The position numbers and the translations under genes are program-made. Shown piece by piece: positions 1-45,006 of a stretch of 45,006 nt of DNA. How positions within the stretch are numbered: position 1 is the stretch's first letter; each line of letters starts with the position of its first letter. Location: assembly GCF_000787855.1 (NCBI RefSeq), contig NZ_BBPQ01000008.1, positions 33,132 to 78,137 on the forward strand. The letters run 5' to 3'. This DNA is from Streptacidiphilus anmyonensis (GTDB taxonomy: Bacteria > Actinomycetota > Actinomycetes > Streptomycetales > Streptomycetaceae). The notes under the pieces were generated by a model. It had not been told where the DNA came from and ran no database searches. It was given only the letters and a program-made list of their open reading frames with translations.

Positions 1-136
1 GGAGGCGAAGGCAGGAGGCGAAGGCCGGAGGCGAAGGCCGGAGGCGAAGGCCGGAGGCGAAGGCCGGAGGCGAAGGCCGGAGGCGAAGGCCGGAGGCGAA
101 GGCCGGAGGCGAAGGCCGGAGGCGAAGGCCGGAGGC
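1..136. repeat. 13-bp tandem repeat, ten copies plus a partial
   Basis: The unit GGAGGCGAAGGCC is repeated head to tail: ten full copies fill 1-130 and GGAGGC follows at 131-136. Only the first copy differs, ending in A instead of C. The array is cut by the window edge, so its true length is unknown. A 13-bp period is not a multiple of three, so it cannot encode a simple peptide repeat, and no supported gene covers it. It lies just beyond the 3' end of the PabB-like gene at 183-1226. The near-perfect identity suggests recent slippage or expansion. Confidence 0.95.
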
Positions 137-182
137 TCGGGGTGAGCTGCAGATCTGGGGGCCCGTGCGCTGAGCCGTGCGG

Positions 183-1226
183 CTACTGGGCCGAGGCCAC
201 GGCCAGCAGGCGGGAAGCCTTCAGCTCGGTCTCGTCCCACTCGCGGTCCGGGTCGGAGCCCCAGGTGATGCCCGCGCCCGTGCCGAAGCGGACCGTCGCG
301 GCGGCTCCGTCCCGCTCGACCCAGAACGTGCGGATGCCGACCGCCAGTTCGCCGACACCCCGGTCCGCGTCGACCCAGCCGACCGCGCCGCAGTAGGGGC
401 CGCGCGGCACGCTCTCCAGGGCGTCGATGATCCGCAGCGCACTGCTCTTGGGCGCGCCGGTGACCGATCCGGGCGGGAACGTCGCGTCGAAGAGCTCCGG
501 CCACCCCGCGCCCGCGCGGAGCTCGCCCCGCACCGTCGAGACGAGATGGACCAGGCCCGGGTGCTTCTCGACCGCGCACAGGTCCGGGACGGACACACTT
601 CCCGTCGCGCAGACGCGCGACAGGTCGTTGCGGACCAGGTCGACGATCATGACGTTCTCGGCGAAGTCCTTCTCCAACAGGTCGGCCTCGGTCCGGCCGG
701 TGCCCTTGATCGGGCCGGAGAGGACGACCTCGCCGTCGCGCCGCAGGAAGAGCTCCGGGGAGGCGGTGGCCACCTCGACGCCGTGGTCGGGGAGGCGGAC
801 CGTGCCCGCGTAGGGCGCGGGGTTTCCGTGCGCCAGACGTGACGTCAGGGCGTCCACGTCCGCGCGGTCGGGGTCCGGCAGCGGTGCGTGCAGGACGCGG
901 CAGAGGTTGGCCTGGTAGACCTCACCGGCGGCGATGTGCTCGCGGATGCGGCGGACACCCGCGGTGTAGGCGTCGCGGTCGAGCGAACTGCTCCACGCGG
1001 AGCGGTCGGGGCCGAGCCAGCCGGCGGGATCGGTCTGCGGAAACGATTCCTCTGCCCGCACGTCCGCGAACCGTGCGCAGGTGATCCGGCCCTCGAAGTC
1101 CGCGACGACCGCCCAGAAACCCGTGCCGTCCAGAACCGCCGGATCATGACTGACCTCCCGGAGACCGGTCGCGACCCGGCCCGCGAAGCGGGCCATGGCA
1201 TCGGTGGTGGGGGCTGGCTGGGTCAC
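183..1226 (-). CDS. pabB: Aminodeoxychorismate synthase component I-like chorismate-binding enzyme
   Basis: This 347-residue protein belongs to the chorismate-binding family (PabB, TrpE, anthranilate synthase component I). PabB aminates chorismate to 4-amino-4-deoxychorismate for folate or p-aminobenzoate-derived metabolites. Visible hallmarks are PIKGT near residue 170 (the lysine typical of PabB enzymes), the ENVMIVDLVRNDL block, FPPGSVTGAPK in the second half, and the C-terminal GAGITWGSDP segment with the Mg-binding region. It is shorter than standalone PabB or TrpE (about 450-500) because the N-terminal half is reduced. It starts at GTG, with AGGAG about ten bases upstream. No glutamine amidotransferase partner (PabA) is in view. 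The family assignment is firm, but PabB against a related salicylate or anthranilate synthase is less certain. Confidence 0.83.
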   Translation of the reverse strand: MTQPAPTTDAMARFAGRVATGLREVSHDPAVLDGTGFWAVVADFEGRITCARFADVRAEESFPQTDPAGWLGPDRSAWSSSLDRDAYTAGVRRIREHIAAGEVYQANLCRVLHAPLPDPDRADVDALTSRLAHGNPAPYAGTVRLPDHGVEVATASPELFLRRDGEVVLSGPIKGTGRTEADLLEKDFAENVMIVDLVRNDLSRVCATGSVSVPDLCAVEKHPGLVHLVSTVRGELRAGAGWPELFDATFPPGSVTGAPKSSALRIIDALESVPRGPYCGAVGWVDADRGVGELAVGIRTFWVERDGAAATVRFGTGAGITWGSDPDREWDETELKASRLLAVASAQ

Positions 1227-1334
1227 GGTTGTTCCGACTCCTGTGCGTTTGCGGCGGTGGCGGAAGTCTAGGTCTCCGCAGGCCGGCGCGCCCCTGGCCA
1301 GGGCACCGGCTCCGGCATGCAGGGGATACGGAAT

Positions 1335-1362
1335 TTGAGCTGGGCCCGGAATCCGCTAGAGT
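1335..1362 (+). promoter_or_regulatory. Probable housekeeping promoter of the tRNA array
   Basis: A -35-like TTGAGC (1335-1340) is followed by a 16-base spacer and a -10-like TAGAGT (1357-1362). Transcription would start near 1369, about 50 bases before the tRNA-Gly gene. This fits the primary actinobacterial sigma factor consensus (TTGAC-n, TAnnnT). The match is by eye. Confidence 0.6.
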
Positions 1363-1421
1363 TCAACACGTCGCCGGGACGCGGACCGCAAGAATAAAGC
1401 GGGAAGCCGAACGGAGATCAC

Positions 1422-1494
1422 GCGGACGTGGCTCAGTTGGTAGAGCATCACCTTGCCAAGGTGAGGGTCGCGGGTTCGAATCCCGTCGTCCGCT
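1422..1494 (+). tRNA. tRNA-Gly(GCC)
   Basis: A 73-nt cloverleaf: acceptor GCGGACG/CGTCCGC, D-arm GCTC/GAGC, anticodon arm TCACC-TTGCCAA-GGTGA with anticodon GCC, and a T-arm containing GGTTCGAAT. The discriminator base is T and no CCA is encoded. It is the first gene of a five-tRNA cluster. Confidence 0.97.
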
Positions 1495-1526
1495 CTGAGT
1501 GGGGGGTCTTCATCGGCCCCCTCCTC

Positions 1527-1597
1527 GGTGGAGTGGCCGAGAGGCGAGGCAACGGCCTGCAAAGCCGTGTACACGGGTTCAAATCCCGTCTCCACCT
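1527..1597 (+). tRNA. tRNA-Cys(GCA)
   Basis: A 71-nt cloverleaf with acceptor GGTGGAG/CTCCACC, anticodon loop CTGCAAA (anticodon GCA) closed by ACGGC/GCCGT, and a GGTTCAAAT T-loop. It begins 32 bases after tRNA-Gly and ends four bases before the first tRNA-Val, so the cluster is almost certainly one transcript. Confidence 0.97.
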
Positions 1598-1601
1598 CCA
1601 T

Positions 1602-1673
1602 GCGCGATTAGCTCAGCGGGAGAGCGCTTCCCTGACACGGAAGAGGTCACTGGTTCAATCCCAGTATCGCGCA
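1602..1673 (+). tRNA. tRNA-Val(GAC), copy 1
   Basis: A 72-nt cloverleaf with acceptor GCGCGAT/ATCGCGC, anticodon loop CTGACAC (anticodon GAC) closed by CTTCC/GGAAG, and a T-arm ACTGG/CCAGT. It is the first of three identical tRNA-Val genes. Confidence 0.97.
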
Positions 1674-1732
1674 CTGACCCCTCACGGGGTTGTGCATGAC
1701 AGCAGTACCAAGCACCACAGGCAGTACCACCC

Positions 1733-1804
1733 GCGCGATTAGCTCAGCGGGAGAGCGCTTCCCTGACACGGAAGAGGTCACTGGTTCAATCCCAGTATCG
1801 CGCA
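1733..1804 (+). tRNA. tRNA-Val(GAC), copy 2
   Basis: Identical over all 72 nt to the copy at 1602-1673. The 59-base spacer before it (1674-1732) is homologous to the 41-base spacer after it apart from an internal indel, so the copies arose by tandem duplication of gene plus spacer. Confidence 0.97.
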
Positions 1805-1845
1805 CTGACCCTTCACAGGGTCGTGCACCACAGGCAGTACCACCC

Positions 1846-1917
1846 GCGCGATTAGCTCAGCGGGAGAGCGCTTCCCTGACACGGAAGAGGTCACTGGTTC
1901 AATCCCAGTATCGCGCA
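1846..1917 (+). tRNA. tRNA-Val(GAC), copy 3
   Basis: The third identical tRNA-Val(GAC). It is followed eleven bases later by the strong hairpin at 1928-1969 that ends the array. Confidence 0.97.
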
Positions 1918-1927
1918 CCGCAGCACA

Positions 1928-1969
1928 GCGTAAGGGCCCCGACGGATGGATCCGTCGGGGCCCTTACGC
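1928..1969 (+). terminator. Terminator of the tRNA array
   Basis: A perfect 19-bp inverted repeat beginning GCGTAAGGGCC with a four-base TGGA loop. There is no T-run, as is usual for actinobacterial terminators. Its position directly after the last tRNA supports the role. Confidence 0.85.
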
Positions 1970-1994
1970 ATCCCCCGGGCCAAGCAGACAAAGT

Positions 1995-2046
1995 GCGGGG
2001 GGTGGGCCCGGTCAGCCCTCACCGACAGACCGGACCCACCACCCGC
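1995..2046 (-). terminator. Terminator-like inverted repeat after the small membrane protein gene
   Basis: Arms of about 19 bp with two mismatches (GCGGGGGGTGGG... against ...CCCACCACCCGC) enclose a loop of about 14 bases. It lies between the tRNA terminator and the 3' end of the minus-strand gene at 2072-2257, so it most likely ends that transcript. Confidence 0.55.
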
Positions 2047-2071
2047 AGTCCTTGGGGTGCAGCGGAGCGCG

Positions 2072-2257
2072 TCAGCGGCTCATCATCTGCACCATGGTGT
2101 TCGCCTGAAGGGCGAACTGATGCCAACCCCCGAAGGCGTAGGCGAGCAAGGCCGCGACGGGCAGGGCGATGACAAGCGCCACCAGGGGGTTCCTGGTGCC
2201 GTCACCGGTCGGCCGACGCCGACGCGGCGGTCGGCTCCCGGTCTGCTGCATGGCCAT
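2072..2257 (-). CDS. Small single-pass membrane protein
   Basis: A 61-residue protein with a basic Pro/Arg-rich N-terminus (RPPRRRRP near residues 9-16), one hydrophobic segment of about 20 residues (LVALVIALPVAALLAYAFGG) and a short Gln/Met-rich C-terminal tail. The positive-inside pattern suggests a cytoplasmic N-terminus. I chose the ATG at 2257 because GGGGGAG sits six bases before it. An in-frame ATG at 2272 would add five residues but has its ribosome site too close. I recognise no family. The gene is isolated, with a terminator-like repeat downstream. Confidence 0.6.
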   Translation of the reverse strand: MAMQQTGSRPPRRRRPTGDGTRNPLVALVIALPVAALLAYAFGGWHQFALQANTMVQMMSR

Positions 2258-2676
2258 CGCTGACTCCCCCATCCACCTGTTCGTCGTCGTTCGTCGTCGT
2301 TCGTCGCGTCGTGCTCCGGGCGCGGCGGGCGAAGATCCTCGGGGGACGAGCGTCCCGCCCACCGCACAAGAACAACGTTAGGCGGCCCTTTCTTCCCGGT
2401 CGTCATGCCAGCGCAGGGTCCTGCGGGCCGCCGGAGGGAGGAGCCTCCGACCTGAGGAGTACTACCGGAGGTGGAGAACGCCCCAAGGCCGGTCTCAGGG
2501 TTGTCCCTGAGAGCTCGGCGACCGGCCCCGCGCGCCCGCCGCGCGCCCTCCCGTGCGTTGCGTATCAGCACACCGGCTCGCACAGTCCGTAAGCTGTGGT
2601 CCTGGCAATCAGCAATCCGTGCTCGGGCATGCCCAGCACACCCCCGGAGACGGGGACCTGACGGTGGGACGGCGAT
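2258..2676. other. 419-bp gene-free stretch before the kinase
   Basis: At 2280-2308 there is a short run of TTCGTCGTCG (two copies plus a degenerate third). An 8-bp perfect inverted repeat TCTCAGGG-TTGT-CCCTGAGA lies at 2493-2512, a possible operator or small hairpin. A purine-rich block with GGAGGAGCCTCC lies near 2437-2460. I found no convincing gene or full promoter here. It must hold the promoters of the divergent small membrane protein and kinase genes. Confidence 0.5.
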
Positions 2677-4806
2677 GTGACGAAGATGCGGCTCCGGCGC
2701 GAGGACCCGCGACTCGTCGGGCCCTACCGCCTGCACCGCAGGCTCGGCGCGGGTGGCATGGGGGTCGTCTACCTGGGGTCGGACCGCAAGGGACAGAAGG
2801 TCGCGCTCAAGCTGATCCGCGCCGAGCTGGCCGGGGACGCGGAGTTCCGCACCCGGTTCGCCCGCGAGGTCGCCGCGGCCGCGCGGATCCGGGGCGGCTG
2901 CATCGCGCGGCTGGTCTCCTCCGACATCGACGCCGAACGCCCCTGGCTCGCCACCGTCTACGTGCCCGGCCCCTCGCTCTACAAGCAGGTGGGCGACGAA
3001 GGCCCGCTGCCGTGGGCCGAGGTCGCCGCGATCGGCTCGGCGCTGGCCGACGGCCTGGAGCAGGTGCACGACGCCGGGGTGGTGCACCGCGACCTCAAGC
3101 CCTCGAACATCCTGCTCTCCCCCAAGGGGCCGCGGATCATCGACTTCGGCATCGCCTGGTCCAGCGGCGCGAGCACGCTGACCCATGTCGGCACGGCCGT
3201 CGGCTCCCCCGGCTTCCTCGCGCCCGAGCAGGTGCGCGGCGTGGGCGTGACCGGCGCGACGGACGTCTTCGCGCTCGGCAGCACCCTCGCCTACGCGGCG
3301 ACCGGGGACACGCCCTTCGGCTCGGGCAGCTCCGAGGTGATGCTGTATCGGGTCGTGCACGAGGAGCCGGATCTGACGGGCGTTCCGGCGGCGCTCGCCC
3401 CGCTGATCCGCGCCTGCCTGGCCAAGGACCCGGCCGACCGTCCCACCCCGGCGCAGGTCCACCACCGGCTGCGTGAGCTCGCGGCGCGCGGCGCGGCGAT
3501 CGGACGCAGCATCGCGCCGCAGGCGCACGGGCACGGGACCGGGCAGGGCACTGCGTCGGACGGTGTCGGCGAGCGCGCGGAGCGGCACGCAGAGGCGCAC
3601 GCGGCCGGCCATCCGGCCGGGTCCGGGGAGGCGCACGGCGAGCCGTACGGCGACGGCCAGGTTCACGGAGTCGGATCCGCGGGCGGACCGGGCGTCGGCG
3701 TGGGCCTCGGCGAGAGACAGGTCCCGGCGCGCGGCGCGGCGGGAGCCGAGGGGCACCCGCAGGCCGGCGTCCCCCGGAGCGGTGCGGGCACGGCCGGGCG
3801 TTCGGGTACGCGGCCGGGAGCCGGGCCGGGCGCGGGGCGGCCTCCGGCGTCGCGGCGTCCGCTGCCGCCGACCGTGCGGGAGACGGTGGAGCACCCCGCT
3901 CCCGCACGCCGCACCGGCGAGCCTTCGCGTCGTCCGACGCCCGCGCCCGGCGCGCGCACCCCCTCGCCCCGCACACCGTCCCCGCGCCCCGCGCGCAAGC
4001 CGTCCGGCGGCCCCTCCCGCACGCCTCCCCCGGTCCGGCCGGGCGGCCCCGCGGCCCGGCGTCGGCTGCTGCGGCAGCGGCTGATCGTGTTCATCACGGT
4101 GACACTGGGCGTGGCGCTGGCGATCGCGACCGCGCAGGGATGCGAGAACCGGACGGCCAAGGGCAGCGGACCGGTCTCGCCGTCGCCGCAGGGCGTCCGG
4201 GCCTCCGCGGCCGCCCCCGCCTCGGCGCAGGACGCCTCGGCCGGCCTGACAGCGGTCGCCGCGAACGACCCGGCGGCCCGAGCGGTGGCGGCCGTGGACT
4301 GGGGTTCGCGCTCCTACCAGGACCCCGCCGACGGCTCGCGCATCGACCTGTCGAACGGTCACGGCACCGCCCCGGGAGCGCCCGTGACGCTGACCACCGT
4401 GCTGCCCGCCCGCTACCAGGGCGAGACCGCGGCGGTCGTCGTGCTCACCCGCCGGGACCGGGCCGTGCCGGAGGACATGATCGAGCTCTACCGGGTCCGC
4501 AGCGGTGCAGAACCGGTTCTGCTGGCCGCACACGCCACCACCGGAGACCCCAACGGCACGAGCGTCTGGCAGATCCAGAACGGCGCGGTGCTGCGCGAGG
4601 AGCGCACGCCGCAGAGCGGCGGTCGGACGGTCAGCACCACCCGCTACACGGTCGCCGCGAAGGGCACCATGACCGAGACCTGGCCCGGCACGGGCGCGGC
4701 CTCCTCTCCGGCCGCCCCCTCCGCCTCGGCCTCGGCGTCGGGAGCCTCCTCCCCGGCCGCCCAGGCCCTCGGCTCCTCCTCGACCGCCTCCCCCGCCCAC
4801 GGCTGA
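2677..4806 (+). CDS. Transmembrane Ser/Thr protein kinase (Hanks type)
   Basis: This 709-residue protein phosphorylates Ser/Thr on target proteins. The kinase domain covers about residues 15-270: glycine loop LGAGGMGVVY (23-32), catalytic Lys45 in VALK, HRDLKPSN with Asp139, DFG at 156-158 and APEQ further on. A 190-residue Gly/His then Pro/Arg-rich linker follows. One membrane helix lies near 469-487 (LIVFITVTLGVALAIA), immediately followed by a Cys. The remaining ~220 residues are extracellular: Ser/Ala-rich stretches around one folded-looking segment (about 540-680). No PASTA, NHL or PQQ repeats are visible, so its ligand is unknown. It starts at GTG with a weak ribosome site; an in-frame ATG lies nine bases downstream. 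No phosphatase or FHA gene is adjacent. Confidence 0.9.
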   Translation: MTKMRLRREDPRLVGPYRLHRRLGAGGMGVVYLGSDRKGQKVALKLIRAELAGDAEFRTRFAREVAAAARIRGGCIARLVSSDIDAERPWLATVYVPGPSLYKQVGDEGPLPWAEVAAIGSALADGLEQVHDAGVVHRDLKPSNILLSPKGPRIIDFGIAWSSGASTLTHVGTAVGSPGFLAPEQVRGVGVTGATDVFALGSTLAYAATGDTPFGSGSSEVMLYRVVHEEPDLTGVPAALAPLIRACLAKDPADRPTPAQVHHRLRELAARGAAIGRSIAPQAHGHGTGQGTASDGVGERAERHAEAHAAGHPAGSGEAHGEPYGDGQVHGVGSAGGPGVGVGLGERQVPARGAAGAEGHPQAGVPRSGAGTAGRSGTRPGAGPGAGRPPASRRPLPPTVRETVEHPAPARRTGEPSRRPTPAPGARTPSPRTPSPRPARKPSGGPSRTPPPVRPGGPAARRRLLRQRLIVFITVTLGVALAIATAQGCENRTAKGSGPVSPSPQGVRASAAAPASAQDASAGLTAVAANDPAARAVAAVDWGSRSYQDPADGSRIDLSNGHGTAPGAPVTLTTVLPARYQGETAAVVVLTRRDRAVPEDMIELYRVRSGAEPVLLAAHATTGDPNGTSVWQIQNGAVLREERTPQSGGRTVSTTRYTVAAKGTMTETWPGTGAASSPAAPSASASASGASSPAAQALGSSSTASPAHG

Positions 4807-4980
4807 GCCCCGCGCCGCCTTCGACCCCTGGCCGCCTTCGGCGCGCGCGAGCGCTGCCGCGTGCTCGTTGCTGGGGCCGGGAGGAGGTCTCGACGCGCCG
4901 GAGTCGGTCCTGGGCCCGGCGGCCAATTACGGGGAGACTCGGAGAAGACTCGTCCGTGACGACTCCGAGAAGGGACGGCC

Positions 4981-5628
4981 ATGGCGACACCGGATGAGGG
5001 GCCGGCTGCGCTGGGCGGCCCCGTCGACTTCCGCCCGGCGACGGAGCTGCTCGGCGCGCTCGTGCGCGGCGTGCGCGAGGAGCAGTGGGACCTGGAGACG
5101 CCCTGCGGCGGGATCTCGGTCGGACGGCTGCTGGACCACATCGACGGGCTCAGCCTCGCCTTCACCGCAGCAGCGCGCAAGGAGCGGCTGCCGGACGGAG
5201 GCCGGGCGCGGGAGCCGGACGCGGCGCGGCTCGAGGACACGTGGCGTGAGCGCCTGCCCGCGGGGTTGGACGCACTGGCCGAGGCCTGGGATCCGGGCGC
5301 GGCGTGGGAGGGGGTGACCACGGTCGGCGGCCTCGAACTGCCCGCGCCGGTCGCCGGGGCCTCCGGCCTGGACGAGGTGCTGGTGCACGGCTGGGACCTG
5401 GCCGCCGCCACCCGTCAGCCCTATCCCGTCGCCGACGGCGCGCTCACCGAGTCCATGGAGACCGCCTACGCCTGGGTCGGCTCCGTCGCGGCGCAGAACC
5501 CCGAGGGCGTGCCCGGACTCTTCGGACCGGCCGTGGCCGTCGCCGAGGACGCGCCGCTGCTGCACCGCCTGCTGGCCCTGACCGGCCGGGACCCGCACTG
5601 GGAGCCGGGCCGGGGGCCGGTGGTGTAG
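4981..5628 (+). CDS. TIGR03086-family protein (mycothiol-isomerase/DinB-like fold)
   Basis: A 215-residue protein of the DinB-like four-helix family that includes mycothiol-dependent maleylpyruvate isomerase. Key features are the N-terminal metal-site histidine in RLLDHIDG (near residue 53) and the HGWDLAAAT block near residue 136, the signature of this actinobacterial group. These proteins often use mycothiol or a bound metal, but most have no known substrate. It starts at ATG with AGAAGGGA upstream. It converges on the methyltransferase gene at 5650, with only 21 bases between stop codons and no clear terminator. The specific function is unknown. Confidence 0.75.
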   Translation: MATPDEGPAALGGPVDFRPATELLGALVRGVREEQWDLETPCGGISVGRLLDHIDGLSLAFTAAARKERLPDGGRAREPDAARLEDTWRERLPAGLDALAEAWDPGAAWEGVTTVGGLELPAPVAGASGLDEVLVHGWDLAAATRQPYPVADGALTESMETAYAWVGSVAAQNPEGVPGLFGPAVAVAEDAPLLHRLLALTGRDPHWEPGRGPVV

Positions 5629-5649
5629 CGCCGGATCACTCGGCGCAGC

Positions 5650-6453
5650 TCAGGGACGGGTGGCGTAGAACGCCACGGCGGAGGCCGCGGCGACGTTGAG
5701 CGAGTCGACCCCGTTCGACATCGGGATGGTGACCCACTCGTCCGCCGCCCGCAGGGCCGCCGTGCTGAGGCCGTTGCCCTCGGTGCCGAAGACGAGCGCG
5801 ACGCGTTCGTGCCGGCGGGCGGCGAACTCGTCGAGGGAGACCGCGTTGTCCGCGAGGCAGAAGGCCGCGATGGTGAAGCCCGCGTCGCGCAGTTCCGTCA
5901 GCCCGTCCGGCCAGGGGTCGAGCACGGCGTAGGGGAGGCTGAGGACCGCGCCCATCGACACCTTGACGGAGCGTCGGTAGAGCGGGTCCGCGCAGCGCGG
6001 GCTGAGCAGGACCGCGTCGACGCCGAGGGCGGCGGCGTTGCGGAACGCCGCACCGGTGTTGGCGTGGTCGACGAGGTCCTCGAAGACCGCGACCCGGCGC
6101 GCCCCGGCCAGCACGTCCTTGACCGGCGCCGCAGGCTTGCGCTGCATCGAGGCCAGCGCGCCGCGGTGCACGTGGTAGCCGGTCACCTGCTCGGCCACCG
6201 CGGGCGTCACCGCGTAGACCGGCGCCGGGACCTCGTCGATGACGTCCTTCATCTGGTCGATCCACTTGGCCGACAGCAGCATCGACCGCATCCGGTACCC
6301 GGCGATCCGGGCGCGGCGGATCACCTTCTCGCCCTCGGCGATGAACAGGCCCTCCTCCGGCTCGCGGCGGCGGCGCAGGTCCACGTCGGTGAGCGCGACG
6401 TAGTCGTGGAGGCGCGGGTCCTCCGGGTCCTCGATGGTGATGAGCTCGGCCAC
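5650..6453 (-). CDS. TrmH/SpoU-family RNA 2'-O-methyltransferase
   Basis: This 267-residue enzyme is predicted to transfer methyl from SAM to a ribose 2'-OH in rRNA or tRNA. The N-terminal ~115 residues look like the SpoU substrate-binding domain (LRRRREPEEGLFIAEGEKVIRRA). The SPOUT catalytic domain shows the three knot motifs: NTGAAFRNAAALG, LVFGTEGNGLS and IPMSNGVDSLNVAAAS. It starts at GTG with AGGA about nine bases before. It lies 23 bases after the CysG-like gene on the same strand, so the two are probably co-transcribed although they are functionally unrelated. The nucleotide it modifies cannot be read from the sequence. Confidence 0.86.
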   Translation of the reverse strand: MAELITIEDPEDPRLHDYVALTDVDLRRRREPEEGLFIAEGEKVIRRARIAGYRMRSMLLSAKWIDQMKDVIDEVPAPVYAVTPAVAEQVTGYHVHRGALASMQRKPAAPVKDVLAGARRVAVFEDLVDHANTGAAFRNAAALGVDAVLLSPRCADPLYRRSVKVSMGAVLSLPYAVLDPWPDGLTELRDAGFTIAAFCLADNAVSLDEFAARRHERVALVFGTEGNGLSTAALRAADEWVTIPMSNGVDSLNVAAASAVAFYATRP

Positions 6454-6476
6454 GGGTCGATCCTGCCCGCTCGCGC

Positions 6477-7703
6477 TCAGCCTGCCAAGGCGACGACGTC
6501 GCCGATCACGACGATCGACGGCGGCCGGATCCCCTCGGCGGCCACGACCTCGGCGACGGTCGCGAGGGTCGCCCGCACGACGCGCTGCGCGGCGGTGGTG
6601 CCCTCCTGAATCACCGCAACCGGCGTCTCCGCGGCGCGCCCGCCCGCGACCAGCGCGGCGGAGATGGCGGCGATCCGCTCGACGGCCATGAGCAGCACCA
6701 GCGTGCCGCGCATCTTCGCGGCCGCATCCCAGTTGACGAGGGAGCGCGGGTCCTCGGGCGCGACGTGGCCGGAGATGACGGTGAACTCGTGCGTCACGCC
6801 CCGGTGCGTGACAGGGATCCCGGCGGCGGCCGGGACGCTGATGGAGCTGGAGATGCCCGGCACGACGGTGACCGGCACGCCCGCCTCGGCGCAGGCGATC
6901 AGCTCCTCCATGCCGCGCCCGAAGACGTACGGGTCGCCGCCCTTGAGCCGCACCACGAACCTGCCCGCCCGCGCGTGCTCGATCAGCGCGTTGTTGATCG
7001 CCTCCTGGGCCATGAACCGGCCGTAGGGGATCTTCGACGCGTCGATGACCTCGACGCTCGGCGGGAGCTCGTCCAGCAGCTCGCGCGGCGCGAGACGGTC
7101 GGCGACCACGACGTCCGCCTCGGCGAGGAGCCTGCGGCCCTTGACGGTGATCAGCTCCGGGTCCCCCGGCCCGCCGCCCACGAGCGCGACGCCGGCCGTC
7201 CGGCCGCGGTGGTGCGCGGCGGCGAGGCTGCCGTCGCGCAGACCGCCGACGACGGCGTCGCGCAACGCGACGGAACGCCGGGGGTCACCGGACAGGACGG
7301 CCACGACCGTCCCCTCCGCCCGCCCGCTGGCGGGGGTCCACGCGGTGCCGCCGGAGGCGTCGTCGCTGCGGGCGCAGAAGATCCGTCGCGACTCCGCCTC
7401 GGCCGCGGCGGCGGCGTTCGTCTCCGGATCCGAGGTGGCGATCATCGCGTACCAGGCGTCGGCGAGGTCCCCGGCCTGGTAGCCGCGCCGTTCCCAGCGC
7501 AGCTCGCCGGCGTCGGCCATGGCCTGCACGGCGGGCGTGGTCTCGGGAGCGATCAGGACCACGTCCGCACCGGCGCCGAGCAGCGCGGGCAGGCGTCGCT
7601 GCGCCACCACACCGCCGCCGAGGACGATCACACGTCGGCCGGCCAGTCGCAGTCCGACGGGGTACGGCGGGGTCGCGTCGTCGTCGAGCGGGGCGGTGGG
7701 CAT
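6477..7703 (-). CDS. cobA: Siroheme synthase-like uroporphyrinogen-III C-methyltransferase
   Basis: A 408-residue two-domain enzyme. The N-terminal ~150 residues resemble precorrin-2 dehydrogenase/ferrochelatase (CysG-N: LRLAGRRVIVLGGGVVAQRRLPALLGAG, an NAD-binding loop). The C-terminal domain is the SAM-dependent methyltransferase giving precorrin-2, with VALVGGGPGDPELITVKG, VVRLKGGDPYVFGRG and VPGISSSISVPAAAGIPVTHRG. It feeds siroheme and the cobalamin pathway. I prefer the ATG at 7703, with GGAG five bases upstream; the GTG at 7709 overlaps that site. Corrin genes at 7922-11851 and 12194-13411 lie on the same strand. The symbol could equally be cysG. Confidence 0.88.
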   Translation of the reverse strand: MPTAPLDDDATPPYPVGLRLAGRRVIVLGGGVVAQRRLPALLGAGADVVLIAPETTPAVQAMADAGELRWERRGYQAGDLADAWYAMIATSDPETNAAAAAEAESRRIFCARSDDASGGTAWTPASGRAEGTVVAVLSGDPRRSVALRDAVVGGLRDGSLAAAHHRGRTAGVALVGGGPGDPELITVKGRRLLAEADVVVADRLAPRELLDELPPSVEVIDASKIPYGRFMAQEAINNALIEHARAGRFVVRLKGGDPYVFGRGMEELIACAEAGVPVTVVPGISSSISVPAAAGIPVTHRGVTHEFTVISGHVAPEDPRSLVNWDAAAKMRGTLVLLMAVERIAAISAALVAGGRAAETPVAVIQEGTTAAQRVVRATLATVAEVVAAEGIRPPSIVVIGDVVALAG

Positions 7704-7743
7704 GGGCACTCCGGAGAACTCTTGAGACGGACGGGGAACACGC

Positions 7744-7847
7744 AGGGGCGCGGGGAACTGCGCGAGAAACCAATGACGAGCGGATGGCCCTGCGCGTTGG
7801 GCCTGCCAGCTTCGTCGGTGGCTTGTCGCGCAGTTCCCCGCGCCCCT
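7744..7847. repeat. Dispersed intergenic inverted-repeat element C
   Basis: Perfect 22-bp inverted arms (7744-7765 and 7826-7847, left arm starting AGGGGCGCGGGGAACTG) surround 60 bases. The right 31 bases nearly match the right end of the element at 19817-19972. It sits between the CysG-like gene and the 3' end of the CobT fusion gene, where it could fold as a terminator. Repeats of this GGGGCGCGGGGAACTGCGCG kind are, to my knowledge, widespread in Streptomyces intergenic DNA. Confidence 0.85.
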
Positions 7848-7921
7848 TTAGATAGTGCAACCACATGCGGGAGCGAAAGGTGATCCACCGCACGTGCAGA
7901 AGCGATTCGCCCGGGAAGGGC

Positions 7922-10900
7922 CTAGTGCTTCTCGGTGACACCCGCCGAGTCGAACGTCGCCACGTCGTGCATCGCCCGCGCCGCCGACTGGACCAGCGGG
8001 AGCGCCAGCAGCGCGCCCGTGCCCTCGCCGAGGCGGAGGTCGAGGTCGATCAGCGGACGCAGACCCAGCTTCGCGAGCGCGGCCTTGTGGCCCGGCTCCG
8101 CCGACCTGTGGCCGGCGATGCACGCCGCCAGGACCTCGGGGGCGATCGCCTTGGCGACCAGCGCCGCCGAGCCGGCGATCACGCCGTCGAGGATGACCGG
8201 CGTGCGCAGCGACGCCGCGCCCAGCAGGAAGCCCGCGATGGCCGCGTGCTCCAGGCCGCCGACCGCCGCCAGGACGCCGATCGGGTCGGACGGGTCGGGG
8301 CGGTGCAGCTCCAGCGCCTGACGGATGACGGCGACCTTGCGGGCGTGCGTCTCGTCGTCGATGCCGGTGCCGCGGCCGGTGACGGCGGCCGGGTCCTCGC
8401 CGGTGAAGACGGAGATCAGCGCGGCGGCGGCCGTGGTGTTGGCGATGCCCATGTCGCCGGTGACCAGCGCCTTGTTGCCCGCCGCGACCAGATCGCGGGC
8501 GGTCTCGATGCCGACCTCCAGCGCCCGCATGGCCTCCTCGCGGGTCATCGCCGGGCCCTGCGTCATGTCGCCGGTGCCGGGACGGACCTTGCGCGGGAGC
8601 AGGCCGGTGGTGCGGCCGGACTCGATCGCCGGAGGCAGCTCGGAGGCGACGCCCACGTCGACCACGCAGACCTCGGCGCCGAGCTGGCTCGCGAACGCGT
8701 TGATGACCGCGCCGCCCGCCAGGAAGTTGCCGACCATCTGCGCCGTGACCTCCTGCGGCCACGGGGTCACGCCCTGGGCGTGCACGCCGTGGTCGCCGGC
8801 GAAGATCGCGACGCACGCGGGCTCCGGGATCGGCGGCGGGCACTTGCGGCTCAGCCCGCACAGCTGCGCGGAGATTATCTCCAGCATGCCCAGCGAACCG
8901 GCCGGCTTGGTCATCCGCTTCTGACGGTCCCACGCCTCGCCGAGCGCCTTGGCGTCCAGTGGACGGATGCCGCGCAGGGTCTCCTGGAGGACGCTGTGCG
9001 GCTCCTCGCCCGGGAGGGCGCGGCGGCCGTAGGTCTCCTCGTGCACCACCCAGGAGAGCGGGCGCTTCTTCGCCCAGCCGGCCTGCGCCAGCTCCGGCTC
9101 GTCCGGGAACTCGTTGACGTAGCCGACGCAGAGGTAGGCGACGACCTCCAGGTGCTCCGGCAGGCCCAGCTCGCGGACCAGCTCCTCCTCGTCGAAGAAG
9201 CTGACCCAGCCGACGCCCAGGCCCTCGGCGCGGGCCGCGAGCCAGAGGTTCTCCACCGCGAGGGCGGCCGAGTAGGGCGCCATCTGCGGCTGGGTGTGAC
9301 GGCCGAGGGTGTGGCGGCCGCCGCGGGTGCGGTCGGCGGTGACCACGATGTTGACCGGGGTCTCCCGGATCGCCTCGATCTTCAGTTCCTTGAACTGCTT
9401 GGCGCGGCCCTTGGGGAGCGACTCGGCGTAGATGTCGCGCTGACGCTCGGCCAGCTCGTGCATCTTGGTCCGGGTCTTGGCGGAGCGGATCACCACGAAG
9501 TCCCACGGCTGCGAGTAGCCGACGCTGGGCGCGGTGTGCGCGGCCTCCAGGACCCGGATCAGCACCTCGTGCGGGATCGGGTCGGAGCGGAAGCCGTTGC
9601 GGATGTCGCGGCGCTCGCGCATCACGCGGTGCACGGCCTCGCGCATGTCCTCGGTGTAGCCGGGAGCGGCGTCGCCCAGGTCCTCGACCTCGGCCTCGGC
9701 TCCGGCCTCGACCGCGGCCTCGACCGCGGCGGCCTCCGCGGCCTCGGCGGTGACGGCCTCACCCTCCGGTGTGACGGGCGCGGCGGGGTCCGCGGTCGGG
9801 GCCGGCTCGTCACCGACCGTCGGGTGCGGGACGGTCGGCTCGACCGCCGTCGCCTGCGGCGGCTCGTGGGCCGTCTGGACTTCCTGCGTCTCCGGCACCT
9901 GCTCGACGGCCTGCTCCGCCACGATCTCTGCCTCCACCACGTCCGACTTCCCCGGCGCCTCGGTGCCCGGCTGCACACCGGACTCAGCGCCCTGCTCCCC
10001 CACCGGCCGGTCGTCCGACCCGTCGACCGGATCGGCCGCGACGTCCGCGGACGCCTCGGCGCCCGGCTCGGTCACGGGCTCGCTCATGGGCTCGGCGGCT
10101 GACTCGTTCACCTGCTGGGCGGGGGTCTGGGCGGCCGTCTCCGTGACGGGCTCGGCCGACGCCGACGCCTCGGCCGCGGGCTGCTGCTCGGCGGCGGGCA
10201 CCTGCGCGGCCTCGGCCGTAGCGCCGTCGGAGACGGGCTCGGCAACGGGCTCGGCGACCGGCTCGGCCAGCGGCTCGCCGGTCAGCACGCCGATGCCCTG
10301 CGCGGTCTCCTCGGGCTGGACCGGAGCGGGGGTCTGGGACGGCGGGGCGATGAAGGAGGCGATCCGCGTCCGCGGACCGTTGACGGCCCGGCCCTGCGCC
10401 GGGACCACCGGCTCGGGCTGCGCCTGCGTCTCCTGCTGCTCCACGGACGCGGCGTCGGCCTCCGCGGGCTCGTCGGCCTCCGCGGGCTCGGTCACGACGG
10501 GCGACTCGACCACGGGCCCGGCAGCCTCGACGGCTACCGGCTCGGCGGCCACCGGCTCGGCCGGGACCGGCTCCATGACGAACGGCCCCGTGGCGGTCGG
10601 CTCGGCGGGAGCCGCCGGTCCGTCCTGGAGGGCGGTCTCGACCTGGGCGGCCGAGCCGCCCAAGGTGCTGTCCGGAGACGGCATCTGCACCGGGACGGTC
10701 GCCGTCGCGGTGGCCGTGGCGGCGGACGCGGTGCGGTCCAGGTACTCGGGCGCGCCACCCAGCGTCGCGGGGCCGCTCGGCGTGGCGACGCCGTAGGGGG
10801 GCGTGCCGGCGGGGACCGAAGCGTTGCCGCAGTGGCCGCTCGGGCCGCGGTCGGCCAGAGAGCGGACCGGCACCTGGCCGGTCATCAGGGACGGGTCCGG

Positions 10901-11851
10901 GATCGGCGGGCCGGCGTGCAGCGGTCGCCGCGGCGCGGCCAGCTGAGCCTGTGCGTCCGCCGCCTCCGCCGCGTCCGCGGTCTCGACGGTGGTCGGCTCG
11001 GCGGCGGTCGGCTCGGCGGCCTCCGGGGCCGGGGCGGGCTCGGCCTGCGCCGTGGCCTCGGCGGGCATGACAGTGAAGCCCTGCTCGACCGACTCGGCCC
11101 GCTCGACGGACCCGGCAGCCTGAACAGCCGGGCCGACCTGACCCGGCTGACCTGCCTGGGCGCCCTCGACGGTCTGCTCGACCGGAAGGCCCGGCATGCC
11201 GACGGCGGCGAGGTACGGATCGGTGGTGTAGCCCTGGGCGGCGTACGCCTCGACCCGCACGCCCGGCTGAACAGCCTGAACAGCCTGAACGGGCGCGACG
11301 GGAGCGACAGCCTGGACGGGCTGGACCGGCTGTCCGACCGGAGCGGCCTGACCGAGGACGGACGGCAGCGGATCGGTCAACGGGTCGACCATCGGCGGCG
11401 CGAGCGACTGCGCCGCGCCGACGTGCGGGGCCTCGGGCCCGGGGGGCGTCATGGGGGGCCAGGAGGGCGCGGGCGGCTCGCCGTGCGCCGGCACGTGCGC
11501 CTGCGCGCCCGACTCGTAGGCGCCCGGGAGGCCGGCCATGCCGTGCGTTCCCTCCATGCCCGTCAGGTTCGATCCGACGACGCCGGGCTGACCCGGGACG
11601 ACGGGGACGACCGGCGGAAGGTGCTGCGCGTGGGGGTACTCCTGGCCGCGGGCGGCCTCGTTCCACGCGCCCTGCGGGCCCGGCATGAGCAGCTCGTCCT
11701 CCTCCTCGTCGACCTCGTCGAGGAAGGTGTAAGCAGGCCGGACACCCTGGACGGGGCCCTGCTCGGCGGCGTAGCCGACGTGCTGCGGCACCTGCTCCGG
11801 CTCGAGGCCCGGTACCTGGCCCCCATGGGGGACGTTGCCGGTCTCGCTCAT
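7922..11851 (-). CDS. cobT: BluB-CobT fusion with a long disordered N-terminal extension
   Basis: A 1309-residue protein. Residues 1 to about 730 are Ala/Glu/Pro/Val/Gln-rich low complexity (many AEPV and VQAV echoes) with no visible fold. About 735-950 is a nitroreductase-like BluB domain (MRERRDIRNGFRSDPIP, APSVGYSQPWDFVVIR), which in other bacteria makes 5,6-dimethylbenzimidazole from FMNH2. About 955-1309 is CobT, transferring phosphoribose from nicotinate mononucleotide to that base (IFAGDHGVHAQGVTPWPQ, TGDMGIANTTAAAAL, and GEGTGALLALPLV with the catalytic Glu near 1276). One chain would therefore make and activate the lower ligand of B12. The ATG at 11851 has GAAGGAG eight bases upstream. 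The two enzymatic domains are certain; the role of the extension is unknown. Confidence 0.9.
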   Translation of the reverse strand: MSETGNVPHGGQVPGLEPEQVPQHVGYAAEQGPVQGVRPAYTFLDEVDEEEDELLMPGPQGAWNEAARGQEYPHAQHLPPVVPVVPGQPGVVGSNLTGMEGTHGMAGLPGAYESGAQAHVPAHGEPPAPSWPPMTPPGPEAPHVGAAQSLAPPMVDPLTDPLPSVLGQAAPVGQPVQPVQAVAPVAPVQAVQAVQPGVRVEAYAAQGYTTDPYLAAVGMPGLPVEQTVEGAQAGQPGQVGPAVQAAGSVERAESVEQGFTVMPAEATAQAEPAPAPEAAEPTAAEPTTVETADAAEAADAQAQLAAPRRPLHAGPPIPDPSLMTGQVPVRSLADRGPSGHCGNASVPAGTPPYGVATPSGPATLGGAPEYLDRTASAATATATATVPVQMPSPDSTLGGSAAQVETALQDGPAAPAEPTATGPFVMEPVPAEPVAAEPVAVEAAGPVVESPVVTEPAEADEPAEADAASVEQQETQAQPEPVVPAQGRAVNGPRTRIASFIAPPSQTPAPVQPEETAQGIGVLTGEPLAEPVAEPVAEPVSDGATAEAAQVPAAEQQPAAEASASAEPVTETAAQTPAQQVNESAAEPMSEPVTEPGAEASADVAADPVDGSDDRPVGEQGAESGVQPGTEAPGKSDVVEAEIVAEQAVEQVPETQEVQTAHEPPQATAVEPTVPHPTVGDEPAPTADPAAPVTPEGEAVTAEAAEAAAVEAAVEAGAEAEVEDLGDAAPGYTEDMREAVHRVMRERRDIRNGFRSDPIPHEVLIRVLEAAHTAPSVGYSQPWDFVVIRSAKTRTKMHELAERQRDIYAESLPKGRAKQFKELKIEAIRETPVNIVVTADRTRGGRHTLGRHTQPQMAPYSAALAVENLWLAARAEGLGVGWVSFFDEEELVRELGLPEHLEVVAYLCVGYVNEFPDEPELAQAGWAKKRPLSWVVHEETYGRRALPGEEPHSVLQETLRGIRPLDAKALGEAWDRQKRMTKPAGSLGMLEIISAQLCGLSRKCPPPIPEPACVAIFAGDHGVHAQGVTPWPQEVTAQMVGNFLAGGAVINAFASQLGAEVCVVDVGVASELPPAIESGRTTGLLPRKVRPGTGDMTQGPAMTREEAMRALEVGIETARDLVAAGNKALVTGDMGIANTTAAAALISVFTGEDPAAVTGRGTGIDDETHARKVAVIRQALELHRPDPSDPIGVLAAVGGLEHAAIAGFLLGAASLRTPVILDGVIAGSAALVAKAIAPEVLAACIAGHRSAEPGHKAALAKLGLRPLIDLDLRLGEGTGALLALPLVQSAARAMHDVATFDSAGVTEKH

Positions 11852-12193
11852 GTCACTGGCTCCTTCCAGGGCCGCCTGGCGTCCACGGCACCGCGGCTGC
11901 GGCCACGACACCCACCGTTCCGGTCCTCGCCTCACTGCGACGGACCGGTGCACACCCCGCCCGCCACAAAGAAGAACGACAGAACCGGGGCAACCGGCAC
12001 GATCGCCCCGGCCACACCGGCATTCTTCCGTCCCACCGGGGGCCATGGCCAACGCGCACGCCCGACGATGCTGTGGCTTCCGCCACGTTGCATCGCGCCC
12101 CTCGGGACACGGCGTCAGCCTACCTGCCGTCAGTGACGCCGGACGCCACGGTCTTGCGCCGTGGACAGTCCTCGCAGCTCGTCCACCGGGCCT
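11852..12193. other. 342-bp leader before the CobT fusion, with one hairpin
   Basis: The gap separates the CbiET stop from the start of the BluB-CobT gene. A two-part hairpin lies at 12066-12096: stems CGATGC/GCATCG and GTGGC/GCCAC, the second closed (minus strand) by a GGAA tetraloop. I looked for a cobalamin riboswitch (the conserved GCAACTG-type core and B12 box) and did not see one. No gene is supported here. It could carry a separate promoter or a structured leader. Confidence 0.5.
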
Positions 12194-13411
12194 TCACGCG
12201 CGGTCCCCCCAGAGCACCCACCGCGGCGCGGAGGCCCCCAACTCCCCTTCCGCGTCCAGCGAAGAGGACTGGAGCAGGCTGCCCTCGGCGCGGTAGCCCG
12301 ACCGCGCGAACGCGCGCCGGACCTCCTCCAGCTCCGCCGTGGTGCGCGGGAGCGCGACGATCCGCTCCGGGCGCCGGGTCAGGCACGCCTGAAGGACCGC
12401 GGCCCCCTGCCGCACCAGTACGACGTCCGGCTCGGGCAGGTCGGCGAGCACGCCGGGGGCGGCGCCGAGCACCGTCTGCACCTCGACGCCCGCGCGGCGG
12501 GCGCTGACGTCGAGTCGGGCGCAGGCGTCGGGGTCCTGGTCCACCGCGATGACGGCCGCGCCGCAGCGCGCGGCGTCCACGGCGAGCGCGCCGTCGCCGG
12601 CCCCGACGTCCCACACCAGGTCGCCCGGCCGCGGCCCGAGCCGGGCCAGTGCCAGCGCCCGCACGGGCGCGGGCAGTTCGGACACCGGCGTCCCCTGCTC
12701 CGTCGGCTGCGGCTCAGCGGGCTGCGCCCAGCCGCGTCCGGCCTTGCCGGGGAAGTCCACGGGCCGCCCGGCGAGCCATCCCGACGGCGGCGGCGTCCCG
12801 CCGTTGCCCGAGCCGCCGATGACCAGCACGACGTTCGGGTCCCGCCACAGGTGGTCGGGCACCCGGTCGGAGGTGAGGACGGTGACGTTCTCCTCGGGCG
12901 TGCCGAGGGACTCGCAGATCACGAAGGTGCGGTGCACGTCGCGCAGCATCAGCGCGAGCTCGGAGGGCCCCGCGCCCGGCGCGGTCAGCACGGCCACCTT
13001 GGGGTTCGCCCGGCAGACATTGACGGCGCGGCGCAGGCCGCGTCCGTGGGTGGAGACGACCTGCGCGTCGTCCCAGGGCATCCCTGCGCGCGCGAAGGCC
13101 GCGGCGACGACGGAGACGGCGGGCAGCACCTCGAGTTCCAGCCCGTACTCGGGCCTTCGCAGGGTGCGCACGACGCCGAAGTATCCGGGGTCGCCGTCCG
13201 CGACCACGACGGCGGTCCCGCGGTGCTCGGCTATGCGCCGCGCCACGAGCTCGACGCTGCCGAGCGCCATCCGCTCGACGCTGGGCGCGAGCCGCAAGGC
13301 CCGCATGGGGACGCTTCCCGCGGCGACGAGCGTGGCCGCGTCCAACGCGGCGCGTGCGGCGTCGCCGAGCGGCGAGCCGTCCCAGCCGATCACGGTGACC
13401 CGGTCAGCCAT
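12194..13411 (-). CDS. cobL: Precorrin-6Y C5,15-methyltransferase (decarboxylating), CbiE-CbiT fusion
   Basis: A 405-residue bifunctional enzyme of aerobic or anaerobic corrin synthesis. Residues 1 to ~200 are the CbiE tetrapyrrole methylase (VTVIGWDGSPL, VVVADGDPGYFG, VSTHGRG, LTAPGAGPSEL). After a Pro/Gly-rich linker, residues ~225-405 form the CbiT class I SAM fold (DLVWDVGAGDGALAVDAAR, VIAVDQDPDAC). It methylates C5 and C15 of the macrocycle and removes the acetate carboxylate of ring C. The ATG at 13411 has GGAG eight bases before; longer in-frame extensions lack support. It is the most upstream gene of the corrin group in this window and may be co-transcribed with cobT. Confidence 0.9.
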   Translation of the reverse strand: MADRVTVIGWDGSPLGDAARAALDAATLVAAGSVPMRALRLAPSVERMALGSVELVARRIAEHRGTAVVVADGDPGYFGVVRTLRRPEYGLELEVLPAVSVVAAAFARAGMPWDDAQVVSTHGRGLRRAVNVCRANPKVAVLTAPGAGPSELALMLRDVHRTFVICESLGTPEENVTVLTSDRVPDHLWRDPNVVLVIGGSGNGGTPPPSGWLAGRPVDFPGKAGRGWAQPAEPQPTEQGTPVSELPAPVRALALARLGPRPGDLVWDVGAGDGALAVDAARCGAAVIAVDQDPDACARLDVSARRAGVEVQTVLGAAPGVLADLPEPDVVLVRQGAAVLQACLTRRPERIVALPRTTAELEEVRRAFARSGYRAEGSLLQSSSLDAEGELGASAPRWVLWGDRA

Positions 13412-13535
13412 GGCGGTCGCTCCGCACCTTTTCCCCCACCGTCGTCCTCCACCCGGGCCCCGCACAGGCTAGCCGCCAAGCCTTTGCCGGGCCAGTTGCC
13501 CCCCTTGCCCACTGCCGCCCGAGGTTGCACCCCTC

Positions 13536-13716
13536 AGGGACGCGAGGCTGAACCGAAGTGCGGCTCTCCCCCAGCCTTCGGCCGGGAGGTGCCCCCAGCG
13601 TGGGGGCGACAAGCCCCCCACGGAGGAAGCACACCGAACGAGCAGGGCCATCCGCACGCCGGTGGTTGCCCGCGCCCACGCGGCGGAGCCGCATGTCGCC
13701 ACAGCCTCGCGCCCCT
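13536..13716. repeat. Dispersed intergenic hairpin element A
   Basis: Outer inverted arms at 13536-13550 and 13702-13716 (15 bp, one mismatch, left arm AGGGACGCGAGGCTG) enclose two adjacent hairpins near 13564-13605. The second is a strong GCCCCCA/TGGGGGC stem. The ~58-base core at 13558-13616 is nearly identical to 19840-19898 in element B, and its right arm matches the left arm of B in reverse complement. It fills most of the 336-bp gap at 13412-13747, in which I see no gene. It probably terminates the transcript of the gene at 13748-14368. Confidence 0.85.
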
Positions 13717-13747
13717 GGACAGGGCAACCGTCTGCAGGACCGAATCT

Positions 13748-14368
13748 TCAGATCCAGATCGGGTCGAGGTCCTCCGGGAGGAGGCTCCAGACGATGAGGT
13801 CGGAGCGGCTGGTGTGCTCCGCGTCCGCGCCGCGGACGAGCCAGGCGCTGCGCAGGACGCCCTCGCTGATCGCGCCCAGCTTCTGGGCGACCTGCTGGGC
13901 GGCGATGTTGCCCGCCGCCGTCCGCAGCTCCAGGCGTTCGAACTTCTGGTCCTCGAAGAGCCAGCGGGCCACCGCGTGCGCGATCTCGCCGGCGTAGCCC
14001 TCGCCCCGGGCCCAGGGGGCCGTGACGACCTGGATCTCGGTGCTGCGCAGGCGCCAGTCCGTCGCGCGCAGGCGCACCGTGCCGACGAGCCGCTGGGTCA
14101 GGAACTCCACCGCCGCCAGCGCCAGGCCGCGGCCGGCGACGCGCTCCCCCACCGACCGCACGTGGACCCAGGACTGCGCGTCCCTGACCCCGTAGGGATG
14201 CGGCGCGGTGGTCCACTGGTGGACCAGGTCGTCGTTCATCATCTCGGCGAGCGCGGGCGCGTCGTCGGGGTCGAAGGCACGCAGCACCAGGCGATCGGTG
14301 TTGATGGTGATCTCCGGGAAGACCGGTGCGCATCCCGACGGCCCGGACGCCGCATCGCTGCTGCTCAT
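13748..14368 (-). CDS. GNAT N-acetyltransferase, RimJ/RimL type
   Basis: A 206-residue acetyl-CoA-dependent N-acetyltransferase. It opens with the typical strand TDRLVLRAFDPDDAPALAEMMND. It contains the acetyl-CoA binding stretch around TAPWARGEGYAGEIAHAVARWLFED and the later ERLELRTAAGNIAAQQVAQKLGA, as in enzymes acetylating protein N-termini or small amines. The ATG at 14368 is chosen because the upstream GTG at 14404 lies inside the terminator hairpin of the met operon (14396-14443). GGAG lies twelve bases before the ATG, a rather long spacing. The substrate is unknown. Confidence 0.82.
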   Translation of the reverse strand: MSSSDAASGPSGCAPVFPEITINTDRLVLRAFDPDDAPALAEMMNDDLVHQWTTAPHPYGVRDAQSWVHVRSVGERVAGRGLALAAVEFLTQRLVGTVRLRATDWRLRSTEIQVVTAPWARGEGYAGEIAHAVARWLFEDQKFERLELRTAAGNIAAQQVAQKLGAISEGVLRSAWLVRGADAEHTSRSDLIVWSLLPEDLDPIWI

Positions 14369-14395
14369 GGAACGATCATGCTCCAGGGTGGGGGC

Positions 14396-14443
14396 CGCCG
14401 TCACCTCTTTGCCCCGGCGTGCCGGGACTCGGAGGTGACGGCG
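14396..14443 (-). terminator. Terminator of metNIQ
   Basis: Outer arms CGCCGTCACCTC/GAGGTGACGGCG (12 bp, perfect; 14396-14407 and 14432-14443) surround an inner CCGGC/GCCGG hairpin. It begins 28 bases after the metQ stop in the direction of transcription. Confidence 0.75.
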
Positions 14444-14470
14444 TGTGGGAGAACGAGGCTACTCGCTCCC

Positions 14471-15316
14471 TCAGAAGGCCGGAATGACCGAGCCCGAGAA
14501 GGTCTGCTCGATGTACTGCTTGACCTGCGGGGAGTGCAGCAGTTCGGCCAGCTTCTTCACACGCGGGTCGTTCTGCTCGCCGTTCTTGACGGCGAGGATG
14601 TTCGCGTAGGGGTTGCCCTGCGCCTTCTCCAGCAGCAGCGCGTCCTTGGTCGGGTTCAGCTTGGCGTCGAGGGCGTAGTTGCCGTTGATGACGGCGGCGT
14701 CGACGTCGCCGAGGGTGCGCGGCAGCTGGGCCGCGTCGATCTCCTGGAACTTCAGGTGCTTGGGGTTGTCCGTGATGTCGTCCGGGGTCGCCGTGGTCCC
14801 GGCGCCGCCCTTCAGCTTCAACAGGCCGTTCGCGGCCAGCAGCTGGAGGGCGCGGCCCTCGTTGGTGGCGTCGTTGGGGATGGCGACGGTGGCGCCGTCG
14901 GCGAGCGCGGCGGCGGACTTCACCTTGTTCGAGTACAGGCCCAGCGGCTCCAGGTGGACGGCCTCGACGGACACGATGTTCGTGCCGTGGGTCTTGTTGA
15001 AGTCGTCCAGGTAGGGCTGGTGCTGGAAGTAGTTGGCGTCGGCGGAGCCGTCCTGGACCGCGAGGTTGGGCGTGACGTAGTCGGTCACGACCTTGACCTG
15101 GAGGTTCAGGCCGGCCTTGGCGGCCAGGTTCTTCTGGATGTACTCGAGGATCTGCGCGTGCGGCGTGGGGCTCGCGACGACGACCAGCGGCTTGCTCGCG
15201 TCATGGGACGAGCTGCCGGCGGACGAGGTCGACGAGGAGGAGCCGCAGGCGGCGAGGGTGAGGGCCAGCGCGCTGGTGGCGAGGGCGGCGGTGGTGAACT
15301 TCACGGAGGTGCGCAC
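14471..15316 (-). CDS. metQ: Methionine-binding lipoprotein of the MetNIQ importer
   Basis: A 281-residue substrate-binding lipoprotein of the NlpA/MetQ family, anchored outside the membrane. It captures methionine (possibly D-methionine or sulfoxide) for MetI. The signal peptide ends in the lipobox LAAC, followed by a Ser-rich spacer. The mature domain shows VVVASPTPHAQILEYIQ, YVTPNLAVQDGSADANYFQHQPYLDDFN and AVINGNYALDAKL, all typical of the family. GTG at 15316 is favoured, with GGAAGGG eight bases before; an in-frame GTG at 15304 has none. It is the last gene of metN-metI-metQ, 35 bases after metI. Confidence 0.93.
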   Translation of the reverse strand: MRTSVKFTTAALATSALALTLAACGSSSSTSSAGSSSHDASKPLVVVASPTPHAQILEYIQKNLAAKAGLNLQVKVVTDYVTPNLAVQDGSADANYFQHQPYLDDFNKTHGTNIVSVEAVHLEPLGLYSNKVKSAAALADGATVAIPNDATNEGRALQLLAANGLLKLKGGAGTTATPDDITDNPKHLKFQEIDAAQLPRTLGDVDAAVINGNYALDAKLNPTKDALLLEKAQGNPYANILAVKNGEQNDPRVKKLAELLHSPQVKQYIEQTFSGSVIPAF

Positions 15317-15351
15317 GAAAAGTGCCCTTCCAGTCGAGGTGGTGCGGTGGT

Positions 15352-16122
15352 TCAGCGCTGGACGGAGCCGGTGAGCTCCGGTTCCCGCGCGGGGGTCTCC
15401 GCGGCCTTGGGGGCGGCGGAAATCTGGGGGGTGACCCGACGTCGGAACGTCCGGTGGGTGGTGGGGCGCTTGTGGTCGAGGCCGCGGGCGAGGCCCTCGC
15501 CGACGAGCTGGACGAGCGTCACCAGGACGACGAGCTCGGCGGCGATGACCCACATGAAGGTGGTCTCGAAGCGCATGTAGCCGTAGTTGATGGCGAGTGT
15601 GCCGAGCCCGCCGCCGCCGACCGTGCCGGCCATGGCCGAGTAGCCGACCAGTGCGATCACGGTGGTGGTCAACGCGGAGACGAGAGCGGGGAGCGCCTCG
15701 GGCAGCAGTGCCTTGCGCACGACGGCCCAGGTTCCGCCGCCCATGGCCTGCACGGCCTCGACGAGGCCGCCGTCGACGTCGGCGACGGCGGTCTCCACGA
15801 GCCGGGCGAAGAACGGGATCGCGCCGACGGCGAGCGGCACGGTCGCGGCCTGCCAGCCGAGCGTGGTCCCGGTGACCCAGCGGGTGAACGGGATGATCGC
15901 CACGATCAGGATGACGAAGGGCAGCGAGCGCCCGACGTTCACGACCGTGCCGAAGAGCTTGTTGACGCCGGCGTTCTGCAGCAGGCCGCCGCGCCGGGTG
16001 AGCGCGAGCAGCAGGCCGAGCGGCAGGCCGACCAGGACGGTGGCGAGGGTGGCCAGGCCGACCATCCAGACCGTCTCCTGAGTGGCCTGCACCAGCAGCG
16101 GCTGCATGTCGTTCCAGCCCAT
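15352..16122 (-). CDS. metI: Methionine ABC transporter permease
   Basis: A 256-residue inner-membrane permease with about five hydrophobic helices (MVGLATLATVLVGLPLGLLLAL, FVILIVAIIPFTRWV, WVIAAELVVLVTLVQLV). The coupling region near EAVQAMGGGTWAVVRKALLPEALPAL contacts the ATPase. It forms the translocation pore of the MetNIQ importer. The C-terminal ~35 residues are a hydrophilic extension beyond the usual ~217-residue length of MetI. Its ATG overlaps the metN stop codon (TAATG), so translation is coupled. Confidence 0.94.
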   Translation of the reverse strand: MGWNDMQPLLVQATQETVWMVGLATLATVLVGLPLGLLLALTRRGGLLQNAGVNKLFGTVVNVGRSLPFVILIVAIIPFTRWVTGTTLGWQAATVPLAVGAIPFFARLVETAVADVDGGLVEAVQAMGGGTWAVVRKALLPEALPALVSALTTTVIALVGYSAMAGTVGGGGLGTLAINYGYMRFETTFMWVIAAELVVLVTLVQLVGEGLARGLDHKRPTTHRTFRRRVTPQISAAPKAAETPAREPELTGSVQR

Positions 16123-17120
16123 TACGCGGCCACCTCCACCTGGAGGCCCTGCTCGCGCAGGTAGCCGATCGGCACGACGTTCTCGTCGAAGCTGCCGGGC
16201 AGTGAGACGCGCATCCGGCCGACCTGACGGCCGCCCAGGGTCTCGACGGCGGCGCCGATGATGCTGACGTCGACGTTGTAGGTGCGGGCCAGCTGCGAGA
16301 TGAACGGCTGGGCCGTCGCCTCGCCCTGGAAGGTGATGTCGAGGAGGGTGCTGCCCTGGAGGGGCTCGCCCTCGCCGAGCGGGAACAGCTCGCGGGCGAG
16401 CTCGGATCCGGGCCGCTCCAGCAGCTCGTGCAGGGTGCCGGACTCGACGACGCGACCGGCCCGCATGAGCGCGGCGGAGTCGCAGACAGACTTGATGACG
16501 TCCATCTCGTGCGTGATGAGCAGCACGGTGAGGCCGAGCTGGTGGTTGAGGTCGCGCAGCAGCTGCAGGATGGAGCGGGTGGTCTCCGGGTCGAGCGCCG
16601 AGGTGGCCTCGTCGGAGAGGAGCACCTTGGGGTCGCCGGCCAGCGCGCGGGCGATGCCGACGCGCTGCTTCTGGCCGCCGGAGAGCTGCGCCGGGTAGGC
16701 CTTCGCCTTGTCGGCCAGGCCGACCAGCTCCAGCAGCTCGCGCGCCTTGGCGACGCGCTCACGGCGGCTCAGGCCGGTGAGCTCCAGCGGCAGTTCGACG
16801 TTCTCGGCGACGGTGCGCCGGGCCAGCAGGTTGAAGTGCTGGAAGACCATCCCGATGGAGCGGCGGGTCGCGCGCAGCTCGGCGGGCGAGAGCGCGGTCA
16901 GCTCGCGTCCGTCGACGCTGACGCTGCCGGAGGTGGGGCGCTCCAGCAGGTTCACGCAGCGGATCAGGGTGGACTTGCCGGCGCCGCTGGTGCCGACGAC
17001 GCCGTAGACCTCGCCCTGGCGGACGTGCAGGTCGACTCCGTCGAGTGCGGCGATCTCCGTGGTCGAGCCGGGACGGCCCTGGGCGCGGTAGACCTTACGC
17101 AGGTCAGAGGTGGTGATCAC
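16122..17120 (-). CDS. metN: Methionine importer ATP-binding protein
   Basis: A 332-residue ATPase driving methionine import. Walker A is GTSGAGKSTL near residue 43, the Q-loop region is GMVFQHFNLL, the signature is LSGGQKQRVGIARAL and Walker B is VLLSDEATSALDP. The last ~80 residues form the NIL (ACT-like) domain that lets intracellular methionine inhibit MetN (ITFQGEATAQPFISQLARTY). The start is GTG with a weak GGAA site. It is preceded by a 117-base segment after a Cys/Met-rich leader ORF, so expression is probably controlled by attenuation as well as by transport inhibition. Confidence 0.95.
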   Translation of the reverse strand: MITTSDLRKVYRAQGRPGSTTEIAALDGVDLHVRQGEVYGVVGTSGAGKSTLIRCVNLLERPTSGSVSVDGRELTALSPAELRATRRSIGMVFQHFNLLARRTVAENVELPLELTGLSRRERVAKARELLELVGLADKAKAYPAQLSGGQKQRVGIARALAGDPKVLLSDEATSALDPETTRSILQLLRDLNHQLGLTVLLITHEMDVIKSVCDSAALMRAGRVVESGTLHELLERPGSELARELFPLGEGEPLQGSTLLDITFQGEATAQPFISQLARTYNVDVSIIGAAVETLGGRQVGRMRVSLPGSFDENVVPIGYLREQGLQVEVAA

Positions 17121-17138
17121 AGTGTTTCCGTGGGTCGG

Positions 17139-17172
17139 CGCGCGAAGCCGTGCGTGCGGCCTGTCTCGCGCG
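17139..17172 (-). promoter_or_regulatory. Hairpin just upstream of metN
   Basis: Arms CGCGCGA/TCGCGCG (17139-17145 and 17166-17172) enclose a second GCCG/CGGC stem. In the mRNA it lies 18 bases before the metN start and 65 bases after the leader ORF stop. It is a candidate attenuator or ribosome-site-masking structure. I could not identify the alternative fold that would compete with it. Confidence 0.45.
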
Positions 17173-17237
17173 GGAAGGGTGTGCGGGGCGGCCCGGAGCG
17201 GTGCTCTACGGGCGGGTCTTGCGCTGGGCGGGAAGGC

Positions 17238-17336
17238 TCAGCAGCCGCACATTCGACAACAGCGCGTCATGCCGCGCATGCCACGACCACCTGCCGGCAT
17301 CGCGCCGGTGCTGTGGGTGTGCGTGGTCGTCGTCAT
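17238..17336 (-). CDS. Cys/Met-rich leader peptide of metNIQ
   Basis: A 32-codon ORF starting at ATG 17336 and ending TGA at 17238. The C-terminus reads MRGMTRCCRMCGC: four Cys within the last seven residues, and five Met overall. The paired Cys codons are TGT TGT and the next Arg is CGA, codons that are rare in such high-GC genomes. A promoter match at 17345-17373 would start the mRNA at or within two bases of the ATG, so it may be leaderless. Alternatively translation begins at the inner ATG at 17279, which has AGGTGG seven bases before. Short polycysteine ORFs are known attenuators of sulfur genes in mycobacteria. By analogy this one would stall ribosomes when charged Cys- (or Met-) tRNA is scarce and adjust metNIQ expression. 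Confidence 0.65.
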   Translation of the reverse strand: MTTTTHTHSTGAMPAGGRGMRGMTRCCRMCGC

Positions 17337-17344
17337 GGGAGTCA

Positions 17345-17373
17345 GTTAAACAGATGGTCTGCGGATCACCCAA
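17345..17373 (-). promoter_or_regulatory. Probable promoter of the met leader and metNIQ
   Basis: On the minus strand, TTGGGT (17368-17373) and TTTAAC (17345-17350) are separated by exactly 17 bases. The predicted transcription start falls at or within two bases of the leader ATG at 17336. Confidence 0.5.
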
Positions 17374-17455
17374 AAGGGGCGTCCGGAGTATGAGACGAAG
17401 TGTGGACGCTTCGCGAGACGTCGCTGGTCAGCGCCGCCGACAGGGCCAGGGTCGT

Positions 17456-17490
17456 GCCGCCCCGGGGACGTGGGGAGAGCCCGGGGCGGC
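17456..17490 (-). terminator. Terminator of the GNAT gene
   Basis: An 11-bp perfect inverted repeat GCCGCCCCGGG/CCCGGGGCGGC with a 13-base loop, five bases after the stop of the minus-strand gene at 17496. It separates that gene from the met leader promoter. Confidence 0.75.
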
Positions 17491-17495
17491 GCGCG

Positions 17496-18008
17496 TCACG
17501 CGGTGGCGGCCAGTTGCTCCGCCGGATGGGCGGCCTGCTTCTCCAGCACGATGAAGCTCAGCTTGTTGTTGATCTCCTCGACCTGGGTCTGGCGGTAGCC
17601 GAGGCGCTGGTAGAGGCGCAGATTGCCGATGCTGCGGTGGCCGGTGAAGAGCCGGTAGCCGGTGGGCGGCCGCGGCCCGGAGGCGAGCTGCCGTTCCATC
17701 GCGCTGAGAAGTCGGCTGCCGAGTCCGTGCCGCTGCATCCGCGGGTGGACCATCAGGCGCCCTATCCGGCCCACGCCGTCGGCGTCGACCCAGCCACGGA
17801 CGCTGCCGACGACCTCGTCGCCCAGACGGGCCACCAGCACCTGGTGCTCCTTCAGCTCCGTGCGCAGGCTCTCCAGCGTCTGCGTCAGCGGGTCGATGGC
17901 CCAGTCACCGTAGAGCTCGGCTTCGCCCTGGTAGCAGAGGAACTGCAACTTCAGGATCCGCTCGGCGTCGTCCTCGGTGGCCACCGAGGTGGTCACGCTC
18001 ATGCCCAC
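17496..18008 (-). CDS. GNAT N-acetyltransferase
   Basis: A 170-residue acetyltransferase with the acetyl-CoA binding block IGRLMVHPRMQRHGLGSRLLSAMER (about 93-117) and a later GNLRLYQRLGYRQ that completes the fold. The first half contains VLVARLGDEVVGSVRGWVD, the typical beta-hairpin. I prefer GTG at 18008 because GGAGG lies six bases before it. ATG at 18002 would shorten it by two residues but leaves twelve bases of spacing. It is transcribed away from the flavin monooxygenase gene. The substrate is unknown. Confidence 0.8.
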   Translation of the reverse strand: MGMSVTTSVATEDDAERILKLQFLCYQGEAELYGDWAIDPLTQTLESLRTELKEHQVLVARLGDEVVGSVRGWVDADGVGRIGRLMVHPRMQRHGLGSRLLSAMERQLASGPRPPTGYRLFTGHRSIGNLRLYQRLGYRQTQVEEINNKLSFIVLEKQAAHPAEQLAATA

Positions 18009-18222
18009 GCGCTTCCTCCCTTTCTCGTGAGCCCGGCCGCGCGGTGTGCGAGGGGAGTACGACCGGGTTGCCCTGACCGGAGGTGTGGTCTGCCTGACGA
18101 TCATGCGTCGCCATCGGCATACGTTCCAGTCCCCTTTACCCCGCGGCCTCCCGGTTGCAACCTCGCGCCGCGAGCCGACCGCGACCGGACCACGACCCGC
18201 ACCCGAGCCGACTCGGGTACTT

Positions 18223-18246
18223 GTAATTCATCACACGATGAATTAC
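18223..18246. promoter_or_regulatory. Perfect 24-bp operator-like inverted repeat
   Basis: GTAATTCATC-ACAC-GATGAATTAC has perfect 10-bp arms and is AT-rich within GC-rich DNA. A looser outer pair GACTCG/CGAGTC brackets it at 18210-18215 and 18250-18255. It lies 61 bases before the flavin monooxygenase start, in the 298-bp divergent gap at 18009-18306, where I see no other gene. It resembles a MarR- or TetR-type site. No such regulator gene is adjacent. Confidence 0.75.
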
Positions 18247-18306
18247 TTTCGAGTCCTGGGCCATCACAGACCCAGGGGCATCACCGAGCGATGGGGGAGC
18301 ACGACG

Positions 18307-19800
18307 ATGAACACTGCTCAGAACCGCGACTACGACGTCCTGGTCGTCGGCGGCGGACCGACCGGCCTGCTGCTCGCCGGGGACGTCGCCGCCGCCGGCC
18401 TGCGGGTCGCCCTGCTGGAGAAGCGCACCGAGGAGTCCGAGCTCACCCGCGCCTTCGCGGTCCACGCCCGCACGCTGGAGGAGCTCGACGCCCGCGGCGT
18501 CGCCGACGAGCTGCTGGGGACGGGCGCGCGACTGACCAGCCTCAGCCTCTTCGGCGCCGTGCGGGTCGACATGAGCAAGCTGCCCAGCCGGTTCCCCGAG
18601 CTGCTGATCACCCCTCAGTACCAGACCGAGCGCGTCCTGCTGGGACGGGCCCTCGACGCCGGCGCGACCCTGCTGCGCGGCGCGGAGGTCACCGCCCTGC
18701 GCCAGGACGCGGACGCGGTCGAGGTGGACGCCGTCGTCGACGGCGGGACCGTCACCCTGCGGGCCGCGTACGCCGTCGGCAGCGACGGGGTGCGGAGCAC
18801 CGTGCGGCGGCTGCTCGGCGTCGACTACCCCGGCGAGTCGGCGATCTCCTCGGTGATGCTGGCCGACGTCCAGCTGGACACCGAGCCCGAGGACGTCCTG
18901 ACCGTCGGGGCGAGCAGGCAGGGCTTCGCCTTCATGGCCCCCTACGGCGACGGCTGGTACCGCGTCATCGCCTGGGACCACGCCGAGCAGCTCCCCGACT
19001 CCGCGCCCGTCGACTTCGAGGCGATGAGCCGCCTGGTGACCTCGGTCCTCGGCAAGGACTACGGGCTGCGCGACCCCCGGTGGACCTCGCGCTTCCACAG
19101 CGACGAACGACAGGCCACCAGCTACCGGGTGGGCCGGGTCTTCCTCGCCGGCGACGCGGCGCACTGCCACTCCCCCGCCGGCGGCCAGGGCATGAACACC
19201 GGCCTGCAGGACGCGGCGAACCTCAGCTGGAAGCTGGTCGCGGCGGTGCGCGGCTGGGCCGCGCCGGGCCTGCTCGACAGCTACCAGGCCGAGCGGCACC
19301 CCGTCGGCGCGCACGTGCTGCGCACCTCGGGCGGCCTGCTGCGCCTGTCGATCGGTCAGTCCGCGCCGCTGCGGCTCGCCCGGGGGCTCGCGAAAGCCCT
19401 CGGCTCCCACCTCGCGCCGCTGGCGCGGCGCGGCGGCATGGAGGTCTCCGGCATCTCCGTCTCCTACCGCGAGCAGGCTCCGGCCGGCTCCCACCGCCTG
19501 GTCGGCGACCGCGCGGCGGACATCGACCTCACGAGCGCGGATGGCGACAAGGCCCCGACCCGCCTCTACGAGGCGCTGCGCGAGGGACGCTTCGTCCTCG
19601 TCGGACCGGCCGGCTCGGCCGATGCGGACGGCTCCGCCGAGTTCCCCGACGACTGGTGCGACCGCGTCGTGACGGCCACCGCCCCGAGCCTCACCTCGGA
19701 GTGGGTCCTCGTCCGCCCCGACGGCTACGTCGCCTGGGCCGCGGACAACCCCACCCCGGCCCAGGTCCGTGCGGGCCTGACGGCCTGGCTGGGCAACTGA
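18307..19800 (+). CDS. FAD-dependent aromatic monooxygenase (PHBH fold)
   Basis: A 497-residue group A flavoprotein hydroxylase of the kind acting on phenols, polyketides or rifamycin-like compounds, using NAD(P)H and O2. Its FAD-binding motifs are in order: GxGxxG as VVGGGPTGLLLAG (residues 13-25), the DG motif GSDGVRSTVRR and the GD motif FLAGDAAHCHSPAGGQGMNTGLQDAANLSWKL near 280. The ~100 C-terminal residues form the usual thioredoxin-like tail (FVLVGPAG...WVLVRPDGYVAWAAD). ATG at 18307 has GGGGGAG eight bases upstream. The operator-like repeat at 18223-18246 suggests induction by a small molecule. It stands alone and its substrate is unknown. Confidence 0.9.
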   Translation: MNTAQNRDYDVLVVGGGPTGLLLAGDVAAAGLRVALLEKRTEESELTRAFAVHARTLEELDARGVADELLGTGARLTSLSLFGAVRVDMSKLPSRFPELLITPQYQTERVLLGRALDAGATLLRGAEVTALRQDADAVEVDAVVDGGTVTLRAAYAVGSDGVRSTVRRLLGVDYPGESAISSVMLADVQLDTEPEDVLTVGASRQGFAFMAPYGDGWYRVIAWDHAEQLPDSAPVDFEAMSRLVTSVLGKDYGLRDPRWTSRFHSDERQATSYRVGRVFLAGDAAHCHSPAGGQGMNTGLQDAANLSWKLVAAVRGWAAPGLLDSYQAERHPVGAHVLRTSGGLLRLSIGQSAPLRLARGLAKALGSHLAPLARRGGMEVSGISVSYREQAPAGSHRLVGDRAADIDLTSADGDKAPTRLYEALREGRFVLVGPAGSADADGSAEFPDDWCDRVVTATAPSLTSEWVLVRPDGYVAWAADNPTPAQVRAGLTAWLGN

Positions 19801-19816
19801 GCCGGCTGCACCCCCC

Positions 19817-19972
19817 AGGGGCGCGGGGCTGTGCCGACATGCGGCTCCTCCCCCAGCCTTCGGCCGGGAGGTGCCCCCAGCGTGGGCGCGACAAGCCACT
19901 GACACGCAGCTGGTCCTCAATGAACAGGGCCGTGCGCACAGGGTGGTTGCTCGCGCAGTTCCCCGCGCCCCT
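19817..19972. repeat. Dispersed intergenic hairpin element B
   Basis: Outer inverted arms AGGGGCGCGGGG/CCCCGCGCCCCT (19817-19828 and 19961-19972) enclose the same double-hairpin core found in element A (19840-19898 against 13558-13616). Its right end nearly matches element C. It fills the gap between the convergent monooxygenase and sigma-like genes and probably terminates transcription from one or both sides. Confidence 0.85.
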
Positions 19973-19985
19973 CAAGGTGCTGCCA

Positions 19986-20261
19986 CTAGATGTCCGGGCC
20001 GAGGCGGCGGCGGAGGCACTCCAGGCAACGCGACCGGGTCGGGCCGATGCTGCCGCGCGGGATGCCGAGACGCGCCGCGAGAGCGGCGTAGTCCGCCGTC
20101 GGATCGTCAAGCAGCGCAGCGAACAGCGCGCCGCAGCGGGCGGGTAGGCGTGAGACCGCGGCGCGCAGCCGCGCCGCGCGCTCTTGGGCGAGGTGGTGGG
20201 TCTCGGGGCAGCCGCCGGTACGGGGAAGCCGCAGCCCGGCGGGGATCTCAGCGTTGGCCAT
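19986..20261 (-). CDS. Sigma-70 region 4-only protein (possible ECF sigma remnant)
   Basis: A 91-residue protein whose second half is a clear sigma region 4 helix-turn-helix: LPARCGALFAALLDDPTADY, then AALAARLGIPRGSIGPTRSRCLECLRRRL. The SIGPTR-RCLE-LR pattern is typical of streptomycete ECF sigma factors. Regions 2 and 3, needed to bind core polymerase and open the promoter, are absent, and no remnant is visible in the 209 bases upstream. It could be a truncated sigma gene or a small DNA- or polymerase-binding regulator. The ATG at 20261 has only a close-set GAGGG, so the start is uncertain. It is divergent from plsC. Confidence 0.6.
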   Translation of the reverse strand: MANAEIPAGLRLPRTGGCPETHHLAQERAARLRAAVSRLPARCGALFAALLDDPTADYAALAARLGIPRGSIGPTRSRCLECLRRRLGPDI

Positions 20262-20405
20262 GCCCTCGGGGACGCTCGGCGAAGCCTCCCCGGCTGCCGC
20301 CCGGAGGCCGTTTCACCCGCACGGCGGACTGCGCGTCATCAGATGATCAACGGAATGTAACCCAGACCACCGCAGGCCGCGTACCCGGCGGTAACAGAAG
20401 GCCAC

Positions 20406-20411
20406 TAGGAT
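20406..20411 (+). promoter_or_regulatory. Candidate -10 element for plsC
   Basis: TAGGAT fits the TAnnnT consensus and lies 60 bases before the plsC start codon. No good -35 is seen at 16-18 bases. Confidence 0.35.
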
Positions 20412-20470
20412 CACCGCATCCCGTTACGCGCAACCCGCCCGCGACAGCGCTCGGCCACGACGGAGGCACG

Positions 20471-21214
20471 GTGTTCTACTGGACGCTCAAGAAGATCATT
20501 GTCGGCCCGCTGGTCCGCACCCTCTACCGGCCTCGGGTCACGGGTCTGGAGAACGTCCCCGTCGACGGTCCGGCGATCATCGCGCCGAACCACCTCTCCT
20601 TCTGCGACTCGGTCTTCCTCCCGCTCGCGGCACCGCGTCAGGTGCACTACGTGGCCAAGGAGGAGTACTTCATCGGCAAGGGCGTCAAGGGCCGGCTGAT
20701 GGCGTGGTTCTTCACCGGCGTCGGCGCGGTCCCGGTGGACCGCAGCGGCGGCCGGGCGTCCATGGCCGCGATCGACACCGGCATGGCGCAGTTGGAGAAG
20801 GGCCGCCTCTTCGGCATCTACCCCGAGGGCACCCGCTCCCCCGACGGCCGCCTCCACCGGGGCCGCACCGGCGTCGCGCATCTGGCGCTGGCCAGCGGTG
20901 CGCCGGTGATCCCGGTCGGGCTGGTGAACACCGACCAGGTCCAGGCGAACGGCAGCATGCGCTGGCGCCGGCCGTTCCGCGTCCGGCCGGAGATCCACTT
21001 CGGCAAGCCGCTGACCTTCGAGCGCTACGAGGGCATGCAGCGGGACCGTTTCGTGCTCCGCGCCGTCACCGACGAGATCGTCTCGGCGATCCTGGACCTC
21101 TCCGGCCAGGAGTACGTGGACATGTACGCCACGAAGGCCAAGCTGTTGGCCGCGAAGGCGGCCAAGGCGGAGACCCCGAAGGCCGGTCAGGAGAAGCTGA
21201 AGGACGCCGCCTAG
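20471..21214 (+). CDS. plsC: 1-acyl-sn-glycerol-3-phosphate acyltransferase family protein
   Basis: A 247-residue membrane-associated acyltransferase that would acylate lysophosphatidic acid to phosphatidic acid, or a related acceptor. Motif I is NHLSFCDS (the HxxxxD catalytic pair), followed by the VGAVPVDRSGG region, then YPEGTRSPDGRLHRGRTG (acyl-acceptor phosphate binding) and VIPVGL. The C-terminus is Lys/Ala-rich (AKLLAAKAAKAE). GTG at 20471 is supported by GGAGG five bases before. Streptomycetes have several PlsC paralogues, so the acceptor of this one is open. Confidence 0.88.
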   Translation: MFYWTLKKIIVGPLVRTLYRPRVTGLENVPVDGPAIIAPNHLSFCDSVFLPLAAPRQVHYVAKEEYFIGKGVKGRLMAWFFTGVGAVPVDRSGGRASMAAIDTGMAQLEKGRLFGIYPEGTRSPDGRLHRGRTGVAHLALASGAPVIPVGLVNTDQVQANGSMRWRRPFRVRPEIHFGKPLTFERYEGMQRDRFVLRAVTDEIVSAILDLSGQEYVDMYATKAKLLAAKAAKAETPKAGQEKLKDAA

Positions 21215-21305
21215 ATCCGCCTGGACCCGGCCGGATCAGAGCGGACAGAGCGGATCAGAGCGGAACCCCCTGGACCCGCCCGCACCGGCGTGCGAGGCTG
21301 CCCGC

Positions 21306-21836
21306 ATGGACGTGAAGATCGACATCAACGACTGGGAGCGGCGCAGCGCCCAGGCCTGGGCCGAGATCGACGGCTACTACGAGCGGGGCGAGGCCGGTGA
21401 GGCCGAGTTCCGCGCGCGGATCGACGCGCTCGCCGCCGAGCTGCCGCAGGACAGCCCCGTGGTTCCGTTCGAGCGTGCCTGCGCGTGGGACTCGACCGGC
21501 CACTCCGACAAGGCCGTTCCGCTCTACCGGGAGGCTCTGGACCGCGGCCTGGCGGGCATGCGCCGACGCCGGGCCGTGGTCCAGATGTCCAGCTCGCTGC
21601 GGAACGTGGGCCGCGTGGCGGAGGCGGTCGAACTGCTCACAGCGGAACGGGACAACCACGACCCGGACGCCGCCGTGCTGGACGACGCCGTCGCCGCCAC
21701 GCTCGCGCTCTGCCTGGTCGACTCGGGCCGCGAGCGGGAGGCCGTCTCGGTCGCGCTCTCCGCCCTCGCTCCGCATCTGCCGCGCTACCAGCGGTCGATG
21801 GCCAACTACGCCCGGCTCCTGGTCGAGCCGGAGTAG
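21306..21836 (+). CDS. TPR-containing protein
   Basis: A 176-residue soluble protein of helical hairpins: VPFERACAWDSTGHSDKAVPLYREALDRGL and RRAVVQMSSSLRNVGRVAEAVELLTAE are clear tetratricopeptide units. A third, weaker unit covers ATLALCLVDSGREREAVSVALSALAPHL. The N-terminal 45 residues are acidic and helical. TPR proteins act as binding scaffolds, and no partner is evident. GAGG lies eight bases before the ATG. It follows plsC by 91 bases containing short GGATCAGAGCGGA echoes and converges on the gene at 21861. Confidence 0.75.
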   Translation: MDVKIDINDWERRSAQAWAEIDGYYERGEAGEAEFRARIDALAAELPQDSPVVPFERACAWDSTGHSDKAVPLYREALDRGLAGMRRRRAVVQMSSSLRNVGRVAEAVELLTAERDNHDPDAAVLDDAVAATLALCLVDSGREREAVSVALSALAPHLPRYQRSMANYARLLVEPE

Positions 21837-21860
21837 ACCGGAGCAGACAGGCGGCCCGCC

Positions 21861-22994
21861 TCAGAACCTGCGCAGGAACGAGCCGAGCGACTTCGCCGCG
21901 GTGTCGGCCAGGTTGGCGAACGCCTGGCCGAGCTCGTCCAGGTCCTCGGCGAAGGTGTTCGGCTCCCGCCGCTCCGACGGGCCCTGCGACGTCCCGGGCT
22001 CCGGCACGACCACCGCGCCCCGGTAGCCGACCGGCCCCTCGTTGACGCGCTGGGACCACCCCTGGAACGAACTCCCGTCCTCCGTCAACCCGATGGACGC
22101 CGAGCAGGCCCGCTGGTCGGTCCAGGCGACACGCTCGAACGGGGTCTCCTCGCCGACGGCGAGGTGGAACGTCAGCGGCCCGCCCTGGTGCCAGCGGCCG
22201 CCCCAGCCGGCCTCGGTCGTGAAGGCGTGCGTATCGGCCGGGTCGGCGTCACCGGGGAAGGACTGACGGTCGGTCAGCGCGCCGCGCAGCTCGTACCACC
22301 GGCCCTCGGCGTCGCGGGCGTGGCCGTAGAAGGTGTGGAGCTCGAGCGCGAACTCGACCGACGCCTCCGCTCCGGACCGCACCCGCCAGTCCAGGCGTGA
22401 GGGCATCGCGCCCTCGCCGGAGTCGACATGCAGACGCCAGGCCGCCGCGGGCTCCCACTCCTCCGCTCCAGGCGCGCGCCGGTCGGTGCGGTAGGTCAGC
22501 AGGGACTGTGCGAACGACTCGGCCAGCCACGCCCGTTCGGCGGCGTCGCGATCCCAGACGGGCTCGGCCAGCACGCGGTAGAGCCACAGCTGCGAGCGCG
22601 CGTCGGAGGCCGTGCGGAGCGTCAGCGTGTTGCTTCCGCCCGGCTTGAGCAGCTCCGCGGGCACCGCGAAAGTGATCTGCTGAGGGAGGTCTCCCCCACC
22701 GGGTATGCGGAAGTCGGCCACGACCGTCCGGGAGTTGACGGCGAGCTCCAGCGGTGCGTAGCCGGGACGCGAGCCCAGCTTGGAGACGAGGGCCCGGACT
22801 TTGACCGTGAGCTCGTCCCTGACGCCCTCCTCGGGAACGTCGAACAGGAGGGTGACCGCCGCCCCGGCGTCCAGCGCGAAGTGGTCCCGCGCGAAGCGGG
22901 CCCGTTCGGAGGTGACCGCCGCGTTGCCGGTCCGGGGGGCGGCGGCGGAGAAGTCGGCGAAGACAGGCTGCACGTGGGCTCCAACATCGGGCAT
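21861..22994 (-). CDS. Uncharacterised beta-rich protein
   Basis: A 377-residue protein without signal peptide or membrane helix. The first ~140 residues read as a beta-sandwich: alternating strands ending PLELAVNSRTVVADFRIPGG and FAVPAELLKPGGSNTLTLRTASDARSQLWLYRVL, reminiscent of galactose-binding or lyase-associated jelly rolls (inference). Residues ~170-330 form another Trp-rich beta region (DWRVRSGAEASVEFALELHTFYGHARD, WGGRWHQGGPLTFHLAVG). A short amphipathic helical tail ends it (LDELGQAFANLADTAAKSLGSFLRRF). I chose the ATG at 22994; its ribosome site is weak and a longer reading to 23048 would run into repeat-like DNA. I do not recognise the family. Confidence 0.65.
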   Translation of the reverse strand: MPDVGAHVQPVFADFSAAAPRTGNAAVTSERARFARDHFALDAGAAVTLLFDVPEEGVRDELTVKVRALVSKLGSRPGYAPLELAVNSRTVVADFRIPGGGDLPQQITFAVPAELLKPGGSNTLTLRTASDARSQLWLYRVLAEPVWDRDAAERAWLAESFAQSLLTYRTDRRAPGAEEWEPAAAWRLHVDSGEGAMPSRLDWRVRSGAEASVEFALELHTFYGHARDAEGRWYELRGALTDRQSFPGDADPADTHAFTTEAGWGGRWHQGGPLTFHLAVGEETPFERVAWTDQRACSASIGLTEDGSSFQGWSQRVNEGPVGYRGAVVVPEPGTSQGPSERREPNTFAEDLDELGQAFANLADTAAKSLGSFLRRF

Positions 22995-23143
22995 GGACTC
23001 GGCTGAGACTCTGCTGACATGCGGCTCCACCGCATGGCGCGTCACCACCCCGTGCAGTGGGTCCCCAAACTAACAGGGCCGACCGACACGAAGGGTCCGA
23101 TGCATGTGGCGGAGCCCACCGCCGAACAGACGCGGTGTCAGCG

Positions 23144-23893
23144 TCAGCGCATGCCGCCGGAGGCGAGGATCACGTCCCCCGTGATCCAGCGTGCGTCGTC
23201 GGACGCCAGGAAGGCCACCAGCGGGCCGTAGTCGTCCGGGGTGCCCGTACGGCCCAGCGGGGTGTCGGCAATGGCCTGCGCCTCCTGAGCCGAGCCGACG
23301 AATCCCATCGCCCTGGTGCCCTCGGTGTCCGACGGTCCGGGCATGATCGCGTTGACCCGGATGCCCCGCGGCCCGAGCTCCTTGGCCGCGGCGATGGTGA
23401 ACGCGTTGACGGCGCTCTTGGACGCGACGTAGAGCGAGCTGTAGAGCGGGTGGGTGAGCGTGCCGGCCGTCGAGACGTTGACGACCGACGCGGCGCCGAT
23501 GTCGTCCTGTGCGGCCAGGGCCTGCGTGGTGAGGATCGTCCCGAGCACGTTCGTGGTCATCTCGCGCTGGAACTCCTTCTCGGTGATGTCCGACAGCGGC
23601 ATGAAGACGGCCACGGCGGCGTTGTTCACGAGCACGTCGACGGGTCCGTACTCCTCGCGCGCCCGATCGAACAGGCGGCGCACGTCTCCGCCGCGGGCCA
23701 CGTCGGCCTGGACCGCGACCGCCCGGCCGCCCTCGGCCGTGATGTCCGCGACGACCCGCTCGGCGCCCGTCGCGTCCTCCCGGTAGTTCACCACGACGGC
23801 CGCGCCGGTCCTGGCCAGCGTCCTGGCGATCCCCGCGCCGAGGCCCTTCGACGCACCGGTGACGATCGCCGTACGTGCGTTGTTGCTGCTCAC
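23144..23893 (-). CDS. SDR-family oxidoreductase
   Basis: A 249-residue classical short-chain dehydrogenase/reductase. It has TGASKGLGAGIA for cofactor binding (residues 14-25), DVLVNNAAV, the catalytic Ser in VVNVSTAGTLTH and the YVASK catalytic Tyr/Lys pair. MRVNAIMPGP-like and TGDVILASGGM segments complete the fold, as in FabG-like NADPH ketoreductases. It is transcribed divergently from an HxlR regulator with two palindromes between them. HxlR/SDR pairs commonly respond to reactive electrophiles or quinones, so a detoxifying role is plausible. The substrate is unknown. Confidence 0.88.
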   Translation of the reverse strand: MSSNNARTAIVTGASKGLGAGIARTLARTGAAVVVNYREDATGAERVVADITAEGGRAVAVQADVARGGDVRRLFDRAREEYGPVDVLVNNAAVAVFMPLSDITEKEFQREMTTNVLGTILTTQALAAQDDIGAASVVNVSTAGTLTHPLYSSLYVASKSAVNAFTIAAAKELGPRGIRVNAIMPGPSDTEGTRAMGFVGSAQEAQAIADTPLGRTGTPDDYGPLVAFLASDDARWITGDVILASGGMR

Positions 23894-23906
23894 AGTGACT
23901 CCTGGA

Positions 23907-23922
23907 ACGTTCTCGAACGTTG
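23907..23922. promoter_or_regulatory. Operator-like inverted repeat in the SDR/HxlR gap
   Basis: AACGTTC-TC-GAACGTT has perfect 7-bp arms and lies 14 bases before the SDR start, where bound protein would block its transcription or translation. Confidence 0.55.
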
Positions 23923-23964
23923 ATGCCTGCGGAAGTCACCGTAGGAAAGCGGGTTTCCACGGGG

Positions 23965-23976
23965 AAGTACGTACTT
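23965..23976. promoter_or_regulatory. Second palindrome in the SDR/HxlR gap
   Basis: AAGTACGTACTT is a perfect 12-bp palindrome, 17 bases before the HxlR start and next to TAAGCT (23982-23987), a possible -10. GTAC-centred sites are common for HxlR-type regulators. Confidence 0.55.
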
Positions 23977-23993
23977 TTTTGTAAGCTCATGCG

Positions 23994-24425
23994 GTGACGG
24001 AAACCCAGCAGGTCGCAACGGCAGCGCGGCTCCTGGCCCATGACACCTTCGATCAGAGGTGTCCGCTGCGGCCGATCATGGACCAGACCACGAGCCGTTG
24101 GGCGACCCTGATCATCTCGGCCCTCATCGCGGGCCCGCACCGCTTCGCGCAACTGCACCAGCGGGTCGGCGGCATCAGCCAGAAGATGCTGTCGCAGAAC
24201 CTCAAGGCCCTGGCTCGGGCCGGGCTCGTCGACCGCCGGGTCACGCCCACCAACCCGCCGCAGGTCACCTACAGCCTGACGGAACTCGGGGTCAGCCTGG
24301 CGGGTCCGCTGACCGAACTCATCCAGTGGTTCGGGCGGCACGGGGACGAGCTCCTCGCCAACCAGGAGCAGTACGACATACGGCAGGACTCGCCCGACGC
24401 GTCGCCCGTCCCACCGCAAAGGTGA
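23994..24425 (+). CDS. HxlR-family transcriptional regulator
   Basis: A 143-residue winged-helix regulator. The HxlR core spans about residues 25-110: CPLRPIMDQTTSRWATLIISAL, FAQLHQRVGGISQKMLSQNLKALARAGLVDRR, and a wing at NPPQVTYSLTELG. Cys23, just before the first core helix, is where redox- or quinone-sensing relatives (YodB, HypR) keep their sensor cysteine. It probably controls itself and the divergent SDR gene through the palindromes at 23907-23922 and 23965-23976. The start is GTG and the leader would be very short. Its stop codon is the first base of a 46-bp perfect palindrome. Confidence 0.88.
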   Translation: MTETQQVATAARLLAHDTFDQRCPLRPIMDQTTSRWATLIISALIAGPHRFAQLHQRVGGISQKMLSQNLKALARAGLVDRRVTPTNPPQVTYSLTELGVSLAGPLTELIQWFGRHGDELLANQEQYDIRQDSPDASPVPPQR

Positions 24426-24470
24426 AGGTGCCGGGGTCGGCCGTCGTACGACGGCCGACCCCGGCACCTT
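24425..24470. terminator. 46-bp perfect palindromic bidirectional terminator
   Basis: The whole segment starting AAGGTGCCGGGGTCGG is its own reverse complement (23-bp arms), folding to a stem of about 21 bp with a GTAC loop. It lies between the convergent HxlR and argH genes. Its first base is the last base of the HxlR stop codon, and it ends 14 bases before the argH 3' end. Confidence 0.9.
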
Positions 24471-24484
24471 CCGACGCGGCGGAC

Positions 24485-25924
<1,440 letters not shown>

Positions 25925-27121
25925 TCAGCCTTGGAGGTCCCGCTTCGCCGCGATCTTCGACGACATGCCGAAGATCTCGATGAAGCCCTTGGACATGGAC
26001 TGGTCGAAGGTGTCGCCGGTGTCGTAGGTGGCGAGGTTGAAGTCGTAGAGCGACTCGGAGGACTTCCGGCCGTCGACGACGGCGCGGCCGCCGTGCAGGA
26101 CCAGCCGGATCTCGCCGGTGACGTGCTGGTTGGCCTCGTCGACGAAGCCGTCCAGGGCGCGCTTGAGCGGGGAGAACCACAGGCCGTCGTAGACCAGCTC
26201 GCTCCAGCGCTGCTCCACCTGCCGCTTGTAGCGGGCCAGTTCGCGCTCGACGGTGACGTTCTCCAGCGCCTTGTGCGCGGTGATCAGCGCGATCGCGCCG
26301 GGAGCCTCGTAGATCTCACGGGACTTGATGCCGACGAGACGGTCCTCGACCATGTCGAGGCGGCCGACGCCCTGCGCGCCGGCCCGGCGGTTCAGCTCCT
26401 CGATGGCCTGGAGCACCGTGACCTTGCGGCCGTCGATCGCCACCGGGACGCCGGCCTCGAAGGAGATGACGACGGTGTCGGCCTCGCGCGGCAGCGCCGG
26501 GTCCTGGGTGTAGTCGTAGATGTCCTCGATCGGGGCGTTCCAGATGTCCTCCAGGAAGCCGGTCTCGACGGCCCGGCCGAAGACGTTCTGGTCGATCGAG
26601 TAGGGGGACTTCTTGGTGGTGGCGATCGGCAGGTTCTTCGCCTCGGCGAAGGCGATGGCCTTGTCGCGGGTCATCGCGTAGTCGCGGACCGGGGCGATGC
26701 ACTTCAGCTCGGGCGCCAGGTTGGCGATGCCGACCTCGAAGCGGACCTGGTCGTTGCCCTTGCCGGTGCAGCCGTGGGCGACGGTGGTCGCGCCGTGCTT
26801 CCTGGCGGCGGCGACCAGGTGCTTGACGATGACCGGCCGGGACAGCGCGGAGACCAGCGGGTACTCGCCCTGGTACAGCGCGTTGGCCTTGATCGCCGGG
26901 AGGCAGTACTCGTCGGCGAACTCGTCGCGGGCGTCCGCGACCTCGGCCTCGACCGCGCCGCAGGCGAGGGCGCGCTCGCGGATCACGTTCAGGTCCTCGC
27001 CGCCCTGGCCGACGTCGACGGCGACGGCGACGACCTCGGCGCCCGTCTCCTCGGCGATCCAGCCGATGCAGACGGACGTGTCCAGACCGCCCGAGTAGGC
27101 GAGTACGACGCGCTCGGTCAC
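25925..27121 (-). CDS. argG: Argininosuccinate synthase
   Basis: A 398-residue ATP-dependent ligase joining citrulline and aspartate. The N-terminal pyrophosphatase P-loop is [14 protein letters not shown]. Further family blocks are [25 protein letters not shown] and [24 protein letters not shown]. The start is GTG at 27121 because GGAG lies six bases before it; the longer TTG reading lacks a site. It forms an operon with argH. Two ArgR-type boxes overlap its likely promoter about 100 bases upstream. Confidence 0.97.
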
Positions 27122-27215
27122 GGCTTTCTCCAATCACTCACAGGGCAGGCGGGGCATGCGTCCAGGGCCGCTGAAGGCATGGGTGCGGGTGCGGGGAAGC
27201 ACCGCGGCGACCTAG

Positions 27216-27248
27216 GCATAATTATGCATGCCGCTGTATGAAATTCAA
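27216..27248 (-). promoter_or_regulatory. Tandem ARG boxes over the argG promoter
   Basis: The first box is the perfect palindrome GCATAATTATGC (27216-27227). The second is the imperfect TATGAAATTCAA (27237-27248, minus strand TTGAATTTCATA). Their centres are exactly 21 bp apart, the classic ArgR arrangement. On the minus strand, TTGAAT and CATAAT, 16 bases apart, can serve as -35 and -10, so bound ArgR would cover the promoter. Confidence 0.8.
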
Positions 27249-27287
27249 AGCGGATACGGCCGGGGCCGGGCGGGGTCGCCCGCGCCG

Positions 27288-28019
27288 TCAGGCCAGCAGC
27301 CCGCGCAGGGCGCGCGTGACGATGCGGTCGAAGAGCTCGTCCGCCGACTTGGAGCCCGGGGCGCCCGCGCCCTTCAGGGCGGCGGCGAGGTGCGGATACT
27401 CCCCCGTGGCCGCCGCATGGCGCAGGTACTCGTCGCGCGCGCGCCGCCAGGGCGGGGGTTCGGTGGCGTCCAGCTGCTTGGCCAGCTCGGCGCGGGCGAG
27501 GGAGGCGACCAGGGACTGGAGGACGGCGATCGCCTCCAGCTTCTCCTTTCCGCCGAGCGGCAGCTCCGCGAGGCAGGCGAGGCAGCGGTCGAGGTAGACC
27601 AGGGTGTTCGGACCGACGGGCGCGCTGCCCGCGAAGACGTCGAGCAGCCACGGGTGGCGCAGGCAGACCGCGCGGGCCTCGCGGGCGAGCGCGAGCAGGT
27701 CGTCGAGCCAGCTCCCCGCCCCCAGGCCCGCGTAGGAGATCTCCGCGTTGACGCGGTCGGTCATCAGCTCGACCAGCTCGTCCCGTGTGGCGACATAGCG
27801 ATACATCGACGCCGGCGCGGACCCGAGCGACTGGGCGACCGCGCGCATCGTCACGGCGGCGAGACCCTGCGCGTCGGCCAGCGCGACGCCCGCCTCCGCG
27901 AGACGGTCCCGGTCGAAGGCCGGCGCGGGTCCGCGCCCGGAACGCGCCGGGCGGAGCCAGATGCTGGTCTCGGACTGCTCGGCCTGCTGCAACGACTGCC
28001 GCTCCGACTGCTCCGCCAC
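27288..28019 (-). CDS. TetR/AcrR-family regulator
   Basis: A 243-residue repressor. The helix-turn-helix lies near residues 50-85: LAAVTMRAVAQSLGSAPASMYRYVATRDELVELM. The C-terminal ligand-binding half is helical with no assignable ligand. The first ~25 residues are Gln/Ser/Glu-rich. GTG at 28019 is backed by AGAAGGG eight to nine bases before. It faces the PEBP-family gene across a concentric double inverted repeat (28036-28096), almost certainly its own operator. Confidence 0.87.
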   Translation of the reverse strand: MAEQSERQSLQQAEQSETSIWLRPARSGRGPAPAFDRDRLAEAGVALADAQGLAAVTMRAVAQSLGSAPASMYRYVATRDELVELMTDRVNAEISYAGLGAGSWLDDLLALAREARAVCLRHPWLLDVFAGSAPVGPNTLVYLDRCLACLAELPLGGKEKLEAIAVLQSLVASLARAELAKQLDATEPPPWRRARDEYLRHAAATGEYPHLAAALKGAGAPGSKSADELFDRIVTRALRGLLA

Positions 28020-28035
28020 AGAACGGACCCTTCTT

Positions 28036-28096
28036 TTCTGCGAACGCCGTATGCAGTATCTTAGTCGGCAGAATACTGCGAACGCTGATCGCAGAA
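28036..28096. promoter_or_regulatory. Concentric double operator between TetR and PEBP genes
   Basis: The inner arms GCAGTAT/ATACTGC (28053-28059 and 28073-28079) and the outer arms TTCTGCGA/TCGCAGAA (28036-28043 and 28089-28096) share the same centre at 28066. In addition, CTGCGAACGC is repeated directly at 28038 and 28076. The site fills the divergent promoter region and should control both genes. Confidence 0.8.
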
Positions 28097-28116
28097 ACAG
28101 GAGAGGAATCCGCACC

Positions 28117-28677
28117 GTGGCGATCATGGGACGACTGCTCAAGAACAGGCGCGCCGGCGAGGAGCACGTCGCCTGGCACCGCGCCAACCTGGACGGCCCC
28201 GACACCCTGGACCTGCGCAGCGACGCCTTCGCTCACGGCGCGACCATGCCGCTCGCCCAGGTGGGCCGCCGCGCCGGGGGCGGGAACGTCTCCCCCGACC
28301 TCGCCTGGAAGCCCGCCCCGGCCGGGACGGCCCAGCTGCTGTTCGTCATGGAGGACCCGGACGTGCCGATCAGCTCCCCGGCCGTCCACACCGTCGCCCT
28401 GATCGACCCGGAGCTGACCGCGCTGCCCACCGGGGCGCTCGACGCGAAGGCCCCCGCCGAGGGCGTGCGGATCCTGCGCTCGACCTTCAGGTCGGGTTAT
28501 CTCGGCCCGGAGCCGATCAAGGGCCACGGTCCGCACCGGTACGTGTTCCAGCTGTTCGCCCTGGAGAACGCGCTGGACGGCGCCGCGCTGGCGAAGGCGC
28601 GCCCCCGGGAGGTGCTCGCGTCCGTCAACGGCCCGATCCTGGCCCGTGGACGGCTCGACGGGATCTACGAGCGCTGA
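28117..28677 (+). CDS. PEBP-family protein (YbhB/YbcL, Raf kinase inhibitor-like)
   Basis: A 186-residue cytosolic protein of the phosphatidylethanolamine-binding family. The ligand-pocket motif is FVMEDPDVPISSPAVHTVALIDP, and GPHRYVFQLFALE completes the anion-binding site. Bacterial members bind small anionic or amphipathic molecules; their roles are mostly unknown. GTG at 28117 (reading MAIMGRLL) is chosen because AGGAGAGG lies about ten bases before; ATG at 28126 is the alternative. It is controlled with, and probably by, the divergent TetR gene. The N-terminal ~30 residues are a basic extension (GRLLKNRRAGEEHVAWHR). Confidence 0.87.
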   Translation: MAIMGRLLKNRRAGEEHVAWHRANLDGPDTLDLRSDAFAHGATMPLAQVGRRAGGGNVSPDLAWKPAPAGTAQLLFVMEDPDVPISSPAVHTVALIDPELTALPTGALDAKAPAEGVRILRSTFRSGYLGPEPIKGHGPHRYVFQLFALENALDGAALAKARPREVLASVNGPILARGRLDGIYER

Positions 28678-28702
28678 GCGCGCGGCGCGCGGCGGGCGGG
28701 CG

Positions 28703-29923
28703 TCAGGGGAAGACGTTCTTCGGGGTGATCACGGACGTCACGGCCGTGGCGAGCAGGTCGCCCGGGGCGTTGGCGACGTTGCCCTGGTACGGGACGTCGG
28801 TGTTCACCATGACCACCAGCGTGGCCCGCTCCGAGGGCAGGTAGACGTCCACGGTCTCGTAGCCCGGCACCTCGCCGTTGTGGCCGATCCAGCCGTTGAA
28901 GTCCGCGACGCCGAGGCCGTAGCCCAGGCCCGGCTGACCCGTGGGGATGAACCTCAGCCGCTGGGCCTGCGTGTGACGCGACAGCAGCGTCCCCCGGTAG
29001 AGGTCGTACGCCCAGTCGTGCAGATCCTTGAGGTCGGAGACCATGTCGGCGTCGGCCCAGCCCCAGCTGGTGCTCCAACCGGTGGCGTCCGCGACGGTGC
29101 CGTTCAGGGTCTGCGCGGTGTAGCCGTGCGGGCGGGGCCGCGGCAGGTAGGTCGTCGGGGTCATCACGCTGTGGTCCAGGTCGCTGGGCGCGATGACGCG
29201 CCGGCCGACGTCGTCGCTCAGCGACGTGTGCGTCAGCTTCTCGATGACCAGGCCCAGCAGCACGGTGTTGGAGTTCGAGTAGAGGTACTGGCTGCCGGGC
29301 GGGAACAGGTTCGGGTGCCGGTACCCGTAGGAGAGCAGCTGCTGCGGGGTGAACGACCTGGTGGGGTGGGCCAGGAAGTCCCTCTCGAAGCCGTTGTCCG
29401 CGGTGTACGGGTACAGACCGCTGCGCATGTCCGCGAGGTCCCGCAGCGTGATCCTGTGCCCTTCCGGGACACCGGCGACGTACTTGGAGATCGGGTCGTC
29501 CAGGTGCACCCGGCCCTGGTCGACCAGCTCCAGCAGGGCCGTGACGGTGAAGGTCTTCGTGACGCTGCCGATGCGGGTGTTGACGTCGGTCCGCATCGGC
29601 TCGCCGGTCTTCTCGTCCGCGACGCCGAACGCGCGCACGAAGCGCCCGTGCCCCGGGAGCCAGGCCCCGACGACCGCGCCGGGAATGCCGTACGTGCGCA
29701 TCGCGGTCCGGATCGCGCGGTCCAGCCGCGTCTCCAGCGCCGGGGACAGCCCGTCGGCCCCGCCGGGGTCGGCAGCCGCCGAACGAACCGCGACCGCTCC
29801 GGCCGACGCCGAGGCGCCGGCCGGAGCGGTCGCGAACGGGACGAGCGCGGCCGCCGCGCACGCGGCGGCCAGCAGGCCGCGCAGACGCGTCCGTCGTGGA
29901 CCTTGGACCTGTTTCACCGGCAC
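28703..29923 (-). CDS. Secreted serine hydrolase, beta-lactamase/D-Ala-D-Ala carboxypeptidase family
   Basis: A 406-residue exported protein of the class C beta-lactamase fold (AmpH-like peptidase/esterase). The signal peptide covers about residues 1-40 (basic start, then LLAAACAAAALVPFATAPAGASA). The three active-site motifs are present: SVTK in GSVTKTFTV (catalytic Ser), YSN in YLYSNSNTV and HNG in IGHNGEVPG. It may trim cell-wall peptides or hydrolyse esters. GTG at 29923 has AGGG upstream; a second GTG two codons on is possible. It converges on the PEBP gene with 25 bases between stops. Confidence 0.87.
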   Translation of the reverse strand: MPVKQVQGPRRTRLRGLLAAACAAAALVPFATAPAGASASAGAVAVRSAAADPGGADGLSPALETRLDRAIRTAMRTYGIPGAVVGAWLPGHGRFVRAFGVADEKTGEPMRTDVNTRIGSVTKTFTVTALLELVDQGRVHLDDPISKYVAGVPEGHRITLRDLADMRSGLYPYTADNGFERDFLAHPTRSFTPQQLLSYGYRHPNLFPPGSQYLYSNSNTVLLGLVIEKLTHTSLSDDVGRRVIAPSDLDHSVMTPTTYLPRPRPHGYTAQTLNGTVADATGWSTSWGWADADMVSDLKDLHDWAYDLYRGTLLSRHTQAQRLRFIPTGQPGLGYGLGVADFNGWIGHNGEVPGYETVDVYLPSERATLVVMVNTDVPYQGNVANAPGDLLATAVTSVITPKNVFP

Positions 29924-30225
29924 GCCTGCCCTTCGGTTCGCGGGAGCCCCCGGAGCAGGCTGCCAACGAACCGCGGCCACACCGGGCCGTGGCACGCCGC
30001 CGCCCCGCCGAACAGTCGTACCGGTCCACCCGACCGGGGCGCCCGCGCCCACCAGGGCCCGGGTCGCCACCCACGGCGCGGGCCGGGCCGGACCCGCATC
30101 CGAGGGCCGGCCCTGACCCGGCACGGCTGCCGAGCGCGGGATCGCCCACCGCTCCGCGCCCCGCTCGCCCTGCGCGACGCACCGCAAGCACCCGCACCGG
30201 CCACCGCCCCGCGCCTCGCCGCGGG

Positions 30226-30259
30226 GCGCGAGGCGCGAGGCGCGAGGCGCGAGGCGCGG
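30226..30259. repeat. 7-bp tandem repeat GCGCGAG, about five copies
   Basis: Four perfect copies (30226-30253) followed by GCGCGG. It is preceded by GCGCCTCG, which can pair with it, so the array may fold. Confidence 0.85.
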
Positions 30260-30295
30260 AGCGTGTGCCGCGAGCCACCTGCCGCCGCGAGCCCG

Positions 30296-30318
30296 GCAGG
30301 CCGAGAGGCTCGGCCTGC
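30296..30318 (-). terminator. Terminator after the transsulfuration gene
   Basis: GCAGGCCGAG-AGG-CTCGGCCTGC has perfect 10-bp arms and a 3-base loop, 54 bases past the stop of the gene at 30373. Confidence 0.7.
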
Positions 30319-30372
30319 GGCAGGGCGCTGGGCTCAACCCGCGGCAGGGCGCGGGCGCAGCGGGGGCGCGCG

Positions 30373-31542
30373 TCAGGACAGGGCCTGGGCCAGGTCCTCG
30401 TACAGGTCCTCTACGTCCTCGAGGCCGACCGAGACGCGGAGCACCGACGCGTGCGGACGGGCCTCGGGCGCGACCGGGCGGTGGGTGAGCGAGGCCGGGT
30501 GCTGGATCAGGGTGTCCACGCCGCCGAGCGAGACCGCGTGGGTGATCAGCCGGCAGCGCTCGGCCGCACGCGCGGCCGCGTCGAACCCGCCGCCGAGGGA
30601 GAAGGCGAGCACCGAGCCCGGCGCGGACTGCTGCCGCCCGATCAGGCCGAGGGGGTCGCAGTCCGGCAGGCCGGGGTAGAAGACGCGGTCGACGCCGGGC
30701 TGCCCCGCGAGCCACAGGGCCAGCTTGCCCGCGCCCTCGGACTGGTGACGCACCCGCAGCGGCAGGGTCTGCAGGCCGCGGTGGAGCAGGTAGGCGGAGA
30801 GCGGGTGCAGGATGCCGCCGGTGACGGCGCGCACCGGGCGGATCTTCCGGGCCCAGACGTCGCTGGTGGCGACGACGCCGGCGAGGACGTCGCCGTGGCC
30901 GCCGAGGTACTTCGTCGCGCTGTGCACGACGATCGTGGCGCCGTGCCGGATCGGCTGCTGGAGCACGGGCGTGGCGAAGGTGTTGTCGACCAGCAGCGGG
31001 ACCTCGCCGCAGCGGGCGGCCAGCGCGGCGAGGTCGACGAGCTCCAGGGTCGGGTTGGCCGGGGTCTCCACGACGACCAGGCCGGTGTCCGGGCGGATCG
31101 CGGCCTCGACGTCCTCCGCCGTCGCCCAGGTGACCTCGGTGCCGAGCAGGCCCGTGGCGAGCAGGTGGTCGCTGCCGCCGTAGAGCGGGCGGACCGCGAC
31201 GACGTGGCCCTTCCCGTCGGCGCGGGCGGCGAGCAGGCAGGCGCTGATGGCGGCCATGCCGGAGGAGAAGGCGACGCCGGCCTCCGCGCCCTCCAGCTCG
31301 GCGAGCGCCTGCTCGAAGCGGGCGGTGGTCGGGTTCCACAGGCGCTGGTAGACAGCGCTGCCGCCCTCGGGGATCAGACCGCCGGTCGCGAGCGACTCGT
31401 AGCTGTCGCCGCCGCTGCCGACGCCCGGCAGGGGGTTGGTCGTCGACAGGTCGATCGGGGGGACGTGCACGCCCAGGCCGCGCAGGTCGGTGCGGCCGGC
31501 GTGGACGGCACGGGTGTCGGCGCGGGTGGCGTCGGACAGCAT
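30373..31542 (-). CDS. Cystathionine gamma-lyase/synthase-family PLP enzyme
   Basis: A 389-residue cytosolic PLP enzyme of the Cys/Met metabolism family. The PLP lysine is in SATKYLGGHGDVLAG, the cofactor phosphate region is AFSSGMAAISACLLA, and VVVETPANPTLELVDLAAL with VDNTFATPVLQQP is typical. The ending SVGLEDVEDLYEDLAQAL matches gamma-lyases and gamma-synthases, which interconvert cystathionine, cysteine and homocysteine. Lyase against synthase cannot be settled from sequence; the neighbouring Lrp-type regulator would fit catabolic control. ATG at 31542 has GAGGAGG seven bases before. Confidence 0.88.
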   Translation of the reverse strand: MLSDATRADTRAVHAGRTDLRGLGVHVPPIDLSTTNPLPGVGSGGDSYESLATGGLIPEGGSAVYQRLWNPTTARFEQALAELEGAEAGVAFSSGMAAISACLLAARADGKGHVVAVRPLYGGSDHLLATGLLGTEVTWATAEDVEAAIRPDTGLVVVETPANPTLELVDLAALAARCGEVPLLVDNTFATPVLQQPIRHGATIVVHSATKYLGGHGDVLAGVVATSDVWARKIRPVRAVTGGILHPLSAYLLHRGLQTLPLRVRHQSEGAGKLALWLAGQPGVDRVFYPGLPDCDPLGLIGRQQSAPGSVLAFSLGGGFDAAARAAERCRLITHAVSLGGVDTLIQHPASLTHRPVAPEARPHASVLRVSVGLEDVEDLYEDLAQALS

Positions 31543-31702
31543 GGGGAGTCCTCCTCGTCGAGGGCTGTGGAGCCGGACGGCCCAGGTCGGGGCCGCGGCG
31601 GTGCCCCCACAATGAAGATCCGACGCATTCGACGCCACAGTTCCGCAGAAGATTCGGATTCCCCGCGTCCCGTTGTGTACTTGTTCGGGCTCGGCGGGCA
31701 CG

Positions 31703-32182
31703 ATGGGCCCTGTGCCGAAGAATCCGCAGCCCGCGCTCGCGCCCGTGGACCGCGCCATCCTGCGCCTGCTGGCGCAGGACGCGCGGATGCCGAACAACGC
31801 GATCGCGGAGGCGGTCGGCATCGCACCGTCCACCTGTCTGACGCGGATGCGCGTGCTGCGCGAGCGGGGGGTCATCCGCGGCTTCCACGCCGACGTCGAC
31901 CCGGCCGCGCTGGGGCTCGGCATCCAGGCGATGATCGCGGTACGGCTGCACGCCCACACCAAGGAGCGGATCTCCAGCTTCACCGCCGAGATCCCCCGCC
32001 TGCCGGGCGTCATCGCGGCCTACCACCTCTCCGGCGCGGACGACTACCTGCTCCACGTCGCCGTCCCGGACACCGACGCGCTTCGCGACTTCGTGCTGGA
32101 CCACCTGACCGCGCACCCGGCGGTCGCCCACACCGAGACCAGCCTCATCTTCGGCCACATGCGCGGCGAGGCCGTCACCTGA
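31703..32182 (+). CDS. Lrp/AsnC-family regulator
   Basis: A 159-residue regulator with an N-terminal winged helix (LRLLAQDARMPNNAIAEAVG, then IAPSTCLTRMRVLRERGVIRGF) and a C-terminal RAM domain for amino-acid sensing and oligomer assembly (IQAMIAVRLHAHTKERI, GVIAAYHLSGADDYLLHVAV). It is divergent from the cystathionine gamma-lyase-like gene with a 160-bp gap that carries GAAGATCCG and GAAGATTCGG, so it probably controls that gene in response to an amino acid. ATG at 31703 is used; GTG at 31712 is also possible. No strong ribosome site is seen. Confidence 0.88.
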   Translation: MGPVPKNPQPALAPVDRAILRLLAQDARMPNNAIAEAVGIAPSTCLTRMRVLRERGVIRGFHADVDPAALGLGIQAMIAVRLHAHTKERISSFTAEIPRLPGVIAAYHLSGADDYLLHVAVPDTDALRDFVLDHLTAHPAVAHTETSLIFGHMRGEAVT

Positions 32183-32244
32183 GTCCGCCCCCGCCGGCCC
32201 CGGCCTGGGATGCGCACTCGCGGCGCCGCGTCGATCGTTGAGCT

Positions 32245-32478
32245 ATGCGAGTCGTCACGTGGATGGAGCAGGGTCTGGCCCCGGCCGCCGACGGTCCCGT
32301 TCGCTGGCGTGTCTTCCATGCCGCGGACGGTCCGCAGTGGACTCTGTGCGAGAAGAGCACCAACGGGCTGCACGCGGTCCCCACCGGCGTCGAGCAGTGG
32401 CCGCCCACCCTCCGGGGCAGCGACACCGTCTGCCCCACGTGCGAGGCGCGGGCCAAGGAGCCGCTGTCGTACTACTGA
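32245..32478 (+). CDS. Small conserved-looking protein with a CPTC motif
   Basis: A 77-residue protein: a Trp-rich first half (RVVTWMEQG, VRWRVFHAADGPQWTLCEKST) and a C-terminal VCPTCEARAKEPLSYY. One Cys in LCEK and two in CPTC, plus nearby His, could bind zinc. It has no signal peptide or membrane helix. The ribosome site is weak (TGAG). Composition and intact frame favour a real gene. It is followed by two strong hairpins. I know no function. Confidence 0.6.
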   Translation: MRVVTWMEQGLAPAADGPVRWRVFHAADGPQWTLCEKSTNGLHAVPTGVEQWPPTLRGSDTVCPTCEARAKEPLSYY

Positions 32479-32479
32479 G

Positions 32480-32544
32480 GCGCCCCGCCGTGGAGGGGCG
32501 CGGGCAGCAGCGGGCCCCCGCGCCGAACGCTGCGCGGGGGCCCG
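32480..32544. terminator. Two tandem terminator hairpins
   Basis: The first is GCGCCCC/GGGGCGC at about 32480-32501. The second is CGGGCCCCCGCGC/GCGCGGGGGCCCG at about 32511-32544, 13 bp and perfect. They separate the convergent genes at 32245-32478 and 32568-32873 and can serve both. Confidence 0.8.
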
Positions 32545-32567
32545 CCGGTGTCGAGGGTCAGAGGTTG

Positions 32568-32873
32568 CTAGGCCACCCAGCGGTGGCCGTTCCAGTGCTG
32601 CCAGCCGTGGCCGGCCCTGCGCTCCCAGCGGTCGTCCCGGGCGTTCCAGCGGGCCGTGATCCCGGCGATCTCGCGCCAGTAGTAGCCGCCCTGGAAGCGG
32701 TCGTGCCGCCGGTCGACCGCGTGGCTCCAGGAGCCGTCGCCGTGCACGATGTGCATGACGTGCACGGCCTTGACTCCGTGACCGGAGGAGTGGACGGGGG
32801 CCGCCTGGGCCGCCTGGGCCGGGACCAGGCTGAGGAGCAGGATCGGCGCTGCGAGCTTCACGAACTTGTTCAT
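32568..32873 (-). CDS. Small secreted His/Trp-rich protein
   Basis: A 101-residue protein with a good Sec signal peptide (MNKFVKLAAPILLLSLVPAQAAQA, cleavage likely after AQA). The mature 75 residues are rich in His, Trp, Arg and Gly (HGWQHWNGHRW at the end; HVMHIVHGDGSWSHAVDRRHDRF in the middle). There are no cysteines. The His/Trp content suggests a metal- or surface-binding role, but this is a guess. The ribosome site before ATG 32873 is weak. I recognise no family. Confidence 0.65.
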   Translation of the reverse strand: MNKFVKLAAPILLLSLVPAQAAQAAPVHSSGHGVKAVHVMHIVHGDGSWSHAVDRRHDRFQGGYYWREIAGITARWNARDDRWERRAGHGWQHWNGHRWVA

Positions 32874-33095
32874 GCCGTGATCAACGACGGCCGCACGCGG
32901 CGGTCACCCCGGCGTTAGGCCGCGCGGGTGGGTGATCCGGGCGTGTCGCCACAGGTCAGCGGTGTCGGCCCGCGCCGGAGTCCACGGGATGGGCGCTGGA
33001 GGCGGGGTGTCCCCTCGCACCGCCTCAGCGGCCGGGCGGCGCCCGATGCCGGATCCGGTCTTGAGACCTCGGGCGGGTCCGGCCATCCTGGCCGG

Positions 33096-34472
33096 GTGAC
33101 CTCAACTCTGGCCTCTGCCAAGGGAACCACGACCACGGCGCAGCCGGCGGGCCCGCGCGGGCTGCCGCTGCTGGGCAACCTGCCCGCCTTCGCCCGCGAT
33201 CCGCTGGCCTTCTTCTGCCGCCTGCGCGACGAGTACGGCGACTGGGCGTCATGGCGGCTCGGCCCCAGGCCCTGCCTGTTGATCTCCCGGCCCGAGGAGG
33301 TCAACGAGCTGCTGGCGGGTGTCGAAGTCACCTTCAGTCCCTCCGAGTTGGGCTGGGCCCTGCACCACGTCCTCGGCCAGGGCGTGGTCACCAGCACCGG
33401 GGACGACTGGCGCCGCAAGCGCTCGCTGGTGCAGCCGTCGGTCCGGCCCCGGCAGGTCCGCTCCTACGCGGCGACGATGGTCGAGTGCGCCGACGCGGTC
33501 GCGTCGTCCTGGCGGGACGGCCAACGTGCGGACGTGCAGCAGGAGATGACCCGCCTGACGCAGCGGGTCGCGGTCCGCACGCTGTTCGGGGTGGAGACCG
33601 CCGGCCGCGAGGAGACCATCGCCAGGGCGATGGCGGTGGCGCAGCAGGAGATCGGCGCGGAGCTGCGCGGCGTCACCGTCTTCTTCCCGGCCTGGGCGCC
33701 GACTCCCGGGCGTCGCCGACTCCGCGTCGCCGTGGCCGAGTTGGACGCTGAGATCCACCGCATCATCGAGGAGCACCACGCCGCGCGGGCGGCGGGCGAG
33801 GAACGCGACGACCTGCTCAGCCGCCTGCTCGCCGCTCGCGACGAGACGGGCGCGCCGCTGTCGGACCGGGAGCTGCGTGACGAGGCCGTCACCCTCTACA
33901 TCGGCGGCCACGAGACCACCTCCACCACCCTGACCTGGGCCTGGCACCTGCTGTCCGGGGCGCCCGAGGCCCGTGCCCGCCTGGACGCGGAGCTCACCGA
34001 GGTCCTGGACGGCCGGCTGCCCACCTTCGACGACTACGCGCGGCTGCCGTTCACGCAGGCGGTGGTCAAGGAGTCGCTGCGGCTCTTCCCGCCGATCTGG
34101 CTGATCAGCGCGGTCGCGCGGGAGGGCGCGCGCCTGGGCGGCCGTGAGGTGCCGACCGGCACGACGGTCTGGACGAGCCAGTGGTCCGTGCACCGCGACC
34201 CCCGCCTCTACCCCGAGCCGGACGCCTTCCGTCCGCAACGCTGGGACCCCGACGCCCCGATCCCCGTCCCCGACCACGCCTGGTTCCCCTTCGGCGGCGG
34301 CCCCCGCACCTGCCTGGGGACGCGCTTCGCCCTGGTGGAGGCGGCCCTGGTGCTGGCCGTGCTGGCGCAGAGGTGGCGGGTGGAGACCGATCCGGGCGAG
34401 GTGAAGCCCTTCACGGGGCTGACCCTCCAGCCCTCCAGCCCGATCCGGGCGACACTGCGCTCCCGCGGCTGA
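33096..34472 (+). CDS. Cytochrome P450
   Basis: A 458-residue heme monooxygenase needing a ferredoxin system that is not encoded nearby. The I-helix oxygen motif is YIGGHETTSTT (Glu273-Thr274), the K-helix ExxR is ESLR (326-329) and the heme-ligand loop is FPFGGGPRTCLG with Cys406. The N-terminus (PRGLPLLGNLPAFARDPLAFF) has the proline-rich entry typical of CYP4/CYP102-like bacterial P450s. The start is GTG at 33096 with no good ribosome site, so it may be leaderless. It converges on the DUF3050-CDPS-ligase operon with 35 bases between stops. I infer it could oxidise the cyclodipeptide product, but membership in the cluster is not proven. Confidence 0.92.
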   Translation: MTSTLASAKGTTTTAQPAGPRGLPLLGNLPAFARDPLAFFCRLRDEYGDWASWRLGPRPCLLISRPEEVNELLAGVEVTFSPSELGWALHHVLGQGVVTSTGDDWRRKRSLVQPSVRPRQVRSYAATMVECADAVASSWRDGQRADVQQEMTRLTQRVAVRTLFGVETAGREETIARAMAVAQQEIGAELRGVTVFFPAWAPTPGRRRLRVAVAELDAEIHRIIEEHHAARAAGEERDDLLSRLLAARDETGAPLSDRELRDEAVTLYIGGHETTSTTLTWAWHLLSGAPEARARLDAELTEVLDGRLPTFDDYARLPFTQAVVKESLRLFPPIWLISAVAREGARLGGREVPTGTTVWTSQWSVHRDPRLYPEPDAFRPQRWDPDAPIPVPDHAWFPFGGGPRTCLGTRFALVEAALVLAVLAQRWRVETDPGEVKPFTGLTLQPSSPIRATLRSRG

Positions 34473-34473
34473 C

Positions 34474-34502
34474 GGTCGGCGCCCCCGCGGGGGGCGCCGA
34501 CC
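34474..34502. terminator. Terminator between P450 and DUF3050 genes
   Basis: GGTCGGCGCCCC/GGGGCGCCGACC forms a 12-bp perfect stem directly after the P450 stop and six bases before the DUF3050 stop, serving both convergent transcripts. Confidence 0.85.
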
Positions 34503-34507
34503 CGGCG

Positions 34508-35317
34508 TCAGACCGCCTCGCCGACGGGCTCCTCGGCGTGGAGTTCCGCCACGATCCCGTCCCACAGGGCACGGCGCGCCCGCATGGCCGTGCGGACCGT
34601 CTCGGCGCACTCGCGCCACTTGGCCTCGTCGTCGCCGCACAGATCCGCCAGCATGGCCATGGCCATGGGGGTGTGCTCCTCGCCGTCGACCTCGATGTGG
34701 CGGGCGAGGTAGTCGCGGAAGGTGGCGAGGCGGCCGCCCTGGTCGTCGATCCTGACGATCTGGTCGAACATCTCGGGGATCAGGTCCTCGCGCCCGAAGG
34801 CGAAGGCCGCGGCCTGGCAGTGGACGGGTGCGGCCTCCACGAAGTTCCAGGTGGCGTTGACGAAGTCGGCCGCGGCCGCCGGAACGCACGCCGTCCTGAG
34901 GGCGGAACGGACGTCCTCGCCCGCGCGGACGCGGGCGAGGAACGTCTCGATCGGTCCGGTGTCGGCTCCGGCCTGGGCCATGCCGTCGAGGTACAGCTCG
35001 AAGTGGCTGATGAAGCCGTCGCCCAGCGCGTCGCTCTCCTCGACCAGGACGATGTCGTTGATCAGCCGGCGGCTCTCGGAGGAGCCCCGCGGCACCCACG
35101 GGACATCGACGCAGGTGAGCTCGCGCTGGAGGGCCTTGAGGAGGGACATGAAGTCCCAGACGGCGAAGACGTGGTTCTCGGTGAAGGTGTTGACGTCCCG
35201 GAGGGTGGTCAGGCATCGGTACACCGGGTGGCCGGTCACCTCCGAACGGGCGGCCGACACGGCGGCCCGCAGTTCGTCGATCGCGGGGTTCTGCTTGCCC
35301 CAGTCGTAACGTGACAT
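34508..35317 (-). CDS. DUF3050 protein, putative heme-oxygenase-like metal oxidase
   Basis: A 269-residue protein I recognise as DUF3050 by [17 protein letters not shown] (49-65), [28 protein letters not shown] and [15 protein letters not shown]. The fold is expected to be the all-helical heme-oxygenase-like one. Candidate metal ligands fall where diiron members (HDO family such as SznF, CADD) keep theirs: Glu48/His49 on an early helix, Glu93/Glu94 and His105 on the next, and His207, Asp211 and His215 in HIEVDGEEH. This spacing resembles but does not copy the known HDO set. ATG at 35317 has AGGAG six bases before. It is the third gene of the ligase-CDPS operon, 29 bases after the CDPS stop. 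I infer O2-dependent tailoring of the dipeptide or its precursor. Confidence 0.78.
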
Positions 35318-35346
35318 GGTGCTCTCCTGAATATCGATGCCCGGGT

Positions 35347-36075
35347 TCAGACGGGCCGGACGGGGCGGATGGTGGCGTAGGCCTGCCGTGGCGACGGCTG
35401 GATCAGGCACTTCCCGGTGAAGAGCAGCTCCGCCAGCGGAAGCGGCCGGTGATAGAAGTTCAACGACGTGGGAGCGTCGAAGATGTCGGCGGACGCCAGG
35501 AAGAACGGCAGTTCCGCCACGAGGTAGCCCATGGCGCGGGCGATGGTGCCGTCGGTGTGCGGCCCTTGGCTGCCCCGGGCGGCGAGCACCTCCCGGCTCA
35601 TGTCCGCGCACGTCTCCCAGAGCGCGTCGTCCTCGGCCAGCGCCTTCTCGCACTCGGCGAGCCGCTCTCGGTAGACGTCGTTGGACTCCAGCTGCGACAT
35701 CCGGTGCAGGCCGTCCTCGGGCCTCGGTCCGCCACGCTCGCGCCAGGCGCGCGTGACCCGGTTGACCAGGGCGTTGATCTCGCCCCTGGTCTTCTTCGCC
35801 GCGCGGGCGGGGTCGTGACCCAGCGCCAGGAAGGTCTGCTCCAGGGCCGAGTCCGGGATGACGACGTCGACGCGGGCGAACTCGTCACAGAGCCAGCCGA
35901 GCAGAGCCGTCAGCCTGGGCACGCTGAAGTAGCTGTTGCCGGGGCTCACACCCACGACCACGTGCTGCCGCTGCTCCCAGACCGCGCGGCAGGCCTCGGT
36001 GAACGGTTCGACCGTGAACGGCCCCTGGACGACCGGCGATCCGCTCCGGTCGACCGCACTCCCCCGTGCGGTCAT
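35347..36075 (-). CDS. Cyclodipeptide synthase (AlbC-like, NYH subfamily)
   Basis: A 242-residue enzyme that would take two aminoacyl-tRNAs and form a 2,5-diketopiperazine without a ribosome or NRPS. It aligns by eye with AlbC (239 residues): [11 protein letters not shown] carries nucleophile Ser44 (AlbC Ser37) and Asn47 (Asn40). YLVAE carries Tyr184 and Glu188 (Tyr178, Glu182). FYH gives Tyr208-His209 (Tyr202-His203), the mark of the NYH subfamily. The basic stretch [26 protein letters not shown] (about 90-115) suits the tRNA-binding helix. The ATG at 36075 overlaps the ligase stop as TGATG, implying coupling; ATG at 36084 would add three residues. The two amino acids used cannot be told from sequence alone. 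Confidence 0.92.
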
Positions 36076-37706
36076 CAGGTCCATCGCCCCGAGCCGACGT
36101 GGTCGGCGTCGCCGAGATACCGCCGGCGGAGCTCCTCCCGGAGGATCTTCCCGGTGCCCGTGCGCGGCATGTCCTTGAAGGCGATCACGATCGGCTCGGC
36201 CAGTTCGGGCAGCCCTCGGACGGCCTCCTCCCAGAGCTCCCTGCCCAGTTGGCCCTCCGGGGTGGCGACGACGGGGACCGGCGGCTGGTCCGGCACCGTG
36301 AGCAGCGCCACCTCGTGCCGTTCGGGGAGCCGGTCGACGATGACGTCCTCCTGCTCCAGGCAGCTGACACCCGGCGCGTAGTTGACCTCGCGGTCGAGGA
36401 GCTTCAGGGCACCGGTCCGGGTCTTGATCCCGATGTCGCCGGTGTTCCACCACTCACCGACCGCCTTCTCCTCCCAGCGCTCGGGTTCGCGGTAGTACCC
36501 GATGCAGCGTGCCTTGGTCCGGGCCAGGACGAGCCCCGGGCTGCCGTTCGGCACGGGCGCGAAGGTCTTCGGGTCCACGACCTTGAGCTGGACGAACCCC
36601 GGCATCGGCCGGCCCACCTTGCGCGGGCCCGGCTGCGCGTCGCGGCGCCGGTTCGCCCGCTGGCGGGTGATGAACGTCATCCCCATGCCGCCGGTCTCGG
36701 ACTGCCCGTAGCCCTCACGCCACAGCGGCATCCGGTGCGCGGAGGCGTTCAGGAAGGTGCGGACGGTGGACCAGTGCACGGCGTCGAAGTTGCTGATGAA
36801 CATCCGCACGTCGCGGAAGGCGCCGAAGCGCCCGTCACCGGCGAGCCCCTCCAGTTGGGAGAAGTCCACCGGCAGGGCCTCGATCACCGTCGGCCGGTAC
36901 TGCCGGAACAGCCGGCCGACGACCTCGGGGTCGCTGTCGCTCATCAGCAGGACCTTCGCGGGCGAGAGCGTCAGCACCGAGTAGATCCAGGTGAAGGAGC
37001 GGGCGTGGACGTAGGGCAGGAACATCGCCACGGTGTCGTTGCGCCGGAAGGTGATCGGCGGCAGGTGCCGGCATTCCAGCCGGGCCATCTCACCCTGGAG
37101 CTTCCTCGGGGTGTACATGATGAGCTTGGGAATGCCGGTGGTGCCGGAGGTGTGGGTGAGCATCATCAGCTCGTCGTCGCCGACCGGGTTCGGCGGCGGT
37201 TCCTCGCCGCCGCACAGGTCGGCGAAGGCCAGCGTGTCGGGCAGCCGGTCGTCCAGGCAGACGGTCCGCTCCGCGAACGAGACGAGCGAGTCCCCGTCGC
37301 TTCCGCGGCTCTCGAGCAGCCGGCGGTTGCTCACCAGCAGTTTGGCCTCGACCCGCTGGAGCAGCGCGCGCACGGTGTCGTGGGAGAGCAGGCCCGAGAG
37401 CATGACCGGCACCGCGCCGATCCGGACCCCGGCGGCGGCCAGCAGCAGGCAGTCGAAGTGGTTCTCCTTGTAGACGGCGAACCGGTCGCCGCGGCGCAGT
37501 CCGGCCGCGTGCAGCGCGGCGGCGGTCCTGCGGACCAGCTGGGCCATCGCCTCGACGTCGAGGATGTCCTGGCCGGTCGGATCGATGTCGAGTGGTCGGC
37601 TCAGACGGAAGACCATCGCTTTTCCGGCTTCCGCCCGGCGGTCGAAAAGAAGTCCCAGACTGGACTTCCACAACTGGAGATTGGACACGGATTCCCCCAT
37701 TGCCAT
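36075..37706 (-). CDS. ANL-superfamily AMP-forming ligase
   Basis: A 543-residue adenylating enzyme that activates a carboxylate as acyl-AMP, usually passing it to CoA, a carrier or an amine. Core motifs are THTSGTTGIPK (184-194), YGQSETG (333-339), TGD (422-424), Arg439 at the domain hinge and Lys520 in RTGTGKI, so it should be active. The segment after the hinge (VNYAPGVSCLEQEDVIVD) departs from the usual IKxxGxxVxPxEIE of acyl-CoA ligases. No carrier protein or condensation domain is nearby. It is the first gene of the operon, ATG at 37706 (37700 possible), behind the promoter at 37742-37771, and is coupled to the CDPS. It may acylate or otherwise modify the cyclodipeptide, or supply an acyl donor. 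Confidence 0.88.
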   Translation of the reverse strand: MAMGESVSNLQLWKSSLGLLFDRRAEAGKAMVFRLSRPLDIDPTGQDILDVEAMAQLVRRTAAALHAAGLRRGDRFAVYKENHFDCLLLAAAGVRIGAVPVMLSGLLSHDTVRALLQRVEAKLLVSNRRLLESRGSDGDSLVSFAERTVCLDDRLPDTLAFADLCGGEEPPPNPVGDDELMMLTHTSGTTGIPKLIMYTPRKLQGEMARLECRHLPPITFRRNDTVAMFLPYVHARSFTWIYSVLTLSPAKVLLMSDSDPEVVGRLFRQYRPTVIEALPVDFSQLEGLAGDGRFGAFRDVRMFISNFDAVHWSTVRTFLNASAHRMPLWREGYGQSETGGMGMTFITRQRANRRRDAQPGPRKVGRPMPGFVQLKVVDPKTFAPVPNGSPGLVLARTKARCIGYYREPERWEEKAVGEWWNTGDIGIKTRTGALKLLDREVNYAPGVSCLEQEDVIVDRLPERHEVALLTVPDQPPVPVVATPEGQLGRELWEEAVRGLPELAEPIVIAFKDMPRTGTGKILREELRRRYLGDADHVGSGRWT

Positions 37707-38021
37707 TCGGTTCCAACCGATTGGTCACGCGAATCGAAATCACCCTAGGTTCGCCTCGAACAGTCCGTCAAGGAGCCCGGAAAGGCACGGATACCATTGC
37801 TGGTGGGAATGCGAACCAAGAAAGATCCCATCCGGATGCGGAGGCCGGGTAATGGTGATGGGAATGGGCGGCGAACACGCAGTTCGACCGCCTGCGGATC
37901 CATCGCGGCTTGAGCCGCGTTCGAACGGGACTCGACCGGCGGGGCATGGGCGCTGGCCTCCGGGCGGGCATGAATGCGAAGGTGGCCGTGCCATCCGGCG
38001 TCATCACCACGAGGGGGACCC
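37707..38021. other. 315-bp divergent control region of the CDPS locus
   Basis: It separates the ligase and methyltransferase starts and is less GC-rich than its surroundings (for example AATGCGAACCAAGAAAGATC near 37808). It holds the operon promoter at 37742-37771. I found no regulator gene, and no clean palindrome. The methyltransferase promoter was not identified. Confidence 0.55.
37742..37771 (-). promoter_or_regulatory. Promoter of the ligase-CDPS-DUF3050 operon
   Basis: On the minus strand, TTGACG (37766-37771), an 18-base spacer and TAGGGT (37742-37747) make a good housekeeping-type promoter. The start point would lie near 37735, giving a leader of about 29 bases. Confidence 0.6.
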
Positions 38022-38747
38022 ATGACGCAGTACGACGAACTCGCCGCGCGTCTCGCCGACATCGAGAAGGCGATCCATTTCTATCGCGAGACCGTGGAAT
38101 TCCCGTCGTTCTTCGACGCCCTCGGAAAAGCGCGTGGAATGCGCGTGCTGGACGTGGGGTGCGGCGACGGCGTCTATGCGCGGAAGGTCGCACGGCAGGG
38201 CGCCGCGCAGGTGGTGGGGACGGATTCCTCCGCCGAGATGATCCGCCTGGCCGAGGCCGCCGAGGCCGAGGAACCGCTGGGAATCCGCTATCTCGTGCAC
38301 GATCTTGCGGCGATGCCGTCGCTGGGCGCGTTCGACGTGGTGGTCGCCGTCAACGTGCTGCACTACGCGGACGACCGGGGCGCGCTGGAGAGCATGTGCC
38401 GACAGCTCGCCTCGCAGCTCGCCCCCGGCGGGCGGCTGCTGGCCTACGTCGGCAACACCGAGTGCGACGCGGAGGCGGCGAAGGACTTCGGATTCCTGGT
38501 CGACCGGCCCGCCGACGCGCACGAGGGGGACGCCTTCACCGTCACCATTCCGGCGACGCCGCCGGCCACGGTCGAAGTCCGCTACTGGCCGGCGGCGAGC
38601 CTCCAACAGGCCCTGGAGTCGGCCGGGTTCGCCCGCGTCGACTGGGAGCCGATGGCTCACACCGCCGGCGACGACCCGCGCGCGGCCGGCCTCGACCGAC
38701 TGCTGAAGAACCCGCCCGGCCTGCTGCTGAGCGCCTACCTGGACTGA
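38022..38747 (+). CDS. Class I SAM-dependent methyltransferase
   Basis: A 241-residue methyltransferase. The SAM site is VLDVGCGDG (42-50), with the acidic adenosine contact in VVGTDSS (64-70), FDVVVAVNVLHYADD as motif II/post-I and LAPGGRLLAYV as motif III. The first 35 residues (MTQYDELAARLADIEKAIHFYRE in pieces) form helices of the type that cap the substrate. ATG at 38022 has GAGGGGG four bases before. It is divergent from the ligase-CDPS operon and most likely N- or O-methylates the diketopiperazine, as CDPS-linked methyltransferases do elsewhere. Its first third uses more A/T-ending codons than the flanking arg genes. Confidence 0.87.
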   Translation: MTQYDELAARLADIEKAIHFYRETVEFPSFFDALGKARGMRVLDVGCGDGVYARKVARQGAAQVVGTDSSAEMIRLAEAAEAEEPLGIRYLVHDLAAMPSLGAFDVVVAVNVLHYADDRGALESMCRQLASQLAPGGRLLAYVGNTECDAEAAKDFGFLVDRPADAHEGDAFTVTIPATPPATVEVRYWPAASLQQALESAGFARVDWEPMAHTAGDDPRAAGLDRLLKNPPGLLLSAYLD

Positions 38748-38790
38748 CGGCCGGACCTCGGCGGACCTCCCGGCGTGGGCGGAGCGCCGC

Positions 38791-39330
38791 TCAGGACTGC
38801 GCCAGCCGCAGCAGGTACTGGGCCAGGTCCTGGCCGCCGTTCGGGTCGCGGCTGATGACCAGGACCGTGTCGTCGCCCGCGATGGTGCCTATGATCTCCT
38901 CCACCCCCGACTGGTCGATGGAGGAGGCGAAGAACTGGGCCGCGCCCGGCGGCGTGCGCAGCACCACCAGGTTGCCGGAGGACGTCGCGGAGACCAGCAG
39001 CTCGGCCGCCAGCCGGGCCATGCGGGTCTCCGACGCGGACTCCCCCATCGGCGCCAGCGGCGTCCGGTCGCCGCCCTCCGCCGGGACGGCGTAGATCAAC
39101 GCCCCGTCGGAGTTGCGGATCTTGACCGCGCCGAGCTCGTCCAGGTCCCGGGAGAGGGTGGCCTGAGTGACCGTCAGCCCGTCGTCGGCGAGCAGCTTGG
39201 CCAGCTGGCTCTGCGAGCGGACGGGCTGACGTGTGAGCAGCTCCACGATCCGCCGGTGGCGTGCCGTGCGCGTCTGCGGCAGCTGGGCCGCCGCGGACGA
39301 GGCCGGCGCGTCGCGATGGGGTTCGGTCAT
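38791..39330 (-). CDS. argR: Arginine repressor
   Basis: A 179-residue ArgR. The N-terminal winged helix ([49 protein letters not shown]) binds ARG boxes. The C-terminal domain forms hexamers and binds arginine through [22 protein letters not shown] and [16 protein letters not shown]. It is the last gene of argCJBDR, 14 bases after argD. Likely targets in this window are the boxes before argG and argC, so it should also control its own operon. ATG at 39330 has AGGGA ten bases before. Confidence 0.95.
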
Positions 39331-39344
39331 GGAGCAAGTGTCCC

Positions 39345-40544
39345 TTACTTGATCGAGCGGAGCACACCCGGGAGGACCGCCAGGAAGGCGTCCACGTCCC
39401 ACTCGGTCAGGATCAGCGGCGGGGCCAACCGGATGACGTCCGGGGCCGCGGCGTTCACCAGGAATCCCGCGCGCTGGAGCGCGGCCTGGAGCTCGCCCGC
39501 GACCGGCCGGGTGAGCACGATGCCGATCAGCAGACCGGCGCCACGAACATGGTCGACCAGGGGGTCGTTCAGGGCCGTGACGCCCGCCCGCAGCCGCTCG
39601 CCCACCTTGGTGACGTGGTCCAGCAGGCCGTCCTGCTCGATGGTGTCGAGGACGGCGTTGGCGGCCGCGCAGACGACCGGGTTGCCGGAGAAGGTGGAGC
39701 CGTGGTGGCCGGGCTTGAACAGGTGGGCCGCGTCGCCGAAGGCGATCGTCGCGCCGATGGGCAGGCCGCCGCCGAGACCCTTGGCGAGCGTCACGACGTC
39801 CGGGTCGACGCCCTCGAACGCCTGGTACCGGAACCAGTGGCCGCAGCGGCCGATGCCGGTCTGGATCTCGTCCAGGATCAGCAGCGCGCCCTTGGCCCGG
39901 GTGATCTCACGGGCCGCGACCAGGTAGTCCGCCGGGGGGACGACGACGCCGTTCTCGCCCTGGATCGGCTCCAGGATCACGGCGGCGGTCTCCTCGGTGA
40001 CCGCGGCGCGCAGCGCCTCGACATCGCCGTAGGGGACGTTGGTGACGTCGCCGGGCAGTGGGTGGAAGCCGTCCTGCTTCTTCGGCTGGGCGGTCAGCGC
40101 GAGCGCGCCCATGGTGCGGCCGTGGAAGGCGCCGAGCGCGGAGACCATGTGGGTGCGGCCGGTGAGCCGGGCCAGCTTGAAGGCGGCCTCGTTGGCCTCG
40201 GCGCCGGAGTTGGAGAAGTAGACCCGCGCCTCCTCGTGGCCGGTGTGGCCGATCAGCCGCTCGGCGAGCCGGATCGGCTGCTCGGCCATGAAGAGGTTGG
40301 AGACGTGGCCGAGGGTGCCGATCTGCCGCGTGACCGCGGCGACGATCGCCGGGTGGGCGTGGCCGAGCGAGTTGACCGCGATGCCGCCGAGGTAGTCGGT
40401 GTAGCGCTTGCCCTCGGCGTCCCAGACGTGCACGCCCTCGCCGCGGACCAGCGGCAGCCGCGGGGTGCCGAAGTTGTCCATCAGCGCGTGCTGCCAACGG
40501 CTCGTCAGCTGGTCGTCGGAAGTTGCCGCAGCGTTGCCGGTCAT
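39345..40544 (-). CDS. argD: Acetylornithine aminotransferase
   Basis: A 399-residue class III PLP aminotransferase making N-acetylornithine from N-acetylglutamate semialdehyde and glutamate. The PLP lysine is in [33 protein letters not shown] binds the cofactor phosphate, and [13 protein letters not shown] holds the conserved Asp. The ATG overlaps the argB stop (ATGA), with GGGGGG as ribosome site. Length is normal. Confidence 0.96.
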
Positions 40545-41488
40545 GCCAGCCCCCCAGCCATCACGGTCAGTTCGGTGTCGGTCTCGGCGTCCGGCACGAC
40601 CATCGTGCCGATGCCCTCGTCGGTGAAGATCTCCAGCAGCAGGCTGTGCTGGACGCGGCCGTCCAGCACGCGCGCGGTGCCCACGCCCTCGCGGACGGCG
40701 CGCAGGCAGCCCTCCATCTTCGGCAGCATGCCGCTGGCCAGCGTCGGCAGCAGCTTCTCCAGCTCGGAGGCGGCCAGCTGGCTGATCACGTCGTCGGACT
40801 CGGGCCAGTCGGCGTAGAGGCCCTCGACGTCGGTGAGGACGACCAGCATCTCGGCCTGGAGCGCCACGGCCATGGCGCTGGCGGCGGTGTCGGCGTTGAC
40901 GTTGTAGACGTGGCCGTCCGAGCCGCGCGCCACGGAGGAGATGACGGGGATGCGCCCGTCCTGGATCAGCGCCTTGACCGCGCCCGCGTCGACGTTGGCG
41001 ATGTCGCCGACCAGGCCGATGTCGACCTGCTCGCCGTCGACCTCGGCGTAGCGCTTGATCGCGGTCATGGTGTGCGCGTCCTCGCCGGTCATGCCGACGG
41101 CGAAGGGGCCGTGCTCGTTGAGCAGCCCGACCAGGTCGCGCTGGACCTGTCCGGCCAGCACCATGCGCACCACGTCCATGGTCTCCGGCGTGGTGACGCG
41201 CAGACCGTTGGTGAACGTGGATTCCAGGCCCAGCCTGGCCAGCTGCGCGCTGATCTGCGGACCGCCGCCGTGGACGACGACGGGGCGCAGGCCGGCGTAG
41301 CGAAGGAACACGACGTCCTGCGCGAAGGCCGCCTTGAGCTGGTCGTCGACCATGGCGTTGCCGCCGAACTTGATGACGACGGTCTTGCCGTGGAAGCGCT
41401 CCAGCCACGGCAGGGCCTCGACGAGCGTGAGCGCCTTGGGGAGCGCGGTGTTGTTGCGGGCCTGTTCGCCCTTGGGTGCGATCTGCAC
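40541..41488 (-). CDS. argB: Acetylglutamate kinase
   Basis: A 315-residue amino-acid kinase that phosphorylates N-acetylglutamate, normally the feedback point for arginine. Motifs are [21 protein letters not shown], and [13 protein letters not shown] and [19 protein letters not shown] near residue 205. The extra N-terminal helix ([16 protein letters not shown]) is the type found in arginine-inhibited hexameric enzymes. GTG at 41488 has a weak ribosome site. It overlaps argD by four bases. Confidence 0.96.
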
Positions 41489-41510
41489 GACGGGTCCAGT
41501 CTTCAGGTGG

Positions 41511-43804
<2,294 letters not shown>

Positions 43805-43813
43805 CTACCGGCA

Positions 43814-45006
43814 TCAGGCCAGCTCGACGACCCAGATCGGAACGCGCGTCTCCGCGGCGTCCGCGTCCCAGTCCCAGTCCCAATCCTCGTCCTCGTCCCA
43901 GTCCTCGTCCTCGTCCTCGTCCTCGTCCTCAGCACTCTCGGCGACCCGCCCGGGCCAGTGGGCGACCAGCTCCGCCGCCGAGTCGACGGGGAGGAAGGGC
44001 ACGGGGGCGTCCAGGGTCTGCGCGGGGGTGCGTGAGGTCGTACCGCAGTACAGGCCGGCGTCCTCGGCCGGGAGGTAGGCGTAGAAGGTGGCGGGGCCGC
44101 TGCGCCCGGCCGTGGCGAGACGGTCCCGCAGGGTCGTCGACAGCCCTTCGAGCAGCGACGGGAGATCGTCCGCCGCGGGGTCGTCCAGCAGCTCGGGCTC
44201 GAGGCGGACCCGGTTCACGAGCGTCTCGATCCTGCGGTCGGCCGGTTCGAGCAGCAGCGGCGCGTCCGCGAGCTCGGCGAAGCGGTCGGCGAGAGTCCCT
44301 CCCGTCAGGACCGGCTCCCGCTCCGTGCGACCGGGCAGAACCGGGACGTAGCCGCGCGCCCGCTCCCGGATCCAGACCTGCCGGACGCAGAACGCCGACC
44401 AGACCGGCGCGGCCAGCAACGGCGCCAGCGCCCAGACGAATCCCTCGCCCAGCAGCCACAGACCGGCGGCGAGCAGGCCGAACTGCGCGGCGTCCTCCGC
44501 CAGAAGACGCCGGGCCGCAGTCGCCCCCGAGGGATTGCGCCTCCGCGCCCAGCCGCGGTTGAGCAGGACGAACAGCCCGAGCGCCACACCGAGCGCCGCC
44601 AGGCCGAACGTGCCGTCGGGCGGCCCGTCCACCGCCCAGTCCGTCGTGCCGTCGAGGTCGACACCGAGGATGCGGCCGCGCCAGACGTGGGCGTTCAGCA
44701 CCGTGCCGGTGCTCCGCAGCGCCGCCGCCCGGCCGACCAGCGGGCCGTCGCCGAAGTCGGTCCAGCTGTTGAGGCTGCCGTCCGCCGTCACCAGCGACAC
44801 GGCCGGCCACCCGGCCCCGGCCGGGGTCCGCACGCCGTTCACGGTCGTCGCGACGACACCCCGGCAGTCGGCGGTCACGACCTGGTCCACGCACGGCGGC
44901 GCGGTGCGGTAGGCGTGCGCGGAGAGCACCGGGCCGGTCGCCAGGACGACGACGGCCAGCCCGCCGCCGCCGAGCAGCGGCACCAGCCAGCCGAACCAGC
45001 GGGACT
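43814..45006 (-). CDS. Membrane protein with an Asp/Glu/Trp-repeat tail (5' end outside the window)
   Basis: At least 397 residues; the frame stays open to the window edge, so the N-terminus is missing (the visible start reads RWFGWLVPLLGGGGLAVVVLA, a membrane helix). An extracytoplasmic domain with two Cys follows (CVDQVVTADC). Two or three more hydrophobic segments come next (LAALGVALGLFVLLN, FGLLAAGLWLLGEGFVWALAPLLAAPVW), then a ~170-residue cytoplasmic domain. Just before the end is a run of about 27 residues made almost only of Asp, Glu and Trp (EDEDW and DWDWD units), encoded by near-repeats of GTCCTC and GTCCCA (plus strand). I do not recognise the family. Confidence 0.75.
   Translation of the reverse strand, partial: SRWFGWLVPLLGGGGLAVVVLATGPVLSAHAYRTAPPCVDQVVTADCRGVVATTVNGVRTPAGAGWPAVSLVTADGSLNSWTDFGDGPLVGRAAALRSTGTVLNAHVWRGRILGVDLDGTTDWAVDGPPDGTFGLAALGVALGLFVLLNRGWARRRNPSGATAARRLLAEDAAQFGLLAAGLWLLGEGFVWALAPLLAAPVWSAFCVRQVWIRERARGYVPVLPGRTEREPVLTGGTLADRFAELADAPLLLEPADRRIETLVNRVRLEPELLDDPAADDLPSLLEGLSTTLRDRLATAGRSGPATFYAYLPAEDAGLYCGTTSRTPAQTLDAPVPFLPVDSAAELVAHWPGRVAESAEDEDEDEDEDWDEDEDWDWDWDADAAETRVPIWVVELA

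Follow-up and report, generated by a model that had tools for sequence, protein, structure and literature searches.

A cyclodipeptide synthase locus with a coupled AMP-forming ligase and a DUF3050 gene in Streptacidiphilus anmyonensis: a candidate N-N bond pathway

Gene clusters such as dmt1-3, albonoursin, mycocyclosin and others have a cyclodipeptide synthase (CDPS) as their core enzyme in common, and the locus described here shares it. In albonoursin, mycocyclosin and other CDPS clusters, tailoring is carried out by a cyclic dipeptide oxidase or a P450. The accessible accounts of dmt1-3 describe tailoring by terpene enzymes, unlike what is found here.

The closest described system is that of Actinosynnema mirum, in which a CDPS (Amir_4627) and a UbiE-type methyltransferase (Amir_4628) have an acyl-CoA-ligase-like neighbour. 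According to the accessible text of PMC4159871, cyclo(Trp-Trp) is the sole product of Amir_4627, and Amir_4628 places one or two methyl groups on its ring nitrogens. The key to the CDPS-cluster figure in that paper includes an acyl-CoA synthetase, and the same portions of text give the A. mirum ligase no role. The trio of ligase, CDPS and methyltransferase had already appeared in print in 2010, in PMC2922099, for both A. mirum and Streptomyces sp. AA4; the available sections of that paper suggest an aminoacyl-CoA as the CDPS substrate.

The window, that is, the whole stretch of 45,006 nucleotides of S. anmyonensis DNA analysed here, contains linked orthologues of the CDPS and methyltransferase of this A. 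mirum-type pathway, the comparison being made through Actinosynnema pretiosum (L045), where the order is ligase-CDPS-methyltransferase and the three proteins are 72%, 64% and 70% identical to those of the window, respectively. Hence, as far as the accessible sources go, the core ligase-CDPS-methyltransferase set is known and half-characterised, by way of the CDPS and methyltransferase of A. mirum. Compared with A. mirum, the window adds a DUF3050 gene after the CDPS, and its methyltransferase lies on the other side and is divergent. A sequence-only reading of this DNA had held that no described pathway combines these genes; this fails for the trio in print since 2010, as far as PMC2922099 is accessible, and stands for DUF3050, which was not found with a CDPS in the open-access literature.

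Gene content and insertion beside argR

The five genes first read at 33096-38747 were all found, each with a Pfam match (Table 1). The ATG chosen for the methyltransferase is preceded by a purine-rich stretch, while the mechanical open reading frame begins at 37974. The CDPS and DUF3050 genes are separated by 29 nt on the same strand. The four-gene set spans 34508-38747, between the P450 gene and argR; scans of the region for repeats, promoters and terminators gave nothing usable. Outside the locus, at 30373-32182 of the window, the translation suggests a PLP-type ORF resembling cystathionine synthases, divergent from an Lrp/AsnC-like regulator.

Table 1. Features of the locus, with positions in the window.
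Feature	Position	Strand	Evidence	Remark
Cytochrome P450	33096-34472	+	PF00067, E 1.4e-84	Neighbour, outside the set
DUF3050 heme-oxygenase-like di-iron oxidase (predicted; MgoB/HamA family)	34508-35317	-	PF11251, E 4e-95; Haem_oxygenas_2, 5.1e-7	
CDPS, NYH type (type inferred from residues)	35347-36084	-	PF16715, E 6.2e-76	
AMP-forming (ANL) ligase, sister clade of CmaA6/Tri17	36075-37706	-	PF00501, E 2.2e-45	
Overlap of ligase stop and CDPS start, 10 nt	36075-36084	-		Probable translational coupling
SAM methyltransferase, probable diketopiperazine N-methyltransferase	38022-38747	+	Methyltransf_25, 5.3e-20	
argR	38791-39330	-		Flanks the inserted set; present in 14/14 genomes of the genus, own included

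A P450 gene 82-91% identical to that of the window lies 10 to ~175 bases from argR in four congeners (G006, G008, G002 and G004), and one other gene separates the two in G009 and G012. In the window, argR and the P450 gene are 4.3 kb apart, with the ligase, CDPS, DUF3050 and methyltransferase genes in between, an arrangement seen in the window genome only. The congeners searched have no CDPS of the window's type: the matches they give are at 30-38% identity, and in three there is no match. Given this adjacency of argR and the P450 gene, together with the missing CDPS type, the four genes are most simply explained as an insertion in this lineage.

The P450, which the sequence-only reading had counted in the locus, is a chromosomal neighbour. 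It was rejected as a pathway member, since four congeners that lack the set have it beside argR and since no P450 match of at least 60 bits occurs in the best 80 of 213 CDPS loci.

Conservation of the CDPS and its partners

The CDPS domain scores 255.4 bits against a cut-off of 27. Ser47, Asn50, Tyr187, Glu191, Tyr211 and His212 are invariant in 29 aligned sequences (the window and 28 relatives), which bears out the expectation that the enzyme has its catalytic residues; we take their roles to be those of the AlbC, YvmC and Rv2275 counterparts. A second CDPS in the same genome (C149:132376-133047, L034) is 34% identical and has a P450 adjoining.

A scan of contigs with the CDPS alignment returned 213 relatives, and the best 80 loci were examined. 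The CDPS is at least 51% identical to that of the window in 22 of these 80, and in 18 of the 22 the ligase gene immediately precedes it, the ligases being 56-80% identical to that of the window where the sequences align (the copy in L046 is cut by the contig end). No ligase above 83 bits occurs in the other 58. A start codon that allows a 10- or 4-nt overlap of ligase and CDPS is possible in 18/18 loci, suggesting that the two are translationally coupled. The ligase and CDPS genes are a tightly coupled pair, found across Streptomycetaceae, Micromonosporaceae, Nocardiopsidaceae, Pseudonocardiaceae and Nocardiaceae. In a tree built from 33 CDPS sequences, a branch supported at 93/91 has all 14 ligase-less rows to one side of it, and the three DUF3050-linked rows do not form one group.

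A methyltransferase lies nearby in 13 of the 18 loci; in the other five it is missing, and none was found elsewhere in those genomes at E 1e-20. Part of the flanking genes at the ligase-CDPS loci were run against Pfam. Apart from the ligase, CDPS, methyltransferase and DUF3050 themselves, no gene family recurs in more than two of these loci once those of Amycolatopsis are set aside (L055 was not gene-called); hence nothing conserved is seen that might make an acid or transfer an acyl group. Among the flanking genes, SpoIIE, MASE1, aromatic amino acid lyase, AlkZ, IMS, Sua5 and others vary from locus to locus and were judged unrelated.

DUF3050 is found in just 2 of the 80 CDPS loci, L036 (Kitasatospora sp. 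MAP5-34) and L037 (Streptomyces sp. PH10-H1), and hence in 3 of 19 ligase-CDPS loci with the window included. The co-occurrence in CDPS neighbourhoods for which the sequence-only reading had proposed a search is therefore general among close relatives for the ligase (18/22) and rare for DUF3050. The proposed operon is nevertheless real: the order ligase-CDPS-DUF3050 is kept in both further genomes, and the DUF3050 proteins of the three places are 90-91% identical, with different flanks. In L036 and L037 the methyltransferase gene follows DUF3050 on the same strand, whereas in the window it is divergent and on the opposite side. A DUF3050 protein (P0008) and a CDPS protein (P0134) share their longest contig, of 8436 bases, which is probably a further locus.

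The predicted di-iron ligands E93, H105, E177, H207, D211 and H215, with positions taken from the accessible part of PMC4520260, are invariant in the DUF3050 alignment. The best structural match of the fold is PDB 9vwb, titled HamA; its sequence entry is named DUF3050 only. In the available literature on fragin, mangotoxin and pvf operons, HamA/MgoB proteins accompany a nonribosomal peptide synthetase (NRPS) and an AurF-like N-oxygenase, in place of the CDPS and ANL ligase seen here. HamA has been proposed for N-N chemistry in the accessible portions of that literature. The same portions call it non-essential for hydroxylamine intermediates and describe an mgoB insertion mutant that still makes mangotoxin, if somewhat less, both of which count against the role that we propose below for DUF3050. 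A search of the open-access literature for DUF3050 or 'heme oxygenase-like' together with cyclodipeptide synthase found nothing; within that literature, DUF3050 as a CDPS partner is new.

Elsewhere in the family, DUF3050 is clustered with a Tri17-like gene at 39 loci (e.g. L170, L172, L176, L177, L203 and L227), most of which also hold ketosynthases, HPPD-like and PhyH proteins and E1-dehydrogenase subunits (Pfam on L170). No CreD or CreE was found in the examined stretches of these 39 loci, so these Tri17-like genes also lack linkage to nitrite (ANS) genes, which counts against nitrite use. Four further loci (L219, L243, L244 and L245) combine DUF3050 with a gene of the window ligase's clade, without a CDPS; they also have an anthranilate/aminodeoxychorismate synthase-like fusion, a class IV aminotransferase and a FAD monooxygenase (Pfam on L244, clustering for the others), and a possible interpretation of this gene content is an arylamine N-N pathway.

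Relationship of the ligase to nitrite-using enzymes

The ligase was placed in two thinned trees, of 40/65 rows and of 36/65 rows with CmaA6. Before that, 16 rows of the initial set had been removed for an earlier tree, and ten more rows and four duplicates after it. The trees sample ANL enzymes to a limited extent, and amino-acid adenylation domains were not sought out for them. In the 36-row tree the ligase clade and the nitrite-using CmaA6 and Tri17 are sister groups with support of 100/100; the ligase thus lies outside the clade of these characterised enzymes (CreM is absent from the trees). Asp308 and His185 are common to the ligase clade and CmaA6/Tri17, a signature found in this alignment and not taken from print. 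Lys520 and Glu337 are invariant in 21/21 rows of the ligase alignment, and the usual CoA-ligase hinge/A8 (K-D-x-I...G-x-N) is absent: the ligase has DREVNYAPGVSCLEQED, versus the DRLKDMIISGGENVYSAEVE type of other ligases in its own genome.

General comparisons are more mixed. The ligase is 24% identical to Tri17 and 27% to 9xb8, the latter being, with 1ult, its best PDB match by sequence. By similarity to Tri17 it ranks only 10/16 in its own genome, which counts against nitrite use. Foldseek returns 1ult, a long-chain acyl-CoA synthetase, first and CmaA6 second, with McbA amide synthetases high, and the VIA structure ranking places CmaA6/Tri17 first; structure ranking by itself is weak evidence. 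The best NCBIfam matches are mostly acyl-CoA ligases, the 25 listed all being far under cut-offs. Also counting against nitrite use, at 24 positions the 17 nitrite-linked rows conserve one residue and the 8 CDPS-type rows another; some of these positions lie beside the shared motif (N306, W312, S313, G340 and T344). PDB 9xb8 itself, solved as a 'FadD', falls in the diazotase clade in the earlier, the 40-row and the 36-row tree alike, and its name may be wrong.

Linkage was then examined in 249 genomes of the family, of which 105 matched the ligase at E 1e-50 and 189 matched the CreE-like protein of the window genome (contig C82) at E 1e-80; at most 10, 4 (CreE-like) or 5 (ligase) first-look candidates were scored per genome, and copies can be missed. 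Of 140 ligase rows listed, 98 are 32-41% identical to the window's, and at least 64 of these have a CreE-like gene no more than 20 kb away, at least 31 of them within 2 kb, where <1% is expected. Among the matches listed, a CreE-like gene is within 20 kb in at least 1 of 38 rows of a sister type (42-50% identity) and in 0 of 4 CDPS-type rows. Given that neither of these two types is ANS-linked, the substrate of the ligase may have changed in the CDPS-type branch.

Twenty stretches from 19 genomes, picked mostly for linkage, were also inspected. In seven (L264-L267, L269, L270 and L275), CreD, CreE and a ligase-clade gene stand next to one another, and in four more (L268, L271, L276 and L283) the ligase adjoins CreE but is divergent or one gene off. 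The two unlinked groups have as their closest outgroups the L273 ligase and one L279 ligase, both ANS-linked, with forks supported at 99/99 and 95/94 in the 40-row tree and at 94/96 and 83/96 in the 36-row tree. The CDPS-type ligase is therefore bracketed by nitrite-linked relatives.

Neither the window nor any of L035-L055 contains a CreE- or CreD-like gene, which counts against nitrite use at these loci. A CreE exists somewhere in 15 of 19 ligase-CDPS genomes; this is no more than the background of 189/249, and genome-level CreE was dropped as support. In the window genome, contig C82 holds a cremeomycin-like group of genes side by side (L251, 3610-9818): a Lyase_1/ADSL_C protein (CreD-like), a 661-aa FAD protein (CreE-like), an O-methyltransferase and a CmaA6/Tri17-family enzyme (E 1.3e-85 to CmaA6). 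Paralogues of the ligase at 44-46% identity occur in a conserved cluster in three congeners and on contig C139 of the window genome (L029-L032), with a UbiA prenyltransferase, a FAD amine oxidase whose gene overlaps that of the ligase by 10 nt, a methyltransferase (Pfam on L029) and, in some, DegT-type aminotransferases.

Overall, the enzyme resembles the ATP-dependent diazotases and N-nitrosating enzymes CreM, CmaA6 and Tri17 in its sister position, D308/H185, ANL fold and the ANS linkage of its wider clade, and differs from them in forming a separate clade whose CDPS-type members have no CreD/CreE alongside. The sequence-only reading took the AMP-forming ligase at face value, and Pfam agrees with that call; the protein is nevertheless probably misnamed, as its clade points to nitrite, and not to an acyl group, as what it activates. 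Judged from these comparisons, it may work like the nitrite-activating ANL enzymes without belonging to the characterised diazotase clade, for which we see a little less than an even chance.

A candidate pathway and its alternatives

With the ligase and DUF3050 as operon partners, the chemistry probably goes further than simple methylation of a diketopiperazine, as the sequence-only reading had supposed. We tentatively propose a four-gene pathway with a nitrite-activating ligase, whose product would be an N-N-bonded, N-methylated cyclodipeptide; the proposal draws on sequence comparison and falls somewhat short of being the probable answer. By analogy with A. mirum, the CDPS would use aminoacyl-tRNAs to make cyclo(Trp-Trp) or a closely related aromatic cyclodipeptide, and the methyltransferase would methylate ring nitrogens. 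The 'ligase' would be a nitrous-acid-activating enzyme of the CmaA6/Tri17 kind and not a CoA ligase, adenylating nitrite and handing NO to a nitrogen atom in the cyclodipeptide or in a precursor of it, and the DUF3050 di-iron enzyme would then oxidise that nitrogen centre or a side chain. It is possible, if doubtful, that the loci in general follow a tRNA-dependent route in which cyclo(Trp-Trp) from the CDPS undergoes ANL-catalysed N-nitrosation or N-N linking, with HamA-type oxidation in a subset. That such a route leads to nitroso, hydrazine or metal-binding nitrosohydroxylamine cyclodipeptides is likewise a guess that we hold loosely.

The ligase could instead activate an ordinary aryl or acyl acid and acylate the cyclodipeptide, with or without CoA, while the methyltransferase N-methylates and DUF3050 hydroxylates. 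The Pfam AMP-binding match, the NCBIfam and Foldseek rankings, the missing nitrite genes and the 24 divergent positions all agree with this; yet the ligase-CDPS loci show no conserved gene to make or transfer an acid, the CoA-ligase hinge is replaced, and both the tree and the signature residues tie the protein to nitrite enzymes, so that we consider acylation a minority possibility. The constant coupling of ligase and CDPS would also suit the 2010 proposal in the accessible part of PMC2922099, by which the ligase would feed the CDPS an aminoacyl-CoA (or aminoacyl-AMP) in place of aminoacyl-tRNA. This is very unlikely, as the available text of PMC4159871 describes the A. mirum pathway as tRNA-dependent, its CDPS giving cyclo(Trp-Trp), and mentions no ligase, and as the window ligase groups with nitrite enzymes in trees where adenylation domains were not deliberately included.

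Alternatively, cyclo(Trp-Trp) and its N-methyl forms might be the only products, with the ligase vestigial or regulatory and DUF3050 a recent passenger. The products of the A. mirum kin, as far as they are described in the accessible text, the small share of loci with DUF3050 and the five loci without a methyltransferase would all fit. However, a ligase kept at 56-80% identity with Lys520 and Glu337 invariant, and a DUF3050 protein that retains all its metal ligands and is nearly unchanged across three differently flanked places, make this alternative improbable.

Returning to nitrite activation, the analysis proposes a testable function for the 'ligase' reported beside this CDPS subfamily in 2010. 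If it is right, CDPS pathways would be connected to the enzymes of N-N bond formation, another clade of enzymes would be singled out as candidates for nitrite activation, and the DUF3050 family, whose name marks an unknown function, would gain a compact four-gene system in which its function could be assigned. The nitrite-using N-N enzymes would then have a second branch in the ligase clade, whose members are often found next to CreD/CreE in the family.
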